64,000 nucleotides of DNA from a virus, in the IMG/VR virus record IMGVR_UViG_3300027754_000060, positions 1 to 64,000 of that record; one strand, given 5' to 3'. The first letter of the stretch is position 1, and each line of letters opens with the position of its first letter. The notes below the pieces were generated by a model. It made no database searches. It saw nothing but the letters and a program-made list of their open reading frames with translations, and was not told where the DNA came from. This document shows, piece after piece, positions 1-64,000 of this stretch. The translations under genes and the position numbers were made by a program.

Positions 1-745
1 ATGGAACAAGTCCTCCATGCAAGTGTTTTGATGTATGTAGTGATAAAAATTGTCTCAAGTGTGATACTGCTTCTGGCAAATGCGTCAGCCTTCCTGATTG
101 CAAATGTTCAGATGGAACAAATCCCCCGTGTAAATGCCCAGATGGATCAAATGCGCCTTGCAAAGGAGATAAATGTCCAGATGGAACAAATCCCCCATGT
201 AAATGTTTAGACGGATCAAATCAACCCTGTAAGAAATGTCCAGACGGAACAGATCAACCATGTAAGAAATGTCCAGACGGAACAGATCAACCCTGTAAGA
301 AATGTCCAGACGGAACAGATCAGCCCTGCAAATGTCCAGACGGAACAGATCAGCCCTGCAAATGTCCAGACGGAACAAATCCTCCATGCAAGTGTCTTGA
401 TGTATGTGATGATAAGCTTTGTCTCAAGTGTGATCTTGACTCGGGCAAATGTGTCAGCCTTCCTGATTGCAAATGCTCAGACGGATCAAATCCCCCATGT
501 AAATGCCCAGATGGATCAAATGCGCCTTGCAAAGGAGATAAATGTCCAGATGGAACAAATCCCCCATGTAAATGTTTAGACGGATCAAATCAACCCTGTA
601 AGAAATGTACAGATGGAACAAGTCCTCCATGCAAGTGTTTTGATGTATGTAGTGATAAAAATTGTCTCAAGTGTGATACTGCTTCTGGCAAATGCGTCAG
701 CCTTCCTGATTGCAAATGTTCAGATGGAACAAATCCCCCATGCGA
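1..745 (+). repeat. In-frame tandem repeats coding for the Cys-rich stalk
   Basis: Bases 1-127 recur exactly at 613-739, and a diverged copy lies at about 382-490. A second unit at about 138-233 recurs at about 507-602 (offset 369 bases, 123 codons). Between them sit five short units coding for CPDGTDQPCK(K) at about 236-370. Every period is a multiple of three and the frame is kept throughout, so these are protein repeats that grow or shrink by recombination. Confidence 0.85.
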
Positions 746-1415
746 AGGTAATCCTCCGCCCACGATTCCATTTATTGAAACTCTTTGGACAACTGAGACT
801 GGAAATGTTATCTTTAAAAATAACACAGCTATCTCTAATAGTCTAGCAGCATCTGTTATTACCGCTAAAGATATTCTAGTAAAAGATGTTAGTATTTCTG
901 TATCTGTTAATATTGGAACAGGTTCTTCTGTTGGTATCATAGCGAGATATACTGGACCAGGTGATCAAAATATGTATTATGGAGGAATATCTCGTGATGT
1001 AAACGGATGTATTGCTAGCATATGGAAGAACATAAATGGTGTGTGGACCCAGCTTGCAAGTCGACATATAGACTCTTGTGTTGGAGTTCTCCGTTTTGAT
1101 GTTGTTGGATCAAATCTTTCTCTATATTTTAATAATGAGCTAGTGGTTTCGGTTGTTGACTTTTCAATTGCAGGACCAGGAAAAATAGGGCTAAGATTCT
1201 ATGGAATCGGAGCAACTGCTAATGCGTTTTCTTATCAAATAGCTTGTTCATCAAATAATTCTAGAGGAGCAACTACATTTTGCTCATCGGATACCATTAT
1301 TTGTAATGGAGTAGAAAGTCGCAGAGATCCAAAAAATAACTGCGGGTGCCCATGTATAGATATTCGTCCTTTTGTACCGAAACCCGCATATACTACCATA
1401 GTTAAGGAGCTTTAA
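1..1415 (+). CDS. Cys-rich repeat protein with C-terminal lectin-like domain (5' truncated)
   Basis: An open frame runs in from the left edge in frame 3 with no start in the window and ends at TAA 1413-1415, so about 470 residues are visible. The first 250 residues are cysteine-rich repeats built on units such as CPDGTDQPCK and CSDGTNPPCK, with Cys every 3-10 residues. After a Pro-rich hinge (EGNPPPTIP) comes a region of about 200 residues rich in beta-strand patterns (GIIARYTGPG, LRFDVVGSNLSLYFN, GKIGLRFYG). This resembles the concanavalin A-like/LamG fold of the DUF1080-type proteins common in planctomycetes. A Cys-rich tail follows (NNCGCPCIDI). I infer an extracellular or virion adhesin, with disulfide or metal-stabilised repeats as the stalk and the lectin-like fold as the head. 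The fold assignment is tentative; the reading frame is secure. Confidence 0.75.
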   Translation, partial: GTSPPCKCFDVCSDKNCLKCDTASGKCVSLPDCKCSDGTNPPCKCPDGSNAPCKGDKCPDGTNPPCKCLDGSNQPCKKCPDGTDQPCKKCPDGTDQPCKKCPDGTDQPCKCPDGTDQPCKCPDGTNPPCKCLDVCDDKLCLKCDLDSGKCVSLPDCKCSDGSNPPCKCPDGSNAPCKGDKCPDGTNPPCKCLDGSNQPCKKCTDGTSPPCKCFDVCSDKNCLKCDTASGKCVSLPDCKCSDGTNPPCEGNPPPTIPFIETLWTTETGNVIFKNNTAISNSLAASVITAKDILVKDVSISVSVNIGTGSSVGIIARYTGPGDQNMYYGGISRDVNGCIASIWKNINGVWTQLASRHIDSCVGVLRFDVVGSNLSLYFNNELVVSVVDFSIAGPGKIGLRFYGIGATANAFSYQIACSSNNSRGATTFCSSDTIICNGVESRRDPKNNCGCPCIDIRPFVPKPAYTTIVKEL

Positions 1416-1509
1416 GAGATAGTCGAACTCAAGGAATTTATTATTTTAGTTATAGATATAAGGAAAATACGGTATAGCTAATAGCTTTCTCATGCGCAAT
1501 CGACGATTC

Positions 1510-1520
1510 GGGTGTATAAT
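1510..1520 (+). promoter_or_regulatory. Candidate promoter with GGTGTA motif
   Basis: The gap 1416-1542 holds GGGTGTATAAT ending in a perfect TATAAT at 1515-1520. It lies 22 bases upstream of the ATG at 1543, with an AAGGAG ribosome site between. There is no good -35 hexamer 16-18 bases upstream. The same GGTGTA core recurs in other gaps of this window, which suggests a phage-specific element. No terminator hairpin was seen in the rest of the gap. Confidence 0.45.
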
Positions 1521-1542
1521 AATATGAAATAAAGGAGAATAT

Positions 1543-1782
1543 ATGGATCAAATATGCGAAGATAAAATTTTATATCATGCAAAAATCAATGTAGATAATA
1601 GGTGCTTAGATTTGCTTCTCACTCAAGAAGACATAGCTATTGCTTTTGAAAGATCTCTTAAAGAAGAAAATAGAAAATATATAGATGTGTCCCAATGTTG
1701 TTCTTGTTGGCCAACTCAAAAACCCCCAGCTTGTAAATTTTGGCAGAAAATTTTTGGAATGTGTTCAAGTTGTTCTTCCTAA
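1543..1782 (+). CDS. Small Cys-rich protein of unknown function
   Basis: This 79-residue protein starts at ATG behind a strong AAGGAG site. The first 50 residues are mixed charged sequence. The last 30 carry seven cysteines in the pattern CCSCWPTQ...ACKFW...CSSCSS, which could bind metal or form disulfides. It has no signal peptide or membrane segment. I do not recognise the family. It is the first gene behind the candidate promoter at 1510 and precedes a membrane protein and a prepilin-like protein. Confidence 0.6.
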   Translation: MDQICEDKILYHAKINVDNRCLDLLLTQEDIAIAFERSLKEENRKYIDVSQCCSCWPTQKPPACKFWQKIFGMCSSCSS

Positions 1783-1806
1783 AGCAATCTTTTGGATTTA
1801 TAAACA

Positions 1807-2145
1807 ATGGTAGCAGATCCAAATACATTAATAGATTTCTGGCAAAATATAGCTCTTGCTGTTACTAGTGTGATACTTACTATGGTTGGATTCTGGTTTA
1901 CTTTTGGTCGCCATATGATTTCAAAATTAGAAGTAGTAGAATTGATATCCCTACATAGCCCATATCTTCAAGATAGACAAACTATTATGAATAGGCTGGA
2001 AGACAACAAAGTTATGCAGCAGGCCTTCTCATCTGCTCTGCAAAAAAATACAGAAGTTATGGGTGAACTTAAAATTCAAATAGCTGTACTAGGTAAAACA
2101 CTAGACAACTTAGAGCGCAGGATAGAAGAAGATGAAGAAGAATAA
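1807..2145 (+). CDS. Single-pass membrane protein with C-terminal coiled coil
   Basis: This 112-residue protein has one hydrophobic helix at about residues 14-32 ([19 protein letters not shown]). A long amphipathic, charge-rich helical tail follows, with heptad-like spacing ([21 protein letters not shown]). The layout, a short N-terminus, one membrane helix and a coiled coil, is what one sees in inner-membrane spanins and holin accessory proteins, but no diagnostic motif fixes that. The start has only a weak ribosome site. The gene overlaps the next by 14 bases. Confidence 0.6.
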
Positions 2146-3217
2146 TGAAAATAAAATTAGAGGCTTTACTCTTGTTGAGTTATTGGTAGTAATTGCAATT
2201 ATAGGAACATTAGTAGGACTCCTATTACCAGCTGTACAAAGCGCTAGAGAAGCTGGACGAAGAAATTCTTGTCTTAATAATCAAAATCAGTTAGGAAAAT
2301 CAGTTATTGCTTTTGATGGACAAAAAAAATGTACTCCGGGGTGGCGAAATGATCATCCTAATAGACTTGTCCTATCAAATATATCTTCCTTATATAAAAC
2401 AGTATCTTGGCCCATAATGCTTTTGCCAAATCTAGAAAGAAGAGATGTTTATAGGTTGTGGGAATCTTCTGATATTAATGGTCTTCCGGGTGCTGTTAGT
2501 CCATTTATTAGTATATTTGTTTGTCCAACATCTCCACCTGACTCTCCTGGACAACCAACTCTAAGTTATGCAGCTAATATAGGATCTTGTAGTTATAATG
2601 GGTCAGGATCAGTATCAAGTCCATATACTCAATATAGGGGTGATGGGGTCATGTTAGATAGTGTTGGATTACCATCTAGTAATATAAGTCCATCTAGAAA
2701 TAATTTAGATATAATTAGTAGTGGAGATGGAACCTCTATGACCCTATTATTTTCTGAAAAAAGTGGCCCCTTATATTCCCCCCAAGCATCTTATGATGTT
2801 GTTCCACAAGCTATTAATTCTAATACTAGAATGATTAATTCAATGCTAACTGGTATTTCTTATCCCGTTGGAGGAACGAGCTTGCCCGTTATTCCAGTTC
2901 CAGGATTTGGGGTATTTGAACAACTTTCAGATGTAAAAATAATTAATAGTTTAGATAATAATAGGGCTGGATACTTAGGTCACCCATCTTCAAATCATTC
3001 TGGTGGAGTTGTTGTAACATATTGTGATGGTCATACTACCTTTTTAAAAGACACTATTAGTCCATTAGTTTATACCCATTTAATAACTTCTAGTACTATT
3101 TTTGACAATATTTCTAACTCATATTTATCCAATAGTCCTTGTATTAAAGGCAATTTAGTAGATTCTCCAGGATCATCAATTCCTAGCAGAAAGCCACTAT
3201 CTGAATCTGACCTATAG
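2132..3217 (+). CDS. DUF1559-type prepilin-like protein
   Basis: This 361-residue protein opens with a type IV prepilin leader: basic [10 protein letters not shown], then G11 and F12 at the predicted cleavage site, Glu at position 5 of the mature protein, and a hydrophobic helix ([14 protein letters not shown]). The sequence after it ([20 protein letters not shown]) and the C-terminal [18 protein letters not shown] match the DUF1559 family, whose C-terminal H-x9-DG-type signature sits here. DUF1559 proteins are greatly expanded in planctomycetes and are probably cell-surface pseudopilins. Maturation would need the host prepilin peptidase, as none is encoded nearby. In a phage this could alter the host surface or act in virion attachment; that is inference. 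Confidence 0.85.
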
Positions 3218-3233
3218 TATTCCATACAAATAA

Positions 3234-3263
3234 TTGTTTAAATAGTGTATAATCTAGTATAAT
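3234..3263 (+). promoter_or_regulatory. Candidate sigma70-like promoter
   Basis: The 70-base gap 3218-3287 contains TTGTTT at 3234-3239 and TATAAT at 3258-3263, spaced 18 bases. A second TATAAT at 3248-3253 forms part of an AGTGTATAAT element close to the GGTGTA motif seen in other gaps. A good AAGGAG ribosome site follows before the ATG at 3288. Confidence 0.5.
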
Positions 3264-3287
3264 AATCTTTTAATTTAAGGAGAAAAC

Positions 3288-3497
3288 ATGGCTAGACCAT
3301 TTACAGATATTCAAGCAGCAGTTTCGGGCAATCCTGTTAAAAATGGAACCTTGATAACCTCTACGACTTTTACTGGAGAATATAGTCAATCAGATACTTA
3401 TGTTAAACAGTATCCTACTATTGCAACTATACATGATAAGTATGGATATAAATTTTCTAATGGAATTTCTGTAATCGTCTTACCTAGTGGAAGTTAA
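3288..3497 (+). CDS. Small hypothetical protein
   Basis: This 69-residue protein starts at ATG with a strong TAAGGAG site. It is rich in Thr, Ser and Gly and has no membrane segment, Cys or obvious motif. It is the first gene after the 3234-3263 promoter and sits 14 bases ahead of a holin-like membrane protein. Its beta-rich composition (STTFTGEYSQSDTY, NGISVIVLPSGS) would suit a small virion decoration protein, but nothing proves that. Confidence 0.6.
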   Translation: MARPFTDIQAAVSGNPVKNGTLITSTTFTGEYSQSDTYVKQYPTIATIHDKYGYKFSNGISVIVLPSGS

Positions 3498-3511
3498 TTT
3501 GGGGAATAAAT

Positions 3512-3829
3512 ATGAATATAATCAAGCCAGGATACAAAACAAGTGAATTTTGGTTCACCCTAGCTTCTTTCTTGTGTTCAGGTCTATATCTTCTTGGAGC
3601 ATTAGACAAGACCCAGCAAGATGATACAGCAGAAGTACTAACACATGCTATGGAGTCTATAGTATTAATTAGTGGTCAAACAGCTATTTTTTGGAAATAT
3701 ATAAAATCTCGTAGCGAAGTAAAACAAGCGTTCTGGAATAATTCAAAGGAGAAAAAAAATGTTAGTAAAAGAAGTAATAACAAAAGAAGTCCAAAAACTA
3801 ATAGACCAAACAAAACTATCTCTAAATGA
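3512..3829 (+). CDS. Holin-like two-helix membrane protein
   Basis: This 105-residue protein opens with KPGYKTSEFWFTLASFL, a pattern I associate with small phage holin-like membrane proteins. A first hydrophobic helix spans about residues 12-31 and a second about 48-64 (SIVLISGQTAIFWKYI). The tail is very basic, with many Lys, Arg and Asn. A small protein with two helices and a charged tail fits a class II holin. The last 71 bases overlap the next gene, which has its own ribosome site, so the basic tail is coded in two frames at once. Holin function is inferred from topology and neighbours. Confidence 0.55.
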   Translation: MNIIKPGYKTSEFWFTLASFLCSGLYLLGALDKTQQDDTAEVLTHAMESIVLISGQTAIFWKYIKSRSEVKQAFWNNSKEKKNVSKRSNNKRSPKTNRPNKTISK

Positions 3830-4151
3830 TGTTAAAAGAATAGCTCTTAGCGAAGCTTGGAAAATATTACAATTAGCAATTGCTACAGTTATTCAAATAA
3901 TAGAATCTTTAGCAGTGGAATATAGCGGGCCAGATAAAAAGGCTCTTGCTATGGAACTAATTTCTAAATTTTATGATAGTGTTTTTACTATAGTGGATAT
4001 CCCAGTGGTCCCCAATATTTTAGAACCTATTATACATAAGTACGTCAAAGCATTTTTGTTGGTTCTTGTTGGATCAACAATAGACGCAATGGTCACCACT
4101 TTCAGGAATACTGGAGTATTTTCTAGAAAAGTTAAAGTTTCAGAAAAATAA
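3759..4151 (+). CDS. Putative membrane-associated holin-family protein
   Basis: This 130-residue protein has its ATG directly behind AAGGAG, so the start is credible despite the 71-base overlap with the gene before. It is mainly helical. A central segment (SGPDKKALAMELISKFYD) is followed by VPNILEPIIHKYVKAFLLVLVGSTIDAMV, a hydrophobic stretch that can reach the membrane. The layout recalls the phage holin superfamily 6/LLH type, in which a conserved YD...P.....I..I....V precedes a hydrophobic end. The assignment is by resemblance only. It lies between another holin-like gene and two single-pass membrane proteins. Confidence 0.5.
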   Translation: MLVKEVITKEVQKLIDQTKLSLNDVKRIALSEAWKILQLAIATVIQIIESLAVEYSGPDKKALAMELISKFYDSVFTIVDIPVVPNILEPIIHKYVKAFLLVLVGSTIDAMVTTFRNTGVFSRKVKVSEK

Positions 4152-4160
4152 GAGGAATAT

Positions 4161-4568
4161 ATGAATTATGCTCAGTCTTTTGAGGAATTTGCAAAGTCAA
4201 CCACATCTTTAGATCTTACTTTATATGCGGGGGTTGGATTAGTTCTATTTGTATTATTTAAAGATAGATTATCCCCAGTCCAATCTTTTTTATTAAACCT
4301 ATTAGAAAAGGTCAAGGCCACCACTAATCAGAAAGTATCTACTAGTATGCCTGTAAAGAAAGAGGTTTTGAAAGAGACCTTATACATGTTTACCTCTCCC
4401 AAAACAAAAGATGAACTGTTTATGTCTCTAGTATCATCATGGAAAGAAACTAGGAATCTTGCTGAACAAAGTGGATGTTCTGAAGCTGTAAAAGTAGCAG
4501 ATCAGATGTTCCCATACTTATCTCCAAAGGGTTGTGAACAAGAATCCAATAAGGTGGTTGTATCATGA
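4161..4568 (+). CDS. Single-pass membrane protein of unknown function
   Basis: This 135-residue protein starts behind a GAGGAA site. It has one hydrophobic helix at about residues 19-35 (LTLYAGVGLVLFVLFK), then a polar, helical domain of about 100 residues with two Cys (SGCSEA, KGCEQE). I do not recognise the family. It overlaps the next gene by four bases (ATGA), so the two are probably translationally coupled. It belongs to the run of small membrane proteins that precedes the cysteine protease. Confidence 0.6.
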   Translation: MNYAQSFEEFAKSTTSLDLTLYAGVGLVLFVLFKDRLSPVQSFLLNLLEKVKATTNQKVSTSMPVKKEVLKETLYMFTSPKTKDELFMSLVSSWKETRNLAEQSGCSEAVKVADQMFPYLSPKGCEQESNKVVVS

Positions 4569-5053
4569 ATAAAAATAATTTACTATTAATAGTTGCTGGG
4601 CTATTGATCCTTTTTGGGTTAGGGAATAAATTGGGGATTGTTAATAATACTCCAAATACTAATTCTAGTATTAATTTAAACCTTAGTCCTCCAACTGATC
4701 CAGAGCTTCAAAAACTAACAGATGTTATTGTTGCTTCTTTTAAAGCTGGTAGTAGCGATAGAAAGTCTGATGGTATATTTTTAGCTTGTTTATATAATGA
4801 TATGAGTAATCTTATAGAAGAAGATAGTTCTGTTATTAAAACTACCGAAGAATTAGTCCAGGCTAACTCATTAGCTGCTAAACTATTAAAGATTAATCTA
4901 AAGGGGAAATATCCTGGGTTTTCAGAAGCTGCTACATCTTTGATTATGAAAATAATTGGAGATGATAATGTTGCTCTTGATGAAAAGTCTAGAGAGCAAG
5001 CTGTAAATGCTTTTAGATATTTAGCATGGGCGTGTAAATCAGGAGCAGAATAA
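4565..5053 (+). CDS. Membrane-anchored protein of unknown function
   Basis: This 162-residue protein carries an N-terminal hydrophobic helix (about residues 5-21, LLLIVAGLLILFGLG) that acts as a signal anchor, then a Ser/Asn-rich linker and a helical domain of about 120 residues. The body would face the periplasm if the usual positive-inside rule holds. No family is recognised. It overlaps its neighbours on both sides by four bases and one base, which places it firmly in the operon with the protease. Confidence 0.6.
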   Translation: MNKNNLLLIVAGLLILFGLGNKLGIVNNTPNTNSSINLNLSPPTDPELQKLTDVIVASFKAGSSDRKSDGIFLACLYNDMSNLIEEDSSVIKTTEELVQANSLAAKLLKINLKGKYPGFSEAATSLIMKIIGDDNVALDEKSREQAVNAFRYLAWACKSGAE

Positions 5054-5973
5054 TGTCTCATAGTCCTAAAAAACTTTATGAAATGTATAATGGTGGGTTT
5101 ACTGGCTGTTTGTGGGAGCCAGAACATTTTGAAGAATTAATGAAGTCTTTAAAATATCCATTATTCGGTAATGCAGATAAAGATGTTAAAGGTTCTGGAA
5201 AAGGTAAACTATCTACTCCTTTTAAGTCCGTATTACATTTTGATAAAAAGGCTTATGAAGAACGTCAGTCAACAGGTGACTGCACAAGTCATGGAACTCG
5301 TAATGCTTGCGATTTATCAAGGGCTGTAGAAATTCATGTTAATAATGAGAAAGAGTCTTGGATAGCTAGAGGGGCCACAGAAGGAATATATGGGTGTAGA
5401 GGACAAAGTGGACAAGGAATGAGTTGCAGTAGGGCTGCTCAATTTGTTAATGATATTGGAGGGATTTTATTAAGACAAAAATATGATGATATAGATTTGA
5501 CTAAATATAATGGTAATACTGGAGCTGGTTGGGGAGGAAGAGGAGTTCCAAAGGATTTAGTTAAGGTGGCCAGACAACATCAGATAAAAACCACAAGTTT
5601 AATCAAAACGGTAGAAGAAGCTAGGGATGCTTTATATAATGGTTATGGGATTAATGTTTGTAGTAATTATGGATTTAGTAATAATAGGAATGATAAGGGA
5701 ATAGCTAGAGCTCAGGGAAACTGGAGTCATAGTATGGCTTGGACTGCTTGTGACGATACCGGAACCCAACCATATTTTCTAGTTCAAAATTCTTGGGGAA
5801 AATGGAACTCCGGTGGTCATCCAGCATGGGGGCCAATCCCAGATGGTAGTTTTTTAATAGATTCAGATACAGCAGCAGGGATGCTAAATCAAAATGGGGC
5901 ATATGCCTTTTCAAACTTTGATGGGTTCCCGGTGCAAAAATTACCTTCCTATGGATTTGAGGAGTACATATGA
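5053..5973 (+). CDS. Papain-like (C1-type) cysteine protease
   Basis: This 306-residue protein shows the papain triad in order: Gln72 (oxyanion hole) and nucleophile Cys77 in QSTGDCTSHG, His226 in NWSHSMAW, and Asn246 in VQNSWGKW, the classical NSWG block. A short N-terminal region of about 60 residues could be a propeptide. There is no signal peptide. The usual CGSCW around the nucleophile is replaced by DCTSHG, which is unusual but keeps Cys and the upstream Gln. Next to holin-like and anchored proteins it may serve in host lysis or in cleaving surface or virion proteins; the substrate is unknown. The next small gene overlaps its stop codon. Confidence 0.8.
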   Translation: MSHSPKKLYEMYNGGFTGCLWEPEHFEELMKSLKYPLFGNADKDVKGSGKGKLSTPFKSVLHFDKKAYEERQSTGDCTSHGTRNACDLSRAVEIHVNNEKESWIARGATEGIYGCRGQSGQGMSCSRAAQFVNDIGGILLRQKYDDIDLTKYNGNTGAGWGGRGVPKDLVKVARQHQIKTTSLIKTVEEARDALYNGYGINVCSNYGFSNNRNDKGIARAQGNWSHSMAWTACDDTGTQPYFLVQNSWGKWNSGGHPAWGPIPDGSFLIDSDTAAGMLNQNGAYAFSNFDGFPVQKLPSYGFEEYI

Positions 5974-6113
5974 GAATTATTAATTATATATTATTAACAA
6001 GATTATTTAAATTATTAACAGGCCTAATAGTCTCCATACTATCTTTATTAGGAGTCAAACAAACATCAGAGCCTAAAAAAAGAAGAAGACTCTTTAAAAG
6101 GAGAGAAGAGTGA
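5970..6113 (+). CDS. Small membrane protein with basic tail
   Basis: This 47-residue frame starts at an ATG overlapping the stop of the protease (ATGA) and ends in a GTGA overlap with the next gene, so it closes an otherwise empty 136-base gap. It has one hydrophobic helix (LLTGLIVSILSLLGV, about residues 15-29) and a strongly basic end (PKKRRRLFKRREE). Small helix-plus-basic-tail proteins in such operons can be antiholins, holin partners or signal anchors. It is real mainly by context. Confidence 0.55.
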   Translation: MRIINYILLTRLFKLLTGLIVSILSLLGVKQTSEPKKRRRLFKRREE

Positions 6114-6445
6114 AATCTATAATTTTTTTATTATTAACAATTTTTGTATTTAATATCCCACAGGATAGATATAGGCCAACAGCAGCTTTGTGTCTTGCTG
6201 GAGGAATTATAAAGTCTGCTCGTTTGTCTACTCCAATAGAAGCAAAATATAAGAGAAAAGATTGTCCTGTATGTAAGGGTAAAGGATGGTATTTAAGTGG
6301 GGACGGTTTAGCAAAAGTGGAATGTGGTTATTGTATAGCTGATACCGGAGAAGCATCCGCGACACCAGTTGCTCCGATTCCAGTAAAACCCCCAGTTTCT
6401 ACTAAGCCAAAAACTAAATATCCAATAAGGAATTATAGACAGTAA
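6110..6445 (+). CDS. Secreted or anchored protein with DnaJ-like zinc motif
   Basis: This 111-residue protein starts at GTG, overlapping the previous stop, behind a GGAGAG site. The first 15 residues form a hydrophobic signal-like helix (SIIFLLLTIFVF). The centre has CPVCKGKGW and, about 20 residues on, CGYC. This is a pair of CxxC motifs like one DnaJ zinc-knuckle repeat (CxxCxGxG). The C-terminal third is Pro/Lys-rich. It probably folds around one zinc outside the membrane. Function unknown; it ends the 3288-6445 operon. Confidence 0.6.
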   Translation: MKSIIFLLLTIFVFNIPQDRYRPTAALCLAGGIIKSARLSTPIEAKYKRKDCPVCKGKGWYLSGDGLAKVECGYCIADTGEASATPVAPIPVKPPVSTKPKTKYPIRNYRQ

Positions 6446-6493
6446 GACAGGACCTATTTAGTGGTATTATGGGCAATTTTTATTAAGAATATA

Positions 6494-6570
6494 GTCCAAA
6501 TGGCCTACTTTCGCATGATAGACTTTGGTGTAAGATAGTGGAAAGACCTTTCTCGACAAAGGATTTGGAC
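6494..6570 (+). ncRNA. Candidate structured RNA, three-way junction
   Basis: Within the gap 6446-6625, GTCCAAAT at 6494-6501 is an exact inverted match to ATTTGGAC at 6563-6570. Inside this closing helix, CCTTT 6547-6551 pairs with AAAGG 6558-6562 (loop CTCGAC) and stacks directly on the outer helix, and CTTTC 6508-6512 pairs with GAAAG 6541-6545. The span is tRNA-sized (77 bases), but no anticodon arm or canonical D-loop can be drawn. A GGTGTA element sits inside at 6527. No protein-coding signal was seen in 6446-6625. Confidence 0.35.
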
Positions 6571-6625
6571 ATTTTGTATATTTAAATTAATATTGTCCAT
6601 TTATATTATAACTAAAAGGATAGAA

Positions 6626-6697
6626 ATGATTGAGAAATACTATATTATTGGGCTTAAAAAAAACTCAAACATAAAACCCTTATACCCAGAAGAATGA
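6626..6697 (+). CDS. Possible 23-residue leader peptide
   Basis: ATG at 6626 has a fair AAAGGA site and opens a 23-residue frame (MIEKYYIIGLKKNSNIKPLY then PEE) that ends 13 bases before the ATG of the large fibre gene. It may be a leader or chance frame. Only the ribosome site and position support it. Confidence 0.25.
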   Translation: MIEKYYIIGLKKNSNIKPLYPEE

Positions 6698-6710
6698 ATA
6701 GGGTTTAATT

Positions 6711-9700
6711 ATGTCACACGATCCAAGCAATACGAACGATTCACACTGTAATAGTGCAAATTTTAATAGTGGAGCTGATTGGAACGGTCAAAATGGAAAC
6801 GTAACAACTGTTGGAACGAATGGAAGTCCAAGTTACTATCTAACATATGATCAAACTGGGAATATAAAGGAATGGAATAACAGCACAATTGACTCTATTA
6901 ACAAAGGATTAAGAGGAGGTAGCTGGGCGGATACAAGCGCCAACCTAACTTCTAGAGGCTCTCAGGATCCAAGAATATCTACGAATGTCAATGGTTTTCG
7001 CATAGCTACCATCAGTAATGAGTATGCCTTTAGCTCATTTGTAGACATAGCTAATAGTGGTAATACTGCTGACTCCACCACGTACGGCGCTGTCTCATAT
7101 AATTATAAAATACAAACATATCCAGTAACCAATACTGAGTATACAGCTTTTTTGAATGCTGTTGCTAGCACAGATACTAATGCTGTGTACTTACAATCCA
7201 TGGGATCCAACGTAGGAGGAATATCTCGCACTGGAAATCCTGGATCCTATGTGTATAGCGTAAGAACTAATATGGGAAACAAGCCCGTTTGCTTTATAAG
7301 CTGGTTCATGGCAGCAAGATTTGCTAATTGGCTCCATAATAATCGAATCAGTGGATTACAGGGTGATGCCACTACTGAAGATGGAGCATATAATCTTGAT
7401 GGAACTACTTTAGTGCCAAAGGATGGATCAGCAAAATACTGGATACCAACAGAAAACGAATGGTATAAAGCCGCGTATTATGATCCCGATAAAAGTGGTG
7501 GTGCAGGATATTGGGATTATGCTACCCAAAGCGATTCCGCTCCAACAGCAGTAACAGCGACTAGTACAGGGGACGGTAGCCTGCCTAGTGTGTGTGTTAC
7601 TCCAACTCCGACCCCAACAATAACTCTAACAAGAACTCCGACTATAACAATAACTCCAACAATAACTCTAACAAGAACTCCGACCATAACAATAACCCCT
7701 TCTGTTACTCCCACCATAACAGTAACTCCAACTATAACTGTCACAAAAACTCCCACTATGACAAAAACTGTGACAAAAACACCTACTATTACTCCCACAG
7801 TTACTAAAACCATAACCAGAACTCCAACTGTCACTAGAACTATAACTCCAACTATAACTATCACGAAAACCGTTACTCCTACAGTAACAAGAACCCCAAC
7901 AATAACCAATACTCCTTCCAAAACTTTTAATCCTCCTCATAAAATAGGACAGCTAATATTTGATCAAAAGATTTATGGCAAAAATGATCTTACTGTGATA
8001 TACAAAGGATTTAAATTAGTCGGAAGCATTAAAACTCCGATAATTGAGGTTAGAGAACCTTTTGACGTAACTCCAACCGTAACACCTAGTATTACTCCTA
8101 CTAACACCCCAACCAATACTATTACTCCTACAGTCACTCCAACAGTGACGATAACTCCAACTATAACTCCCACTAGGACTCTGACTCCAACAATAACTGT
8201 TACCTCTACTATTACTCCAACGGTTACTACAACAAAAACTCCAACAATAACTCCAACTATAAGTTTAACTCCAACTCGGACAATTACCCCAACGGTAACA
8301 AAAACTCCGACGGTAACAAAAACCCCAACTCGAACAATTACCCCAACGGCAACGGTAACTTCGACTATAACTCCAACTCGGACAATTACCCCAACGGTAA
8401 CAAAAACTCCGACGGTAACAAAAACCCCAACAAAAACTCCGACGGTAACAAAAACTCCAACTCGAACAATCACCCCAACCGTAACTGCAACTTCGACTAT
8501 AACTCCGACTCGGACAAAAACTCCAACAACAACAAAAACTCCAACGGTAACAAAAACTCCGACGGTAACAGCAACTCCAACAAAAACCCCAACAATCACC
8601 CCAACTCGGACAATTACCCCAACAATCACCCCAACAATCACTCCAACTCGGACAATTACCCCAACAATCACCCCAACAATCACCCCCACTAGCACCCTGA
8701 CTCCAACAATCACCCCAACAAAAACTCCAACAAGAACGTCAACAATCACCCCAACAATCACCCCAAGCATAACTCCTACGATTACTCCAACTTTAACTAT
8801 AACTCCAACTATTACTTCGACCCCATCAATAACTCCAACAATTACTCCAACGATATCTCTTACTCCAAGTATAACTCCGACAATAACTATTACTTCAACA
8901 ATAACTCCTACTATAACCCCTACCTCAACTCCTACTATAACTCCTACCCTAACTCCCACCCCCACTATAACTCCAACAGTTACTCCAACAATATCTCTGA
9001 CCCCATCTATAACTCCAACAAAATGTATTTCTGGATATGTTTCTAAAAATACTTTTACAGCATTGAGTCCTGGATATTCTTCTCCTGAAACTATAGTTTT
9101 GGATTCTAATAATGAGTATGGATATGTATTAGGATTAGGATCATCAGGATCAGCATCTCACTCTATTATTAATAGAATAAGACTATCAGATAATATTATT
9201 GTTCCTTTTTCAAATAACGCTTCTGAGATATTAATTTTTAATACTACTGGACTAGCCACAGATATTACACTGGGCCCAATGGTTATTGATTCAACAGATA
9301 CCTATCTTTATGTTTTAAGCCCATTTTCGATATATAAAATATCTATAGCTACTGGTATAACCACAAATGTTTTTTATCCACCATTTGGACAGTTTGCTGG
9401 AGACATAGCTATATCAAGTGATAATATTCCCTATATATATGCTTCATTTTTTGGTGGAGGCGTTAGCCCACCTGTAATAAGCACATCTTATCCTTATGTA
9501 GCAAAAATCAATACGTCTACTGGAGCGGTATTTAATATTCTAGTGTCAAAAGACGACTATTATGGCAGCATATCATCGGATCAAAAGAATAGACCAAATG
9601 GATTAGTGGTTAGCAAAGACAATACTCTAGTGTATTTTATACTTCCAAATGGTTATATTTATAAGATTGGAACGGGCTCTTTTGAGTATAGCGCTACTTT

Positions 9701-11873
9701 ATTATCGGGCATCAATACTGCAGGAATACTCCCCGGATTTTTAGCTATTTCGTCAGATAGTAAAAATATTTATATTGTCAATACATCGTCTAATAATGTT
9801 TGTATTTTAAATAGGACGCAAATAACTGGTAATCTACAATCTAATGGCACTATAGCTACTGGCAGTTCTCCTTTGGGAATAGCTATTTCTCCGGATGATA
9901 AGAATGTTTATGTGGTAAATAATGGAAGCGATACTGTTTCTATCTTTGATCGAGATATATCAACGGGAAATTTGAGTGCGTCTACTCCACCTACTTTTGC
10001 AGTGGGACAATCTCCTAAAAATATAGCTATCTCACCAGATGGAGAGAATGTTTATGTCACAAACAGTAATTCTAGCACTCTGTCAATATTAGACAGAAAC
10101 AAGGAAACCGGAGTCTTGACTAGTCTCGGAACTATTAGTACCGGATCGTCCCCAGTGTCTTATCCTGAAGATGTTGCTATTTCACCAGATGGCAAAAATG
10201 TATATGTCACAAGCTATAATACAGACAATATCTCTATATTTAGTAGAAATATCCAGGATGGAACCCTAACTGGAAGTACTAAAATTAGTGCCGCCTTGTC
10301 TCCTACGAGAATAGCTATTCCAGCAGATGGTAAGCAAGTTTATGTTACAAACTATAACTCTAATTATCAACAAAATACTATGTCTATTTTTAATAGAAAT
10401 TTGATAACTGGAGAATTAACTATTCCTTCTTCCTTATCAAAGCATCCTCTGACAGGAGCAGGAGCTCCATACGACATAGCTATTTCCCCTAATGGCAAAA
10501 ATATTTATGTTACAAATCCATCAAATAATAGTGTTTATGTTTTTAATAGAAGTGCTACTGGAGTATTAACCACAGTCTCAATAGCAACAATAGCAAAAGC
10601 TTACGCAATAGCTATTTCTCCTGATGGAGATAGTGTTTACGTTTCAATAAATAATTCTGGAACAGGCTCTATGGCCTCCTTCTCAGCTAGATCTTTGCCA
10701 AGAACTATAGGCACTCCATCTACTAATAGTGGGGTGGGCTTAGCCATATCTTCCGATGATCTATCTCTTTATGCTCAATATTATTCTAATGGTAAGATTA
10801 TAATTATCGACACTTTAGCAGAAACAAATTATGAGGGAAGCATATATGCTGGAGCTACTCCTCTAGGTATTGTAATTGGCAGGGATGATGGATTTTTATA
10901 TGTTTCTAATTATATGTCCAATCAAATCAGTAGAATAAATATATATACCAAAGAGAGAGATACTGTTCTAAATGTTGGAACAAAGCCAATAGGTATAGTT
11001 GTTAATAATAATAGTAGTTGTATTTTTACAGCAAACTCTGAGAGTAATAATATTACAAAATATTGCTTAGATAGACCATCTTGCTTTCCTACTCCTACTC
11101 CCACAAAAACATCAACGCTAACAACGACTCCTACTTTGACAATGTCTCCAACAGTAACTCCCACCTTGACTGTGTCTCCAACTACAACTTCCACTTTAAC
11201 AGTAACTCCTACATCTACGCAAACGCCAACAATTACTCCGACCATAAGCTTAACTCCATCAGAAACTCCTACGTCAACGCCAACGCCAACAATTACTCCA
11301 ACCATAAGTTTAACTCCATCTGTAACTCCTACGTCTACGCCAACGCCAACAATTACTCCAACCGTAAGCTTAACTCCATCAACAACTCCTGCCTCTACTC
11401 CGACCCCAACTATAACCCCAACTATAACTCCAACTATAAGTTTAACTCCATCAACAACTCCTACGTCTACTCCAACTCCAACAATTACTTTGACACCAAC
11501 GATTACTCCATCAGTAACAGTCACTCCAACTATCACTCCAACGATCACTCCAACAATAACTGCTACTTTTACTCCAACCCCAACAATAACGGCGACTATA
11601 ACTCCAACACCGTCGGTATCTCCAGCTGCTGTGGTACTGGGTATTACAGCAGTTCCAGCGTCTCCTAGGAATGGCTCTGGATATACGACATTCACAGCTC
11701 CGGCAGGCTCCTCCGCTCCCTATTCTTGGACAGTTGCTGGTGGTTCAATTTTCGTTAACTCCAGCCCTACAGCATCTTTTATCGATACTACGATCTATAT
11801 GACTGGGACTTATACTATAACCTGCGTTCATAGTGGGGGCACTACAACAACATTGACTTATTATGTCATCTAA
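6711..11873 (+). CDS. Giant modular fibre-like protein: permuted FGE domain, Thr-Pro stalks, YVTN propeller
   Basis: This protein has 1720 residues. Residues 1-290 form an FGE-sulfatase/C-type-lectin-like domain, but the blocks are in rotated order. The normally C-terminal blocks ([32 protein letters not shown]) come first. The normally N-terminal blocks ([39 protein letters not shown]) follow. Thr-Pro stalks fill about 293-405, 450-770 and 1457-1636. A small domain of about 45 residues separates the first two stalks. Residues 775-1455 are repeated propeller blades of the YVTN type ([15 protein letters not shown] and variants). The last 80 residues look Ig-like. I read it as a receptor-binding or surface fibre. 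The start follows an in-frame stop directly upstream and has only a weak ribosome site. Confidence 0.8.
7589..7924 (+). repeat. Thr-Pro stalk coding repeat, block 1
   Basis: About 110 codons alternate ACT/ACA/ACN with CCN and ATA/GTN, giving TPTITITPT-type protein repeats. Both strands are open over most of the block because the repeat lacks stop codons in several frames. Confidence 0.85.
8060..9020 (+). repeat. Thr-Pro stalk coding repeat, block 2
   Basis: About 320 codons of (T/S)PTxTxTPT repeats. The middle contains near-identical units such as ACGGTAACAAAAACTCC at about 8292-8460, evidence of recent local expansion. The long antisense open frame over 7973-8965 is a by-product of this composition. 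Confidence 0.85.
11085..11615 (+). repeat. Thr-Pro stalk coding repeat, block 3
   Basis: About 177 codons of Thr-Pro repeats linking the propeller to the C-terminal domain. Several longer units of roughly 70 bases (around [13 protein letters not shown]) are repeated nearly exactly between 11220 and 11500. Confidence 0.85.
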
Positions 11874-11895
11874 CTTTCTCAAACTGCGGCCACAG

Positions 11896-11910
11896 GGTGT
11901 ATTTTATAAT
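11896..11910 (+). promoter_or_regulatory. Candidate promoter with GGTGTA motif
   Basis: The 75-base gap after the fibre gene contains GGTGTATTTTATAAT, with TATAAT at 11905-11910 and no evident -35 box. It lies 38 bases before the ATG at 11949, which has an AGG ribosome site. Confidence 0.45.
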
Positions 11911-11948
11911 TAGAGTAACTTAAGACAATAAGATAAATAGGTGCTTAA

Positions 11949-12338
11949 ATGGACAAAGAAAAGCTTGAACAAATAGCTCAAAAGGTTATATCTAACATAA
12001 AAAATCAGAATAAAGATGATAATTTTGGTTTTATTATAACTGTCCTAATGATCATAAGTATTGTCTTAACATGTATAAGGATTATTCAAGAGTGTCATAA
12101 AAATAAAAGATTTGAAGAAGTGTCAGAAAAGGGACAGTTTTATTCAGAAAAAGTTCACACTTTAACAAGATTTCCTAACTGGTATGCTAGACATAAGGTT
12201 AAAAAAATAGTTAGAAAAGAACTGTCTCCAGAAGACTATAAGCGATATGGATTAGATCTCACAGATGCTCTATTCGTTACTGGAGCAGATCTCACGGAGG
12301 AAGAAACTCAAACCCTAGTGGAGGCTGCTAATGTTTAA
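11949..12338 (+). CDS. Single-pass membrane protein of unknown function
   Basis: This 129-residue protein has one hydrophobic helix at about residues 27-45 (FGFIITVLMIISIVLTCI). It is preceded by a charged helix and followed by about 80 basic and acidic residues (HKVKKIVRKELSPEDYKRYG, then an acidic end). No family is recognised. It is first behind the promoter at 11896 and overlaps the next gene by eight bases. Confidence 0.6.
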   Translation: MDKEKLEQIAQKVISNIKNQNKDDNFGFIITVLMIISIVLTCIRIIQECHKNKRFEEVSEKGQFYSEKVHTLTRFPNWYARHKVKKIVRKELSPEDYKRYGLDLTDALFVTGADLTEEETQTLVEAANV

Positions 12339-12576
12339 TTTAATAGTGTGGTGTGTTTATGGAATTTTTGTTGGAACAATTGCAAAGAGTATAGTGCCAG
12401 GAGAAGAAAATTTTGGATTTTGGAAAACTATAGCATTAGGGGTTGCAGGATCCTACGCAGGAGGTATAATAACCTATCTACTCGGGATTACTCCTCTTCA
12501 GCCAGCTGGAGTAATTATGGGTGTAGCAGGAGCGATTACATCCTTAGTTTTTTATAAACATTTATTGGAAAAGTAG
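12331..12576 (+). CDS. GlsB/YeaQ/YmgE-like small membrane protein
   Basis: This 81-residue protein carries three hydrophobic helices. Its pattern matches the transglycosylase-associated (GlsB/YeaQ/YmgE) family: GIFVGTIAKSIVPGEENFGF, a Gly-rich second helix (LGVAGSYAGGIITYLLG) and a third ending in a basic tail (GVAGAITSLVFYKH). In bacteria these are small stress-linked inner-membrane proteins of unclear action. In a phage it could act as a holin-like pore or a host-envelope modulator. A GAGG site supports the start. Confidence 0.7.
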   Translation: MFNLIVWCVYGIFVGTIAKSIVPGEENFGFWKTIALGVAGSYAGGIITYLLGITPLQPAGVIMGVAGAITSLVFYKHLLEK

Positions 12577-12584
12577 ATTAGACA

Positions 12585-13376
12585 ATGTCAGAGAAAGAAT
12601 TATTGGATGAAGAATCTATTGCTACGGGTTTAAGAACTATTTTTACAAGAATACAAAGAAGAGATACTATAGATGCCCTACAGCTGCTGAGCGAAGAACT
12701 AAGCAGTATTGATCCTAAAGATTTAAAATTTAGTGAGATTGTAGAACAGCTCGGTGGATTTCGTCAAATTGGTAAAGTTATTGCTTTGATTCATGAATTT
12801 GCAACAGCCCAAGGGGGTCAGGGGTCATTAGCTAAAGATGCTATGATTGATGATTCTATAGTCTCTATTAATCAATATTATTCTAAACTATCTCGTCCAT
12901 CATGGGATGAATATTTTTTATCTTTAGCCTTTAATATATCGTTGAGATCAGAAGATCCAGATATAAAACATGGTTCAGTTATAGTGAATCAATATCATCA
13001 AATTATTGGAACAGGATATAACGGGCCCATTAAAGGATCGATTAATGCTTTGATACCTCTACATATTAGAGAAGAAAAAAGAAAATGGATGATACACGCA
13101 GAAGAAAACAGTATTCTGAATAGTACTCAGAATCCATCAGAAAGAGGAGATGGCTGTAAAATATATATTACTGGCCAACCCTGTAATCATTGTTTGCAGC
13201 GTATTATTAATTTTGGCATTAAAAAAATAATTATTGCTGACAGAATAGGCTCTATCACAGAAAATGATGAAATGAATATAATGAGAGATAAACTACTAGA
13301 AATGTCTGGTGCTAAAATAGAAAAATTTTCTACAAACAATATGTGGTTGAAAAGATTTTGCCAAGGTGTAATATGA
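12585..13376 (+). CDS. Deoxycytidylate (dCMP) deaminase family protein
   Basis: This 263-residue protein has a zinc-dependent deaminase domain in the C-terminal half. The catalytic block is HAEENS (His171, Glu173) and the zinc cysteines are Cys200 and Cys203 in PCNHC. FNISLRSEDPDIKHGSVIV leads into the fold and GYNGPIKG follows. The product would be dUMP for thymidylate synthesis, which fits the adjacent ribonucleotide reductase and dUTPase genes. Phage dCMP deaminases are usually 150-190 residues. Here about 110 extra N-terminal residues, helical and acidic (LLSEELSSIDPKDL), have no recognised fold and might be regulatory. Confidence 0.85.
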   Translation: MSEKELLDEESIATGLRTIFTRIQRRDTIDALQLLSEELSSIDPKDLKFSEIVEQLGGFRQIGKVIALIHEFATAQGGQGSLAKDAMIDDSIVSINQYYSKLSRPSWDEYFLSLAFNISLRSEDPDIKHGSVIVNQYHQIIGTGYNGPIKGSINALIPLHIREEKRKWMIHAEENSILNSTQNPSERGDGCKIYITGQPCNHCLQRIINFGIKKIIIADRIGSITENDEMNIMRDKLLEMSGAKIEKFSTNNMWLKRFCQGVI

Positions 13377-13525
13377 ACGTACTGTCTATTTGTTTTTACT
13401 TCTCTGTATGCTCTTTTTTTTATCTAGAAGCTTTCGGGGATCCAAACATCAACGAACAACATCAACTCGTTACTATTCTTGGGCTAATGGCTATTTTAAA
13501 TAGAGAAGAAAGAGATAAAAAATGA
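13373..13525 (+). CDS. Small protein with hydrophobic N-terminus
   Basis: This 50-residue protein starts at the ATG that overlaps the deaminase stop. An earlier in-frame ATG at 13343 would overlap more and is less likely. The N-terminus is hydrophobic (VLSICFYFSVCSFFYLEAF), as in a signal peptide or anchor, with a short polar tail (LMAILNREERDKK). It ends four bases into nrdB. The family is unknown, and the coupling to nrdB suggests it is real. Confidence 0.45.
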   Translation: MNVLSICFYFSVCSFFYLEAFGDPNINEQHQLVTILGLMAILNREERDKK

Positions 13526-14493
13526 TATTCGACGAACAAATAACTAGAAAACCAGACAAATATCCTTGGACGCAAGATTTCATAGAAGCTATGCACAATG
13601 GCTTTTGGACAGTTAGGGAATTTAATTTTCAGAGTGATATTCAGGACTTTAGGGTTTCTCTTAGTGATCAAGAAAAAATAATTATAACCAGGGCCCTATC
13701 TACTATCGGTCAATTAGAAATTTCAGTTAAAAAGTTTTGGGCTAAAATTGGAGACAATCTACCCCACCCATCTATTAATGATATGGGATATGTAATGGCT
13801 AATGTAGAGGTTGTTCATGGAGACGCGTACGAAAGATTGTTAGAAGTTCTTGGGATAGAAGATTCGTTTGAAGAAATCTTAAAATTAGATATGATTAAGG
13901 GCCGGGTCAACTATCTTAGAAAACATCTTCATAAATTTCACTCTGATAATAAAAAACAGTTTATTTATTCCCTAATTCTATTTACCCTGTTTGTAGAAAA
14001 TATAGCCCTATTCTCTCAGTTCTATACCATAGGTTTTTTCTCAAGATATAAAAATGTTTTGAAGGACACCAATAAACAAGTAGAATATACTTCAAGAGAA
14101 GAAAATTTACATGCTATGATAGGGATCAAATTGATCAATACTATTAGAGAAGAATATCCAGAAATCTTTGATGAAGAACTAGAAGCTAAAATCTCTTATG
14201 AAGCTAAAGAAGCTGTTAAGTATGAGTGTCAAATAGCAGAATGGATTATAAATGGCTATGAGCACGACAAACTCAATGCTGCTCTGCTCAAAGAATTTAT
14301 TAAAAATAGAATGAATGAATCTTTAGTGAGTATTGGTTATGATAAAATTTTTGATACTAACAATGAACTATTAACTAAGACGATATGGTTTGATGAACAA
14401 GTTTTGGGTAATAATATGACAGATTTTTTTCATTCTCGTCCAGTAGAATATTCTAAAAAATCTCAGAGTTTTGCTGAGGAAGATTTGTTCTAA
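13522..14493 (+). CDS. nrdB: Class I ribonucleotide reductase, small (R2) subunit
   Basis: This 323-residue R2 protein has the di-metal ligands in the expected order: Glu66 in QLEISVKKFW, Glu96 and His99 in NVEVVHGDAY, a Glu in FVENIAL, and Glu/His in REENLHAM. The residue four after His99 is Tyr103, the position of the radical tyrosine in E. coli R2. The first ligand is Glu instead of the E. coli Asp84, as in Bacteroidetes-type R2 proteins. R2 makes the radical for NDP reduction in the R1 subunit coded next. The ATG overlaps the preceding small gene. Confidence 0.95.
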   Translation: MIFDEQITRKPDKYPWTQDFIEAMHNGFWTVREFNFQSDIQDFRVSLSDQEKIIITRALSTIGQLEISVKKFWAKIGDNLPHPSINDMGYVMANVEVVHGDAYERLLEVLGIEDSFEEILKLDMIKGRVNYLRKHLHKFHSDNKKQFIYSLILFTLFVENIALFSQFYTIGFFSRYKNVLKDTNKQVEYTSREENLHAMIGIKLINTIREEYPEIFDEELEAKISYEAKEAVKYECQIAEWIINGYEHDKLNAALLKEFIKNRMNESLVSIGYDKIFDTNNELLTKTIWFDEQVLGNNMTDFFHSRPVEYSKKSQSFAEEDLF

Positions 14494-14551
14494 TATAGAT
14501 AGATCACCAAAAGACACGCAGGAAAATCAATAGGATGGATTTTACGACATA

Positions 14552-16204
14552 ATGCAATATAAAGAATATTATTGGCTTAATTCTCACAGTCGCCTCTTTT
14601 TAGAAAGAGGATATTTATCCGATAATCAAACTCCAGAAGATAGATACAAACAAATATCTGATAATGCAGAAAAAATATTAAAGATCAAGGGTTTTTCTAA
14701 AAAGTTTAATGAGTATTTAGCAAAAGGCTTTTATAGCTTAGCCACTCCAATTATTACTAATTTTGGGAATACTCGGGGTTTGCCAGTATCTTGTTTTGGG
14801 TCATATGTCAAAGATACTATGGAGTCTATTCTTACAAAAACTGCTGAAGTTGGAATGATGAGTAAAATGGGTGGTGGAACTAGTGGGTATTTTGGAGATT
14901 TAAGAGCTAGGGGTTCCAAGATTAGTGTTGGGGGCGAATCTAGTGGTCCCATACATTTTATGGAACTTTTTGACAAGGTAGCAGAAGTTATTTCTCAGGG
15001 ATCAGCCAGAAGAGGATCTTTTGCAGCGTATCTACCAGTAGATCATCCAGATATAGAAGAATTTCTACAGATTAGATCAGAGGGTCATCCTATTCAGAAT
15101 ATGAGTATTGGAATAACTATTAGTGATAAATGGATGACAGACATGACCAATGGAGATAAGAGCAAAAGAGGAATATGGGCAAAGGTTATTCAAAAAAGAT
15201 TTGAGACCGGTTATCCATATATTATGTTTAGTGACACAACAAATAATAATTGTCCAAAAGTTTATAAAGATAAAAAAATCACAATCAAAGCCTCAAATTT
15301 GTGCAGTGAAATCCAATTACAATCTGATGAGAATAATTCTTTTGTTTGTGTTTTATCTTCCTTAAATCTATTACATTGGGATGAAATCAAAGATACTGAC
15401 GCAATAGAGACCCTTATATATTTCTTAGACTCTGTTAATGAAGAGTTTATATCTAAAACTAAAGATATGAAATTTATGGAATCGGCCAATAAGTTTGCTT
15501 CTTCACAAAGAGCTTTAGGTATGGGTGTTTTAGGATGGCACTCTTTCTTACAGTCCAAAATGATACCTTTTGAAAGTTTAGAAGCTAAGATGCTTAATTC
15601 TAGTATCTGGAAGGTTATTAGAGAAAAGGCCGATAAAGCATCTGTAGAACTAGCCTCCCTATTTGGGGAGCCAGAACTATTAAAGGGGTATGGCCGTAGG
15701 AATGTCACCACGCTCTCTATAGCGCCCACTACGTCGAGTTCTTTTATTTTAGGGCAAGTCAGCCCCAGTATAGAACCTTTAAATTCTAACTACTTTGTCA
15801 AGAATCTGGCCAAAGGTAAATTTACCTATAAAAATCCATATCTTAAAGAAGTCTTAAAGAATCATAAAAGACATGACGATGAAACCTGGAAGACCATTTT
15901 AGTTAAGGGTGGGTCCGTGCAACACCTAAAATTTTTATCAGATATAGAAAAATCTGTTTTTAAAACATTTGGGGAAATAAGCCAAAAAGAAATAGTTATA
16001 CAGGCATCACAAAGACAAAAATATATAGATCAATCTCAGTCTTTAAATATTATGATAGGCCCAGAGTGTTCTGCTAAAGAAGTTAGTAAATTATTAATAG
16101 AGGGATGGAAGATGGGTATAAAAACATTTTATTATCAAAGATCCGCAAACCCCGCACAAGAATTAGCCCGATCCATATTATCCTGTATCTCCTGTGAGTC
16201 ATAA
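14552..16204 (+). CDS. nrdA: Class I ribonucleotide reductase, large (R1) subunit
   Basis: This 550-residue R1 carries all the key residues. Cys81 is in PVSCFGSY and Cys266 in FVCVLSS, the redox pair. Asn249, Cys251 and Glu253 are in SNLCSEIQ. Tyr527-Tyr528 form the radical relay in FYYQRS, and Cys545/Cys548 are the C-terminal shuttle. It is about 200 residues shorter than E. coli NrdA and lacks the N-terminal ATP-cone, so dATP feedback control is probably lost. That suits a phage wanting unregulated dNTP supply. The 58-base gap before it holds a ribosome site (AGGATGG) and nothing else. Confidence 0.95.
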   Translation: MQYKEYYWLNSHSRLFLERGYLSDNQTPEDRYKQISDNAEKILKIKGFSKKFNEYLAKGFYSLATPIITNFGNTRGLPVSCFGSYVKDTMESILTKTAEVGMMSKMGGGTSGYFGDLRARGSKISVGGESSGPIHFMELFDKVAEVISQGSARRGSFAAYLPVDHPDIEEFLQIRSEGHPIQNMSIGITISDKWMTDMTNGDKSKRGIWAKVIQKRFETGYPYIMFSDTTNNNCPKVYKDKKITIKASNLCSEIQLQSDENNSFVCVLSSLNLLHWDEIKDTDAIETLIYFLDSVNEEFISKTKDMKFMESANKFASSQRALGMGVLGWHSFLQSKMIPFESLEAKMLNSSIWKVIREKADKASVELASLFGEPELLKGYGRRNVTTLSIAPTTSSSFILGQVSPSIEPLNSNYFVKNLAKGKFTYKNPYLKEVLKNHKRHDDETWKTILVKGGSVQHLKFLSDIEKSVFKTFGEISQKEIVIQASQRQKYIDQSQSLNIMIGPECSAKEVSKLLIEGWKMGIKTFYYQRSANPAQELARSILSCISCES

Positions 16205-16629
16205 TGATAAATATAAAAAAATTAGATGAAAAAGCAATAATCCCAACAAGATCTCATATTAATGATGCTGGAGCAGATCTTTATTCTATAGAAGATATTG
16301 TTATTCCACCATCTTCTAGAGCTACAATAAAAACTGGAATATCTATAGAAATACCCACTGGTTTTTATGGCAGAGTAGCTCCAAGATCCGGTCTAGCAGC
16401 AAAACATGGGATTGATATTTTAGCAGGAGTTGTGGATAGTTCATATCGTGGGGAAATACTTGTTGTTATGTTAAACACAGATACTTCAAATTCTTTTACG
16501 GTTAATTGTGGAGATAGAATAGCCCAGTTGATTGTGCAGGAGCATCAGAATTATTATTTTATTGAATCAGAAGAATTATCATCAACAGATAGGGGCTCTG
16601 GGGGTTTTGGGTCTAGTGGATCTAAATAA
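16204..16629 (+). CDS. dut: dUTP diphosphatase (dUTPase)
   Basis: This 141-residue protein has the five motifs of the trimeric dUTPase family: DAGADL, PRSGLA, GVVDSSYRGEI with the catalytic Asp and Tyr, GDRIAQLI, and the C-terminal Gly-rich lid DRGSGGFGSSG. It splits dUTP to dUMP and pyrophosphate, keeping uracil out of DNA and supplying dUMP together with the dCMP deaminase upstream. The length is normal. The start overlaps the last base of nrdA. Confidence 0.95.
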   Translation: MINIKKLDEKAIIPTRSHINDAGADLYSIEDIVIPPSSRATIKTGISIEIPTGFYGRVAPRSGLAAKHGIDILAGVVDSSYRGEILVVMLNTDTSNSFTVNCGDRIAQLIVQEHQNYYFIESEELSSTDRGSGGFGSSGSK

Positions 16630-16802
16630 TTATATAATGGTGTATTTATATTGTGTGATGATTATAAATAAACTATAATATGGGTCCCTCTTGAAAAATA
16701 CATTAAACTATTACCCAATTATAAAAGGAAGCATTGCCCTTAATCATATTCTAGCGACTATACCTAAGACCAATATCTATTTCAAGATCTACGAGGTGTT
16801 GT
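16630..16802 (+). promoter_or_regulatory. Intergenic leader with promoter-like elements
   Basis: This 173-base gap separates dut from phoH. It contains GGTGTATTTATA at 16639-16650, the same core motif as other gaps, and a TATAAATA octamer at 16663-16670 identical to the T4 late promoter core. In so AT-rich a gap the octamer could be chance. An open frame from TTG 16691 to TAG 16816 (41 residues) has no ribosome site and was not called. No terminator was seen. Confidence 0.4.
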
Positions 16803-17537
16803 TTGAGAAAAAATAGCAATAAGAACTCTTCTATAAAAAAGCCTAAGCCTATAAATGCCACGAATAAAATCACATACCCAGAAGCTTACAGAAACAGATT
16901 AAAAGCAAGGTCAAATAATCAACAAAAATACATAGACGATATAATAGCTAATCATGTGACATTTGCACAGGGCCCAGCAGGATCTGGTAAAACATTAATA
17001 TCTGTTGGCATGGCAATTGAATATTTATTAGACGATAAGGTTAAAAAGATTATTTTCACAAGACCCGTTGTTGAGGTAGGAGCTAGTATAGGCTATCTTC
17101 CTGGCACTGCTGAAGAAAAACTCCACCCATACCTATTACCAATATTAGATGAAATCGCCTATTTTATTTCTCCTGCACAATATGCTTCTCTTAAATTGAG
17201 CAACAGAATAGAAGTTGTTCCATTGAATCTAATGAGAGGAAGAACCTTCAACAACTCTTTTATTGTTTGTGATGAATCTCAAAATGCTTCATACGATCAA
17301 TTAAAAATGCTCTTGACAAGAATAGGAAAAGACAGTAAAATGATTATCAATGGAGATAACATGCAGTCTGATCTTCCGAGACATGCTCAAGGGGGTCTTT
17401 TTACAATGACAGAACAGCTATGTGGTATTCCAGGCATCGGTGTCTCGGTACTGGAAATTTCAGACATTGTTAGAAATCCTATTATTTCTCAGATCATTAT
17501 AAAATTAGAAGAGTATGAAAAACAAAGAACACAATAA
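16803..17537 (+). CDS. phoH: PhoH-family ATPase
   Basis: This 244-residue P-loop protein has Walker A GPAGSGKT at residues 57-64 and Walker B VCDESQNASY, the DESQN box of PhoH proteins. TRPVVEVGASIGYLPG and the EKLHPYLLPILDEI segment are also typical. PhoH-like proteins are very common in phages and are thought to be RNA-linked ATPases or helicases; the phage role is unsettled. The start is TTG at 16803 with a good GAGG site six bases upstream. The next gene overlaps its end by 23 bases. Confidence 0.9.
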   Translation: MRKNSNKNSSIKKPKPINATNKITYPEAYRNRLKARSNNQQKYIDDIIANHVTFAQGPAGSGKTLISVGMAIEYLLDDKVKKIIFTRPVVEVGASIGYLPGTAEEKLHPYLLPILDEIAYFISPAQYASLKLSNRIEVVPLNLMRGRTFNNSFIVCDESQNASYDQLKMLLTRIGKDSKMIINGDNMQSDLPRHAQGGLFTMTEQLCGIPGIGVSVLEISDIVRNPIISQIIIKLEEYEKQRTQ

Positions 17538-18108
17538 GTGCTTAGTTCTTAATGTTGACTACGCTCCTCTTTATCTCATCTCTTGGAAAAGGGCTGTGAT
17601 CTTGAGCATGAAACATGTGGATAAAAAAAATAATGGGGTCGAGATTATAGAATTTTTTGATGATGATTATATTCAGGGAACTAATAATCAAAAATTTTTA
17701 ATACCAGCAGTTGCTAGGATTCTAAAATTTAGGAATAATGGAGAAGCTACGATAAAGTTCAATAGAAGCAACGTATTTATTAGAGATGGGCTTAAATGTC
17801 AATATTGTGGGAAATGCAAAACTGTAAAGGAATTGACTTATGATCATGTTATACCCAAGAGTCAGTGGGACTACTCAAAGTCTAATAATCCAACTAATTG
17901 GACAAATATAGTAACGTCGTGTATATCTTGTAATAGAAAAAAATCTAATAGAACACCAAAACAAGCTGGTATGACCATTATAACTACTCCAGAAAAACCT
18001 CATAAGAACATCAAATACTTGCCATTAGCCCACCATCTATCTAGAATAGGTTACGGGATTCCCAATGAATGGAAAATATTTTTAGGAAAGATATCTTTAA
18101 ATGACTAA
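17515..18108 (+). CDS. HNH endonuclease
   Basis: This 197-residue protein has an HNH core bounded by two zinc CxxC pairs: Cys95/Cys98 (CQYCGK), Asp110-His111 (YDHVIPKS), Asn131 (NIVTSC) and Cys136/Cys139 followed by Asn140 (CISCNRKKSNRT). The N-terminal VLNVDYAPL segment is shared with a widespread class of stand-alone bacterial HNH proteins. It cuts or nicks DNA with a bound metal. Its role may be homing, DNA packaging or host-DNA attack; nothing here decides. It starts inside the end of phoH behind an AGAAGAG site. Confidence 0.85.
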   Translation: MKNKEHNKCLVLNVDYAPLYLISWKRAVILSMKHVDKKNNGVEIIEFFDDDYIQGTNNQKFLIPAVARILKFRNNGEATIKFNRSNVFIRDGLKCQYCGKCKTVKELTYDHVIPKSQWDYSKSNNPTNWTNIVTSCISCNRKKSNRTPKQAGMTIITTPEKPHKNIKYLPLAHHLSRIGYGIPNEWKIFLGKISLND

Positions 18109-18505
18109 AAAAGACTTTAGTATAGATACTAATGAGGCCCAAGAAGATTTTTATTGTTTGATTGGACAGGAAGATTTTTCAGATTCAGAACAACTCCCCA
18201 GATCCAAAGAGAACGATTCAAAAGTCTGTGCAAAACGCATACAAAATAAAAAATCTAAGCATTTTGAGGGTGGAACAATAGGATACAGATACTATATAAA
18301 GATTTCCCCAGAGCTTATACTTTTTAATCCTATTAAACTCAATTCCTCAGTTAAAGACAAGCCTAAATTCCATCATATTAATAAGATCTGTAAAAGCGAG
18401 TGGACATTTAAAGAAGTGGATTTCTCTATTTTTAATAAATACCTCAATTTTTTAAAAACTGGCGATATAAAATGGTTAAAGGATGCAGAAAGGCAGTTAC
18501 AATAA
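18101..18505 (+). CDS. Unknown protein, paralogue of the 19222 gene
   Basis: This 134-residue protein is related along its length to the product of 19222-19608. Shared blocks are YCLIGQEDF versus YCILGSEDY, a middle block YYIKISPELILFNPI versus HYIRISQNKKLYNPI, and the C-terminal YLNFLKTGDIKWLKDAERQ versus YLNFLISKNIAWLHRAERE. I do not recognise the family. The pair flanks an FmdB-type zinc ribbon and an acidic protein. It overlaps the HNH gene by eight bases. Confidence 0.65.
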   Translation: MTKKDFSIDTNEAQEDFYCLIGQEDFSDSEQLPRSKENDSKVCAKRIQNKKSKHFEGGTIGYRYYIKISPELILFNPIKLNSSVKDKPKFHHINKICKSEWTFKEVDFSIFNKYLNFLKTGDIKWLKDAERQLQ

Positions 18506-18507
18506 TT

Positions 18508-18852
18508 ATGCCCCAGTATACTTATTTTTGTAATTCTTGTGAAAAAAAGATCGAACTAGTTCTGTCTTATGCAGAATACGAGAAGAATAAAATAAGATGT
18601 AATAATTGTGGGTCCCTAAAAGTTACAAGATCTTTCTCAGATGATATGATTGGCATATCCTCCTGTGTTAAAAAACATGATAGCGAACTGAAAACTATTG
18701 GGGATCTAGCAAATAGAAATAACGACAAATTTAGCGAAGATAAGAAAGCATCTTTAAGAAACAAACATAATGAGTACAAAGAAGATACGTCTTATCAAAA
18801 AGAGCTTCCTTCTGGTATGAGTAGAATTAAAAAACCCAGGAAAAACACATGA
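18508..18852 (+). CDS. FmdB-type zinc-ribbon protein
   Basis: This 114-residue protein begins MPQYTYFCNSC, the standard opening of the FmdB zinc-ribbon family (MPxYxYxC). I therefore placed the start at 18508 rather than an upstream in-frame ATG at 18472, which would also overlap the previous gene. Zinc ligands are Cys8, Cys11, Cys31 and Cys34. The remainder is a charged, Lys-rich tail without recognised fold. FmdB ribbons are often called regulatory on weak grounds; the role here is unknown, possibly nucleic-acid or protein binding. Confidence 0.7.
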   Translation: MPQYTYFCNSCEKKIELVLSYAEYEKNKIRCNNCGSLKVTRSFSDDMIGISSCVKKHDSELKTIGDLANRNNDKFSEDKKASLRNKHNEYKEDTSYQKELPSGMSRIKKPRKNT

Positions 18853-19232
18853 CAGAAGATAAACTGCCAGAAGAACTACCGGAAAATGTTTTGCGAGGTA
18901 TCAAAGATCTTTTAGAGTCTTCTAAAGACGATCAGCAAAAAGAAACAGAAAAAGTATATTCTGACTATGAGCAATTACCAAAACCAGACCAAGTAGAAAA
19001 ACTAATTGATTGTAAGACAGAGTTAGTTTTTACGATTGTTGGAGATGCTATAGAAGTATCTGGAGATTCCTACTTTTCAAAAAAAGTATTTGATAGGAGC
19101 TATCATATCGAAGTTCCAGAGAGTGAAGACTATGAATTATTTATGAGCGTCTTTTTTGATCATCTGGAAAAATGTTTAGAGCAATCTGTAAAACAAGTTA
19201 TGCCAAAAAAGGATTCCAGTAGTGATGGATAG
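18849..19232 (+). CDS. Acidic hypothetical protein
   Basis: This 127-residue protein is strongly acidic, with an N-terminal charged helix (residues 1-50) followed by a compact mixed domain (KTELVFTIVGDAIEVSGDS, then SEDYELFMSVFFDHLEKCLEQ). There is no membrane segment and only one or two Cys. I do not recognise it. It overlaps the gene before by four bases (ATGA) and the next by 11, in the tight run from phoH to the recombinase. Acidic helical proteins in such positions may mimic DNA or bind replication proteins, but that is speculation. Confidence 0.6.
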   Translation: MTEDKLPEELPENVLRGIKDLLESSKDDQQKETEKVYSDYEQLPKPDQVEKLIDCKTELVFTIVGDAIEVSGDSYFSKKVFDRSYHIEVPESEDYELFMSVFFDHLEKCLEQSVKQVMPKKDSSSDG

Positions 19233-19608
19233 TTTTATTTTCCAGCAAAAGCAACAAGACAATAATTCCAAAGAAATGGAAGAAAGATACTATTGTATTC
19301 TTGGTTCTGAAGACTATATGGATGATGAGGGCTTTCCAAGAAAAAAAAATATGGATAGCTCGGTAGTTGCTAGATCAATACAAGGAAGGGATTCCTGTCG
19401 TCATTATATAAGAATTTCTCAAAACAAAAAACTATATAATCCAATATCCGTTCTGGACGATGACCGATCTTCAGACTTTCTGGACAGTGTCTGTAGATCT
19501 TCCGATTCTTTTAAATCTGTCAACAATAAAATATTTAGTATGTATCTAAATTTTTTGATTTCCAAAAACATAGCATGGCTCCACAGAGCAGAAAGAGAGA
19601 TGGCATGA
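19222..19608 (+). CDS. Unknown protein, paralogue of the 18101 gene
   Basis: This 128-residue protein may start at GTG 19222 or ATG 19225; neither has a strong ribosome site. It matches the 18101-18505 product in three blocks (see that entry), ending with a Trp-containing amphipathic helix (AWLHRAEREMA). The N-terminal 15 residues are Gln-rich and not shared. The duplication suggests a phage-specific family that has diverged after copying. Function unknown. Confidence 0.65.
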   Translation: MMDSFIFQQKQQDNNSKEMEERYYCILGSEDYMDDEGFPRKKNMDSSVVARSIQGRDSCRHYIRISQNKKLYNPISVLDDDRSSDFLDSVCRSSDSFKSVNNKIFSMYLNFLISKNIAWLHRAEREMA

Positions 19609-19943
19609 TGGCAAGATTAAGTAAATTGCAAATATATTCTATAAAGTGGTTGAATTCTCAGGGGAAAAATATTGATGAAATTGCAAATGAGTTAAATTTA
19701 AAACTAACTACTAAGCAAATGGAAAAGATTATTCCTCCAGCTATTATAAAAGAAGAGCCGGTAGCTGTTGTTCCAACCATCGGAGTAAAAGATCTTATGA
19801 TAACTAGCACATCTGGTAAGAACAACAATACTATTGCTATTATGACAAAAGATGCTTCTGCTGCTGCTGATCATGCTAGAACATCTTCCTCCCCAGACCC
19901 TCGATCCTTAAATAAAAATTCTATTTACAGACAGAAAAAATGA
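19605..19943 (+). CDS. Small protein with possible helix-turn-helix
   Basis: This 112-residue protein starts at ATG 19605, overlapping the previous stop as ATGATG; an ATG at 19575 would give needless overlap. Residues 2-40 (ARLSKLQIYSIKWLNSQGKN then IDEIANEL) could fold as a helix-turn-helix. The rest is low-complexity Ala, Ser, Thr and Lys and probably disordered. It might be a DNA-binding or replication accessory protein. The evidence is only this local resemblance and its place just before recombination genes. Confidence 0.5.
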   Translation: MMARLSKLQIYSIKWLNSQGKNIDEIANELNLKLTTKQMEKIIPPAIIKEEPVAVVPTIGVKDLMITSTSGKNNNTIAIMTKDASAAADHARTSSSPDPRSLNKNSIYRQKK

Positions 19944-20362
19944 CCAATAAATATCCGTCTAGGTACTCGAATGGCAAACAGGTGTCTGCTGCTCAGTATA
20001 TTACAGAAGTTATCTGCGAACACAAAGCTAAAATAGATGGATTGGATCTAAATTATAAATTTTGGATAACCAAAGAATGGGATCTGCACTATAGGAGTCA
20101 AATTTCTTCAGCTAATAAGCTGTTGAAGAAGTATTCCGCATCGGCTATTATAAAGGCTTTGAACGATAAAAAGTCAGAAAAAATTTATTCTTTGCGGGCT
20201 CCTCATCTTCTTCCTATTATAGAGAAATACGAGAAAATACTAGCTAGCCAAAATCTAGATTTTACTAAAGAAATAGATCGACAAGATCACAAGACGCACA
20301 GGCGAGATAAACAGAAACAAAACATCATCTCTAAACTTAAGGAATTGGATAATGGGATTTAA
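19940..20362 (+). CDS. Basic hypothetical protein upstream of recombinase
   Basis: This 140-residue protein is basic and largely helical. It has a Trp-rich middle (KFWITKEWDLHYRSQ), a possible DNA-contacting segment (ASAIIKALNDKKSEKIYSLR) and a Lys/Arg/His-rich end (RQDHKTHRRDKQKQ). No known domain is recognised. It overlaps both neighbours (four and 11 bases) and directly precedes the RecA-like gene, so a role in recombination or replication is plausible. It could bind DNA through its charged tail. Confidence 0.6.
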   Translation: MTNKYPSRYSNGKQVSAAQYITEVICEHKAKIDGLDLNYKFWITKEWDLHYRSQISSANKLLKKYSASAIIKALNDKKSEKIYSLRAPHLLPIIEKYEKILASQNLDFTKEIDRQDHKTHRRDKQKQNIISKLKELDNGI

Positions 20363-21368
20363 AGAAGATCTTACTAAGAATTTTGGTCAAGATATTATAA
20401 TGTCTGCTAATTCTATAATAGATAGAGAGTCTGTAGTAATACCAGTTAGCCCATCTTTAGATATTATCTTGGGTGGAGGAATACCAGAAGGAAGTTTTGT
20501 TGTATTAACAGGTCAACCAAAATGTGGCAAAACGACCACCTCACTGGACTTCGCAGCCACTGCACAAAAAGAAGAGTATCAAGGAAAACTTAAGACTGCT
20601 AGGCGAGTGTACTATCTAAACGTAGAAGGTAGACTAAAAAAAAGAGACCTAGAGGGAATTCCAGGACTAGATCTTGATAGATTTGATGTAATAGGATCTC
20701 AACAAGGAAAGATATTACATGCCGAAGAATATCTTCAAGTAGCAGAAAGAATTATTAACGAAGAGCCTGGATGTATAATGATAATCGACTCCTATTCTGC
20801 ATTATGCACAGAAGCAGAAATAACTTCAGATATGGATAAGATGCAAAGAGCCGATGGTGCTAAGTTATTAGCTAAATTCTGCAGAAAAGTAGCAAATGTG
20901 ATTCCTGTAAATAAAAATATAGTAATAGGTATTACTCATCTCATGGGTAATCCAACTGGATATGGAGCAGAATTCAAAGAAAAGTCTGGTCAGGCTATTG
21001 CTTATCAGACAGATGTTAAGCTAAGAGCTAAAACTTTTAAGCCATGGACTATAAGTGCAGATAGTACACAAATAGGACAAGAGGTTGATTGGCAGGTAAT
21101 ATGCTCAGCACTTGGACCTCCCGGAGCAACAATTACCAGTTATATCAGATATGGCCAAGGAATAGATGTTCACATGGAGTCTATTATGCTGGCTTGTGAT
21201 ATAGGATTAATAAATAAGGGTGGGGCCTGGTATACATTAGACTTTCTGGAAGAAGAGAAAAAACAAAAATTACAGGGTTCAGAAAAAATTAGACAATTCT
21301 TATTAGAGAATCCATTAGCTTATAAAAAATTAAATGAAGCTATTAAAAAAACTATGGGAATAAAATGA
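20352..21368 (+). CDS. RecA/UvsX-like recombinase
   Basis: This 338-residue P-loop recombinase has Walker A GQPKCGKTT at residues 54-62 and Walker B CIMIIDSYSA with Asp146. A KSGQAIAYQTDVKLR segment sits where the L2/ATP-capping region of RecA-type proteins lies. The N-terminal GGGIPEGSFVVLTG is the usual entry to the RecA core. It is shorter than E. coli RecA and nearer in size to T4 UvsX or archaeal RadA-type proteins. It should pair and exchange DNA strands for recombination-driven replication, working with the SSB and helicase coded downstream. Confidence 0.85.
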   Translation: MGFKEDLTKNFGQDIIMSANSIIDRESVVIPVSPSLDIILGGGIPEGSFVVLTGQPKCGKTTTSLDFAATAQKEEYQGKLKTARRVYYLNVEGRLKKRDLEGIPGLDLDRFDVIGSQQGKILHAEEYLQVAERIINEEPGCIMIIDSYSALCTEAEITSDMDKMQRADGAKLLAKFCRKVANVIPVNKNIVIGITHLMGNPTGYGAEFKEKSGQAIAYQTDVKLRAKTFKPWTISADSTQIGQEVDWQVICSALGPPGATITSYIRYGQGIDVHMESIMLACDIGLINKGGAWYTLDFLEEEKKQKLQGSEKIRQFLLENPLAYKKLNEAIKKTMGIK

Positions 21369-21775
21369 CCATAAAGGATCTGGATAATAATATCCATAAT
21401 TGGCACCTGACTGGAAATATGTCCCATGGAAATACTGCTAATAAGTCGTCATTACATCTTAGAGTTAGACAAATATTGACAACAAATTTCCCCACTTTAC
21501 AAATACTAGAAGAAGTTCCTATTCCATTAAGAAAATCTGAAACACTATATCTAGATTTTTATATGCCGCTAATTAAAACATGCGTCGAAGTTCATGGGGA
21601 ACAGCACTATAAGTTTGTTGCTTACTATCATAATAATCAATTTGGTTTTATAAAACAAAAAAAGAGAGATAAAGATAAAAAAGAGTGGTGCGAAACCAAT
21701 GGGATCAAATATATAGATCTTGCTTTCGATAAAACAGATGAAGAATGGGAGAAGCAGGTAAAGAATGAATACTAA
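21365..21775 (+). CDS. PD-(D/E)XK-type endonuclease
   Basis: This 136-residue protein has the core of a restriction-like nuclease: LYLDFYMP with the first Asp, then CVEVHGEQHYKF with Glu and His, followed by a helix (KKRDKDKKEWCETNGI) and a closing strand (KYIDLAF). The pattern is close to Vsr-like and EDxHD-type phage nucleases. It resembles the C-terminal domain of the homing-type nuclease at 38290. It lies between the recombinase and a helical protein, so it may process recombination intermediates; a solo homing nuclease is the alternative. Confidence 0.65.
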   Translation: MTIKDLDNNIHNWHLTGNMSHGNTANKSSLHLRVRQILTTNFPTLQILEEVPIPLRKSETLYLDFYMPLIKTCVEVHGEQHYKFVAYYHNNQFGFIKQKKRDKDKKEWCETNGIKYIDLAFDKTDEEWEKQVKNEY

Positions 21776-22247
21776 AGAGCAAGTGGAAAATTGGGACAAG
21801 GTATTAGATGAATATGAAAAGGGCGTTGGCTTTAGTTCGTATGGTCTAAATAAGTTTGATGATACGGAGTTTAGTGATTATTTTACTATGTCTAGGGACC
21901 AAATTGAAAAATTGACCCCAGAAGACTGCGCTCAGATCTCGTATCGGCTGGCACAATTCGCTTTTCATGTTCAAAGAACAGTTAACAGAGAATTAGCTAG
22001 ATATAATTGGTCAGACGAAACTATCAAGGAGACAATTGCTGATGAGCTAAATAGTTATCATGGATATGGATATGCGGAAAAATCTTTACAAGCAATAAAG
22101 CATAATAGTGGAGCCCAGTCTCTGAATAAGATTAAAAAGTATGCAAAACAAAGGGCTGATAGATTGCAGTATTTGTCAACAAACATAAAGAATCTCTCAG
22201 ATATTCTACTATCTGTACAAAAAACAAAGGTGAAACATGGATCTTAG
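21765..22247 (+). CDS. Helical hypothetical protein near recombinase
   Basis: This 160-residue protein is almost entirely helical. Its middle (TPEDCAQISYRLAQFAFHVQ) and the coiled C-terminal half are reminiscent of phage recombination mediators such as UvsY in size and position, two genes after the RecA-like protein. I cannot point to a conserved UvsY motif, so the link is a guess. It overlaps neighbours on both sides by 11 bases and is certainly part of the same transcript. Confidence 0.55.
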   Translation: MNTKEQVENWDKVLDEYEKGVGFSSYGLNKFDDTEFSDYFTMSRDQIEKLTPEDCAQISYRLAQFAFHVQRTVNRELARYNWSDETIKETIADELNSYHGYGYAEKSLQAIKHNSGAQSLNKIKKYAKQRADRLQYLSTNIKNLSDILLSVQKTKVKHGS

Positions 22248-22647
22248 TCAGTTTTCCAAAAATCCCGAGCAAATCAGAGGATTAATAGCTCTGCTGGAAA
22301 GCATGTTGCCGAAAGAAAATGCTGAGGATGCTGTTGAAGATGAAGACAAGCAGGCTACTCCAATAGAGACTAAAGCAAAAAAAAGACCTGGTAAACAAAT
22401 TAAGAAAAAACCAGCAGAAAGCAAAAATAAATTTTCTTCAATGCCAGAGTTCAATATGCACAAAGATGATTCTGCCATAGATAAAAGGCTTGCAAAAATA
22501 CCTCCCACTGCTAGAATGAGAGAGTCCATTTCATATGTCGATGTGACATGTAGAATTTGTGGCAAGAGAGAGACGATAAGCTCTTCACTTGTCTTTGAGT
22601 CATTGTCTAGATATAAATGCAATAGTTGCGCAACACAAGCGGGATGA
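22237..22647 (+). CDS. Zinc-ribbon protein
   Basis: This 136-residue protein has a short N-terminal helix, a disordered basic middle (KAKKRPGKQIKKKPAESK) and a C-terminal zinc ribbon with Cys105, Cys108, Cys128 and Cys131 (TCRICGK and YKCNSCATQ). It ends in an ATGA overlap with the helicase gene. The basic linker plus ribbon suggests nucleic-acid binding, perhaps as a helicase or primase accessory. No family name is assigned. Confidence 0.65.
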   Translation: MDLSQFSKNPEQIRGLIALLESMLPKENAEDAVEDEDKQATPIETKAKKRPGKQIKKKPAESKNKFSSMPEFNMHKDDSAIDKRLAKIPPTARMRESISYVDVTCRICGKRETISSSLVFESLSRYKCNSCATQAG

Positions 22648-24107
22648 ATATGATTTTATGCGATCCATCTGCTGAAAGAGCCGTATTGAGTTGTATTATT
22701 CAGTATGGCGAGGATGCTTTTTTGGATGTCTCTGACTTAATTACGGAGTCGACATTTACTGTTGATAGCAATCAGATTATTTTTAGGTGTCTGAAAAATA
22801 TATGTGAGAAGAACAATAAGCCTAAAATAGACATAGCCATGATATATTCTACTTCTCAAGAGCTAGAATTGTCACATATCTTATCGAAAAAAGAAGAAGC
22901 TCAACATTTAAAGGCCATAAATGATTTTCCTGCAAATCTAGAGAATGTTAGAAAATTTGCTGGAAAAATAAGAAAACTTGAAATAGCTAGACTCTTACAC
23001 AAAAGATTGAAGACTATTCAGGATCAGCTGTTAGAGGTAAATGGTACAGAAAGCATATCCTCAATTTTAGGAGTAGCAGAAGATTCTATTTTTAATTTTT
23101 CTTCAACTCTCACCAATGATGATTCTGGGCCAGCTGCTGTTGGAGATGGAATTGCACAATATGTAGATTTTCTTCAAAATAATAAAATTGATCAGGTAGG
23201 AATATCTACTGGCTTCCCAGTTTATGATAAAGCTATTGGTGGAGGACTAAGAAAAAGCACAGTAAATATAATAGCCGCTAGACCAAAAACCGGTAAAACA
23301 TTACTGGCTGATAATATGGGCCTATATATTGCTAACAAGCTAAAAATTCCAGTGCTAAATATGGATACAGAAATGACCAAAGAAGATCATATCCATAGAT
23401 TATTAGCTATGTCGACAGAAATAGAGATATCAAAAATTGAGACAGGTCAATTCTCAGAGTCTCCAAATCTTGTGAATAAAATTCAAGAGGCAACAGAACA
23501 ACTAAAAAATACTCCTCTGTATTACAAAATAATAGCGGGAAAACCATTTGATGAACAGCTATCGATAATGAGAAGATGGTTAGTAAAAGATGTTGGACTG
23601 AATGACGATGGAACAGCAAAAGATTGCGTCATATTCTATGATTATATTAAATTAATGGATACTGCAGGATTATCTCAAGATGTAAAAGAGTACCAGTTAC
23701 TGGGATTTATGATGACTAGTTTGCATAATTTTGCAGTAAAATATAAGGTTCCAATAGTTGCATTCATCCAATTGAACAGAGATGGTATAAATAAGGAAAG
23801 CACAGATACTGCTAGCGGATCAGATCGAATAGTTTGGTTATGTAGTAATTTTACTATCTTTAAGAAAAAATCAGACGAAGAAATTGCTGAGGACGGATCT
23901 GAAGCGGGCAATAGAAAACTGGTGCCAGTCATTAGCAGACACGGAGGAGGATTAGACGACAATGACTATATTAACTGCAATATGAAAGGCTGGTGTGCCA
24001 AAATAGTAGAAGGCAAGACAAAATTAGAAATAATGCATAATGTTCATACTCCTAAAGACGGATTTATAGTAAATGGAACAGGTGATGAAGAAATCTCGTT
24101 CGTATGA
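22644..24107 (+). CDS. DnaB-like replicative DNA helicase
   Basis: This 487-residue protein starts at ATG 22644, overlapping the previous stop; a TTG at 22626 is possible but less likely. It has the two-domain DnaB layout: an N-terminal helical domain opening MNMILCDPSAERAVLSCI, then a RecA-type core. Walker A is ARPKTGKT (about residues 212-219), followed by LNMDTEMTKEDHIHRLLAM and a Walker B-like VIFYDYIKLMD. The core ends near FIQLNRDG and SDRIVW. It should form the hexameric ring that unwinds the fork, and the primase gene follows with a 35-base overlap. Confidence 0.9.
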   Translation: MNMILCDPSAERAVLSCIIQYGEDAFLDVSDLITESTFTVDSNQIIFRCLKNICEKNNKPKIDIAMIYSTSQELELSHILSKKEEAQHLKAINDFPANLENVRKFAGKIRKLEIARLLHKRLKTIQDQLLEVNGTESISSILGVAEDSIFNFSSTLTNDDSGPAAVGDGIAQYVDFLQNNKIDQVGISTGFPVYDKAIGGGLRKSTVNIIAARPKTGKTLLADNMGLYIANKLKIPVLNMDTEMTKEDHIHRLLAMSTEIEISKIETGQFSESPNLVNKIQEATEQLKNTPLYYKIIAGKPFDEQLSIMRRWLVKDVGLNDDGTAKDCVIFYDYIKLMDTAGLSQDVKEYQLLGFMMTSLHNFAVKYKVPIVAFIQLNRDGINKESTDTASGSDRIVWLCSNFTIFKKKSDEEIAEDGSEAGNRKLVPVISRHGGGLDDNDYINCNMKGWCAKIVEGKTKLEIMHNVHTPKDGFIVNGTGDEEISFV

Positions 24108-25164
24108 TCAGTATCAGTTAAAAGAGCTATCGTATTTGGTTTGTGACAATATTGAAGATCTTTTTTCTGTTCTGAATATTTCGTCCTATAAGATATCTGG
24201 AAATATGATATCTATGTCTTGTCCTATTCATGGCGGAGATAATGACTCTGCCCTAAATCTATATCATGAAGGAGACAGCTACAGAGGAAACTGGAAATGC
24301 AGAACTCACCAGTGTGAACAAGTTTTCAAGTCTTCTATAATAGGATTCATTAGAGGATGCTTGTCTAGAGAAAGATTAAGTTGGCAGAAAGTAGAAGACG
24401 ACACAGTATCATTTAAAGAAGCTATCGATTTTGCTATTGGTTTCGCGAAACATGATCCGAGTATATCAAAAGTTTCAAAAAAAGATAAAGAAAAAAATAA
24501 CTTTGTAAACATGGTAAAGCATACTGGGGTTGTGCCTGTAACTAAAGGTCCAACTGTCTCTAGAGAAATGGTGGTGAAAGGATTAACAATTCCTTCCAAG
24601 TACTTTTTAGATAGGGGCTTCACAAAAAATATTCTTGAAAAGTATGACATAGGGGACTGCATTAAAACAGATAGGGAGATGAGCAATAGAGCGGTTGTTC
24701 CTATATATGACATCTCTCGCTCAACAATGGTAGGATGTACAGGAAGAGCAACAGATGGACAACTTCCAAAATGGAGACATAGCAAGGGACTAAAAACTCA
24801 GGAGCATTTATATAATTTCTGGTTTGCTAGAGAACACATTAAGTCAAGTCGATGTGTGATCATAGTAGAGAGCCCAGGAAATGTTTGGAGACTAGAGGAG
24901 TCAGGTATTCATAATTCAGTAGCGATATTCGGAGCATCATTACAAGACAAGCAGAAATTATTGTTAGACATTTCGGGTGCCATGAATATAATAACGATTA
25001 TGGATAATGACAAAGCTGGAGTTGACGCTGCCAAGCAGATAAGGGATAAGTGTGAGAGAACATATAATATAAATAATATTTCATTAGAACACAACGATAT
25101 TGCTGATATGAGTATATCTGAAATAAAAGATACCATTAAACCTATGATAGAAAGAATCAAATGA
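24073..25164 (+). CDS. DnaG-like DNA primase
   Basis: This 363-residue protein has an N-terminal zinc-binding domain (Cys50 and His53 in CPIHGG; Cys76, His79 and Cys81 in CRTHQCE) and a C-terminal TOPRIM domain. The TOPRIM residues are Glu in IIVESPGNVWRLEESG and Asp-x-Asp in TIMDNDKAG. It lacks the long helicase-binding tail of E. coli DnaG, which is usual in phage primases. It should make RNA primers for the polymerase coded downstream. ATG 24073 is used; ATG 24085 is a close alternative. Confidence 0.85.
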   Translation: MEQVMKKSRSYDQYQLKELSYLVCDNIEDLFSVLNISSYKISGNMISMSCPIHGGDNDSALNLYHEGDSYRGNWKCRTHQCEQVFKSSIIGFIRGCLSRERLSWQKVEDDTVSFKEAIDFAIGFAKHDPSISKVSKKDKEKNNFVNMVKHTGVVPVTKGPTVSREMVVKGLTIPSKYFLDRGFTKNILEKYDIGDCIKTDREMSNRAVVPIYDISRSTMVGCTGRATDGQLPKWRHSKGLKTQEHLYNFWFAREHIKSSRCVIIVESPGNVWRLEESGIHNSVAIFGASLQDKQKLLLDISGAMNIITIMDNDKAGVDAAKQIRDKCERTYNINNISLEHNDIADMSISEIKDTIKPMIERIK

Positions 25165-25811
25165 CCTACATACTATCATTTTCTGGACGTAAGCAGTCGG
25201 GTAAAAGCACATCAGCAGATTATATAATATCTTTAATAAATGAGCATAAATTCAATATGTCTTATAAGATCTATAGTTTTGCAGACCCACTTAAACAGGA
25301 CATCTGCATCAACATATTAGGACTAACTTATGACCAGTGTTATGGGTCTGATGATAATAAGAACACTATGACTGATTTATGGTGGGATGGGGTTCAATTA
25401 ACAGCTAGAGAAGCTATGGAGATCATAGGGACTAAAATCTTTAGAGCATTAAAAACAAATGTATGGGTTGATGCTACTATAAATAAGATTAAAAAAGAAA
25501 ATGTGGATCTGGCTATTATCTCAGACTGTAGATTTCCAAATGAGGTAGAGGCAGTTAAAAATGGTGGGGGTCTTAATATAAGACTAGAGTCGGATCCATT
25601 CCATTCTAATAGTATCAGTGAAAACTCTCTAGATCAGGATGTTTATGATTGGTCTAATTTTGATCTTATTATTAAAAATTCTAAAATGACTATTGAGGAA
25701 AAAAATAAAGAGATATTAAGATTTTTATATGATTATAATATTATCTCTACTTGTGGGCTTTCTGATGATAAAATACGACAATACCAAAACAAAGGAATAC
25801 TGTCATTATAA
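25161..25811 (+). CDS. Deoxynucleoside monophosphate kinase-like P-loop protein
   Basis: This 216-residue protein has a P-loop GRKQSGKST at residues 9-17 and the block SDCRFPNEVEAV typical of T4 gp1-type dNMP kinases. FADPLKQDIC follows the P-loop, as in that family. It should phosphorylate dNMPs (including dUMP- or dCMP-derived nucleotides) to dNDPs, complementing the reductase and deaminase upstream. It overlaps the primase gene by four bases. The last seven bases overlap the next gene if that uses its ATT start. Confidence 0.8.
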   Translation: MTYILSFSGRKQSGKSTSADYIISLINEHKFNMSYKIYSFADPLKQDICINILGLTYDQCYGSDDNKNTMTDLWWDGVQLTAREAMEIIGTKIFRALKTNVWVDATINKIKKENVDLAIISDCRFPNEVEAVKNGGGLNIRLESDPFHSNSISENSLDQDVYDWSNFDLIIKNSKMTIEEKNKEILRFLYDYNIISTCGLSDDKIRQYQNKGILSL

Positions 25812-26842
25812 TAACATACTTCAGAAGTTCATCTTATAATACCCATTCTATGTGCGAGCAGCAGTACTTTGCTGAATACGTACTTGGTTGGCGAGGCCCA
25901 TCTGGACAAAAAGCAGACAAAGGAACAATAACTCACAAAATACTAGAAATTTTAGCAGTAATAAAAAAGGGTCTACAAGACAATGCTTCTAGTATTGATG
26001 ATAATATCTTGGGCAATATTAGTACCACTAATTATGATTTAGATGATATTATATCAAGAGTATATAAGCATTATTCTGAAAAAATTTCCCCTTACCATAA
26101 ATGGTCTGATAAAGATCTTAGAGACTGTAGAGACTGGACTAATAAAGCCATATCTTTTAATGGGGGGATGTTTGATCCAAGAAATAGAAATATTATATGT
26201 CCAGAACAACACTTTGATTTTGAAATAGATAAACCTTGGTCTAAGTATTCATATAATACTATGGACGGAAGACTGGAAGGGAATTTGGCTCTTAAGGGGA
26301 CAATTGATCTCATTACTCTTGTAGATGATGATACTATAGAAATTATTGACTGGAAAACCGGAAAGAGAAGAGATTGGGCAACAGGAAAAGAAAAGACTCA
26401 GGAGAATCTGGAAAAAGACCCTCAGCTTATGATCTATTATTATGCCATAAAGCACCTATATCCAGACATAAAGAATATAATTTTTTCTATATATTTTATC
26501 AATGATGGAGGACCATTTTCTGTGTGCTTTAGCAATAAGGATATTCTTAATACTGAAGATATTCTAAGGGCTAAGTTTGAAATAATTAAAAAAAGCAAAA
26601 AGCCGAGACTCAATAAAACCTGGATGTGCAGTAAATTATGTCATTTTGGAAAGACCACATTCGAGAACACCAATATAGAAGCAATGACGGAGTATAGAGA
26701 CAATCAAAGGTGTCCAAATGGATCGGTAATGACAAAATGTGAGCAATTAAAACACGAGGTTGACCTTTACGGAATAGACACTACAATGATCATGTACACT
26801 CACCCGAATCACTCATTAAGTTTCTACAAAGCTCCTGGTTAA
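25805..26842 (+). CDS. Cas4/RecB-like PD-(D/E)XK nuclease, probable ATT start
   Basis: The first ATG is 25850, but the frame stays open upstream and reads MIITYFRSSSYNTHSMCEQQ if begun at ATT 25805, which has an AAAGGA site eight bases before. That segment carries an N-terminal Cys (Cys17) and the Phe-Arg-Ser-rich opening expected of RecB-type nucleases, so I include it (345 residues). Motifs: His44 in THKILE, Asp168 in GTIDLI, Asp182-Trp-Lys184 (EIIDWKTG), then QLMIYYYA. Cys275, Cys279, Cys303 and Cys310 could form an iron-sulfur cluster with Cys17, as in Cas4/AddB. It probably resects or processes DNA ends for the recombinase. Confidence 0.75.
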   Translation: MIITYFRSSSYNTHSMCEQQYFAEYVLGWRGPSGQKADKGTITHKILEILAVIKKGLQDNASSIDDNILGNISTTNYDLDDIISRVYKHYSEKISPYHKWSDKDLRDCRDWTNKAISFNGGMFDPRNRNIICPEQHFDFEIDKPWSKYSYNTMDGRLEGNLALKGTIDLITLVDDDTIEIIDWKTGKRRDWATGKEKTQENLEKDPQLMIYYYAIKHLYPDIKNIIFSIYFINDGGPFSVCFSNKDILNTEDILRAKFEIIKKSKKPRLNKTWMCSKLCHFGKTTFENTNIEAMTEYRDNQRCPNGSVMTKCEQLKHEVDLYGIDTTMIMYTHPNHSLSFYKAPG

Positions 26843-26844
26843 GC

Positions 26845-28716
26845 ATGAAACCCTCTTACTCCGTACTTCACTGTCATTCTCACTACAGCCTATTGGATGG
26901 GATTAGTAAACCAAGCCAGATCGCCAAAAGATGCGAGGATATAGGAGTAAACTCATGTGCTATTACTGATCACGGATCTATCTCTGGGTGCGTCCAGTTC
27001 TATTCCGCTATGGCTGCTAAAAAGATCAAACCAATTCTTGGCTGCGAGATGTATCTTTGCAAAGAAGACTCAAAGATCAAAACAAAAGAAAACAGTCATC
27101 TTAGTCATTTTATTATTTTAGCAAAGAATCTCAAAGGATGGAAAACTCTTATAAAGATTATTTCTGAATCAAATCTAGAAGAAAATTTTTACCATAAGCC
27201 AAGACTAAGCCTTGACAGACTATCAGAAATGTTAGATGGTAACATTATAGGTTTTTGTGGACACATAGGGTCATATATCCACGACTTAATTAAGATCACA
27301 GAGAGAGAAAATATGATCAAGGAGAGTACTGAATTTGTCCACAAGATGAAAGATGTTTTTGGTAAAGATAATTTTTTCCTAGAGAGTCAGCTTATGGACG
27401 CTCAAAATAATAAAGAGCAAATATCTTTAACAGAATTTATTCGAGACATAGGACAAAAAACTGACACTCGGGTGGTATGTACTCCAGATGCTCATTATTG
27501 TGAAAAAAAAGATGCTGTGGATCAAAGGGTTCTTTTATGCAATAGTATGAAAACAACACTCTCAGATATAAGTTCTAAAATTTTAAACGACGAAGATATT
27601 CCTCTGGGCTGCTTTTTTAAATCTGATAATTATCATATTTTATCAAACGAAGAGATGTACGATATCCACACAGAAGAAGAAATAAACAATACCATATATC
27701 TTAGTTCTTTAATAGAGGACTACAACATATTACAGAAACCTTCTTTACCCCCATTCGATTGTCCAAATGGGCAAAATCCAGATGAATATCTAAGACAATT
27801 GTGTAGAAATGGTTGGAGAGAAAAGATTCTCAATATTATTCCTGTTGAACATCATGATGAATATACAAATAGGATCAAGTATGAACTAGAAATACTTCAA
27901 CAGGCTGGATTATCTAGCTATTTTCTTATAGTCGAAGATATTGTAAAATATATTAAAGGGGAAAAATGGCTACCCGGTCCAGGAAGAGGATCAGCAGCAG
28001 GATGTCTTGTTTCATATTTATTGGGAATAACATCAATAGATCCAATAAAATATAATCTGATCTTTGAAAGATTTTATAACTCTGGAAGAAACTCAGAAGG
28101 TAGTATTTCTATGCCAGATATTGATGTTGATGTTCCCATTAATAAAAGAGAGAACATTATTAATTATATTAGAAATAAATATGGGTCAGATAAAGTCTCT
28201 CAGATTATAACCTATAATACTATGAAGGGTAGAGGAGCTTTAAAAGAAGTTTTAAGAGTTTATGGAGATGTTTCATTCGAAGAGATGAATAGAATAACAA
28301 AAAATATACCCGATGAGGCTAAGATAGCGGATGAGTTGCAAGAGATGAAACAGGACACTGGAGAGGCATCTATTATTAGATGGGCATTAGAAAACAATGT
28401 TGAAAAACTCAAAGAATGGTGTAGTATATCTGAAGATGGCTCATTGGTCGGGCCACTGTGCAAAAGATTCGAGCAAGCAATTCGACTAGAGGGAATCAAG
28501 TCAAATCAATCCAAACATGCTGCTGGTGTCGTTATTAGCAGCACAGAACTCAGAGATATTTGTCCCATGATCTATGATGCAAAAAACAATCAGCACTTAG
28601 GAGGCATGGAAATGCAAGATCTTGAAAATCTAGGAATCATAAAGTTCGACATATTAGGCATAGCAATGTTAGACAAGGTTATGATTATTTCAGATATTCT
28701 TAAAAACGGAGAGTAG
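26845..28716 (+). CDS. dnaE (N-terminal part): DNA polymerase III alpha subunit, N-terminal half (PHP and palm)
   Basis: This 623-residue protein has a PHP domain (HCHSHYSLLDG, TDHGSISG) and then the family C polymerase palm. Catalytic Asp425 and Asp427 lie in MPDIDVDVP, the third catalytic Asp602 in KFDILGIAML, and the PGRGSAAG block lies before them. The protein stops 21 residues after Asp602. E. coli alpha continues directly into fingers and beta-binding regions, which here are coded by a separate gene at 29581. All catalytic Asp are thus in this half, yet it cannot be active alone without the fingers. Three bases separate it from the nuclease gene. Confidence 0.92.
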   Translation: MKPSYSVLHCHSHYSLLDGISKPSQIAKRCEDIGVNSCAITDHGSISGCVQFYSAMAAKKIKPILGCEMYLCKEDSKIKTKENSHLSHFIILAKNLKGWKTLIKIISESNLEENFYHKPRLSLDRLSEMLDGNIIGFCGHIGSYIHDLIKITERENMIKESTEFVHKMKDVFGKDNFFLESQLMDAQNNKEQISLTEFIRDIGQKTDTRVVCTPDAHYCEKKDAVDQRVLLCNSMKTTLSDISSKILNDEDIPLGCFFKSDNYHILSNEEMYDIHTEEEINNTIYLSSLIEDYNILQKPSLPPFDCPNGQNPDEYLRQLCRNGWREKILNIIPVEHHDEYTNRIKYELEILQQAGLSSYFLIVEDIVKYIKGEKWLPGPGRGSAAGCLVSYLLGITSIDPIKYNLIFERFYNSGRNSEGSISMPDIDVDVPINKRENIINYIRNKYGSDKVSQIITYNTMKGRGALKEVLRVYGDVSFEEMNRITKNIPDEAKIADELQEMKQDTGEASIIRWALENNVEKLKEWCSISEDGSLVGPLCKRFEQAIRLEGIKSNQSKHAAGVVISSTELRDICPMIYDAKNNQHLGGMEMQDLENLGIIKFDILGIAMLDKVMIISDILKNGE

Positions 28717-28720
28717 TATC

Positions 28721-28900
28721 ATGCAAAAAACAATGGATGAATTAGCAGTTGGAGAAATGTTTACTGTTAATGATGTTAAATATGTTAAGATTTCAGATGT
28801 GAAAGTAAGTTGTTGTCGTAGCGTAAATTGTCAGGAACACGACAACTCTGGTTCTAGGCACTTTTTCCCAGGAAATACAATAGTAACAACCAATGGCTAA
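28721..28900 (+). CDS. Small Cys-containing phage protein inside the split polymerase locus
   Basis: This 59-residue protein starts at ATG 28721 and overlaps the exonuclease start (28893). It reads MDELAVGEMFTVND, then VKVSCCRSVNCQEHD and a final FFPGNTIV. I have the impression of a recurrent small phage protein with a Cys-Cys block and FFP-NT ending, but cannot name it. It has no membrane segment. Its position between the two polymerase halves suggests an accessory role, but that is only context. Confidence 0.6.
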   Translation: MQKTMDELAVGEMFTVNDVKYVKISDVKVSCCRSVNCQEHDNSGSRHFFPGNTIVTTNG

Positions 28901-29588
28901 TTCTCAGAAGATTTGTGTTTTTGATTTAGAAACAGATGGCGTAAATCCAGATGTTTGTAGTCCAGTTCAAATAGCTGCATTAATGATAGATCCTTATAAA
29001 TTAGAGATTATTAAAAACTCAGAGTTTAATATTAGTCTCAAGCCATCTGCTCTTGAAGATAAGCCAGATTATAGATATGAAGATAGTGATGTTTTAGATT
29101 TTCACGCAAAGGTTAGATCTTGCGATAAGTCTATCATATTAGAACAATGGCAAGGATATCAGAAACAAGAACATGGATGGAAAATGTTTATATCCTATTT
29201 AGACATATATCATACCAGAAGTAGTAAAAAATCTTGTTTCTCAGCTCCTATTGCTGCTGGATATAATATAAATAGGTTTGATATTAGGATAATAGACAGA
29301 ATGAGTAATAAGTATGGCAATACAAATAAAGAAGGCAGGAACAATCTTTTTTATCCAAGAGATGTAATAGATCTAATGAATATGGTTTTTTATTGGTTTG
29401 AGGCTAATACTGAACTTAAAAGTTATACTCTGGATAATGTAAGAGAATACTTTGGTTTATCCAAAGAGGGTGGTCATGATGCTCTCAAAGATGTTAAGGA
29501 TACAGCCGAACTACTAATTAGATTTATGAGACTGCATAGAAATACTGCCGCTAAAGTAAAGTTTAAAGGATCTTTTTTAAATGTCTAG
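28893..29588 (+). CDS. DnaQ-like 3'-5' exonuclease (DEDDh)
   Basis: This 231-residue protein has the Exo I motif FDLETDG (Asp11, Glu13), Exo II in AAGYNINRFD, and Exo III HDALKDVKDT with the HxxxxD spacing of the DEDDh class. This is the epsilon-type proofreading exonuclease of polymerase III. It sits exactly between the N- and C-terminal halves of the polymerase, overlapping the second by eight bases, so the three are likely translated together and assemble into one enzyme. The length is normal for an epsilon protein without its alpha-binding tail. Confidence 0.9.
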   Translation: MANSQKICVFDLETDGVNPDVCSPVQIAALMIDPYKLEIIKNSEFNISLKPSALEDKPDYRYEDSDVLDFHAKVRSCDKSIILEQWQGYQKQEHGWKMFISYLDIYHTRSSKKSCFSAPIAAGYNINRFDIRIIDRMSNKYGNTNKEGRNNLFYPRDVIDLMNMVFYWFEANTELKSYTLDNVREYFGLSKEGGHDALKDVKDTAELLIRFMRLHRNTAAKVKFKGSFLNV

Positions 29589-31212
29589 TGAGTTTGCTTT
29601 TGATTGTGGATGTAAATTTAAGATTCTTAACAATATAGTCTCTGAAGAATTTCCAAGAATAGAATTTTCTGGAAAGCTAGATGAACTAGATCTTTCGTGC
29701 CAAAGAACATGGGATATGATTTCAACAGGAAATACCAAGGGGTGCTTTCAGTTGGAATCTAGACTAGGGCAGTCAATGGCCAAAAGACTTAAACCTGGAA
29801 ATATTGAGGAGCTATCTGCTCTGATAAGTATTTTAAGACCGGGTTGTCTAGAGGCTACAAGAGATGGAAAAAGTGTTTCTAATCATTATATTGATAAAAA
29901 GAATAATGAAGAGAGTATTGATTATTTTCATCCTATTTTAGAACAATCTTTGAAAACTACCTATGGAGAGATGATATATCAAGAGCAGTCAATGGAAATA
30001 GCTAAAACAATAGCGGGGTTTGATCTTAAAGAGGCAGACGTTCTTAGAAAAGCTATTGGTAAGAAGAAACCAGAACTTATGGCCCAAATGAAACTTAAGT
30101 TTTTAGACGGATGTAAAAAACAGGATATCGTTGACGTTCAAACGGCAGAACAGATATTCGACTGGATAGAAAAAGCCCAAAGATATCAATTTAACAAGTC
30201 CCATTCTGTTAGTTATGCAATGAACGCTTATTTATCAGCATATGCTAAAGCTCATTTTCCAAAAGTCTTTTTTGCCTCATATCTAAGATTTGCCAGAGAC
30301 AAAGTAGATCCACAGAGAGAAATAAAAGAACTAGTAAAAAATGCTTCAGAGATGGATATAGATGTTTGCGTCCCAGATTTACGAAAACTCAACAAGCTTT
30401 TTATTCTTAAAGATAAAAAAATATATTTTGGTCTAACTGACATCAAAGGAGTAGGAGAATCTGTCTACAATAAGATTTTAGATATTACTAAAGATAAGAA
30501 TATATATGAGATGACATGGGCAGATATCTTAACTGGAATCCTGCTAAAAATAAACTCGACAGCTAGTAAAGCTATGGTTTCATGCGGGGCCTTGGATTTT
30601 CTTAAAAAGAATAGAACAGAACTATTATTTCAGCTTGAAATATGTTCGGGCCTCACCAATAAAGAGCAAGATGCTTTAAGGGAGCTTACAGAAAATAATC
30701 CAAAAGAATCTCTAGAAAATAATATATCTGCTATCAAAACCAAGGCTAGGATTACAAAAAAGAGACAGGATGTAATAGATTCTATAGTGAGATCTATACA
30801 AGAGCCCCCATATTCCCTAGTAGATAAGATAGAATGGTTATCTGATTCTGAAAATGCTCTATTAGGAGTATCTATAACATGCTTTAAGATAGAGACCTAT
30901 GATATTAGTATGACTAATTGCGACTGTAAGGAGTTTAAAACTACTAGAATCAGGAATAATATAATAATAGCTGGAGAAATAAGCTATATAGGGATAACAA
31001 AAACTAAAAAGGGCGCTAGTCCAGGATTAGAGATGGCTTTTTTGACAATAGAAGATAGAAATGGAAGCTTGGATTCTGTGGTATTTTTCCCAGAATGCTT
31101 TAGTAAGTATAGAAATTATCTATTCGAAGGTAATGTACTTATTTTTATGGGGTCTAGAGGAAAAAATCAGGATTCGCTAATCGTTGAAAAATGTTTTATT
31201 CCATCCTCTTGA
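29581..31212 (+). CDS. dnaE (C-terminal part): DNA polymerase III alpha subunit, C-terminal half
   Basis: This 543-residue protein continues the polymerase from where 26845-28716 ends. After about 35 unrelated residues (FAFDCGCKFKILN) it reads LDLSCQRTWDMISTGNTKGC, then FQLESRLG, LRPGC, YGEMIYQEQSM, RKAIGKKKPELMAQM and FNKSHSVSYAM, all hallmarks of the alpha fingers and thumb. The C-terminal 120 residues look like an OB-fold (IIAGEISYIGITKTKKG, LDSVVFFPECF). Both halves must associate for synthesis. The reading frame and start are supported by its own ATG and a four-codon coupling to the exonuclease gene. Confidence 0.9.
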   Translation: MSSEFAFDCGCKFKILNNIVSEEFPRIEFSGKLDELDLSCQRTWDMISTGNTKGCFQLESRLGQSMAKRLKPGNIEELSALISILRPGCLEATRDGKSVSNHYIDKKNNEESIDYFHPILEQSLKTTYGEMIYQEQSMEIAKTIAGFDLKEADVLRKAIGKKKPELMAQMKLKFLDGCKKQDIVDVQTAEQIFDWIEKAQRYQFNKSHSVSYAMNAYLSAYAKAHFPKVFFASYLRFARDKVDPQREIKELVKNASEMDIDVCVPDLRKLNKLFILKDKKIYFGLTDIKGVGESVYNKILDITKDKNIYEMTWADILTGILLKINSTASKAMVSCGALDFLKKNRTELLFQLEICSGLTNKEQDALRELTENNPKESLENNISAIKTKARITKKRQDVIDSIVRSIQEPPYSLVDKIEWLSDSENALLGVSITCFKIETYDISMTNCDCKEFKTTRIRNNIIIAGEISYIGITKTKKGASPGLEMAFLTIEDRNGSLDSVVFFPECFSKYRNYLFEGNVLIFMGSRGKNQDSLIVEKCFIPSS

Positions 31213-31282
31213 CATTCTTGAAGAAGTTGCTACTATTGTTATAGTTGCGAGAGTTACTTTACTTTTTAGGAGATTTTGATAA

Positions 31283-31663
31283 ATGAATATTACTTTGCTT
31301 AAAGGAAATCTGGCCAGAGACCCAGAATTGAGAACAGTTAACACCTCTGGAAAAGCAACATCTGTTGTTAATTTTACAGTGGCGGTATCTAGAGAATATG
31401 TCAAGTCTAATGGAGAAAAAGATAAGATTACTTCCTTCATTAGTTGTGAAGCATGGGATACGGGTGCCGAGATGATCTCGGAGTCTTTGAAGAAGGGCGA
31501 CCTCGTTATGATAGAGGGATCTCTTAGAAATGACTCATGGGAAAAGGATGGCGTCAAGCATAATACCCTAAAGGTCAGAGTTAATAATTTCTCCAAGATC
31601 AGCAAGCTATCTAGGACATCGAGTGCTAGAGTAGTAGACGAAGCAGAACCGGTGGCTTTCTAA
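31283..31663 (+). CDS. ssb: Single-stranded DNA-binding protein
   Basis: This 126-residue OB-fold protein matches bacterial SSB: MNITLLKGNLARDPELR, NFTVAVSREY, FISCEAWDTGAEMI, LKKGDLVMIEGSLR. The end DEAEPVAF is acidic with a final Phe, like the DDDIPF tip through which SSB binds partner proteins, though the usual long Gly/Pro linker is missing. It coats single strands at the fork and assists the recombinase. The 70-base gap before it holds a TTTAGGAG ribosome site and no clear promoter or terminator. Confidence 0.93.
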   Translation: MNITLLKGNLARDPELRTVNTSGKATSVVNFTVAVSREYVKSNGEKDKITSFISCEAWDTGAEMISESLKKGDLVMIEGSLRNDSWEKDGVKHNTLKVRVNNFSKISKLSRTSSARVVDEAEPVAF

Positions 31664-31692
31664 TACTACTTTATTTAACTAGGAGATTTCTT

Positions 31693-31730
31693 AAAGAGTA
31701 TCCGAGGGTGAAATATCCCTCGGGCTCTTT
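31693..31730 (+). terminator. Stem-loop between ssb and glycosyltransferase
   Basis: AAAGAG 31693-31698 and CTCTTT 31725-31730 enclose CCGAGGG 31702-31708 and CCCTCGG 31717-31723, a 7-bp GC-rich stem on an 8-base loop (TGAAATAT). No T-run follows; instead a GAGG ribosome site at 31731 and ATG codons at 31737 and 31740 follow at once. It may be a weak terminator, an RNA-processing site or a translation control hairpin. Confidence 0.55.
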
Positions 31731-31736
31731 GAGGAA

Positions 31737-33410
31737 ATGATGACAAAAAATAAATTAAAAATTCTAATGGTTTCCGAGGCTAGTTTTTTAAGCTCAGGAT
31801 TTGGGACATATGCTAGAGAAGTATTGTCTAGATTACATAATACTGGAAAGTACGAAATAGCTGAATTCGCCTCGTATGGGCTGGTAAATGATCCGAGGGA
31901 CAAAGATATTACCTGGACTTATTATGCCAATGCTGTAAGGGAGAACGATCCAAGACATAAGGAATACTCTTCTAGGAGCGACAATCAATTCGGTAAGTGG
32001 AGATTCGAGAAAGTTTTGCTGGATTATAGGCCAGATGTTGTGGTCGACATTAGGGACTATTGGATGAGCGCATATCAAGCATCTTCTCCTCTAAGACCGT
32101 ATTTTCACTGGTGTTTAATGCCAACAGTAGACTCAGAACCACAACAGGAAGAATGGATAGATACCTTTTTGGGAGCAGATGCTATTTTTACTTACTCAGA
32201 TTGGGGAGCAGATGTTCTCAAAAGACAAAGCTCTGGTAAAATAAAGTATATTAGCACAGCATCGCCAGGAGTAGATCTGTCTGTTTTTAAAATACAAGAT
32301 AAAAAAGAGGCAAAAAAAATACTTGGAATTCCAGAAGATAGTATTATAATAGGCTCTGTTATGAGAAATCAGAAGCGAAAACTCCTACCAGAACTTTGCC
32401 TAAGCTTTAAAAAAGTCTTGACTGAGCTTCAAAACTCAAATCCAGATCTTGGTAAAAAGATGTATCTATACCTTCATACTAGCTATCCAGACATGGGTTG
32501 GGATTTGCCGGAACTTCTAAAAGATAACGGCATAGCTAATAAAGTTTTATTCACAAGTATTTGCAAACAATGCAAATATATTCATGCTGCCACTTTTGCT
32601 GGACCTCTGAAGATTTGTCCCAAATGCTTTACTAGAGCGTCATCGTTTCCGTCTGTGACTGATGGAGTATCCACTAAAGATCTAAGCACTATATATAATA
32701 CTTTTAATCTCTATGTTCAATATGCTATCTGCGAAGGATTTGGAATGCCACAAGTTGAAGCTGGTGCATGTGGAATACAGATAGCTACTGTTGGATATAG
32801 TGCAATGATAGATGTTATAAATAAGATTGGGGCTAAATCAATAAGTGTCAAATCATACTTTAAAGAACTAGAAACAAAAGCAATCAGAGCATACCCTGAT
32901 AATGATGAGCTTGTACAATATATTTTAGAGCAGATCAAAATACCTGAGCACATATTAGAAAAAAATAGACTGGAAACACGAAAACTAACGGAGCTTCACT
33001 ACAATTGGGACAATACAGCTAAAAAATGGGAAGAGTATTTTGATTTGTTAGACAACAGAGGATTTAGATCAGACTGGGATAAAGCTGCCAATATCATGGA
33101 CTCTTTGATAGAATCCCCAAATGATTCTGATCCAAGTAAAAATTTTGAGTATGTAGTTTATTTATGTGGAAAAAAGCTTTTAAATTTATCAGCAATTGGA
33201 TCCGAAAAATTCCTATCTATGCTAAAAGATTCTGATTATGGATATAGCCAAGTTTCCCCGACACAAATAACTCAGTATTCCTATTCGCATATTACCGATT
33301 ATTTGAGGCAGCATATCGAGAATAATAACCAGGCGGAACAAGTAAGATCTAATAAGACAGAATTTCAAGATGACTTTATATACTACTCTAAGATGAAAAA
33401 TCAATCATGA
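31737..33410 (+). CDS. GT-B glycosyltransferase (GT4-like) with zinc insertion
   Basis: This 557-residue protein has the GT-B opening KILMVSEASFLSSGFGTYAR and a C-terminal EGFGMPQVEAGACG block (the E-x7-E region that grips the sugar nucleotide). Between them CKQCKYIHAATFAGP runs into KICPKC (Cys276, 279, 294, 297), a zinc knuckle inserted in the second domain, which is unusual. The last 120 residues form an extra helical domain. It should transfer a sugar to an unknown acceptor. It heads a run of eight linked genes. ATG 31740, better spaced from the GAGG, may be the true start. Confidence 0.85.
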   Translation: MMTKNKLKILMVSEASFLSSGFGTYAREVLSRLHNTGKYEIAEFASYGLVNDPRDKDITWTYYANAVRENDPRHKEYSSRSDNQFGKWRFEKVLLDYRPDVVVDIRDYWMSAYQASSPLRPYFHWCLMPTVDSEPQQEEWIDTFLGADAIFTYSDWGADVLKRQSSGKIKYISTASPGVDLSVFKIQDKKEAKKILGIPEDSIIIGSVMRNQKRKLLPELCLSFKKVLTELQNSNPDLGKKMYLYLHTSYPDMGWDLPELLKDNGIANKVLFTSICKQCKYIHAATFAGPLKICPKCFTRASSFPSVTDGVSTKDLSTIYNTFNLYVQYAICEGFGMPQVEAGACGIQIATVGYSAMIDVINKIGAKSISVKSYFKELETKAIRAYPDNDELVQYILEQIKIPEHILEKNRLETRKLTELHYNWDNTAKKWEEYFDLLDNRGFRSDWDKAANIMDSLIESPNDSDPSKNFEYVVYLCGKKLLNLSAIGSEKFLSMLKDSDYGYSQVSPTQITQYSYSHITDYLRQHIENNNQAEQVRSNKTEFQDDFIYYSKMKNQS

Positions 33411-34423
33411 ATATTTTATATATTGGACCATACAGACAATTAGATATGTGCGGGACACACTCCTTTGCAATTTTACAAAAACTGCTAAAAATTCCAGATA
33501 TCAATGTATCATCAAGACCAATTTATATACAAAACAATACGACTGATTCAATAAATAAAAATATCTCGAAAAGAGAAGTATTTAATGCTGAACATCAGAA
33601 ATTAGATCATTATGACACAATAATACAAAACGTTCCAATAAAATGGTTCTGTTCAGATCTTAGATTTAAAAACAATATTTTTATACCTATTCTTGACAGT
33701 GAGAATTTTTTTGATGAAGACGTACAGAAACTAGAATATTGCGATAAAATACTCGTCGATTCGGACTACTCACAATTAAGGTTTAATGCAATAGGTCTAA
33801 AGGACAAAGTACACAGATATGTTTTATCTACAGAGCCAGATATCATAACAGATTTGTTTGGCACTACCGTTGACAAAAAAATGGATCTAAAGATATATAA
33901 TAGTTTTATAAAAATATATACTATAGTTAACTATACGAAGGATACAGATATTATTCACGATACGATTATTTCTTTTCTGTCTACCGAGAAGAGATCCAAC
34001 TGTTGCTTTGTTCTGTTTTTACTGAATTTTAATCAAGATGAATCAACTAGACTTTCAGAGTTTCTCTCTCTGGTGTACCAATCTTTAAACAGGACTATGA
34101 TTTTTCGAAAAGTGCTGATGGTGCCAATAGATGCTAACATAGAGAATCTATTGGCTGCTCATAAGACAGGAGACATATTCTTAAATATCGGAGCAGCTAG
34201 CTATGATAGCCTAAATGAAATGCTATGCTCCTCTGCCAATAGTCAATTTGTGTCAAGTAAAAACTCAGATTTCACAAGGCCCAATATCCAAAATAACAGA
34301 CTAAGCCCAGTAGGATACTCAATCACTGAACATGAAAACTTCTTTTCAACAAGCGACTCTTCTGCCACTCTAACGAACAATGCTTTTTCTTCATCAAAAC
34401 TAGAAACTCTCATATGTCAATAG
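33407..34423 (+). CDS. Glycosyltransferase-like protein
   Basis: This 338-residue protein opens MNILYIGPYRQLDMCGTHSF, the Rossmann strand and glycine turn of GT-B enzymes, and has a second-domain-like segment (FIKIYTIVNYTKDTDIIHDT). The usual E-x7-E is not obvious; SYDSLNEMLCSSANSQ sits at its place. The C-terminal 60 residues are Ser/Asn-rich. It may be a diverged or inactive transferase that pairs with the neighbour. It overlaps the previous gene by four bases. Confidence 0.6.
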   Translation: MNILYIGPYRQLDMCGTHSFAILQKLLKIPDINVSSRPIYIQNNTTDSINKNISKREVFNAEHQKLDHYDTIIQNVPIKWFCSDLRFKNNIFIPILDSENFFDEDVQKLEYCDKILVDSDYSQLRFNAIGLKDKVHRYVLSTEPDIITDLFGTTVDKKMDLKIYNSFIKIYTIVNYTKDTDIIHDTIISFLSTEKRSNCCFVLFLLNFNQDESTRLSEFLSLVYQSLNRTMIFRKVLMVPIDANIENLLAAHKTGDIFLNIGAASYDSLNEMLCSSANSQFVSSKNSDFTRPNIQNNRLSPVGYSITEHENFFSTSDSSATLTNNAFSSSKLETLICQ

Positions 34424-35301
34424 CTTTCAAAATACATAATATTATTAGTTCGTGCCTAGATAAGGAAATTAGCTCGGTTTTAGTTCCTCATCTAAGTGTT
34501 TTTGATAAGATTTATGAGATGCTAGACATATCTGTTTCTTTGTTAAAAAAAGAAGAAATAATCAAACCCTCGAACATATTTGTTAGTAATAATATCTTAT
34601 CTCATTCTAAAGAGCGAAAAGCTTTGGGCGTTAAGTATCATATAAAAGATCTTATTTTCTTTCATGACATTCCGAATGCTCAATTTAAAAAAGAAGATAG
34701 GATGATACTAAGAAATGGATTGAACTCTTGTAATAAGATTGTTTTTCACGAACAGATAGCAAAAGCATGGGGATTATCTGAGGATCAAAATACAAACATA
34801 ATAGATTATGGCATTCCCATTATGCAAACAGAACAGATATCTCCTAAAAAGTCCAGGAAATCTGTTATAATATTAAATTTTAAACACGGACAAATAGCTA
34901 GGGACCTGCATAACTATATTAAACAAGCAAATGATGATTCTGTTTGTATCGAATCAATGCCAAGTAGCTTGCAGCAATTATCTGATGTTGTGTCTGAATA
35001 TAGGATATGTATAGATGTAAATGATTATATAAATGTTTTGTTTTCTGCTTCTTGTGGAGTTATTGCTATTGGGGCTGATAGTTTTGATCCAAATATAGAC
35101 TCTATTATGAAGATGACAGATTATTCAAATATACACAAGGTTATTTCAGACATAATGTCTATTCCAGAAGAAAAATATCATGAGCTGATTAAAAAAAATA
35201 GTGATTATATTCATAGTAAATATTCTATGATTAATTTTACAAACAAGATGATGTCTCTTATGTCCTCTATTAAATCGGAACCCTTTTATCATGAAACGTA
35301 A
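34414..35301 (+). CDS. Glycosyltransferase-like protein, diverged GT-B
   Basis: This 295-residue protein shows two Rossmann-like halves without clear sugar-binding residues. The first contains NIFVSNNILSHSKERKALG and IFFHDIPNAQFKKEDRMILR. The second contains SVIILNFKHGQIARDLH and a final SASCGVIAIGADSFDPN, which sits where the nucleotide-sugar loop of GT-B proteins lies. The tail (IPEEKYHELIKKNSDYIHSK) resembles the closing helices of GT4 enzymes. I infer a transferase fold with low residue conservation. It overlaps its neighbours by ten and 11 bases. Confidence 0.5.
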   Translation: MSIAFKIHNIISSCLDKEISSVLVPHLSVFDKIYEMLDISVSLLKKEEIIKPSNIFVSNNILSHSKERKALGVKYHIKDLIFFHDIPNAQFKKEDRMILRNGLNSCNKIVFHEQIAKAWGLSEDQNTNIIDYGIPIMQTEQISPKKSRKSVIILNFKHGQIARDLHNYIKQANDDSVCIESMPSSLQQLSDVVSEYRICIDVNDYINVLFSASCGVIAIGADSFDPNIDSIMKMTDYSNIHKVISDIMSIPEEKYHELIKKNSDYIHSKYSMINFTNKMMSLMSSIKSEPFYHET

Positions 35302-35707
35302 TATATCCATAGTTGATAAGTATAAGTCCTATACTGTTGAAGGTGCGACATCTATCGATAGGAACAGTATTGAAACTATTATTAATGATTCTATAGACAA
35401 CATATTCTTCTTTTGTCTAGAATACTGCAATCCGGAAACTTTAAATTTAGATATTAAGATTTTATTAAATAAACTAAGACTAGATGGATCATTAATTTTA
35501 CAGTTTATGAATACAAAAAAAATATGCGAAGGATTAATAGCTGAAACCATATCTGAGGAGCTATTTCTTAAGTCTTTTATAAATAAAAAGCAGCTTATTT
35601 CTGTAGATAAAATATGTTCTTTAATAAGTGGTGATTCATTTACCATAATAAAACTGGATCACATAGAAAGCGAAACAGTCATGATTATAAAAAGGATTTC
35701 AATATGA
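35291..35707 (+). CDS. Hypothetical protein, possible methyltransferase remnant
   Basis: This 138-residue protein resembles the second half of a Rossmann methyltransferase: a strand and turn (NIFFFCLEYCNPETLNLDI) followed by LLNKLRLDGSLILQFMNT, a pattern usual just after the SAM-binding part. The GxGxG loop is absent, so it may not bind SAM. The remaining 60 residues are alpha/beta. It sits within the glycosyl cassette, where sugar methylases are common. The call is tentative. Confidence 0.4.
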   Translation: MKRNISIVDKYKSYTVEGATSIDRNSIETIINDSIDNIFFFCLEYCNPETLNLDIKILLNKLRLDGSLILQFMNTKKICEGLIAETISEELFLKSFINKKQLISVDKICSLISGDSFTIIKLDHIESETVMIIKRISI

Positions 35708-36453
35708 ATACAAGCTGTAAAGATTGCATGTTTGCTAATATCGCAGAACACAAAGAAAGCTGTGAGTTTGGAATCATAGAAGAGATACAGAATGATCATC
35801 ATGTAGAAGTAATAGATGGATACAATTATATAAAAGATTATACTTGTAAATATGGACTATCTAGATCCACGCACGATCAACATTTGCAACATTTTTCTCA
35901 TGAAGAGACAAAAAAGACTATTGTTGACAAGGCCATCATACAGTATACTCTTTTTATAGATACATCATCAGATAATCAAGATATAGACTATCTGGATCTG
36001 TGTCAAGATATTAATAAGCTATCTATTATGCCCAACTATATTATATTTTTAGGTTGGGAGTTAAGCCCTATTGATTTAAGCACTCTTAAAAACACAATAA
36101 ATCCAAATGTTCGATGGAAATTTCTGACATCAGCAGATAAAGAGAGTAGTGACATAAATATGTGGAGCATTTTTCAAACAAATAAAAATAATATTGGAAC
36201 ATATATATGGATAAATAAGGCTAATAATTTAAAAGATAGAGTAGAAAAAGATATGATTCGAAATATCAACCACTTAATAATGGTTAAGCAGCCTACTTGC
36301 AATTTCCTTAGATCAACAGTATCAGCAGGATCTAATTCCGACAGTCTCTTTATGACTAAGGAAAATTATATTGGAATAACAAAAAATATCGATAAGTCTA
36401 TAGGAATAGCTATTTGTGGAATGGGCGAAACGATAATAAAATATTATGATTAA
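35704..36453 (+). CDS. Cys-motif protein in glycosyl cassette
   Basis: This 249-residue protein begins with a CKDCMFA motif (Cys5, Cys8), Cys20 in SCEFG and Cys48 in YTCKYG. These four cysteines could hold zinc or an iron-sulfur centre. The rest alternates strands and helices (IIQYTLFIDTSSDNQ, NYIIFLGWELSPIDL), which recalls a GT-A or related nucleotide-binding domain but lacks a clear DxD. Function unknown. The four-base overlaps on both sides tie it to the cassette. Confidence 0.5.
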   Translation: MNTSCKDCMFANIAEHKESCEFGIIEEIQNDHHVEVIDGYNYIKDYTCKYGLSRSTHDQHLQHFSHEETKKTIVDKAIIQYTLFIDTSSDNQDIDYLDLCQDINKLSIMPNYIIFLGWELSPIDLSTLKNTINPNVRWKFLTSADKESSDINMWSIFQTNKNNIGTYIWINKANNLKDRVEKDMIRNINHLIMVKQPTCNFLRSTVSAGSNSDSLFMTKENYIGITKNIDKSIGIAICGMGETIIKYYD

Positions 36454-37126
36454 TGCTTTAATAATAACACCAGAGATAACTAAAGGAATGAAGTCTATTG
36501 GGTCTAAGTCCCTATTATTATTAAAAAACACCCAACTTGTTATAGATTACCAGATAGAGCAAATTTATAAAATATGTAAAAATACAGATATCTCTATTGT
36601 GATCGGTTTTGACTCTGGTAGGATAATAGATCATATTAAAAGTAAGCATAAAAATATTAGAATTATAGAAAATAAAAGATATGATAAAAGTAATCAATCA
36701 GAAGACTTATTCTTATATCTATCTAAGATGCGAAACAGAAGATTAAAAAATCTTATTATTATTTGTAGTGGAATATTAATTAGAGAAGATACTATAAATC
36801 TAAAAAATCTCTCAGGAAAATCCAAAATATTTTTATTAGACAAAGCCAAAAATAACTTTAATATAGGTTGTGCAGATACTGAGGATACAGAATACCTGTT
36901 CTACGATCTCGCTCAACCCTGGTCAGAAATCTTATATTTTAATGAAGAAACGATAGAAAGAGCTGCTTTAATACTCAAAGAGAACGCCTCGCATCTTTTC
37001 TTATTTGAGATTATAAATAAAATTATTGCTTCTGGAATTATTATAAAAAAACATCATATATCAAAAAATAATGTAATGAAAATAATGGGAACGAAAGACT
37101 TAACCAAAGCTAAGATTTTTATATGA
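36446..37126 (+). CDS. Sugar nucleotidyltransferase-like protein
   Basis: This 226-residue protein has the layout of NTP-transferases (MobA/RmlA-like): MINALIITPEITKGMKSIG in place of the usual GxGTRL loop, KSLLLLKNTQLVIDYQIEQI, then ISIVIGFDSGRIIDHI and the IENKRYDKSNQSEDLFLYLS block that precedes the metal-binding Asp. The glycine-rich nucleotide loop is degenerate, so activity is uncertain. It would make an activated sugar for the neighbouring transferases. It overlaps neighbours by eight and four bases. Confidence 0.55.
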   Translation: MINALIITPEITKGMKSIGSKSLLLLKNTQLVIDYQIEQIYKICKNTDISIVIGFDSGRIIDHIKSKHKNIRIIENKRYDKSNQSEDLFLYLSKMRNRRLKNLIIICSGILIREDTINLKNLSGKSKIFLLDKAKNNFNIGCADTEDTEYLFYDLAQPWSEILYFNEETIERAALILKENASHLFLFEIINKIIASGIIIKKHHISKNNVMKIMGTKDLTKAKIFI

Positions 37127-37854
37127 CAAAAAAGATACTTGTTCAAAATGCCGACAATAAGTTTATTAATAATTTATCCATAAGTCAGCTTTCTCCGCCA
37201 ATACAGAGAATGGTTAAGACTATTCGAGATGACCTATATAAGACATTTTATAGTTATAGATTTGAATCGATTATTCTAGTTGCTTCTTTGCTTAATCCAG
37301 AATCAAAACAATTTATTCTAGAATATCATGGTGAAGTTAATATAATGATATATGATGATATTAATGGGGCAATTATTGATGAAGATATAAAGAAAGTCTG
37401 CAAGATTTTAAGGAATAAAGCAAAAGATACGAATAAGAGTAAAGATAAGGGCGAGATTTCCATACCAAGACTACTAAATCAGGATATTTTTAAAGCAGAC
37501 AACAATGTTACCAAAAAATCTCAAATAGCAGTCTTCTTGGATGGAATAAATATACTGCCAGACACTTTGATGGAAAAATATCTTCATCCCTTTTCTGACC
37601 TGAGCATAAAAATGTTTAACAACACCTTAGTATCTCACTGCCAAAATCTAGGCAATGTACCAGAGAAAGGAAAAGCAAAAATACTTCAAGAGTCCGAATT
37701 CTACTTATGTCTCACAGAAGAATATTTAGCAGAAGCCTGGTCATGTGGATGCAAAGTTTTAGACATAAAGGAATTAGACAACCTTATTCCAAAAAAATAT
37801 GCCGTACCACAGACTTATCAATCTTACTCTAATTTTATAAAAAATATTATATGA
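37123..37854 (+). CDS. Glycosyltransferase-like protein of the cassette
   Basis: This 243-residue protein has little motif content. A C-terminal segment ILQESEFYLCLTEEYLAEAW followed by SCGCKVLDI matches the loop and helix that bind the nucleotide-sugar in GT-B transferases (the usual E-x7-E region, here with Glu spacing changed). The N-terminal half contains a Rossmann-like FESIILVASLL and a charged Lys-rich hairpin. It is likely a diverged transferase or acceptor-binding partner. Four-base overlaps bind it to the genes on both sides. Confidence 0.45.
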   Translation: MTKKILVQNADNKFINNLSISQLSPPIQRMVKTIRDDLYKTFYSYRFESIILVASLLNPESKQFILEYHGEVNIMIYDDINGAIIDEDIKKVCKILRNKAKDTNKSKDKGEISIPRLLNQDIFKADNNVTKKSQIAVFLDGINILPDTLMEKYLHPFSDLSIKMFNNTLVSHCQNLGNVPEKGKAKILQESEFYLCLTEEYLAEAWSCGCKVLDIKELDNLIPKKYAVPQTYQSYSNFIKNII

Positions 37855-38315
37855 CAACTACCAGAAACATAGGGTTCATACTACCCAAATTATCCAACCA
37901 TGTTTTTTTTACAGACCTATTTAAAACAATTCATGAATTTATAGAAAAAAACCCATTTGACCAAATAGTCATATTTAATAGCTTTTCAGAAATAACCCAG
38001 CCTCTTAATATTCCCATATTCCATCTTAGCCATGCTCAATTTTTTACCGGGGATCTATTTTTATTTGATATAATTAGTGCGATACTAACAAAATCTTTTC
38101 CAAGAGCAAACAATAGATATATCTACGCCCAAGATGTTCCTTGGATGACCAACCCAGGAGTAGCTTATTCTGAGTGGTTAGAGATATATGGCCAAGATAA
38201 TCTAGAGATTATAGCGAAGAACAAAGATCTTTATGACCTGTATCATAAGTGTTGGAAGAAGCCAAAAGGAATTTCAGAAAGTTTTAAATATGAAGAAATT
38301 GCACAAATTATATGA
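37851..38315 (+). CDS. Hypothetical protein, end of the glycosyl cassette
   Basis: This 154-residue protein starts at an ATG overlapping the previous stop. It has a Rossmann-like first strand (TTRNIGFILPKLSNHVFFTD) and a conserved-looking YIYAQDVPWMTNPGVAYSEW. The last 50 residues form helices. It resembles half of a transferase or a sugar-binding accessory protein but I cannot name it. Its 3' end overlaps the homing-type nuclease gene by 26 bases. It could have been shortened by insertion of that gene. Confidence 0.45.
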   Translation: MTTTRNIGFILPKLSNHVFFTDLFKTIHEFIEKNPFDQIVIFNSFSEITQPLNIPIFHLSHAQFFTGDLFLFDIISAILTKSFPRANNRYIYAQDVPWMTNPGVAYSEWLEIYGQDNLEIIAKNKDLYDLYHKCWKKPKGISESFKYEEIAQII

Positions 38316-39093
38316 AAATCTCTCGGACATAGAAAAAAAGACTATTATTAATAGTTTATATGTTACTGAGAAAAAAAGTTTTGCTGATATTGCCACTATC
38401 TATGGAACCTATTCTAATAGGATTAGAAGAGACGCTAAAAAACTACAAATAAATATTAGAGACAAATCCGAGGCTCAAAAGAATGCTCTAACAACAGGAA
38501 AACATGCTCATCCTACCAAAGGAAAAACCAGATCCTCCGAAACTAAAGAAAAAATTGGACTATCTGTTCTACAGTCATGGGAAAATTTATCCGATGAAGA
38601 AATAGAAAAAAGAAAACAATCATCAAAAGCTAATTGGGACAATCTATCTGTGGAAGCAAAAGAACATATGCAAAAATCAGCAAATGCAGCTATTAGGATA
38701 TCTAGTAAGATTGGATCTAAATTAGAAAAATTTTTATACATCAAGTTAATTAATGATGGCTTTAAAGTCGAGTTTCACAAAGAGAACACTCTTGCAAATA
38801 CCAAGTTGCAAATAGACATGTTTATTCCTAGTATAAATACGGCTATTGAAATAGATGGGCCTTCACATTTTGAGCCGGTGTGGGGTCAGGATGCTTTATC
38901 TAAAAATATTACATATGATCAAAAAAAAGAGGGCTTAATATTTGGTAGGGGTTGGAGTTTAATAAGAATAAAACAAACCAAAGATTTTTCTAAAGCTAGA
39001 AGTAACTTAATCTATAGCAAACTAGTAGAATTTATAAGTATTAATTCTAAAATTTTAAAAAGTGGTCAACAAAAAATGGAGATTCATGACTAA
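38290..39093 (+). CDS. Homing-type endonuclease: NUMOD3 and PD-(D/E)XK (EDxHD-like)
   Basis: This 267-residue protein (start ATG 38290; an earlier ATG at 38233 would overlap more) has an N-terminal helical region (SFADIATIYGTYSNRIRRDA) that may contact DNA. A NUMOD3-like repeat follows (HPTKGKTRSSETKEKIGLSV). The C-terminal nuclease domain reads LQIDMFIPSINTAIEIDGPS with a following His and Glu, like the EDxHD class of phage homing enzymes. It lies at the end of the glycosyl cassette, overlapping the gene before it, as expected of an invading free-standing homing gene. Confidence 0.75.
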   Translation: MKKLHKLYENLSDIEKKTIINSLYVTEKKSFADIATIYGTYSNRIRRDAKKLQINIRDKSEAQKNALTTGKHAHPTKGKTRSSETKEKIGLSVLQSWENLSDEEIEKRKQSSKANWDNLSVEAKEHMQKSANAAIRISSKIGSKLEKFLYIKLINDGFKVEFHKENTLANTKLQIDMFIPSINTAIEIDGPSHFEPVWGQDALSKNITYDQKKEGLIFGRGWSLIRIKQTKDFSKARSNLIYSKLVEFISINSKILKSGQQKMEIHD

Positions 39094-39811
39094 AATGGTT
39101 AAAAAAGAGAAGGTCTGTGAAGAAAAAGAAAATGTTGATATAAAGCAGCCTAAAATCACAGATATAGAATGGACGGATTATGTTCTTGGCCTTTTATCAG
39201 ATGATGAAAAAATAGGTGGAAATCCAACTACTGATGGATTAAGAAGAATATTTGAGTTGGCCTTAAATTGTAGCGTAATATCGGCTATTAGTGATGTTGT
39301 TCAGGCTCCTAGCCCAGAAAATGAAAAAAGAGCCACTGTGGTTCACTCCATTTCCTATGTTTTAAAAGATACCGCTCCAGAGGACGAAGACTTTAAACAC
39401 AAGTCTGTAAGCGGCGCTGCGGACGTTTATTGGGGCAATTGTGATAAGGTGTACAGAAACCATCCGATAGCTGTGGCAGAGACCAGAGCTGAGGGAAGAG
39501 CCTTGAGAAGAGCTTTGAGACTAAGAAAGGTTGTTGCAGCAGAGGAGATATCTAAGGAGATAGATGATCATCCTGATGAGAATACTGTTTCTAAAATAAG
39601 TAATAATCAGATAAATTTTATTGACGTAATAGCAAAAAGACTTAATATAAATATATCGAAGCTGTTAAAGAGCAATGATTTGTCTTGTGAAAATATCTAC
39701 ACTCTTTCTCATGAGAATGCAGTTAACATTATAAGATTGTTGTCAAAGTATCAGCAAAATATGGCGGACATATCAGAAAGTATTATAGGTTATTCTAACG
39801 ATTGGAAATAA
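39086..39811 (+). CDS. Phage protein of unknown function, possible single-strand annealing fold
   Basis: This 241-residue protein starts at ATG 39086, behind GGAG and overlapping the previous stop (a Met at 39062 lies inside the nuclease gene). After a charged leader it reads TTDGLRRIFELA and VVHSISYVLK, then HPIAVAETRAEGRALRRALR, an Arg-rich block reminiscent of the annealing proteins ERF/Rad52 (AETxAxGRAL). This link is weak. The C-terminus is helical (NQINFIDVIAKRLNINISKL). It could act in recombination with the RecA-like protein and SSB. Confidence 0.45.
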   Translation: MTKMVKKEKVCEEKENVDIKQPKITDIEWTDYVLGLLSDDEKIGGNPTTDGLRRIFELALNCSVISAISDVVQAPSPENEKRATVVHSISYVLKDTAPEDEDFKHKSVSGAADVYWGNCDKVYRNHPIAVAETRAEGRALRRALRLRKVVAAEEISKEIDDHPDENTVSKISNNQINFIDVIAKRLNINISKLLKSNDLSCENIYTLSHENAVNIIRLLSKYQQNMADISESIIGYSNDWK

Positions 39812-39813
39812 AA

Positions 39814-40149
39814 ATGAAAGTAACATATAGGGCCACAGATAAACTTGTTTTTGAATTAGAGGGTTCTGGACAAAAGGAAATTTTTAAAGAGTTAGCTCTA
39901 ATCCAAGAAATTTTTAGTGAAGAAAAGTGTGGACTATGTGGTAGTACAAACTTGAAGTTTATTGTTAGAAATGTAGATAATAATGATTATTTTGAATTAA
40001 GGTGCAACGATTGTGGGGCAATCTTAGCATTCGGACAACATAAAAAGGGAGGCACATTGTTTCCAAAAAGAAAAGATGATAATGCAAACTATCTCCCCAA
40101 CAAGGGGTGGCATAAATGGACAAAAGACAAAGAATCTTTATCAAAATAA
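39814..40149 (+). CDS. Zinc-ribbon phage protein
   Basis: This 111-residue protein starts at ATG 39814 (the in-frame ATG at 39802 is inside the preceding gene; GGAA precedes 39814). Its MKVTYRATDKLVFELEG opening is followed by a zinc ribbon with Cys39, Cys42, Cys64 and Cys67 (CGLCGST and RCNDCGAILAFGQHKKGG). It ends with a Trp-containing GWHKWTKD. I have the impression of a family seen in other large phages, without known function. It is the last plus-strand gene before the strand switch; only ten bases separate it from the opposing gene, and no terminator hairpin was seen there. Confidence 0.6.
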   Translation: MKVTYRATDKLVFELEGSGQKEIFKELALIQEIFSEEKCGLCGSTNLKFIVRNVDNNDYFELRCNDCGAILAFGQHKKGGTLFPKRKDDNANYLPNKGWHKWTKDKESLSK

Positions 40150-40159
40150 TAAACTTTGA

Positions 40160-40555
40160 TTATATTTCTTTCTTCCATTTTCCAACAGGACACTCTTGAT
40201 CTGCCCAAGCCAATTTACTAATATATCTTTTATTCCTAATAAGTAGGCATCCACATTTAGAGCATGTGTCTTCTTTAAAAAACTCACAAGATCGACAGAT
40301 ATTATGTCTTTCGATAATCTTTTCTTCTGAACATAATTTCATCCCCGTAGATATATGTTCTATTGTAGCTTTGGCAAAATTTTTTAGTTTCTCGCTAAAA
40401 GTTTTATCGTCGCTTTGTCTATGTAGTGGTTTTTTACAGATGAAAACAGGAGGATCTCCATCAAAAGATCTAAGTTTTATGCCACAATTATTACATTCAT
40501 AGTTCATACCATCTTCGCTAGAAAACTCGCAAAAACTATTTTGTGAAATACTCAT
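40160..40555 (-). CDS. Small Cys-rich phage protein
   Basis: This 131-residue protein on the minus strand has two zinc-like clusters. The first has Cys21, Cys24 and Cys40 (CNNCG). The second has Cys87, Cys90, Cys98, Cys101 and Cys103 (CRSC, CSKCGC) and Cys122 in ECPVGKW. The pattern CxxC....CxxCxC....CPVGKW recurs in small proteins near tail genes of large phages. It overlaps the end of the 2718-residue protein by 20 bases and would be co-transcribed with it. The function is unknown; metal binding is likely. Confidence 0.65.
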   Translation of the reverse strand: MSISQNSFCEFSSEDGMNYECNNCGIKLRSFDGDPPVFICKKPLHRQSDDKTFSEKLKNFAKATIEHISTGMKLCSEEKIIERHNICRSCEFFKEDTCSKCGCLLIRNKRYISKLAWADQECPVGKWKKEI

Positions 40556-43500
40556 AAGGTATCAACTCCCATGGAAAAAGGCTTCTCATATTTTCTGATT
40601 TATTTTCTATTCCATCTACACTTCCATAAAATGCCCTAAACATCATTTCGTTTTGCAGCTGCAGAAAATCTGTAATGGGTGCTTGTTCGAGTGCTTTTGC
40701 GGCATTTTTTTGCAAACATTGCCAAGCATAAAAATTATTAATCAGTAGATAACCAGAGGTTAGCTCTTCTGGACTAGGAGGATTGGCACTACTAATTTGT
40801 TGATAAGTACTATGTTTTCCATATCTAAATACGGACGTTAATAGATCTATGCCACGAACTTGTCTAGGTATTTTTCTAAATTGCACTCGCAAATTCGCCG
40901 TATCATCAAGATTAAAAATATTATATACTCTCGCAACAGCACTTACTCTCGATCCCTCAGAATCCTGTAAGCCAAGACCCCCATCGGATGGAGATGTTAC
41001 ACACTGGATATCATTTGTTGGGCCAATTCCTGGAACATACGCGACATCTGCTGAAAAATCATTTTTTATAATCCCCTGGTTTAATCTTTTTGCTAGATCT
41101 TTTTCATCATTTATTCTTTCGTGAGGAGCAAGAAGAATTTCATATGTTTCTTTTGCTCTTACCAGTATCTCTGAGCCAGGCAATATCCCGTCGGTATCGG
41201 AGTTATAGCTGAACGATCTTTCTATGGTCGTTAGTTCCCAATTTGGAGCACCTGGCAACTTATAAAGATCGACTATTTTCTCTTTATCCTGTTTTATTTT
41301 TTCATCTGGAATCTTATAAATGAAAACGTCTCCTCCTGAATAGAAATCCTCTATACCTCCGCTCTTTATGCCCTCACCAACACCAGCACTAACTGGACAA
41401 ATATTACTATTTCCAAGAAATACCGCTGTTCCTTTTAATGTATTAATAAGAGAGCAGGCGTATTCAGTTTTAACTAAAACTCTAGGCCTCATCTCTTCTG
41501 CTATGCTACAAGATTGTTTTGGGTCTATATTGATCCAATAGTAATCATTACTAACATCTTTATATGTTATCTGATACGCTCCAGCTGAATCTGTTTTAAG
41601 ATCGATATTTATATGTTGAAGCAGTTTAGTATCTCTTATAATTGCTGATTCTTTGTCCTGAATAAAAGACCTAATTATTCCAAGATCTTTATTATTAGAA
41701 TCTTTTAGAATCTTCGTTCCATGCTCCAAAGGTAATAATCGATCTGCCTCATTTCTTGTGGGAGACTCATCTCCAATTATGATGTGTCCATCTGTTTCAG
41801 CAAGGATTTTACCAAACTTAGAATCTGGAGACGAAATACTAGCTGCTACTTTTTCGCTATCTGGTGGTGGTGACTGAGTATAAAAAACTTTAGCAAAAGG
41901 AATTGCTTGATCTTCTAATACTTTAAGAATCTCGTTTCTTTCCAAATATTTGTCTTGTAGCGATCTATAAGTTCGTTTTTTATTGCATTGATTAATATCA
42001 GATCCTTTCCCATAACAAGATCCAGCATCGTCAGGTAGAGAGGCATAATGTTCTTGTAAGTATCTAATATTTGAGCTGTTGATTATTAAGGTTGTACTAG
42101 CTGCGTCTGTTTTTCCAACACTATTATCAAGATTTGTAACATCTTCTGCTGACTCCATCTTTTGCAATCTGGCTGATAACCCTGATATCTGTTCTGGGGT
42201 CAATCTTTGAATTGGAAATTTTTGGATATAATCGTCTTCAATTATTAATTCTCCAAAATCTTGAGAGATACTCTTAAATGAAGAACTTTTTAAATACATA
42301 ATATCATATTTATGGCTAGGGGAATTTAAAATAGCTCTAGATATTTCTTCTAGAGTAGCCTGTAACTCATCGACTAATGGAGTTTTTGTATTGGGGGACG
42401 CGATATCTGAGTTCTTTGTCTTTTCTGGAGCTGTTGGCCAGCCATATCCAGAGACTATTTGAAAATTGTCTCTCAATAATAGTCTTTTATATTCTTCAGA
42501 AGAGTAAGCATAACCAGCTATTTTTTCATCTTTAACAACCTTTATTGTTTTCTGTGTTCCGTCTGTGGAATAAAACAGAGTTACCTGATTATATTTTATC
42601 TTATCGTTTTCTATATTATTAAATATCTGATATATATTTTTTAAATTATTATGTTGTAATTGGCAAGTCAAGATATTTTTATTAACAGTAGGAGAACCAT
42701 CCCCATAGCTACCTAATCCTGACAAAGAAAAACTTGACTCTGGAGTTAAGGGCCTACTTTGATTTTTATCCAGACCCCAAAGACTTATGGGGCTATTGGT
42801 TGTTGAGGTTTTTTGATTTTTAAATACTAGTAGAGTCTCACCAAATCCACACAGAGTATCATTTTTACTCATGTCTATTGGGATTTCTAATAATGTGTAG
42901 TATTTGCCATCTTTCACAATAGAGGCTTTATTTAGTATCTTTGTATCAATAGTTTTGCTGTCATCTGTTTCCCCATTAGAATATACTCTAATGCCAAAGT
43001 TTGAAACAACCGGAGTATCAGATGACTGAGCATTTGGATTTGACGATCCATACATTGAGTCTGAACTAGCAGTAGCCTCATCAGCAGAAACGCCAAATAT
43101 ATTATACGGAATATTAGTTTCCAGCAGAACAATTTGTTTATTTCTTAATTTTGTTAAAAAGCTACTATCAAAAATGCTTTTTTTATAATTGGATATATGA
43201 TTATACTGTAAAAATTTATTAGCGGATAAAAGAGCTGATGGATCATCAGATAAATTAACTAAAGAATCATCTTTTATAACATACAAACCAGGCGATGGAG
43301 AATCATCAGCATCTGGGTCACATGGTTCTACAAAAGAAACATCAACTATGTCTCCTTCTTCATAAGAGACATCTGAGACAGTAGAAAATGATCCAGAGTT
43401 AGGAGAAAAGCTTTTACAATCAATAATACTTAATTTTTTAATAAAAATAGGATCTATTAAATCTTCCATGCTTTCTACTACTGAATACGAAAATTCTCCC

Positions 43501-46500
43501 AAAGATGGCAGGATTCCTTTTTTCAACCTTATAAACTTATATTTATTGTGCTCAAGTATTGGAGTATTAGCATATTTAAATATAGAAGCCTCTAACTTAT
43601 ACCAAAAACACCCATCTTTACTAGCATTTATTAATATTTTTTCTGGCGACCCAAAAGGATAAGAGTTATAATTTGGGGAATAGATATTTCTTACTGTTGC
43701 ATCCAAAGCTCTCCCATAAGCCATGTCTTTAAACATGTTAAATAAAGCCTGATATCCAGCATAATATCCTGCTGTTGGTCCCGTCATAGCTCCTACAAAC
43801 GTTCCTGTCATAGCTCCGCCTAGTACTCCGAGTAAAATTTGTTGCATCGCTTCGGATGGAAATCTTACCGGTCCTAAAAAAGAACCTTTTCCAACAAGTG
43901 ACGGATTAGCAGATTCGCATGAGCCAGCGTCGTTCATAAATATATTTGGGGCATTTAAATTAACCAGAGGCAATAGATGTTTTTTATCTGACATATTGGC
44001 TATGAAATTATATCCGGGGTATTGTGGATCTTTACCATACTCAATTAATGATAAGGCGTCAGCGTTTCCATATGTTGATAATCCACCACCCATAGAAGGC
44101 GTAGGCTTCCTTGTTTTTCCAGTGTGCAATACTAGCTCCCAGCTGCATAATGATCCGTATATATCGGAAGATTTAGGTTTTTTTTCTATGTTGTCAAAAT
44201 TAGTGTACGAATCATTCGAAGCAATCATGTCATAAGCAATCATATCATCTGGCTCATCTAGCACAGCTATGTTTAGGATAAAGGTTGTAGAAGAATCAAA
44301 GGCTGTTTGTTGTTGTTTTGATGAGCAGCCATCTGGTCCGCATCCATTACTTCTTGTAGCAGAAGAGAATAATTGTTTGTTTTTTAGTTTACTAAATTTA
44401 TTATTTGTTATATTAAATCTATTAGTGTTAATAATCCTATTTATTAAAGAATGATCCCTTGTAGAATATCCAAAAGTAGCAGTGGTTGGAGAGACCTCTC
44501 CGTTATTTTTTATGATATTCTGTTCACTATTCGCCCCCATTGGATTCGCAGTACTTTGATCATATAAACAGTTGTGGCTTGAAGCATGATCAGAGAACTT
44601 AATACTAAAATTATATTCCTTATTCTGTATTTGCTCTTGGTTCAATAAGTATATTTTAAAGTTTGAGGCTGGACCATCAGATGAGTTCATATCTGTTAAA
44701 GATTTTAGATATGATCCAACAAATTTATTTTTAATACCCTCTGGGATAAGATTTGATCCTGTTTCCGTTGGCCATTTATATCCAGTAGCATGGACTTGAG
44801 GAGGAAAGCTTTGATCTATAAATTCAACGTTTCCAGACACAACATCTGGATTGGGTGGATTGTAAGGGCCAGCATTTCCGCATGGGGCAGGAGGAAGAGG
44901 AAGCTGCCTATCTATCTCTGATAAGGATGGCTCTACTTCTAACCATATAACTAAATTTTTAGTATTAACATAATTTAAAAAGTTTAATTTTACCTCTATA
45001 TCCTCTATGGTAAAACTGTTAACTCTAGGATTCCTTAATCCTAATGCTGGTGGAGCCCTACCATTATGAGGTATTCTTCTTGATGGTCCAGAAACAGCAA
45101 AACTATATGAGAATTGATTATTATTTTTACCAAGTTTTGAATAACCTTTATATGCCCGGGTATTCTTACCGCCAAGTGCTCCAAGAGTAGAGCTAAAAAC
45201 AAATTCATCATTTACAGGATCAGACCCAGAAGCATTTAATTCAGAGGATCTTGGATTTCCTCCACCCAGAATCCTATATCCATGAGCATATCTAGCGCTG
45301 ATCAGTTGATCCAAATACTCTTTATGTAGCTGATTTTTTTGATTCATAGCGCCGAATTCTGCTTGAAATTGTTCTGCTGTTTGGTTTTCTGTAATTCCCG
45401 TTGTGTCTTTCTGGTCTGCGGGAGGACACTTACACAAAGGTGCCCACCTAACATGTGGGGCTATATCTATCTTAATGGCGCTCCTATAAATATTTGGCTC
45501 TATACCATTATTGTATCCATTTTTAAGACCAAACAATCCTGGACCAGTAAAGCTAAATGTATCTCTTGCTCCTGGATTAAATTTTAATACGCTACTACTA
45601 TTTTTAGTTCCACTAGCTACTCCAATAGCAGTATATCCTGTTCCATCATAAGGCAACCACCCCGATCCAGGATGAAAGACCCCTTTGGAAAACTCAATAT
45701 GTGCCGATGAAGGAGACAGACTTTTTTGATAACATAGTTTTAAACTTTTTTCTGATTCTAACATATTGGGGATATTGTTCTTATCATTTAATGGGAATCC
45801 TGTTATTGATGGTAAATATATCGGAGACACTGATACACCACTTGGAATACCTTGTGGAAGATCTAATGGATTATTTGGCGGTGGGATTTTATGATCTGGA
45901 ATATCTATGCCTATATCTTCTTTAATAATTTTACTACTATATCCACCATAACTAGCTATCTTTGGAGATAGGTTGGTGCTTATTAAAGGATAAACATATG
46001 TCTGTGGCTCTTCTGGCACGAACATCTTTTTTTCATTGCTATAAGAATATTTTTGAAGATTGAAAGAGTCGGGATGTTTTTGAGTTCTACGATACTTCAC
46101 AACAGTGTTTGTGATGCCATTGTCAAAATCTGTAGATGGCTGTCCTTCAAATTTTGGTTCGCACATACTCAAACACTGATAACAATCTCCAGAATTATTT
46201 CGTAAATTTTCTAGAGAGACTCTCTCCAGTTTAACAACCGTATTATTTAGAGCATAGTTTATCTGAAGATTAGAGTCTTTTTCATTTGGAACAAACAAGA
46301 TATTTGATAATGAACTATCAAAAAAATTAAATTTATAGTTGTGAGATTCTAAAGAATCAATTATTGTGTCTCTTTCTACCTTAAAATCAGTTTTAATAGG
46401 CCAGAACATTCCATGCCTATTAATAGCTATTTTATTCATGTTGCAGACTAACACTCTTAGATTATCCCTATTGGGTAAGACGGATGGGGATTCCTTAAGA

Positions 46501-48692
46501 GCGAGATTATTTAGATCTATAGGGTCTGGAAATTTCCAAAGATTAATATCTTCATTACCGTTGTAGATGGCTACTCCGTATGGTAATAGGCCGCTATTAG
46601 GATCGTCCCTGTATCTTCCAAAATATATATTATTTATAGGAGGACTATTATCTTTGTAAGGCACCTGTCTACCATCTACTACATAAAAAGTTTTTTGTTT
46701 AATAAAAGTTCCAAATGGCGTCAATACTGTACACTGTATCATTTGTCTGCCAGTCGCTCCTATACCAAAAGTAACATTTTGACTGGTGGAAGTGTCGAAT
46801 CTGGATAAATCTTTTGTTTGTTTGTTTTCATCTGAAAAAAATCCTCTTGGTCCGCTGACCTGTTCCCAAAAACAAGATATTTGACTTTTAGCTTCGTTCA
46901 GAGATGGAGCAAAGGGACTGTCAATTCTAGAATCTAAACAATCGTCAATATTTAACAGAACTTTAAATTTGATACCTCCGTCGCCCCCTGTGCCATCCCA
47001 TCTAAAAATATGAGTTAGTGGAGAATTTTTAAGCTTTTCAGGAGTAGAATCATCTGCCTCTCCTATCATATTACCCTTCTTAACGTTCGTAACTTCTTCC
47101 ATCACAATGTTTAATTCTAAATTATTCTTTATTTTTGTTTTTACTAAATCTCTGAGATAAACAGTATTTTTAGTTTCCCCCGCCACTGCAAGTTTTATTT
47201 CACTAGATTGATCATTTAGAATAGTTTTAATCGCAAGCTTGCCTATGGTTATCTCCTGATTATTAAAAACGGTAGTATCTTTTAAAGTCTTCTTACATAG
47301 TGTTGATCCTATCTGACTAATAACTATACTATCTCCATGGATTAATTTGTTCTTATAGCTAAGGTTGTCTTTTATGACTAATTTTGCTCCATATTTTTCT
47401 ATGAGCTTTTTAAATAAAGAGGATGATGTAGTAATAAGATTATTATTAAGAGTTGTTGTGGATAATCTAGTATCTAAATCAAAACTAGTTATCGGTGCTT
47501 GCTGAATATTTTCAATCTTATTTTGTAAAAGACTGCTAATTTTAATTAATACGTCTCTTAAATTAATCAATTCTGTCGCTACAGAGTTTGACTGATTATT
47601 TAGATAATCTTTAATAAGTTCTTTTATTTCCATAGAGTCCAATGAATTAATGGCGAATTCTGAAATCCAAGGACTCGTACTTAGGTAATGTGATAATTTT
47701 TTAAATAGTCTAGATCTTTTAATATCTCTAATACCGAATGTCTTTTTTTCATCAAGAGTTAATATATGATAAATTTGAGTATATGTGTTATGCAGAGAGG
47801 CGGAGATATATGATGATGAGGGCTTATCCGAAGTAGATCCTATATTTAGTTCAGATAGTGTTTTATAGTATGAAAAACAATCTCCGTTCGCTATCCACAG
47901 TTCGCATCTACCTATATCGGGTATGAACTCTTTGAGTCTATCTTCTTCGACAGAGGAATTATCTGTTCTGTTTTCTGTAGTAACTATTGGGGATAAAATA
48001 AATTTAATATTTGTTGCTGCTCCACCAAAAGATGAAATGGTTATAAAAGGATTTTCCTCAGAAAATTTTATCTTCTGAGTAGTGTCTGAGCTTGTTGAAA
48101 AAGTTGTTTCTTTTATCTTTGTTGAATATAATAAGTCGTCACTTAATTTAATATAAACATCTGTGGGGCTACCACCCACCCTAGAAATCCTGGAACCAAT
48201 AGGAAAATTAGAGATACTATCAGGGTCCCCTTTTATTAACTGGGAGTTATCAGACTGTAAAACTCTAACCCAACACATAATCCCATAAGTTAAAACATAA
48301 GGATTAGAAGATCTATTTAATATCCAATCTATTGACATTTTGCTATCACCAGCATTCCAATTATTAAATTCTGGCTTAAATTCTATAAAATCTTCTATTC
48401 CTAGTCTTCCACTACTAGTTTTTCCTGTTTGACCAGAAATGCCCCCGTCATTGGACAGTACTTTATTAACGATATTGTTATCATTGTCTATAAATATGGG
48501 ATACCAAATATTGGGAGGCATAGGATTAGCTGGAAGCATAAGAGATTTTAGAATAGATTTCTTATCGCTTATTGTATTAGAAACTCCATTTGAAAACTGA
48601 ATATTTTGATCCATCAACTTATAGGATAATAGATCATCAGCAAAAGATTTGTTAAAAATCTCGCAATTGTCTTTGGTATTATATATTGTCAT
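40536..48692 (-). CDS. Giant virion-type protein (2718 residues)
   Basis: This 2718-residue protein has no signal peptide and no recognised catalytic domain. About residues 587-677 look PKD/Ig-like (CFWEQVSGPRGFFSDE). Around 1614-1655 lies a glycine-zipper segment (ILLGVLGGAMTGTFVGAMTG) that could enter a membrane. Ser/Asn-rich, loop-heavy sequence fills most of the rest. The C-terminus (LQNEMMFRAFYGSVDGIENK) is a conserved-looking end. Size and position beside other large minus-strand genes suggest a baseplate, tail or fibre-base protein. No start-site strength could be judged beyond its ATG. Confidence 0.65.
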   Translation of the reverse strand: MTIYNTKDNCEIFNKSFADDLLSYKLMDQNIQFSNGVSNTISDKKSILKSLMLPANPMPPNIWYPIFIDNDNNIVNKVLSNDGGISGQTGKTSSGRLGIEDFIEFKPEFNNWNAGDSKMSIDWILNRSSNPYVLTYGIMCWVRVLQSDNSQLIKGDPDSISNFPIGSRISRVGGSPTDVYIKLSDDLLYSTKIKETTFSTSSDTTQKIKFSEENPFITISSFGGAATNIKFILSPIVTTENRTDNSSVEEDRLKEFIPDIGRCELWIANGDCFSYYKTLSELNIGSTSDKPSSSYISASLHNTYTQIYHILTLDEKKTFGIRDIKRSRLFKKLSHYLSTSPWISEFAINSLDSMEIKELIKDYLNNQSNSVATELINLRDVLIKISSLLQNKIENIQQAPITSFDLDTRLSTTTLNNNLITTSSSLFKKLIEKYGAKLVIKDNLSYKNKLIHGDSIVISQIGSTLCKKTLKDTTVFNNQEITIGKLAIKTILNDQSSEIKLAVAGETKNTVYLRDLVKTKIKNNLELNIVMEEVTNVKKGNMIGEADDSTPEKLKNSPLTHIFRWDGTGGDGGIKFKVLLNIDDCLDSRIDSPFAPSLNEAKSQISCFWEQVSGPRGFFSDENKQTKDLSRFDTSTSQNVTFGIGATGRQMIQCTVLTPFGTFIKQKTFYVVDGRQVPYKDNSPPINNIYFGRYRDDPNSGLLPYGVAIYNGNEDINLWKFPDPIDLNNLALKESPSVLPNRDNLRVLVCNMNKIAINRHGMFWPIKTDFKVERDTIIDSLESHNYKFNFFDSSLSNILFVPNEKDSNLQINYALNNTVVKLERVSLENLRNNSGDCYQCLSMCEPKFEGQPSTDFDNGITNTVVKYRRTQKHPDSFNLQKYSYSNEKKMFVPEEPQTYVYPLISTNLSPKIASYGGYSSKIIKEDIGIDIPDHKIPPPNNPLDLPQGIPSGVSVSPIYLPSITGFPLNDKNNIPNMLESEKSLKLCYQKSLSPSSAHIEFSKGVFHPGSGWLPYDGTGYTAIGVASGTKNSSSVLKFNPGARDTFSFTGPGLFGLKNGYNNGIEPNIYRSAIKIDIAPHVRWAPLCKCPPADQKDTTGITENQTAEQFQAEFGAMNQKNQLHKEYLDQLISARYAHGYRILGGGNPRSSELNASGSDPVNDEFVFSSTLGALGGKNTRAYKGYSKLGKNNNQFSYSFAVSGPSRRIPHNGRAPPALGLRNPRVNSFTIEDIEVKLNFLNYVNTKNLVIWLEVEPSLSEIDRQLPLPPAPCGNAGPYNPPNPDVVSGNVEFIDQSFPPQVHATGYKWPTETGSNLIPEGIKNKFVGSYLKSLTDMNSSDGPASNFKIYLLNQEQIQNKEYNFSIKFSDHASSHNCLYDQSTANPMGANSEQNIIKNNGEVSPTTATFGYSTRDHSLINRIINTNRFNITNNKFSKLKNKQLFSSATRSNGCGPDGCSSKQQQTAFDSSTTFILNIAVLDEPDDMIAYDMIASNDSYTNFDNIEKKPKSSDIYGSLCSWELVLHTGKTRKPTPSMGGGLSTYGNADALSLIEYGKDPQYPGYNFIANMSDKKHLLPLVNLNAPNIFMNDAGSCESANPSLVGKGSFLGPVRFPSEAMQQILLGVLGGAMTGTFVGAMTGPTAGYYAGYQALFNMFKDMAYGRALDATVRNIYSPNYNSYPFGSPEKILINASKDGCFWYKLEASIFKYANTPILEHNKYKFIRLKKGILPSLGEFSYSVVESMEDLIDPIFIKKLSIIDCKSFSPNSGSFSTVSDVSYEEGDIVDVSFVEPCDPDADDSPSPGLYVIKDDSLVNLSDDPSALLSANKFLQYNHISNYKKSIFDSSFLTKLRNKQIVLLETNIPYNIFGVSADEATASSDSMYGSSNPNAQSSDTPVVSNFGIRVYSNGETDDSKTIDTKILNKASIVKDGKYYTLLEIPIDMSKNDTLCGFGETLLVFKNQKTSTTNSPISLWGLDKNQSRPLTPESSFSLSGLGSYGDGSPTVNKNILTCQLQHNNLKNIYQIFNNIENDKIKYNQVTLFYSTDGTQKTIKVVKDEKIAGYAYSSEEYKRLLLRDNFQIVSGYGWPTAPEKTKNSDIASPNTKTPLVDELQATLEEISRAILNSPSHKYDIMYLKSSSFKSISQDFGELIIEDDYIQKFPIQRLTPEQISGLSARLQKMESAEDVTNLDNSVGKTDAASTTLIINSSNIRYLQEHYASLPDDAGSCYGKGSDINQCNKKRTYRSLQDKYLERNEILKVLEDQAIPFAKVFYTQSPPPDSEKVAASISSPDSKFGKILAETDGHIIIGDESPTRNEADRLLPLEHGTKILKDSNNKDLGIIRSFIQDKESAIIRDTKLLQHINIDLKTDSAGAYQITYKDVSNDYYWINIDPKQSCSIAEEMRPRVLVKTEYACSLINTLKGTAVFLGNSNICPVSAGVGEGIKSGGIEDFYSGGDVFIYKIPDEKIKQDKEKIVDLYKLPGAPNWELTTIERSFSYNSDTDGILPGSEILVRAKETYEILLAPHERINDEKDLAKRLNQGIIKNDFSADVAYVPGIGPTNDIQCVTSPSDGGLGLQDSEGSRVSAVARVYNIFNLDDTANLRVQFRKIPRQVRGIDLLTSVFRYGKHSTYQQISSANPPSPEELTSGYLLINNFYAWQCLQKNAAKALEQAPITDFLQLQNEMMFRAFYGSVDGIENKSENMRSLFPWELIPYEYFTK

Positions 48693-48694
48693 GC

Positions 48695-51600
48695 TTAATT
48701 CTTAATTGATGTGAGAGTCCATTTTCCATTTATGTATACAAACATTCCATTTTTTCCACTAGTTGTCTGAAACTCCATCGGATTATCAAAAGGCACTACA
48801 AAACTAGGAACTATTCCAGCTCGTCTTCCTTGGATATAATGTTGTTCTATTTTTACATTAGTATTATTTACTATCTTACCCTTAGCCATAGTTACTGGCT
48901 TACTAATCGGCTCATAGAATCCAGAGTCTATACTATATTTACACAATAATTTAGTTCCTCTTGGGGCAGAATATCCCGCTTTATCTACAACATATACTAA
49001 TCTTCTATATCCTCTTGTCAAAGGCTCCTTACTATATTCTATATCATCTATGAATCCTCGGGTAGCATATGTTTCATCTGAATCATCTTCCTTAATAAGA
49101 TCTTCTTCTAATGTTATATTAACCATCTTATATGGACAAGTATTACTCTCTTTAGATGATAAAAATTCATTTAAAGTAGAAATATCTGTACTATTGGTTA
49201 TTATAGATGGGGGCAATAATTCTTCTGTGCAGCCACCACCACCAGCTGCCCAAAGTTTTCTACTATCATCCCATCTAAGATCTATTGGTCCAACAGGCCA
49301 TAATTCTGGATGCTCCGCCCAATTAAGATGAAAGTATTTACTCGGTTTAGCTTTGATTTTTTTATATTTTACAGCGGCCGCATCCCATTCATAGTTTCTT
49401 CCAACAACATCTCCCAATAGTTGCCCCTCACTATTAATAAAAACTCCTTGTTGTTTATAATCATTTAATCCTCCACTAGTCAATATAAATCTTCTAAATC
49501 TTCCATACTCATCCATATCTTTGGGTTCATCATTAAGATTTGGTACTGGATAACCAGCAGTATCATATCCCCAACTATGAAGCATTAGTGGTCCTCTTAG
49601 TCCAAAAAATCTTTGATTCTGAAGAGTTTTTGCTCCTCCTCCCATCTGATTGAAAATATCATGCTCATAATAGTCTGATGAAACTCCAGTACTAGATATG
49701 TGTCCACTTAGATCTACTAGTTTTTCGCCGTATAAATTATTACTAATACCAAGAGTTAATTCTCCATCTATTGGCATTTCGCCTCTTCCGACAATAGATA
49801 TACTGTGTCTACATTTATCCAATCCTAATCCTGAAGCACCAGTAACAGTTTGAGCATTTGGATTCCTAAATTCTCCATAAGGAACAACAATAGGATTATA
49901 AGCATAAATATTTATTTCTGGCTTGGTATCCTTTAAGGCTATAGCTATTTGTTGTGCAACCGTCTTATTTTTCATCGAGTCTAATATCTTTGCGTTTTTT
50001 ACCACCAGTTTAGATCTAGAGCATACTGGACACGGATACGAAATTTGCTGTGAAACACGAGGCACAGCTGTAGATTTATAGTCTATAAAGCTGATTGGCA
50101 AATTTCCTGCTCCGTGGCACCTTGGACATACTACTGCTCCTACTGGAACCCCGGTAATATGAGAGCTAATAGAATAAGTACCAACATATTGAGTTGGGTA
50201 AAAAGAAAGAGGAGAGAAAATTCCATCCAAACTCATGACTGATTTAGACTCATAACCATTTATTAATTCTGCTCCTACTTCATCTCCCATATACAAACCA
50301 GTCCAAGTTCTAGTTCTTCCTAGCTTATATAAACCAGAAGGACTATTATCTGGTATCGCCGCTCCAATATCGCTCCCAGCAGTATTCCCTAAACTAGGAT
50401 ACGGAATATGAAGTGTAGTTCTCCCTATTAGCGTTTCAACAGGACTGCTTCCATATAGCTTACTACCATATCCACTCATGGAGTCACTATTACTATCTGA
50501 CATTTTTTGTAATATTTTTTGACCATCTACTAAAAAATCATTTCCTATTTTTGATCTATTGCTGCTCATTGTTTTACGATCTTTGATTATTTCAGCAGTT
50601 CTTTTTTTTACTAAGTCCGCATACTCCTTGCTGTATAGTCCTGTTTTTTTGTCATAAGTCTTAAAGCTATAATTGGTGGTGCTTGATCCACCTCCTCCTA
50701 AACTCATGCTAATACTACTGATTATTGGAGCTGTTGCAAGATAATTATTTGGATTATATACCATAACAGTAGGATAGTTCAAAGGCGTTGCTATATAAGC
50801 ATTGTTTATAATTTTTGCATCTATATAACCAATAATGTTTGTAAATTTGGTATATACTTCATTACCATATTTTAGAGAGTTTGCTGGTAGAGCCTGCGTG
50901 AACAATGGTTCAAATCGGCCTCCAAGATTAAATATTGGAGCTCCCTCTACTGTCATGGATCCTTTCTCCATAACAAACTGATAATTCGCTTCCCTTTCCA
51001 TGTCGCTAATGACTTTAGCATCTAGGAAACTCATTCCTCCATAATTCCAAGGAACTAGATCATCGAGGATGTCTATTTTTGTATTGGCGATCATATTTTC
51101 TATAGCAGTATTAGGATTAGCAGCATTGGGATATACAAGGTCTGCCCTGACAGAAGGATAGTTTGTCCATGGTCCATAACAGTACTGGTTAGATATTAAT
51201 GGAACAGCAGCAAATAAAGGATGGGCCATTTTTGGTAGCATGGTAGCAAATTTATATGACTGATTAGCAGGAGATCCTTGATACCCAATTTGACCAAGAT
51301 CTACTTTTATTTGATTTGCAAAAGTACCTCCATATGTAAGACCTGTAAAAGTACTAAGAAATTGGAGTGACGCAAGTTCATCTACAGTGACTGATCTACC
51401 AGATAGCTTAAGCATATGATCATAATAAATAAGATCTTCCATAGCTATATTAGATATTATTGTTAGGTTCGGATCATGAGTATAAGCATAACTAGTATTC
51501 TCCAAAGGTATGGACAATCCAGCAATTATTGCTCGTGGATCACTAAGATTATGAGGATTTAGATAAGCTATCTCTGAAGTATTTACTGTTGTCGCAGAGT

Positions 51601-54600
51601 ACAACTTTTTTGATCCTGCCAAAATAATGTTTCCAAAAGCATCTGATCGACCATGTGTTGCAACCATAACAAATGAAGAATTAGTTCCTAGTTTTGTTAT
51701 ATCTAAAGACTGAGTTAGAAATTGCGAAGATCCTATAGCGGTATATTGTTGTTTTTTCTTGCCTGCTGCGTGATAAGTTCTTGTTATAGATGGATCGCAT
51801 CCCATGTATCCGCCAATAATTTTATTTTGTTCTTTTATCTTTTTCGCCTGTGCAGCAACAGCAGGAGCATTTCCCTGAACAACTAGCATAGCTGCCTCTA
51901 TTTTCTGTTGCCAGGCTTGATACTCCCCGAGGAGGCCAGGATTGGCGAATAAATCAGCATCTGGTTCCTCGTTAGCAATTGTATCAACTCTCAGTTGGTC
52001 CATAGCTATTTGCAGAGTTAGTTTGTCTAATACTGCTTGATGTTCTGCTAATATTTTTTGTTGAGCAGCTAAGTCTTTCATGCACCATGATTGTTTTAGA
52101 TAGTCAATATTGTCGGTAGCATTATATCCAATGATAGGTGGAATAAGACCGTTGTCTTCGCACAAAGTATAATAGTTTTCGTCTCCAATAATAATACAAT
52201 CGTCTAAATAATTACCTACCTCTTCCCAAGCTTTATCTGCAATTTTATAATTTTGATTAATCTTCCTATTTCCCTTAAATACTGGTAAAGATCTTCCTCC
52301 TACTACAATATCTAGTTGGGCATATGACGAATCCTGAGAAGAAGATAGATCCAGAAGCTTAACCATATATTGCTTCCCATAATACTTGTTACCTATATCT
52401 CTAACAAATTCAGCTAGAGTTTTAAGATCTTTTATAAAGTTATGATTCAAGTATATATTAAAATTTTGAAGATCCGATTTTGTAACTACTGGAGCTGCAG
52501 GAGCAGCTGGAGCGGGCATCCCTGGTTCATTCACTGCCGAGTTAAGAAGCGAAGTCCCCAGGCCAGGGCCTTGACCTATCGTTACGATAGCATCCGCTCC
52601 ACCACCTGATGGTGGAGGAGCAGTACCAAAAAAGAGACCCCTTGACATATAGTGACCTACTAATAAGTTATATAAATCAGGCTTGGTATCTTTTGATTTT
52701 CCTAAACAGTAAGTAATATAGGCATCCGTATCTTTCATGGCGCATCTAAGTTCTGTCTCCCTTATCATAAATCCTATGGGTGAAGGATTAGGAGTATATT
52801 GAGCAGCTAAAGACCCGCTGGGATTTGGTGTTGGTGGTGGTGTTGTTGGTGGTGGTGTTGTTGGTGGTGGTGATGGCGGTGTTACTCCTTGAGGAGCAGG
52901 GGATGCTGGAGCAGTCGCTGATCCTCCAGTTCCTCCAATAGGAGTGGAACCAGCCGTACCTGCTCCTCCAGCTGCTCCTGCAGCTCCAGGAAGATTAGCT
53001 ATCTGCTGAGTAGATCCCACATATGCTGGCATTGGTAATAATCCCAAATTTAATAAAGGTATTTCGCTTACGTAAAAAGCTATTGCCAACTGACCATCCC
53101 AAGTGTCTTGATATACTGGTCTAATATGTCTAGATATGTTATTGTCTTTGCTAAGATCAATAATATTATCTCCGTGATATCCAAAAAATGGAGATATCGT
53201 GTCATAATATAACGGATTATATCTTGGGGGCACACATCCAGGAGGCAGAATAGTTTCTTGAGAGGGGTCTGCACTAGAAGAAGAAGGTTGTGTAGTCGTT
53301 GCCGTATCCGGGTCTTGTAATAGCTGAAATTTATTCAAGCACGTATATTTCGCAGGTATTCCAAAAGAATATGGATAATTCCCCATTATAATATTTTCTG
53401 GATTAGGAGCTATTTCATGATCTTTCCATCTGTTGTCTAAAGAATAAAATTTGTTTCCAGTCATCAACTCTCTCATTGCTTCATCAGTATCGAATAAAGA
53501 ATGAATATCAGCTCCCAAAACAGCGGAAGATAAACTTGTATTTCTAGTGCTAAAATAAGATGGGACTCTTAATTTTCCTCTTCCATTAGCGCCGCCAAAT
53601 CTATTCAGATTTACAAACTTATCTATTGATGGATGATATATATAATTAGTCTGGTTGTATGCTAATCTATAATTTTTTGCTTGTAATAATCTTTGTTGTG
53701 GTCCTCCCACTTTCATTATTCTTGGAGCAACATTATTATTTTTTTCTTTTCCATAAGTTGTTGAAGATATTGAGAAGCCAGATTTTTCTAAAGAAAGAAT
53801 AGTCTTCTCTACTGTAGAATCATGGGTTTCCATTGTTCTTTCGATAGTTTTTATTTTAATGATATTATGCACATTACCGTTTACAGCAAAAGATAGAGCT
53901 GCTGTGGTTCTGTCTGATCCATTTGCTTCTATTATATTGTCGATAAATTGGGAGATAGTCATCTTGTCTTCTGACATTCTGTGAGTCAGAGGAGGTCTTT
54001 TAATAGCCGATAAATCAAGACCAAATACACATCGTGGTATTGGGGTCACACTATCGCTTATTACCAAAGCTGTATTGGTTGTTGGAGGAATAACTCCAAA
54101 AGCATAAGTTTTAAAGTTCGGAGTAATCCTGATAGAGTTTGTGGTCTCCATAGTTTTAGACATAATTCTACCAAATGGAGAAAAGGCTGTTTTATTTAAA
54201 TTCTTTAAAACGCTAGCATCTTCGCAACAGGTCAAGACAGCAAGAGCATCTAGAGCATAGGCAGAAGGAATTCCGTCCTCCGTTTTTTTTGCTCCACCAA
54301 AATTATTCATACCCATTGATTCTAAAAATCCGTAAACATTAAAAACATTAGGAATAGCTCCCTCTTTAATATTTCCCACATATTCAACTCCTGGCCCGAC
54401 ATAATTCTTAGGTCCCCCATAAGGTTTTCCTGCAATTTTTGAAAAAATAGACCCGGGATATTTATTAAGAATAACATAAGATTCATTAAGCAGTGTCTCT
54501 ACACTACTTATTTGAACACTATACGATACAGTACCAACCCTATTGTGTCTTTCCCAAGATTCTATCAATCCAGTAAATGTAAAATCAGCCATCTTAAATA

Positions 54601-55078
54601 CTACGGGAGTTCCGATTATATTATACTTATATATTCTCTTTTCATTTAGAGTTCCATCTGGAGCTACTCTGGTAGAAACCCCAAAGAATCCAGGATCTTC
54701 AAGGACCCAGTATCTTGAGACTAGACCAGAATCTGTCCAAGCATAATATAGTTTTCCAGGAATATTCTTAGTAGTATGAGCAGGTATAGCATTAGAATTG
54801 TAGACTTCGCCCTTTTCATTAACATAGCAATAATCGTTAAGCGGGGCCCCACAGGTATAATAATGATCGTCTGGATATGATAAAGTTGCGGGATATTGAG
54901 CTACTGGAGAAGACGAACCCTCTGGATAGCAAACCAATGGCTGATTATCCTCTACAAGATCAACAGTCAAACTAGATCCTGATCCACCCCAACCCATATT
55001 AGAGTTAAAACTAGATACGCTAGCTCCTAAGAATAAGGTTTGTCCTAATAATTTTACTGGAGATGCACAAACAGCCAT
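48695..55078 (-). CDS. Large virion-type protein (2127 residues) with zinc knuckle
   Basis: This 2127-residue protein opens MAVCASPVKLLGQTLFLGAS and has a block ADFTFTGLIESWERHNRVGT that recalls baseplate-hub domains. A Pro/Gly/Ala-rich linker near residue 740 (TTPPPTTPPPTPNPSGS) splits it into two large parts. At about 1651-1690 it carries CPRCHGAGN and, about 30 residues on, CPVCSRSK, two CxxC pairs like a DnaJ zinc knuckle, unusual in a virion protein. The C-terminal part includes repeated aromatic/Gly-rich strands. It may be a baseplate or tail-spike component. It lies two bases from the next gene. Confidence 0.65.
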   Translation of the reverse strand: MAVCASPVKLLGQTLFLGASVSSFNSNMGWGGSGSSLTVDLVEDNQPLVCYPEGSSSPVAQYPATLSYPDDHYYTCGAPLNDYCYVNEKGEVYNSNAIPAHTTKNIPGKLYYAWTDSGLVSRYWVLEDPGFFGVSTRVAPDGTLNEKRIYKYNIIGTPVVFKMADFTFTGLIESWERHNRVGTVSYSVQISSVETLLNESYVILNKYPGSIFSKIAGKPYGGPKNYVGPGVEYVGNIKEGAIPNVFNVYGFLESMGMNNFGGAKKTEDGIPSAYALDALAVLTCCEDASVLKNLNKTAFSPFGRIMSKTMETTNSIRITPNFKTYAFGVIPPTTNTALVISDSVTPIPRCVFGLDLSAIKRPPLTHRMSEDKMTISQFIDNIIEANGSDRTTAALSFAVNGNVHNIIKIKTIERTMETHDSTVEKTILSLEKSGFSISSTTYGKEKNNNVAPRIMKVGGPQQRLLQAKNYRLAYNQTNYIYHPSIDKFVNLNRFGGANGRGKLRVPSYFSTRNTSLSSAVLGADIHSLFDTDEAMRELMTGNKFYSLDNRWKDHEIAPNPENIIMGNYPYSFGIPAKYTCLNKFQLLQDPDTATTTQPSSSSADPSQETILPPGCVPPRYNPLYYDTISPFFGYHGDNIIDLSKDNNISRHIRPVYQDTWDGQLAIAFYVSEIPLLNLGLLPMPAYVGSTQQIANLPGAAGAAGGAGTAGSTPIGGTGGSATAPASPAPQGVTPPSPPPTTPPPTTPPPTPNPSGSLAAQYTPNPSPIGFMIRETELRCAMKDTDAYITYCLGKSKDTKPDLYNLLVGHYMSRGLFFGTAPPPSGGGADAIVTIGQGPGLGTSLLNSAVNEPGMPAPAAPAAPVVTKSDLQNFNIYLNHNFIKDLKTLAEFVRDIGNKYYGKQYMVKLLDLSSSQDSSYAQLDIVVGGRSLPVFKGNRKINQNYKIADKAWEEVGNYLDDCIIIGDENYYTLCEDNGLIPPIIGYNATDNIDYLKQSWCMKDLAAQQKILAEHQAVLDKLTLQIAMDQLRVDTIANEEPDADLFANPGLLGEYQAWQQKIEAAMLVVQGNAPAVAAQAKKIKEQNKIIGGYMGCDPSITRTYHAAGKKKQQYTAIGSSQFLTQSLDITKLGTNSSFVMVATHGRSDAFGNIILAGSKKLYSATTVNTSEIAYLNPHNLSDPRAIIAGLSIPLENTSYAYTHDPNLTIISNIAMEDLIYYDHMLKLSGRSVTVDELASLQFLSTFTGLTYGGTFANQIKVDLGQIGYQGSPANQSYKFATMLPKMAHPLFAAVPLISNQYCYGPWTNYPSVRADLVYPNAANPNTAIENMIANTKIDILDDLVPWNYGGMSFLDAKVISDMEREANYQFVMEKGSMTVEGAPIFNLGGRFEPLFTQALPANSLKYGNEVYTKFTNIIGYIDAKIINNAYIATPLNYPTVMVYNPNNYLATAPIISSISMSLGGGGSSTTNYSFKTYDKKTGLYSKEYADLVKKRTAEIIKDRKTMSSNRSKIGNDFLVDGQKILQKMSDSNSDSMSGYGSKLYGSSPVETLIGRTTLHIPYPSLGNTAGSDIGAAIPDNSPSGLYKLGRTRTWTGLYMGDEVGAELINGYESKSVMSLDGIFSPLSFYPTQYVGTYSISSHITGVPVGAVVCPRCHGAGNLPISFIDYKSTAVPRVSQQISYPCPVCSRSKLVVKNAKILDSMKNKTVAQQIAIALKDTKPEINIYAYNPIVVPYGEFRNPNAQTVTGASGLGLDKCRHSISIVGRGEMPIDGELTLGISNNLYGEKLVDLSGHISSTGVSSDYYEHDIFNQMGGGAKTLQNQRFFGLRGPLMLHSWGYDTAGYPVPNLNDEPKDMDEYGRFRRFILTSGGLNDYKQQGVFINSEGQLLGDVVGRNYEWDAAAVKYKKIKAKPSKYFHLNWAEHPELWPVGPIDLRWDDSRKLWAAGGGGCTEELLPPSIITNSTDISTLNEFLSSKESNTCPYKMVNITLEEDLIKEDDSDETYATRGFIDDIEYSKEPLTRGYRRLVYVVDKAGYSAPRGTKLLCKYSIDSGFYEPISKPVTMAKGKIVNNTNVKIEQHYIQGRRAGIVPSFVVPFDNPMEFQTTSGKNGMFVYINGKWTLTSIKN

Positions 55079-55081
55079 GAT

Positions 55082-57022
55082 TTAATGGTTCCTATAATCT
55101 ATAGTTAAGCTACATGGCTGAAAAGTCCATGATACATTTCTTGAATATCTTCCTGTTGTTGGGCTCCAACTGTTTGTATCGCTGGTTACAAAAGCTATAC
55201 CCAGTCTATTTTTTGCTAGACCAGGGAATATAGTCTGATCGGCTATTCCAAAGGGTCTGTTTCCCTCTATAAGACTTTCTATCGTCCTATATATCTCTCC
55301 ACCGGTCCACACCGGACACAAAGGGTTCGTTTGAAAAAATCCATTTATTAGTATTGGAGGTCTAACCACGATATCAACATTGATTGTTTTTCTAGCAGAA
55401 GATCGTCCTGTTTTTGCTAATATTGGCCCAAGAGCCCGACCTATAACTTGTGTTTCGCTAATAGTATCTGTTGGAGCATCAACATTAATAGAAACATTTT
55501 GACTGATTACTCCATCTATAAGGTTGTGATTATTGTTAAATTCATGAGTATATGAGATAGTGCCTTTTCTTGGATCGTGACCCTCTGATGTTGATGTTGG
55601 AATAACATTTAGAAGCGCGTCTGTTGAGTATATAGGATTTTTTGGATGGCCGTTAGGAGTGGGGAAATTTTCTGTCTGTCTATCAAGATTATGCATTCCA
55701 TAACAAGCTCTTCTATATAAGAAGGGTTTTATATGATGCATCCACCCGCTTAAAGCATTTTCATATTTTGATGGTGCTATAGTAGCAGACTTTTTAGTAT
55801 CTAGAGAAGTATAAGATCCTGTTATCTCCCCTGGCTTTAGAGAATAGCCCAAATCTATGTTCTGTGTTGGAGCTGATGCTGCAAGAGGTTGGACTATAGC
55901 AGGTACCCCGGTAGGAAGTATTCCAGATGCTCCAGATCGTATACCTGGGTCTTCATAGACTAATCCAGCAATATTCCCTTGTACTCTAACTGTTTTTGTG
56001 TGACCCTCAGATGTTGATAGTTCTATGGAATATGTTTCTGTGTATGGAACACCTGTTGGAAGAGATATCCATGAATCGCTAACCTCATAAGAAGCATTGG
56101 CAACATCCATTGTTGTTGATCTGGTATGGTTAAAGAAATGAGTTGTCGAAAATGGTAAAGAGACTGTTGGAGAATAGCCAATCTGACTATTAACACCACC
56201 CGTACCACTAAATCCTCTGGCTATTCTATCGTGAACCCAGGTTTTAGCTTTATGAAAAGAATTTGTGCCTAAATCATATGTTTGAGCAGCAGTTCCAGTA
56301 GCCATTACCCGTAATCCTTTTGCTGATAACCTTCTAGTAATTCGAAACTGAGGAATTGTTATAATCGATAGAGCTTTAGATGTAGAAGTGCTGCCTACAT
56401 TAGTTCCGCCAGATTCACCAAAAGGATTGAGCTCCTCTCCTTTCACTGTAATATTAGCATTAAGATTTGTATATGAAGTATCGTCCATTTGCTCTACAGA
56501 CCAACTTTCGCCCCTTTCCTTTACTTGTTCATTTGGATCATCCGTTAAAGCTGTTTCGTGTTGCAAAGAAATTGAGTAGTCAGCTGTTCCTGTCCAATTG
56601 TTAGATGTTTCAGAAACACTAAAAGCTGTTACTACGACTCCGCTAGCTTCATACATGGGCAAGTCAGTACCGCATTTTATCTTAAAGGTTCCAGAGGTAT
56701 TGTTTCTGAATAATTTCTTAAGATCACTGATTCCTCCTAGTATACCAGATATATTAGCATAGGGGAAAGTTACTGACTGACCAGGGCCAGTTCTAACAAT
56801 TTTTCCCTTTAATTCGATACTGTGGGTCGTACTATCTGGTAATCCATTACCATTAAGATTTATTTGACTACTTAGACTAACTATCGGAACGGGGCCTGTT
56901 ATAGAATGGATACCTGTTCCGTTAAATTCGACGACAACTGCTGGTGTTGTGGCTGGTGCAGGAGCGGCCAAAATCTCAAAAGAGGTATCTATATTTGTTG
57001 ATTCAGGTGGGGTATAAACCAT
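55082..57022 (-). CDS. Virion-type protein (646 residues)
   Basis: This 646-residue protein, coded just before the 2127-residue one, is Ser/Thr/Gly-rich with alternating strands (VTFPYANISGILGG, SVSETSNNWTGTADYSISLQ, YSIELSTSEGHTKTVRVQGN). Two related segments (around residues 115-155 and 325-350) suggest internal repeats. No enzyme motif is seen. It is likely a baseplate or tail component that works with its neighbours. A GGAAGG site lies about 14 bases before the ATG. Confidence 0.6.
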   Translation of the reverse strand: MVYTPPESTNIDTSFEILAAPAPATTPAVVVEFNGTGIHSITGPVPIVSLSSQINLNGNGLPDSTTHSIELKGKIVRTGPGQSVTFPYANISGILGGISDLKKLFRNNTSGTFKIKCGTDLPMYEASGVVVTAFSVSETSNNWTGTADYSISLQHETALTDDPNEQVKERGESWSVEQMDDTSYTNLNANITVKGEELNPFGESGGTNVGSTSTSKALSIITIPQFRITRRLSAKGLRVMATGTAAQTYDLGTNSFHKAKTWVHDRIARGFSGTGGVNSQIGYSPTVSLPFSTTHFFNHTRSTTMDVANASYEVSDSWISLPTGVPYTETYSIELSTSEGHTKTVRVQGNIAGLVYEDPGIRSGASGILPTGVPAIVQPLAASAPTQNIDLGYSLKPGEITGSYTSLDTKKSATIAPSKYENALSGWMHHIKPFLYRRACYGMHNLDRQTENFPTPNGHPKNPIYSTDALLNVIPTSTSEGHDPRKGTISYTHEFNNNHNLIDGVISQNVSINVDAPTDTISETQVIGRALGPILAKTGRSSARKTINVDIVVRPPILINGFFQTNPLCPVWTGGEIYRTIESLIEGNRPFGIADQTIFPGLAKNRLGIAFVTSDTNSWSPTTGRYSRNVSWTFQPCSLTIDYRNH

Positions 57023-57063
57023 AAATGAGCAATATCCTTCCTATAATATAATATATCCTTTCT

Positions 57064-57075
57064 TATATTTACACC
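57064..57075 (-). promoter_or_regulatory. Candidate promoter with GGTGTA motif (minus strand)
   Basis: The 91-base gap 57023-57113 contains, on the minus strand, GGTGTAAATATA followed by TATATTATATTATAG and a GGAAGG ribosome site before the 57022 start. The core is the same as in the plus-strand gaps at 1511, 11896 and 16639. This is the only sizeable non-coding gap in the minus-strand block. Confidence 0.45.
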
Positions 57076-57113
57076 AAAAGAACTAATGGCCATTTCTAGT
57101 TATTATTATTAGC

Positions 57114-57422
57114 TTACAGCTTATTACAGGTAGTAGATGGACAAGTTAATAATTGACTTAGATATAAGAATCTATTAGGACTCATAATATCAACAGATAG
57201 ATTTTCTGTTACAACTTCTACAATCATAGCTGGTAATAATATATCTTTTGTTAAAGTAATAAATATCTTTTGTCTAGTAGCAAAAGCAGTAAAGCTAATC
57301 GTGGGTCGATCTATTGTTGCTGTTAAGTTTGTTGGATTATGCAAAGTTATCTTAGACACATAATCATGAGTTATTGTTAAATCTGGAATTATTATTTGTA
57401 CTATCTCTGTATAGTTTGCCAT
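57114..57422 (-). CDS. Hypothetical beta-rich protein
   Basis: This 102-residue protein is Thr/Ile-rich with strong beta-strand periodicity (IVQIIIPDLTITHDYVSKIT, TISFTAFATRQKIFITLTKD) and two Cys near the end (TCPSTTCNKL). No family is recognised. It sits between the tandem-domain proteins and the 646-residue protein, with gaps of 22 and 91 bases, and may be a small structural or connector protein. Confidence 0.55.
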   Translation of the reverse strand: MANYTEIVQIIIPDLTITHDYVSKITLHNPTNLTATIDRPTISFTAFATRQKIFITLTKDILLPAMIVEVVTENLSVDIMSPNRFLYLSQLLTCPSTTCNKL

Positions 57423-57444
57423 ATGATTTTACTTTATTTTTAAA

Positions 57445-60400
57445 TTAATTACAAGTAGTAACTCTGAGACCAGAACCACAAGTGATTGCCATAAAGTCCA
57501 GAGAAGATACATTAGTGGCATTATGGGTTAATACACAACTAATCAAAGATTGTCCAGAAGGAGCTATATCTATAGTTCCGAGAGTATTTATGACTCCAAC
57601 CCCATTATTGAAATAAGCAGAGCCTGTTACTGGATAGAAGCTCCCAACATATGATCCAGAAAAAGCATAAGAATATTTCTCGCCAGGAATAGCATTAGTA
57701 ACATTGACAGATAGGGCTTTAACTCCAGAACAACAGCCAGTTGGCAGAACTATTTCATTTCCATTGCCACCCCCAAAAGCTATATTAGCATAACTAATTT
57801 TGGGCAGACAATTGGTGCAAGACAGTAATATTTCTTCGCTAGCAGTCTGAACAGTATCGCAAGATGAGTCAGTTATAATCAGTTTAACTTTAGTATACAG
57901 AAAATTATTTTGTATTTTTTGATCTAAATAGCTATCTAGATCATAATTAATTAAGCCCGGAGTTCCAGCTGGGCATAATCCTGTTGGTGAGCAAAAATAG
58001 TATCTGGACACTAGTGGAGAATTATATGGAAGCAGACCCAATTTAGTAGATGTAAAAGATCCAGTAGCTGGGCTAATAACGGTTGGCCAATTCGAATCTA
58101 TACCACTAAAAGCATAAGAATATGTTTCCAATGGCTTCAGACCAATCATGGACACGGGCAAAATTCCCGTATTGCGATCAGTAAGAGTTGTTATTTGTGA
58201 GGGGGCAACAGATATTAGTGGGTTTAAGCACTTGTCGCAATTTAATGTAAAGTCTTGACTACCAGAGACATCCCCTCCACAAGACTCTTGAACAATCTTT
58301 AAATTCAACTTAGCGAACGGATTACTGTCTGAGATTTGTCCGTATGGGCATGAAGAGGTTAGCTCATAGTCTAATACGTTTACGCCTGAAGACGGACAGC
58401 TTCCTGTAGTATGGCAAAACTTTAATGTGGAAACTATATTTTTAGTATTAGCCTTTGCTATAAAAGATCCTGATACAGGAAGGGCTACGACTGGCCAATT
58501 TGCCTCTGTCGAGCTAAATAAATAACTGTATTCTTGACCAATTATTAGCCCGCTAACAGAAGAAGCGAAAGAATGTGTGTTGGTCCCATTTGCGACAGTT
58601 ATAGAATTATTAATAATATTTGCAGCGGCATCCAAAGATATATTAATTTTGGGCAAGCAATCAACACATCTTACTTTGACCAAATCACTAAGTACAACAT
58701 CTCCGTTATAGCTCTGTGGAGTTATCTGTAATTTAAAAGATGATTGTTTAATAGGATTTTTTAAAGAACCATAATTACAACCAGAGGTATTACTAGGATT
58801 ATAATCTAAGATATTAGGGCTCCCAGAAGGACATAACCCAGTGCTATTACAAAATCTCACATCAAAATCCAGAACACTTGGCAAGACATTCGAAAGAGAT
58901 GTTATCTGTCCTGTCATTGGACTAAGATATGTTGGCCAATTAGAGTCTTGCTCTATAATCTCGTAACTGTATGTTTCCCCCATAGATAATCCATCAATAT
59001 ATACTGGTAGAATAAATTTATCATCTCTGATATCAGTGCTTATCCGAGATGTATCAATAACTATTTTTGGTAAGCAGTCATCGCAACTTATTTCTATATC
59101 CTCACTAATTACTTTTTCTTCAGGACAAGATGCTGGATATACCTCTAATCTCAGCTTTCCTCTTAACTTATCTAACTGTTTATAGACGTTGGTATCTTTT
59201 ATGTCTAAGTTATATGGGATTAAATTAGCATCGCCCGCTGAGCAGCTCCCTGTTGTTGCGCAAAAAATAAAACTCGTTGATATATTATGTCTTGCCTGAA
59301 GATTTCCATCCAGGGTTCCTGATTTTGGAAATACAATAATCGGCCAATTCGCTTCTGACCCAATAAATGAATATACATACTGCTTTTGTAGCTCTAATCC
59401 CTGAGCAATAATATTAACGTTTGCTATGTTACCAGCCAAAGATCCCCTTAAAGAGACGGTCTCTGGCGATGTTATTCTCACCCTTGGAATACAGTCGCGA
59501 CAGTTAAGACTAATTATTTCTGATTTAATAATCGGGTCATAACAAGATAATGGAGTTATTACTATTCGAATATTTGAAAATCTATCAACGGTATCTTTGT
59601 AAACACAGGAAGATCCAGTTTGAGACACATAGTCAATAACATTCTCTGAACCATTTGGACAATCGCCAGTTGATGGACAAAAAATATAGTTTGTAGCTAT
59701 GCGTCCAGTAGTCAGAGATGATGTGGTTAAAATTCCAGAAATTGGATAACACACAACGGGCCAATTTGCATCAATAGGTTCTATCTCATATGCATATGTT
59801 TGATATGGCCGTAAATTATAAATAGGAGCCGAAAGGCTACCTCTGTTATTCCCTATTCCTACGAGAGAAGGAACGCTCGGAATTTGTACAACTGTTTTAG
59901 GTAAACAATTATCACAAGATATTGTAAAATCCCTAGTTGTAATGCTTGGAGCATTGCCGTTCGCTGCAGACAGAGTTATGCTCATCTTAGAATACTTGTT
60001 TTTTTGCTCAAGACACTCATCGCCGGGTATTTCGTAATCCATAATTTTATCTGCTCCAACAGGACATTCCCCTGTTGATAAACAGAACGTGGCTTTGCTA
60101 TATATCGTTGCTTGTGACTGATTTCTAATATATCCAGATACTGGATTTACGGACACAGGCCAATTTGCCTCTGATGAATTTATAGTATAGATATATTCTA
60201 TATCGTCGTCAAGACCTTCTATGATGGAAGAGATAACTGCTACGTTTCCATTTGCCGAGTTTACATTGCTTGGAGCTAATATCAAATCCCTTGGCTCTAT
60301 AGAGACAGATAATTTGGGCAGGCAGTCATTGCAATACATAGACATAGGAGCGCTAGTTACAGGATTTCCGTTACAGCGATTTGGAGTAATAGTTAAGTCA

Positions 60401-61110
60401 AAAATATTTCTTAAAGATTGTTTTTCCACAAAGCTATCTTCAGTATAATTTAGAAGATTTTCATTACCAGAGCATTCTCCTGAAGATTGACAAAATTTCA
60501 TGCTGGCGAATATTGAGGCCTTACCTGTTGATGAAGTTATATACCCAGATATTGGAGTAATAGTAACTGGCCAGTTATTCATGTTTAGAGAACCAAATGA
60601 ATAGGCGTATTCTTCAAATCTTTGCAAACCAGATACAGGCACATAGAAATCAATACTATTATTAAGCTTAGTACTTAGTGTTCTTCTAAGTGGAGAGGAT
60701 CTTTGCAAAAGAACATTGTTTAAAGTCAGGGGTTCGCTGATACTGACTGGAGAAAAACAGTCTGTGCATAGAACCTGTACAGGATATCCAATTATTTCTA
60801 GATCAGTAGCTTCTTCTATGATCGATAGCTTGACACTTGTCTGCAATACCTGGGCATCTATACCACATTGAGTAATGTCGTAATCTAGAAGTCCTATTGA
60901 CTCACCAGTCTGGCAGTGTCCTGTTATTGCGCAAAAAGTAATGGTCGTATATATTACATTATCTCCTAATCGATTACCTATTATTATTCCAGAGTTTGGA
61001 GACACCTGAGCTGGCCAATTTCCTCCAGCTGATTTAATCTCATAAATATAGCTTTTATTTGACGCTAAGCCATTTAAATTAAATTTAATTTCTTTTGAAT
61101 TATTGATCAT
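57445..61110 (-). CDS. Tandem Ig-like domain protein, eight full repeats
   Basis: This 1221-residue protein consists of eight copies and one degenerate copy of a domain of about 130 residues. Each copy reads roughly YxYxFxxxxxNWPVxxxPxSG, then a strand, then FCxSTGxCPxG with LDY, then a stretch to CxDCLP. The Trp, Pro, SG, FC...C and CxDC positions recur in every full copy. The first copy has CQTG and CTDCF instead of CPxG and CxDCLP; the last lacks the NWP and CxDC. The arrangement suggests an extended, disulfide- or metal-stabilised stalk. Domains are shared with the next two genes. A GGTAGG site precedes the ATG. Confidence 0.8.
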   Translation of the reverse strand: MINNSKEIKFNLNGLASNKSYIYEIKSAGGNWPAQVSPNSGIIIGNRLGDNVIYTTITFCAITGHCQTGESIGLLDYDITQCGIDAQVLQTSVKLSIIEEATDLEIIGYPVQVLCTDCFSPVSISEPLTLNNVLLQRSSPLRRTLSTKLNNSIDFYVPVSGLQRFEEYAYSFGSLNMNNWPVTITPISGYITSSTGKASIFASMKFCQSSGECSGNENLLNYTEDSFVEKQSLRNIFDLTITPNRCNGNPVTSAPMSMYCNDCLPKLSVSIEPRDLILAPSNVNSANGNVAVISSIIEGLDDDIEYIYTINSSEANWPVSVNPVSGYIRNQSQATIYSKATFCLSTGECPVGADKIMDYEIPGDECLEQKNKYSKMSITLSAANGNAPSITTRDFTISCDNCLPKTVVQIPSVPSLVGIGNNRGSLSAPIYNLRPYQTYAYEIEPIDANWPVVCYPISGILTTSSLTTGRIATNYIFCPSTGDCPNGSENVIDYVSQTGSSCVYKDTVDRFSNIRIVITPLSCYDPIIKSEIISLNCRDCIPRVRITSPETVSLRGSLAGNIANVNIIAQGLELQKQYVYSFIGSEANWPIIVFPKSGTLDGNLQARHNISTSFIFCATTGSCSAGDANLIPYNLDIKDTNVYKQLDKLRGKLRLEVYPASCPEEKVISEDIEISCDDCLPKIVIDTSRISTDIRDDKFILPVYIDGLSMGETYSYEIIEQDSNWPTYLSPMTGQITSLSNVLPSVLDFDVRFCNSTGLCPSGSPNILDYNPSNTSGCNYGSLKNPIKQSSFKLQITPQSYNGDVVLSDLVKVRCVDCLPKINISLDAAANIINNSITVANGTNTHSFASSVSGLIIGQEYSYLFSSTEANWPVVALPVSGSFIAKANTKNIVSTLKFCHTTGSCPSSGVNVLDYELTSSCPYGQISDSNPFAKLNLKIVQESCGGDVSGSQDFTLNCDKCLNPLISVAPSQITTLTDRNTGILPVSMIGLKPLETYSYAFSGIDSNWPTVISPATGSFTSTKLGLLPYNSPLVSRYYFCSPTGLCPAGTPGLINYDLDSYLDQKIQNNFLYTKVKLIITDSSCDTVQTASEEILLSCTNCLPKISYANIAFGGGNGNEIVLPTGCCSGVKALSVNVTNAIPGEKYSYAFSGSYVGSFYPVTGSAYFNNGVGVINTLGTIDIAPSGQSLISCVLTHNATNVSSLDFMAITCGSGLRVTTCN

Positions 61111-61128
61111 AATTACTACCTACCCGTG

Positions 61129-62349
61129 TTAAATTGGTTGTGAAGAAATCTTTATGTCGGATGGACGCAAGCAGTCATTACAGTATATAGTAAAAGTATC
61201 ACTAGAATATTGGTCACCCGAACAAGCCTCTGAGTATATTAGCATCTGTAGAGTTACATATGGATCATATCTATATCTTTTTGATTGAGTATCTAAGTCC
61301 ATATCATATGATAATACACCCTTGGTCCCGTTGGGACACAGGCCAGAACTAGAGCAAAAGAATAACTGAGAAATTATTGATGAGCTACTAGAGCTAGACT
61401 GTAAAATTCCAGACATAGGACTTATAAATACTGGCCAATTTGAATCGACACTAATGAACTCATAGGCATAATTTTTATCTATAGTTAGACCAGATATCTT
61501 GGCTTGAAGTAAATAGGTGTCATCATTTTGTTCTTTAGAAAGAGAATAAACATTTGTGCCGCTATTGCTTATTTTTACTGAAACTTTTGGCAAACATTTT
61601 TCGCAATAAAAAGATAATTGATCACTTGTAATTTTCTCTCCTACGCATGATACTGGAGTAACAGAAAGCTGGACCGTAGAAAATAAATGACTATCTAAAG
61701 AACAGGTCTCTACTAAAGAATAATCTAGAACAGAAGATGAACCATTGGGGCAAATCCCAGTATTTAGGCAAAAGGTTAAACTGGAAGATAAATTAAATTC
61801 ATTTTTTGAAGGACTAATCAATCCAGATATCGGGGTAATTTTTACTGGCCAGTTTGAATCTACCCCTTTAAACTCATAAGCATATGTTTCATTAGGACTC
61901 AATCCCATGATACGAGAAGTAAACTTAATATGATTTGTAGTTGAGCTATCTAAAGTTGTAGAAGTTGGTGAAATAATCTGTATTTGGGGTAAACAATCCT
62001 TGCAATCTAAATGTATAACATCGCTATAGAATACCTCGTTAGTAGTTGTAGCAGAGAATCCAGCAACTATATTTGCAAAAAGATGATTATTATTAAGATT
62101 ACAAGATAGGATATCATTGTATTTTAATAGACCTTCAGTACCACTTGGACAAAGGCTTTTATTCTCACAGAAAGATAAGCTTGCTTTTACTGAGATATTA
62201 TCAGATAGAGGCTGAACAAAACCTGTTATCGGAGTTATAATACATGGCCAATTAGCTCCAGCTGTTGAAAAAGAATAGTCGTATCTTTCTTGAGGCTTTA
62301 GCCCAGAAAGCTTTACAGTTATGTCTATAATATTATTTTTTGACATCAT
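61129..62349 (-). CDS. Tandem Ig-like domain protein, three repeats
   Basis: This 406-residue protein holds three copies of the same domain as the 57445 gene. Examples are LKPQERYDYSFSTAGANWPC, VKITPISGLI, FCSSSGLCPNG, and CKDCLP, CEKCLP and CNDCLRP at the joins. It starts and stops at a domain boundary, in the same phase as the neighbours, so the three genes look like one repeat chain cut into reading frames. An AAGG site lies before the ATG. No catalytic motif. Virion stalk or surface role inferred. Confidence 0.8.
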   Translation of the reverse strand: MMSKNNIIDITVKLSGLKPQERYDYSFSTAGANWPCIITPITGFVQPLSDNISVKASLSFCENKSLCPSGTEGLLKYNDILSCNLNNNHLFANIVAGFSATTTNEVFYSDVIHLDCKDCLPQIQIISPTSTTLDSSTTNHIKFTSRIMGLSPNETYAYEFKGVDSNWPVKITPISGLISPSKNEFNLSSSLTFCLNTGICPNGSSSVLDYSLVETCSLDSHLFSTVQLSVTPVSCVGEKITSDQLSFYCEKCLPKVSVKISNSGTNVYSLSKEQNDDTYLLQAKISGLTIDKNYAYEFISVDSNWPVFISPMSGILQSSSSSSSIISQLFFCSSSGLCPNGTKGVLSYDMDLDTQSKRYRYDPYVTLQMLIYSEACSGDQYSSDTFTIYCNDCLRPSDIKISSQPI

Positions 62350-62358
62350 AATTATGCC

Positions 62359-63999
62359 TTATATAGTGGGTGGATAGTTGGAAGGATATGGATTCTGAGG
62401 CATAGGCATCGGCATCGATGGATTGGCTGGTACTGGGGCTGGTACTGGGGCTGGTACTGGGGCTGGTACTGGGGCTGGTACTGGGGCTGGTACTGGGGCT
62501 GGTACTGGGGCTGGTGGAACTGGTGGATTAGCACAAGGCACTTCTATTATTGGATCATTTTCCCTGATGTCTGCGTGTATCGTTATTTCCGGAACAGAAG
62601 ATATAAATCTAGATAAATTATTGACGCACGATGGACAAGATACTGATAATAGACTACTAGTCATTTCTGAAGCATTAGTATCTGTAGAAAGTAAGACTAT
62701 CTCCAAATCAACATAAGGAGCAGAAGCCCTAGTAAATAGTCCACTTTCAACAACATAATTTAAAAGCCCCGGTGTTCCACTAGGACATTTGATTAATGAG
62801 TCGCAAAATGTTAATTTTGTATTAACTCTTGCTCTATGAGCAGGAGTACTTTTTAGCAGTCCTGTTGCCTGTAATATTACTGCCGGATAATTTGATTGTT
62901 TACTTCTTATAGTGTAAGTATGGTCTTGATATATGTTCTCAATACCAATAAATATATCTGTGATACCTCCGGCTATAACGGTTTTATTTTTTTCTTGACG
63001 AATAATAGCTGTAGCTGTTGCTCCTGCTCCTCCTCCTCCATCTACAATGACTGTAGGAGCAAACAAATAATTTTTCCCACCATTGTCCACAGTTATATTA
63101 AAATCCTTATTTGCAGTATTGAATAATGCCTTAGCTATTGCTCCTTCTCCTGAGCTATCTTCAGAAACTGGAACTATAGTCACGTTTGGAGCTGATTTAT
63201 ATCCAATCCCTGGATTTGTTAAAGATATATTTGCGACATAACCAGGAACAACTACCTTTAATTTTGGCAAGCAGTCCTGGCAATATAGTGTAAATTGATC
63301 ACTAATGGTTTCTATTCCATTATATGATATCGGCTGTATTCCTATTTGAAAAACGCCATATAAGTCTCTCGTATCATTTTCTGATACTGGTGGATTTTGA
63401 GTATAATTAATAACATTAGCTGATCCAGAAGGACAAGCTCCTGTAGAAGAACAAAAAGCTGCTCTTATATCAAGCTTTAATTGTTGACTAGATGGCCGGA
63501 TTAATCCTGAGCCAGGAACCATTGTTATCGGCCAATTAGAATCTACCCCGTACACCTGATATTTATATGTCTCATATGCCTGTAAATTATTAATAATCGG
63601 GGAAAAATTATAAGTATTATTCCCAGCTTCTTTCAATGTTGTGGTTAAAATACTATCTTTTTGAACAAATGGCAGAAATATATTATCTGTGAATCCTATT
63701 ACTGGAAATCCTACTGTTGGTATTTTTAATGGAATATAAGATATATCTCTTAATATAATATAGTATGATTGTTTAGGTCTTAATTTTTCGAGAGTAGAAT
63801 CTGGGCTTGCTTTATAGGAATATCTATCATTTCCAGAAGAGTCTTTAGATAACGATCTTACTGTCCAAAATACCGGAATTTCACCAGCAATAGCACTACT
63901 AGCACCAAAAGACTGGGTAGCGTAAATAGATGATATTGCTTCTATAAATCTATTATAATCTGAAATTTTACCAATATCTCCAACAAAAGATGCTGGCAT
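62359..63999 (-). CDS. Ig-like domain protein with Pro-Ala-Val tail
   Basis: This 546-residue protein begins at ATG 63997-63999, one base from the window edge; a longer protein cannot be excluded. Residues 1-110 are unique. Two copies of the tandem domain follow (DSNWPITMVPGSGLI, FCSSTGACPSG, YCQDCLP; and a diverged SNYPAVILQATGLL, SCPSC). Between them lies a segment (LTNPGIGYKSAPNVTIVP, YLFAPTVIVDGGGGAGATAT) like repeats seen in large-phage virion proteins. The tail is (PAPV)n from a 12-base minisatellite, then Met/Pro-rich sequence. Confidence 0.75.
   Translation of the reverse strand: MPASFVGDIGKISDYNRFIEAISSIYATQSFGASSAIAGEIPVFWTVRSLSKDSSGNDRYSYKASPDSTLEKLRPKQSYYIILRDISYIPLKIPTVGFPVIGFTDNIFLPFVQKDSILTTTLKEAGNNTYNFSPIINNLQAYETYKYQVYGVDSNWPITMVPGSGLIRPSSQQLKLDIRAAFCSSTGACPSGSANVINYTQNPPVSENDTRDLYGVFQIGIQPISYNGIETISDQFTLYCQDCLPKLKVVVPGYVANISLTNPGIGYKSAPNVTIVPVSEDSSGEGAIAKALFNTANKDFNITVDNGGKNYLFAPTVIVDGGGGAGATATAIIRQEKNKTVIAGGITDIFIGIENIYQDHTYTIRSKQSNYPAVILQATGLLKSTPAHRARVNTKLTFCDSLIKCPSGTPGLLNYVVESGLFTRASAPYVDLEIVLLSTDTNASEMTSSLLSVSCPSCVNNLSRFISSVPEITIHADIRENDPIIEVPCANPPVPPAPVPAPVPAPVPAPVPAPVPAPVPAPVPANPSMPMPMPQNPYPSNYPPTI
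62425..62508 (-). repeat. 12-bp minisatellite coding for PAPV repeats
   Basis: Seven exact copies of GGCTGGTACTGG (plus strand) run from 62425 to 62508, with an imperfect eighth after. On the coding minus strand they give a Pro-Ala-Pro-Val linker near the C-terminus of the 62359 gene. The unit has no stop in several frames, which explains overlapping spurious open frames on both strands. Confidence 0.95.
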
Positions 64000-64000
64000 A

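What the first reader, a model, noticed from the sequence alone, without database searches (positions are those of the whole stretch)
26845..31212. DNA polymerase III alpha split into two genes around a DnaQ-like exonuclease
Seen: the first gene holds PHP and all catalytic Asp (Asp425, Asp427, Asp602) and stops 21 residues after the last one. The second resumes with LDLSCQRTWDMI and FQLES, carrying the fingers and OB-fold. Between them lie a 59-residue gene and a DEDDh exonuclease, all overlapping by a few bases. Known: bacterial alpha is one chain; PolC carries its exonuclease inside the chain. Inference: the locus has become a modular polymerase whose halves and proofreader are co-translated and assemble.
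Basis: partly seen in the sequence, partly recalled or inferred. Interest (0 to 1): 0.72.

Follow-up and report, generated by a model that had tools for sequence, protein, structure and literature searches.

The report
Phage replicase split into two genes
A large group of uncultured phages builds its main DNA-copying enzyme from two separately made halves, with its proofreading enzyme encoded between them; the cut lies exactly between two structural domains, and in dozens of relatives mobile DNA has broken the same gene again at other places.

Summary
At 26845-31212 a DnaE-type Pol III alpha is encoded as two proteins: A (PHP + palm/thumb, all three catalytic Asp) and B (fingers + HhH + OB). 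A 59-aa protein (S) and a DEDDh exonuclease (X) lie between them. No assembly error, frameshift, intron or intein was found. The same break occurs in 165 of 165 distinct junctions, nearly all from other viral contigs (down to 40% identity), always with X between. The A-to-B offset falls in all three phases and spans 627-4747 nt. The same script of 77 bacterial DnaE loci fused. The split family is one clade; in 12 records (97-244 kb) no PolA, PolB or beta clamp was found beside it. Best reading: a two-subunit replicase assembling non-covalently that arose once, probably through homing-endonuclease invasion as in T4 gp39/gp60. Assembly is untested. Split Pol III alpha has a partial precedent in jumbo phages (PMC7824862), so this is a new variant of a known kind. 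Side-finding, in relatives but not in the window: 35 distinct A genes carry a stop codon plus 2-6 further nt just inside the start, behind a strong hairpin, as expected of short ribosomal bypassing like T4 gene 60.

The parts
26845..28716 (+). A: N-terminal half of DnaE/Pol III alpha (PHP + palm + thumb), 623 aa
   Evidence: Pfam PHP and DNA_pol3_alpha; phrog_405 positions 43-615; PDB alpha subunits matched, e.g. 2hpi
26869..27495 (+). PHP metal-site residues H9 H11 D18 H43 E68 H88 H140 D215 H217 of A (complete HHDHEHHDH set)
   Evidence: residue check across the family; motif as defined in PMC12926913
28117..28125 (+). Catalytic D425 and D427 (PDIDVD)
   Evidence: sequence; invariant in A2
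28648..28650 (+). Catalytic D602 (KFDILG), 21 residues before the stop of A
28651..28716 (+). C-terminal tail of A (consensus LDKIMTI..LL..G) and stop: break site, palm side
   Evidence: aligns to Thermus alpha near residue 634
28721..28900 (+). S: 59-aa small beta-barrel protein of unknown function, invariant CC (VSCC..N motif)
   Evidence: small ORF found in 195 of 203 loci with A and X (two of those, L100 and L251, picked a different ORF); model pLDDT 93; weak EF-P/eIF5A domain I-like fold
28893..29588 (+). X: DEDDh (DnaQ-like) 3'-5' exonuclease, 231 aa
   Evidence: Pfam RNase_T, phrog_192 DNA polymerase exonuclease subunit, DEDDh residues conserved
29581..31212 (+). B: C-terminal half of DnaE/Pol III alpha (fingers + HhH + OB), 543 aa
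   Evidence: Pfam; phrog_405 622-1054; Foldseek to 4iqj 4e-22
29581..29661 (+). N-terminal extension of B (F.Y.CGC.F...I.F), conserved in most but not all members
   Evidence: absent in L020 and L406/L407, CGC motif absent in L396/L397
29674..30123 (+). Fingers domain of B, starting near where E. coli alpha residue ~583 aligns

Best explanation
The locus encodes a two-subunit C-family replicase. A supplies the PHP domain, palm and thumb with the catalytic Asp triad; B supplies the fingers, HhH and OB domains that hold incoming dNTP and template. The break falls in the linker between palm and fingers (just before E. coli alpha residue ~583), so each product is made of whole domains. The two chains are made separately, each with its own start, and associate non-covalently into a working polymerase. 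X acts as the epsilon-like proofreader beside a PHP domain that also keeps a full metal site. The split arose once in the ancestor of this phage clade, most likely when a homing-endonuclease gene landed in the linker, as for T4 gp39/gp60; S and X now occupy the gap. Shown: the split, its conservation, its single clade, and the absence of PolA and PolB from the records searched. Inferred: physical assembly, proofreading by X, the homing origin.
For: 165/165 distinct junctions split with X between, 0 fused; 76 of 77 bacterial loci with both halves are fused by the same script. Split rows are one side of a branch with support 100 against unsplit bacterial and phage DnaE. A and B each have their own start; the gap phase is 0/1/2 in 57/42/66 cases. 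Catalytic residues conserved. 12 records have one Pol III alpha and no PolA or PolB. A-B divergence correlates at 0.886, above A-SSB at 0.70. HNH-like homing-endonuclease ORFs sit at the A|S junction in L030, L100 and L184; other mobile elements interrupt A at three further sites.
Against: No complex was modelled and no biochemistry exists. Correlated divergence also follows from shared ancestry. Most of B's N-terminal extension, a candidate docking element, is missing in a few members (L020, L406/L407). No homing-endonuclease remnant lies in the window's own junction. The IMG/VR records may be incomplete, so 'only polymerase' is limited to what is held.
Confidence: 0.82

Rival explanations
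1. The halves are joined after transcription or translation (intron splicing, split intein or frameshift), giving one chain.
For: Relatives do carry a split intein (GPGRG|SAAG) and an intron-like LAGLIDADG insert elsewhere in A, and cultured phage KLEB27-3 has a DnaE interrupted near this region by an HNH gene.
Against: No Hint domain in A, S, X or B and no Rfam intron at 28400-29900. X and S are conserved genes filling the gap; the phase varies 0/1/2; unrelated genes can lie between the halves. KLEB27-3 breaks inside FQIE, not at the domain linker.
Confidence: 0.05
2. The halves work apart: A as a PHP nuclease or nucleotidyltransferase, B as a DNA-binding protein, and the host enzyme replicates the phage.
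For: The PHP metal site of A is complete; B holds HhH and OB DNA-binding domains.
Against: Both the polymerase triad in A and the fingers core in B are strongly conserved; the genes sit in a replication module with helicase, primase, PD-(D/E)XK nuclease and SSB; both halves lie on the same strand in the same order, with X between, at all 165 junctions.
Confidence: 0.08
3. Assembly error or decaying pseudogene.
For: None beyond the rarity of the arrangement.
Against: Independent metagenomes from many sites show the same break; catalytic residues are conserved.
Confidence: 0.01

Closest known systems
DnaE-type DNA polymerase III alpha (bacteria; phage phrog_405)
   Same: PHP, palm with three Asp, fingers, HhH and OB in the same order and all present
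   Different: Two chains instead of one; ends after the OB fold, so no C-terminal tau-binding region; S and X genes lie between the halves
Minimal split Pol III alpha of group 2.2 jumbo phages (PMC7824862)
   Same: Pol III alpha divided into an N-terminal NTP-binding and a C-terminal template-binding protein
   Different: There the two genes are distant, lack the other Pol III domains and accompany a PolB; here the genes are clustered, PHP and OB are kept, and no PolB was found
Cyanobacterial split DnaE (split intein)
   Same: dnaE in two genes
   Different: Those halves are joined by trans-splicing; here no intein is present, and from memory their break is much further downstream (not tested)
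T4 topoisomerase gp39/gp60 (PMC5009743)
   Same: Replication enzyme split by a homing endonuclease into separate genes; gene 60 also carries a bypass element
   Different: Different enzyme; the endonuclease is absent from the window's junction and seen in only a few relatives
PolC / DnaE with DnaQ exonuclease
   Same: DEDDh proofreader tied to a C-family polymerase
   Different: X is a separate protein encoded between the halves, not a domain inside the chain

Membership tests
C-family DNA polymerase (DnaE) | PHP domain and palm with catalytic Asp triad | tested here: met
C-family DNA polymerase (DnaE) | Fingers domain and OB fold | tested here: met
C-family DNA polymerase (DnaE) | Single polypeptide chain | tested here: not met
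   separate ORFs in 165/165 junctions
C-family DNA polymerase (DnaE) | C-terminal (tau-binding) region after the OB fold, as in E. coli alpha | tested here: not met
   B profile (538 positions) ends about 16 positions after its match to E. coli 1055 of 1160
C-family DNA polymerase (DnaE) | Polymerase activity and beta-clamp use | not testable with these tools
   no bacterial-type clamp gene in 12 records; activity needs experiment
Minimal split Pol III alpha of group 2.2 jumbo phages | PHP and other Pol III domains absent, halves encoded far apart, PolB present | tested here: not met
   definition from PMC7824862
Split-intein DnaE | Intein halves flanking the break | tested here: not met
   no Hint domain in A, S, X or B; present in relatives at a different site
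DnaQ/epsilon proofreader (X) | DEDDh active site | tested here: met
DnaQ/epsilon proofreader (X) | Binding to the alpha subunit | not testable with these tools
   no complex modelling available
T4 gene 60-type bypass (start of A in relatives, not in the window) | Take-off codon followed by a stop, and a 5' stem-loop | tested here: met
T4 gene 60-type bypass (start of A in relatives, not in the window) | Landing codon that matches the take-off codon | tested here: inconclusive
   exact match in 9 of 35 distinct elements, another Ser codon in 13, only NCN (ACT, GCT, GCC) in 13
T4 gene 60-type bypass (start of A in relatives, not in the window) | Bypass product detected | not testable with these tools
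   needs translation assay or proteomics

The most novel reading that the evidence does not exclude
In this phage lineage the essential replicase gene is kept working although mobile elements broke it at several sites, each solved by a different means: non-covalent subunit assembly at palm/fingers (the window), a split intein at GPGRG|SAAG, an intron-like LAGLIDADG insert at PDIDVD, and, in 35 distinct relatives, short programmed ribosomal bypassing at the start of A. In the last case translation begins at ATG, reads M[D/G][V/M]..Y.PLHVHS, meets a stop, skips 5-9 nt including the stop, lands on an NCN codon and resumes at [H/M][Y/F]SLLDG. This would be a large natural family of short stop-hops with a 5' hairpin.
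Probability: 0.6. Interest if true: 0.87.

Novelty: new variant of a known kind. Interest (0 to 1): 0.64.

Why it matters
It indicates that a bacterial-type replicative polymerase can run as a heterodimer cut exactly between palm and fingers, in a whole clade of large environmental phages. That would give separately expressible halves for studying how the fingers domain moves and how proofreaders dock, and a clear case of mobile DNA turning one subunit into two. The bypass element in relatives, if it works as it looks, would give a broad natural set of short bypass signals; the 2016 review read here (PMC5009743) says that no natural in-frame stop-hops were known, and six of the 35 elements are in-frame by gap length (6 nt) plus one of 9 nt.

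Tried and rejected
Programmed frameshift or readthrough between A and B: rejected (gap of hundreds of nt, phase varies, other genes between). Group I intron at the break: no Rfam match. Intein at the break: no Hint domain. Assembly error: rejected by independent contigs. Same break in cultured phages: of the closest ones inspected, some are contiguous and others interrupted elsewhere (KLEB27-3 in FQIE, Jayan in the palm); not all 1355 records were inspected. S as a recognised family: no Pfam or INPHARED hit, only weak PHROG matches. Bacterial-type beta clamp, PolA and PolB in 12 records: none. For the bypass-like starts: a simple +1 or -1 shift is rejected because gaps of 5-9 nt need different shifts; reinitiation downstream is unlikely because some members have no ATG/GTG/TTG there (L003 reads CTA CTG) and it would drop two PHP metal ligands while the other seven stay conserved in 42/42. 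One bacterial control not called fused (L328) was not followed up. Kazlauskas and Venclovas 2011 (NAR gkr564) was not held, so a mention of split phage Pol III alpha there cannot be excluded.

Full report
Observation. In the window, four same-strand genes follow each other: A 26845-28716, S 28721-28900, X 28893-29588 and B 29581-31212. A carries PHP and the Pol III alpha palm/thumb, B carries fingers, HhH and OB, and X is a DEDDh exonuclease. On a phage DnaE profile A covers 43-615 and B 622-1054, so the two together make one full core. The window is part of a 97,085-base virus record.

The break is real and old. A search with A found 31 viral contigs, with the same layout wherever the contig reaches far enough. 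Profile searches with A and B, and a search with a distant member found in a MAG, added more. Reduced to distinct sequences across the junction, 165 of 165 are split with X between and none is fused; B identity goes down to 40%. As a positive control the same approach scored DnaE loci from genome contigs: 76 were fused; of the three not fused, two (L250, L251) are members of this phage family and one (L328) was not followed up. This removes assembly error and recent mutation.

It is not joined by known means. The distance from the A stop to the B frame falls in all three phases (57/42/66) and ranges from 627 to 4747 nt; in L105 and L339 about 3.6-3.9 kb lies between X and B. No Hint domain appears in any of the four proteins, and no Rfam intron family matches at 28400-29900 (one sub-threshold snoRNA match on the other strand).

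Where the cut lies. The A profile runs to about Thermus alpha residue 634, and B resumes at about E. coli residue 583. From general knowledge of the E. coli structure this is the boundary between palm and fingers. Most B proteins add an N-terminal piece with F.Y.CGC.F, but a few lack it (L020, L406/L407), so it is not essential. The AlphaFold model of B (pLDDT 86) matches Pol III alpha structures (4iqj, E 4e-22).

Function. The catalytic Asp triad of A, the DEDDh set of X and the nine PHP ligands (HHDHEHHDH, the 'active' motif of PMC12926913) are conserved across the family (the few apparent changes at D425/D427 come from an insert at that point). Both a PHP and a DEDDh proofreading site thus look intact. 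In 12 records (97-244 kb) this is the only Pol III alpha, with no PolA, PolB or bacterial-type clamp. Divergence of A and B is more strongly correlated (0.886) than A with SSB (0.70). I infer a non-covalent two-subunit replicase; physical assembly is not shown.

Origin. On two trees the split rows form one side of a branch with full support against unsplit bacterial and phage DnaE (the second tree is a quick one with some long phage branches), so one origin suffices. HNH-like homing-endonuclease ORFs (identified by reading the motif; Pfam gives no confident family) lie at the A|S junction in L030, L100 and L184. The review PMC5009743 describes T4 gene 39/60, where a homing endonuclease split a replication enzyme in the same way. 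This origin is an inference.

S. S is found in nearly all members, models as a small beta barrel (pLDDT 93) with weak likeness to EF-P/eIF5A domain I (E 0.058) and better likeness to small uncharacterised phage proteins (E 6e-4, TM 0.84). Its role is unknown.

Side-finding: bypass-like starts. In many relatives the A gene begins ATG, 13-14 codons ending PLHVHS, then an in-frame stop, and the A frame resumes 5-9 nt later (counting the stop) at an NCN codon followed by the conserved [H/M][Y/F]SLLDG. The gap lengths 5/6/7/8/9 occur 1/6/12/15/1 times among 35 distinct elements, so no single frameshift explains them; take-off is TCT or TCC and the landing codon is NCN in all, exactly matching the take-off in 9. 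A Shine-Dalgarno-like sequence precedes the ATG. The region folds into a hairpin ending one codon before the stop-flanking Ser codon's end: mean -18.3 kcal/mol in 33 stop-bearing starts against -2.9 in 112 stop-free starts (examples). The search pattern fixes the 3' arm but not the 5' arm, which is present in 30 of 33 and in none of the 112. The outer stem is 98.8% paired with one co-varying pair (few pairs vary, so covariation is modest). The element is patchy on the tree (15 changes among 70 tips), and HNH-like ORFs sit beside it in L013 and L017. Seven downstream PHP ligands are conserved in 42/42 such genes while the first two are encoded before the stop. This is what short ribosomal bypassing would look like; it needs an experiment. 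It is not in the window.

Other breaks in relatives: a split intein with a nuclease-like ORF at GPGRG|SAAG in L025-L027 and L029/L030, and an intron-like insert with a LAGLIDADG-like ORF at PDIDVD in L051 and others (no Rfam match). This gene is a favoured target of mobile elements.

Verdict. Because a different split Pol III alpha is already described in jumbo phages (PMC7824862), I rate it a new variant of a known kind.

Noticed in passing
L003:7951-8012, L004:7951-8012, L050:3230-3290 and about 55 viral contigs: Start of A reads ATG..PLHVHS-stop, then the conserved SLLDG frame resumes 5-9 nt later (stop included); a strong hairpin covers the region up to the codon before the stop's Ser codon. 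Looks like short programmed ribosomal bypassing. Not in the window.
   Followed up: yes
L025-L027, L029, L030 (A residues 382/383): A is further split by a split intein (CFVPDT...VEV-stop; ...VHN|SAAGC) with a nuclease-like ORF between the intein halves, the 'fractured gene' layout.
   Followed up: partly
L051, L053, L054, L057 and others, about 1.1 kb at A residues 428/434: Intron-like insert with a LAGLIDADG-like ORF at the catalytic PDIDVD codons; no Rfam intron match.
   Followed up: partly
L030:10929-11612, L100:2130-2813, L184:7866-8561: HNH-like homing-endonuclease ORFs at the A|S junction.
   Followed up: partly
window 2132-3217: DUF1559/SBP_bac_10 prepilin-like gene, also in the records of L105 and L403; from memory this family is expanded in Planctomycetota, a lead to the host.
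   Followed up: partly
L016:5799-6743: The PD-(D/E)XK gene upstream of A is interrupted by about 945 nt between residues 169 and 170.
   Followed up: no
OM634661.1 (L410): Cultured Bacillus phage KLEB27-3 has DnaE annotated as two CDS with an HNH gene between, broken inside FQIE; intron-like, no Rfam match.
   Followed up: partly
L251: A 41-46% identical member of the split family sits on a contig binned into a Lokiarchaeota MAG; probably a misbinned phage.
   Followed up: no
L358/L359: B extension reads CDCEF instead of CGC.F, and about 1 kb of extra sequence lies between A and X.
   Followed up: no
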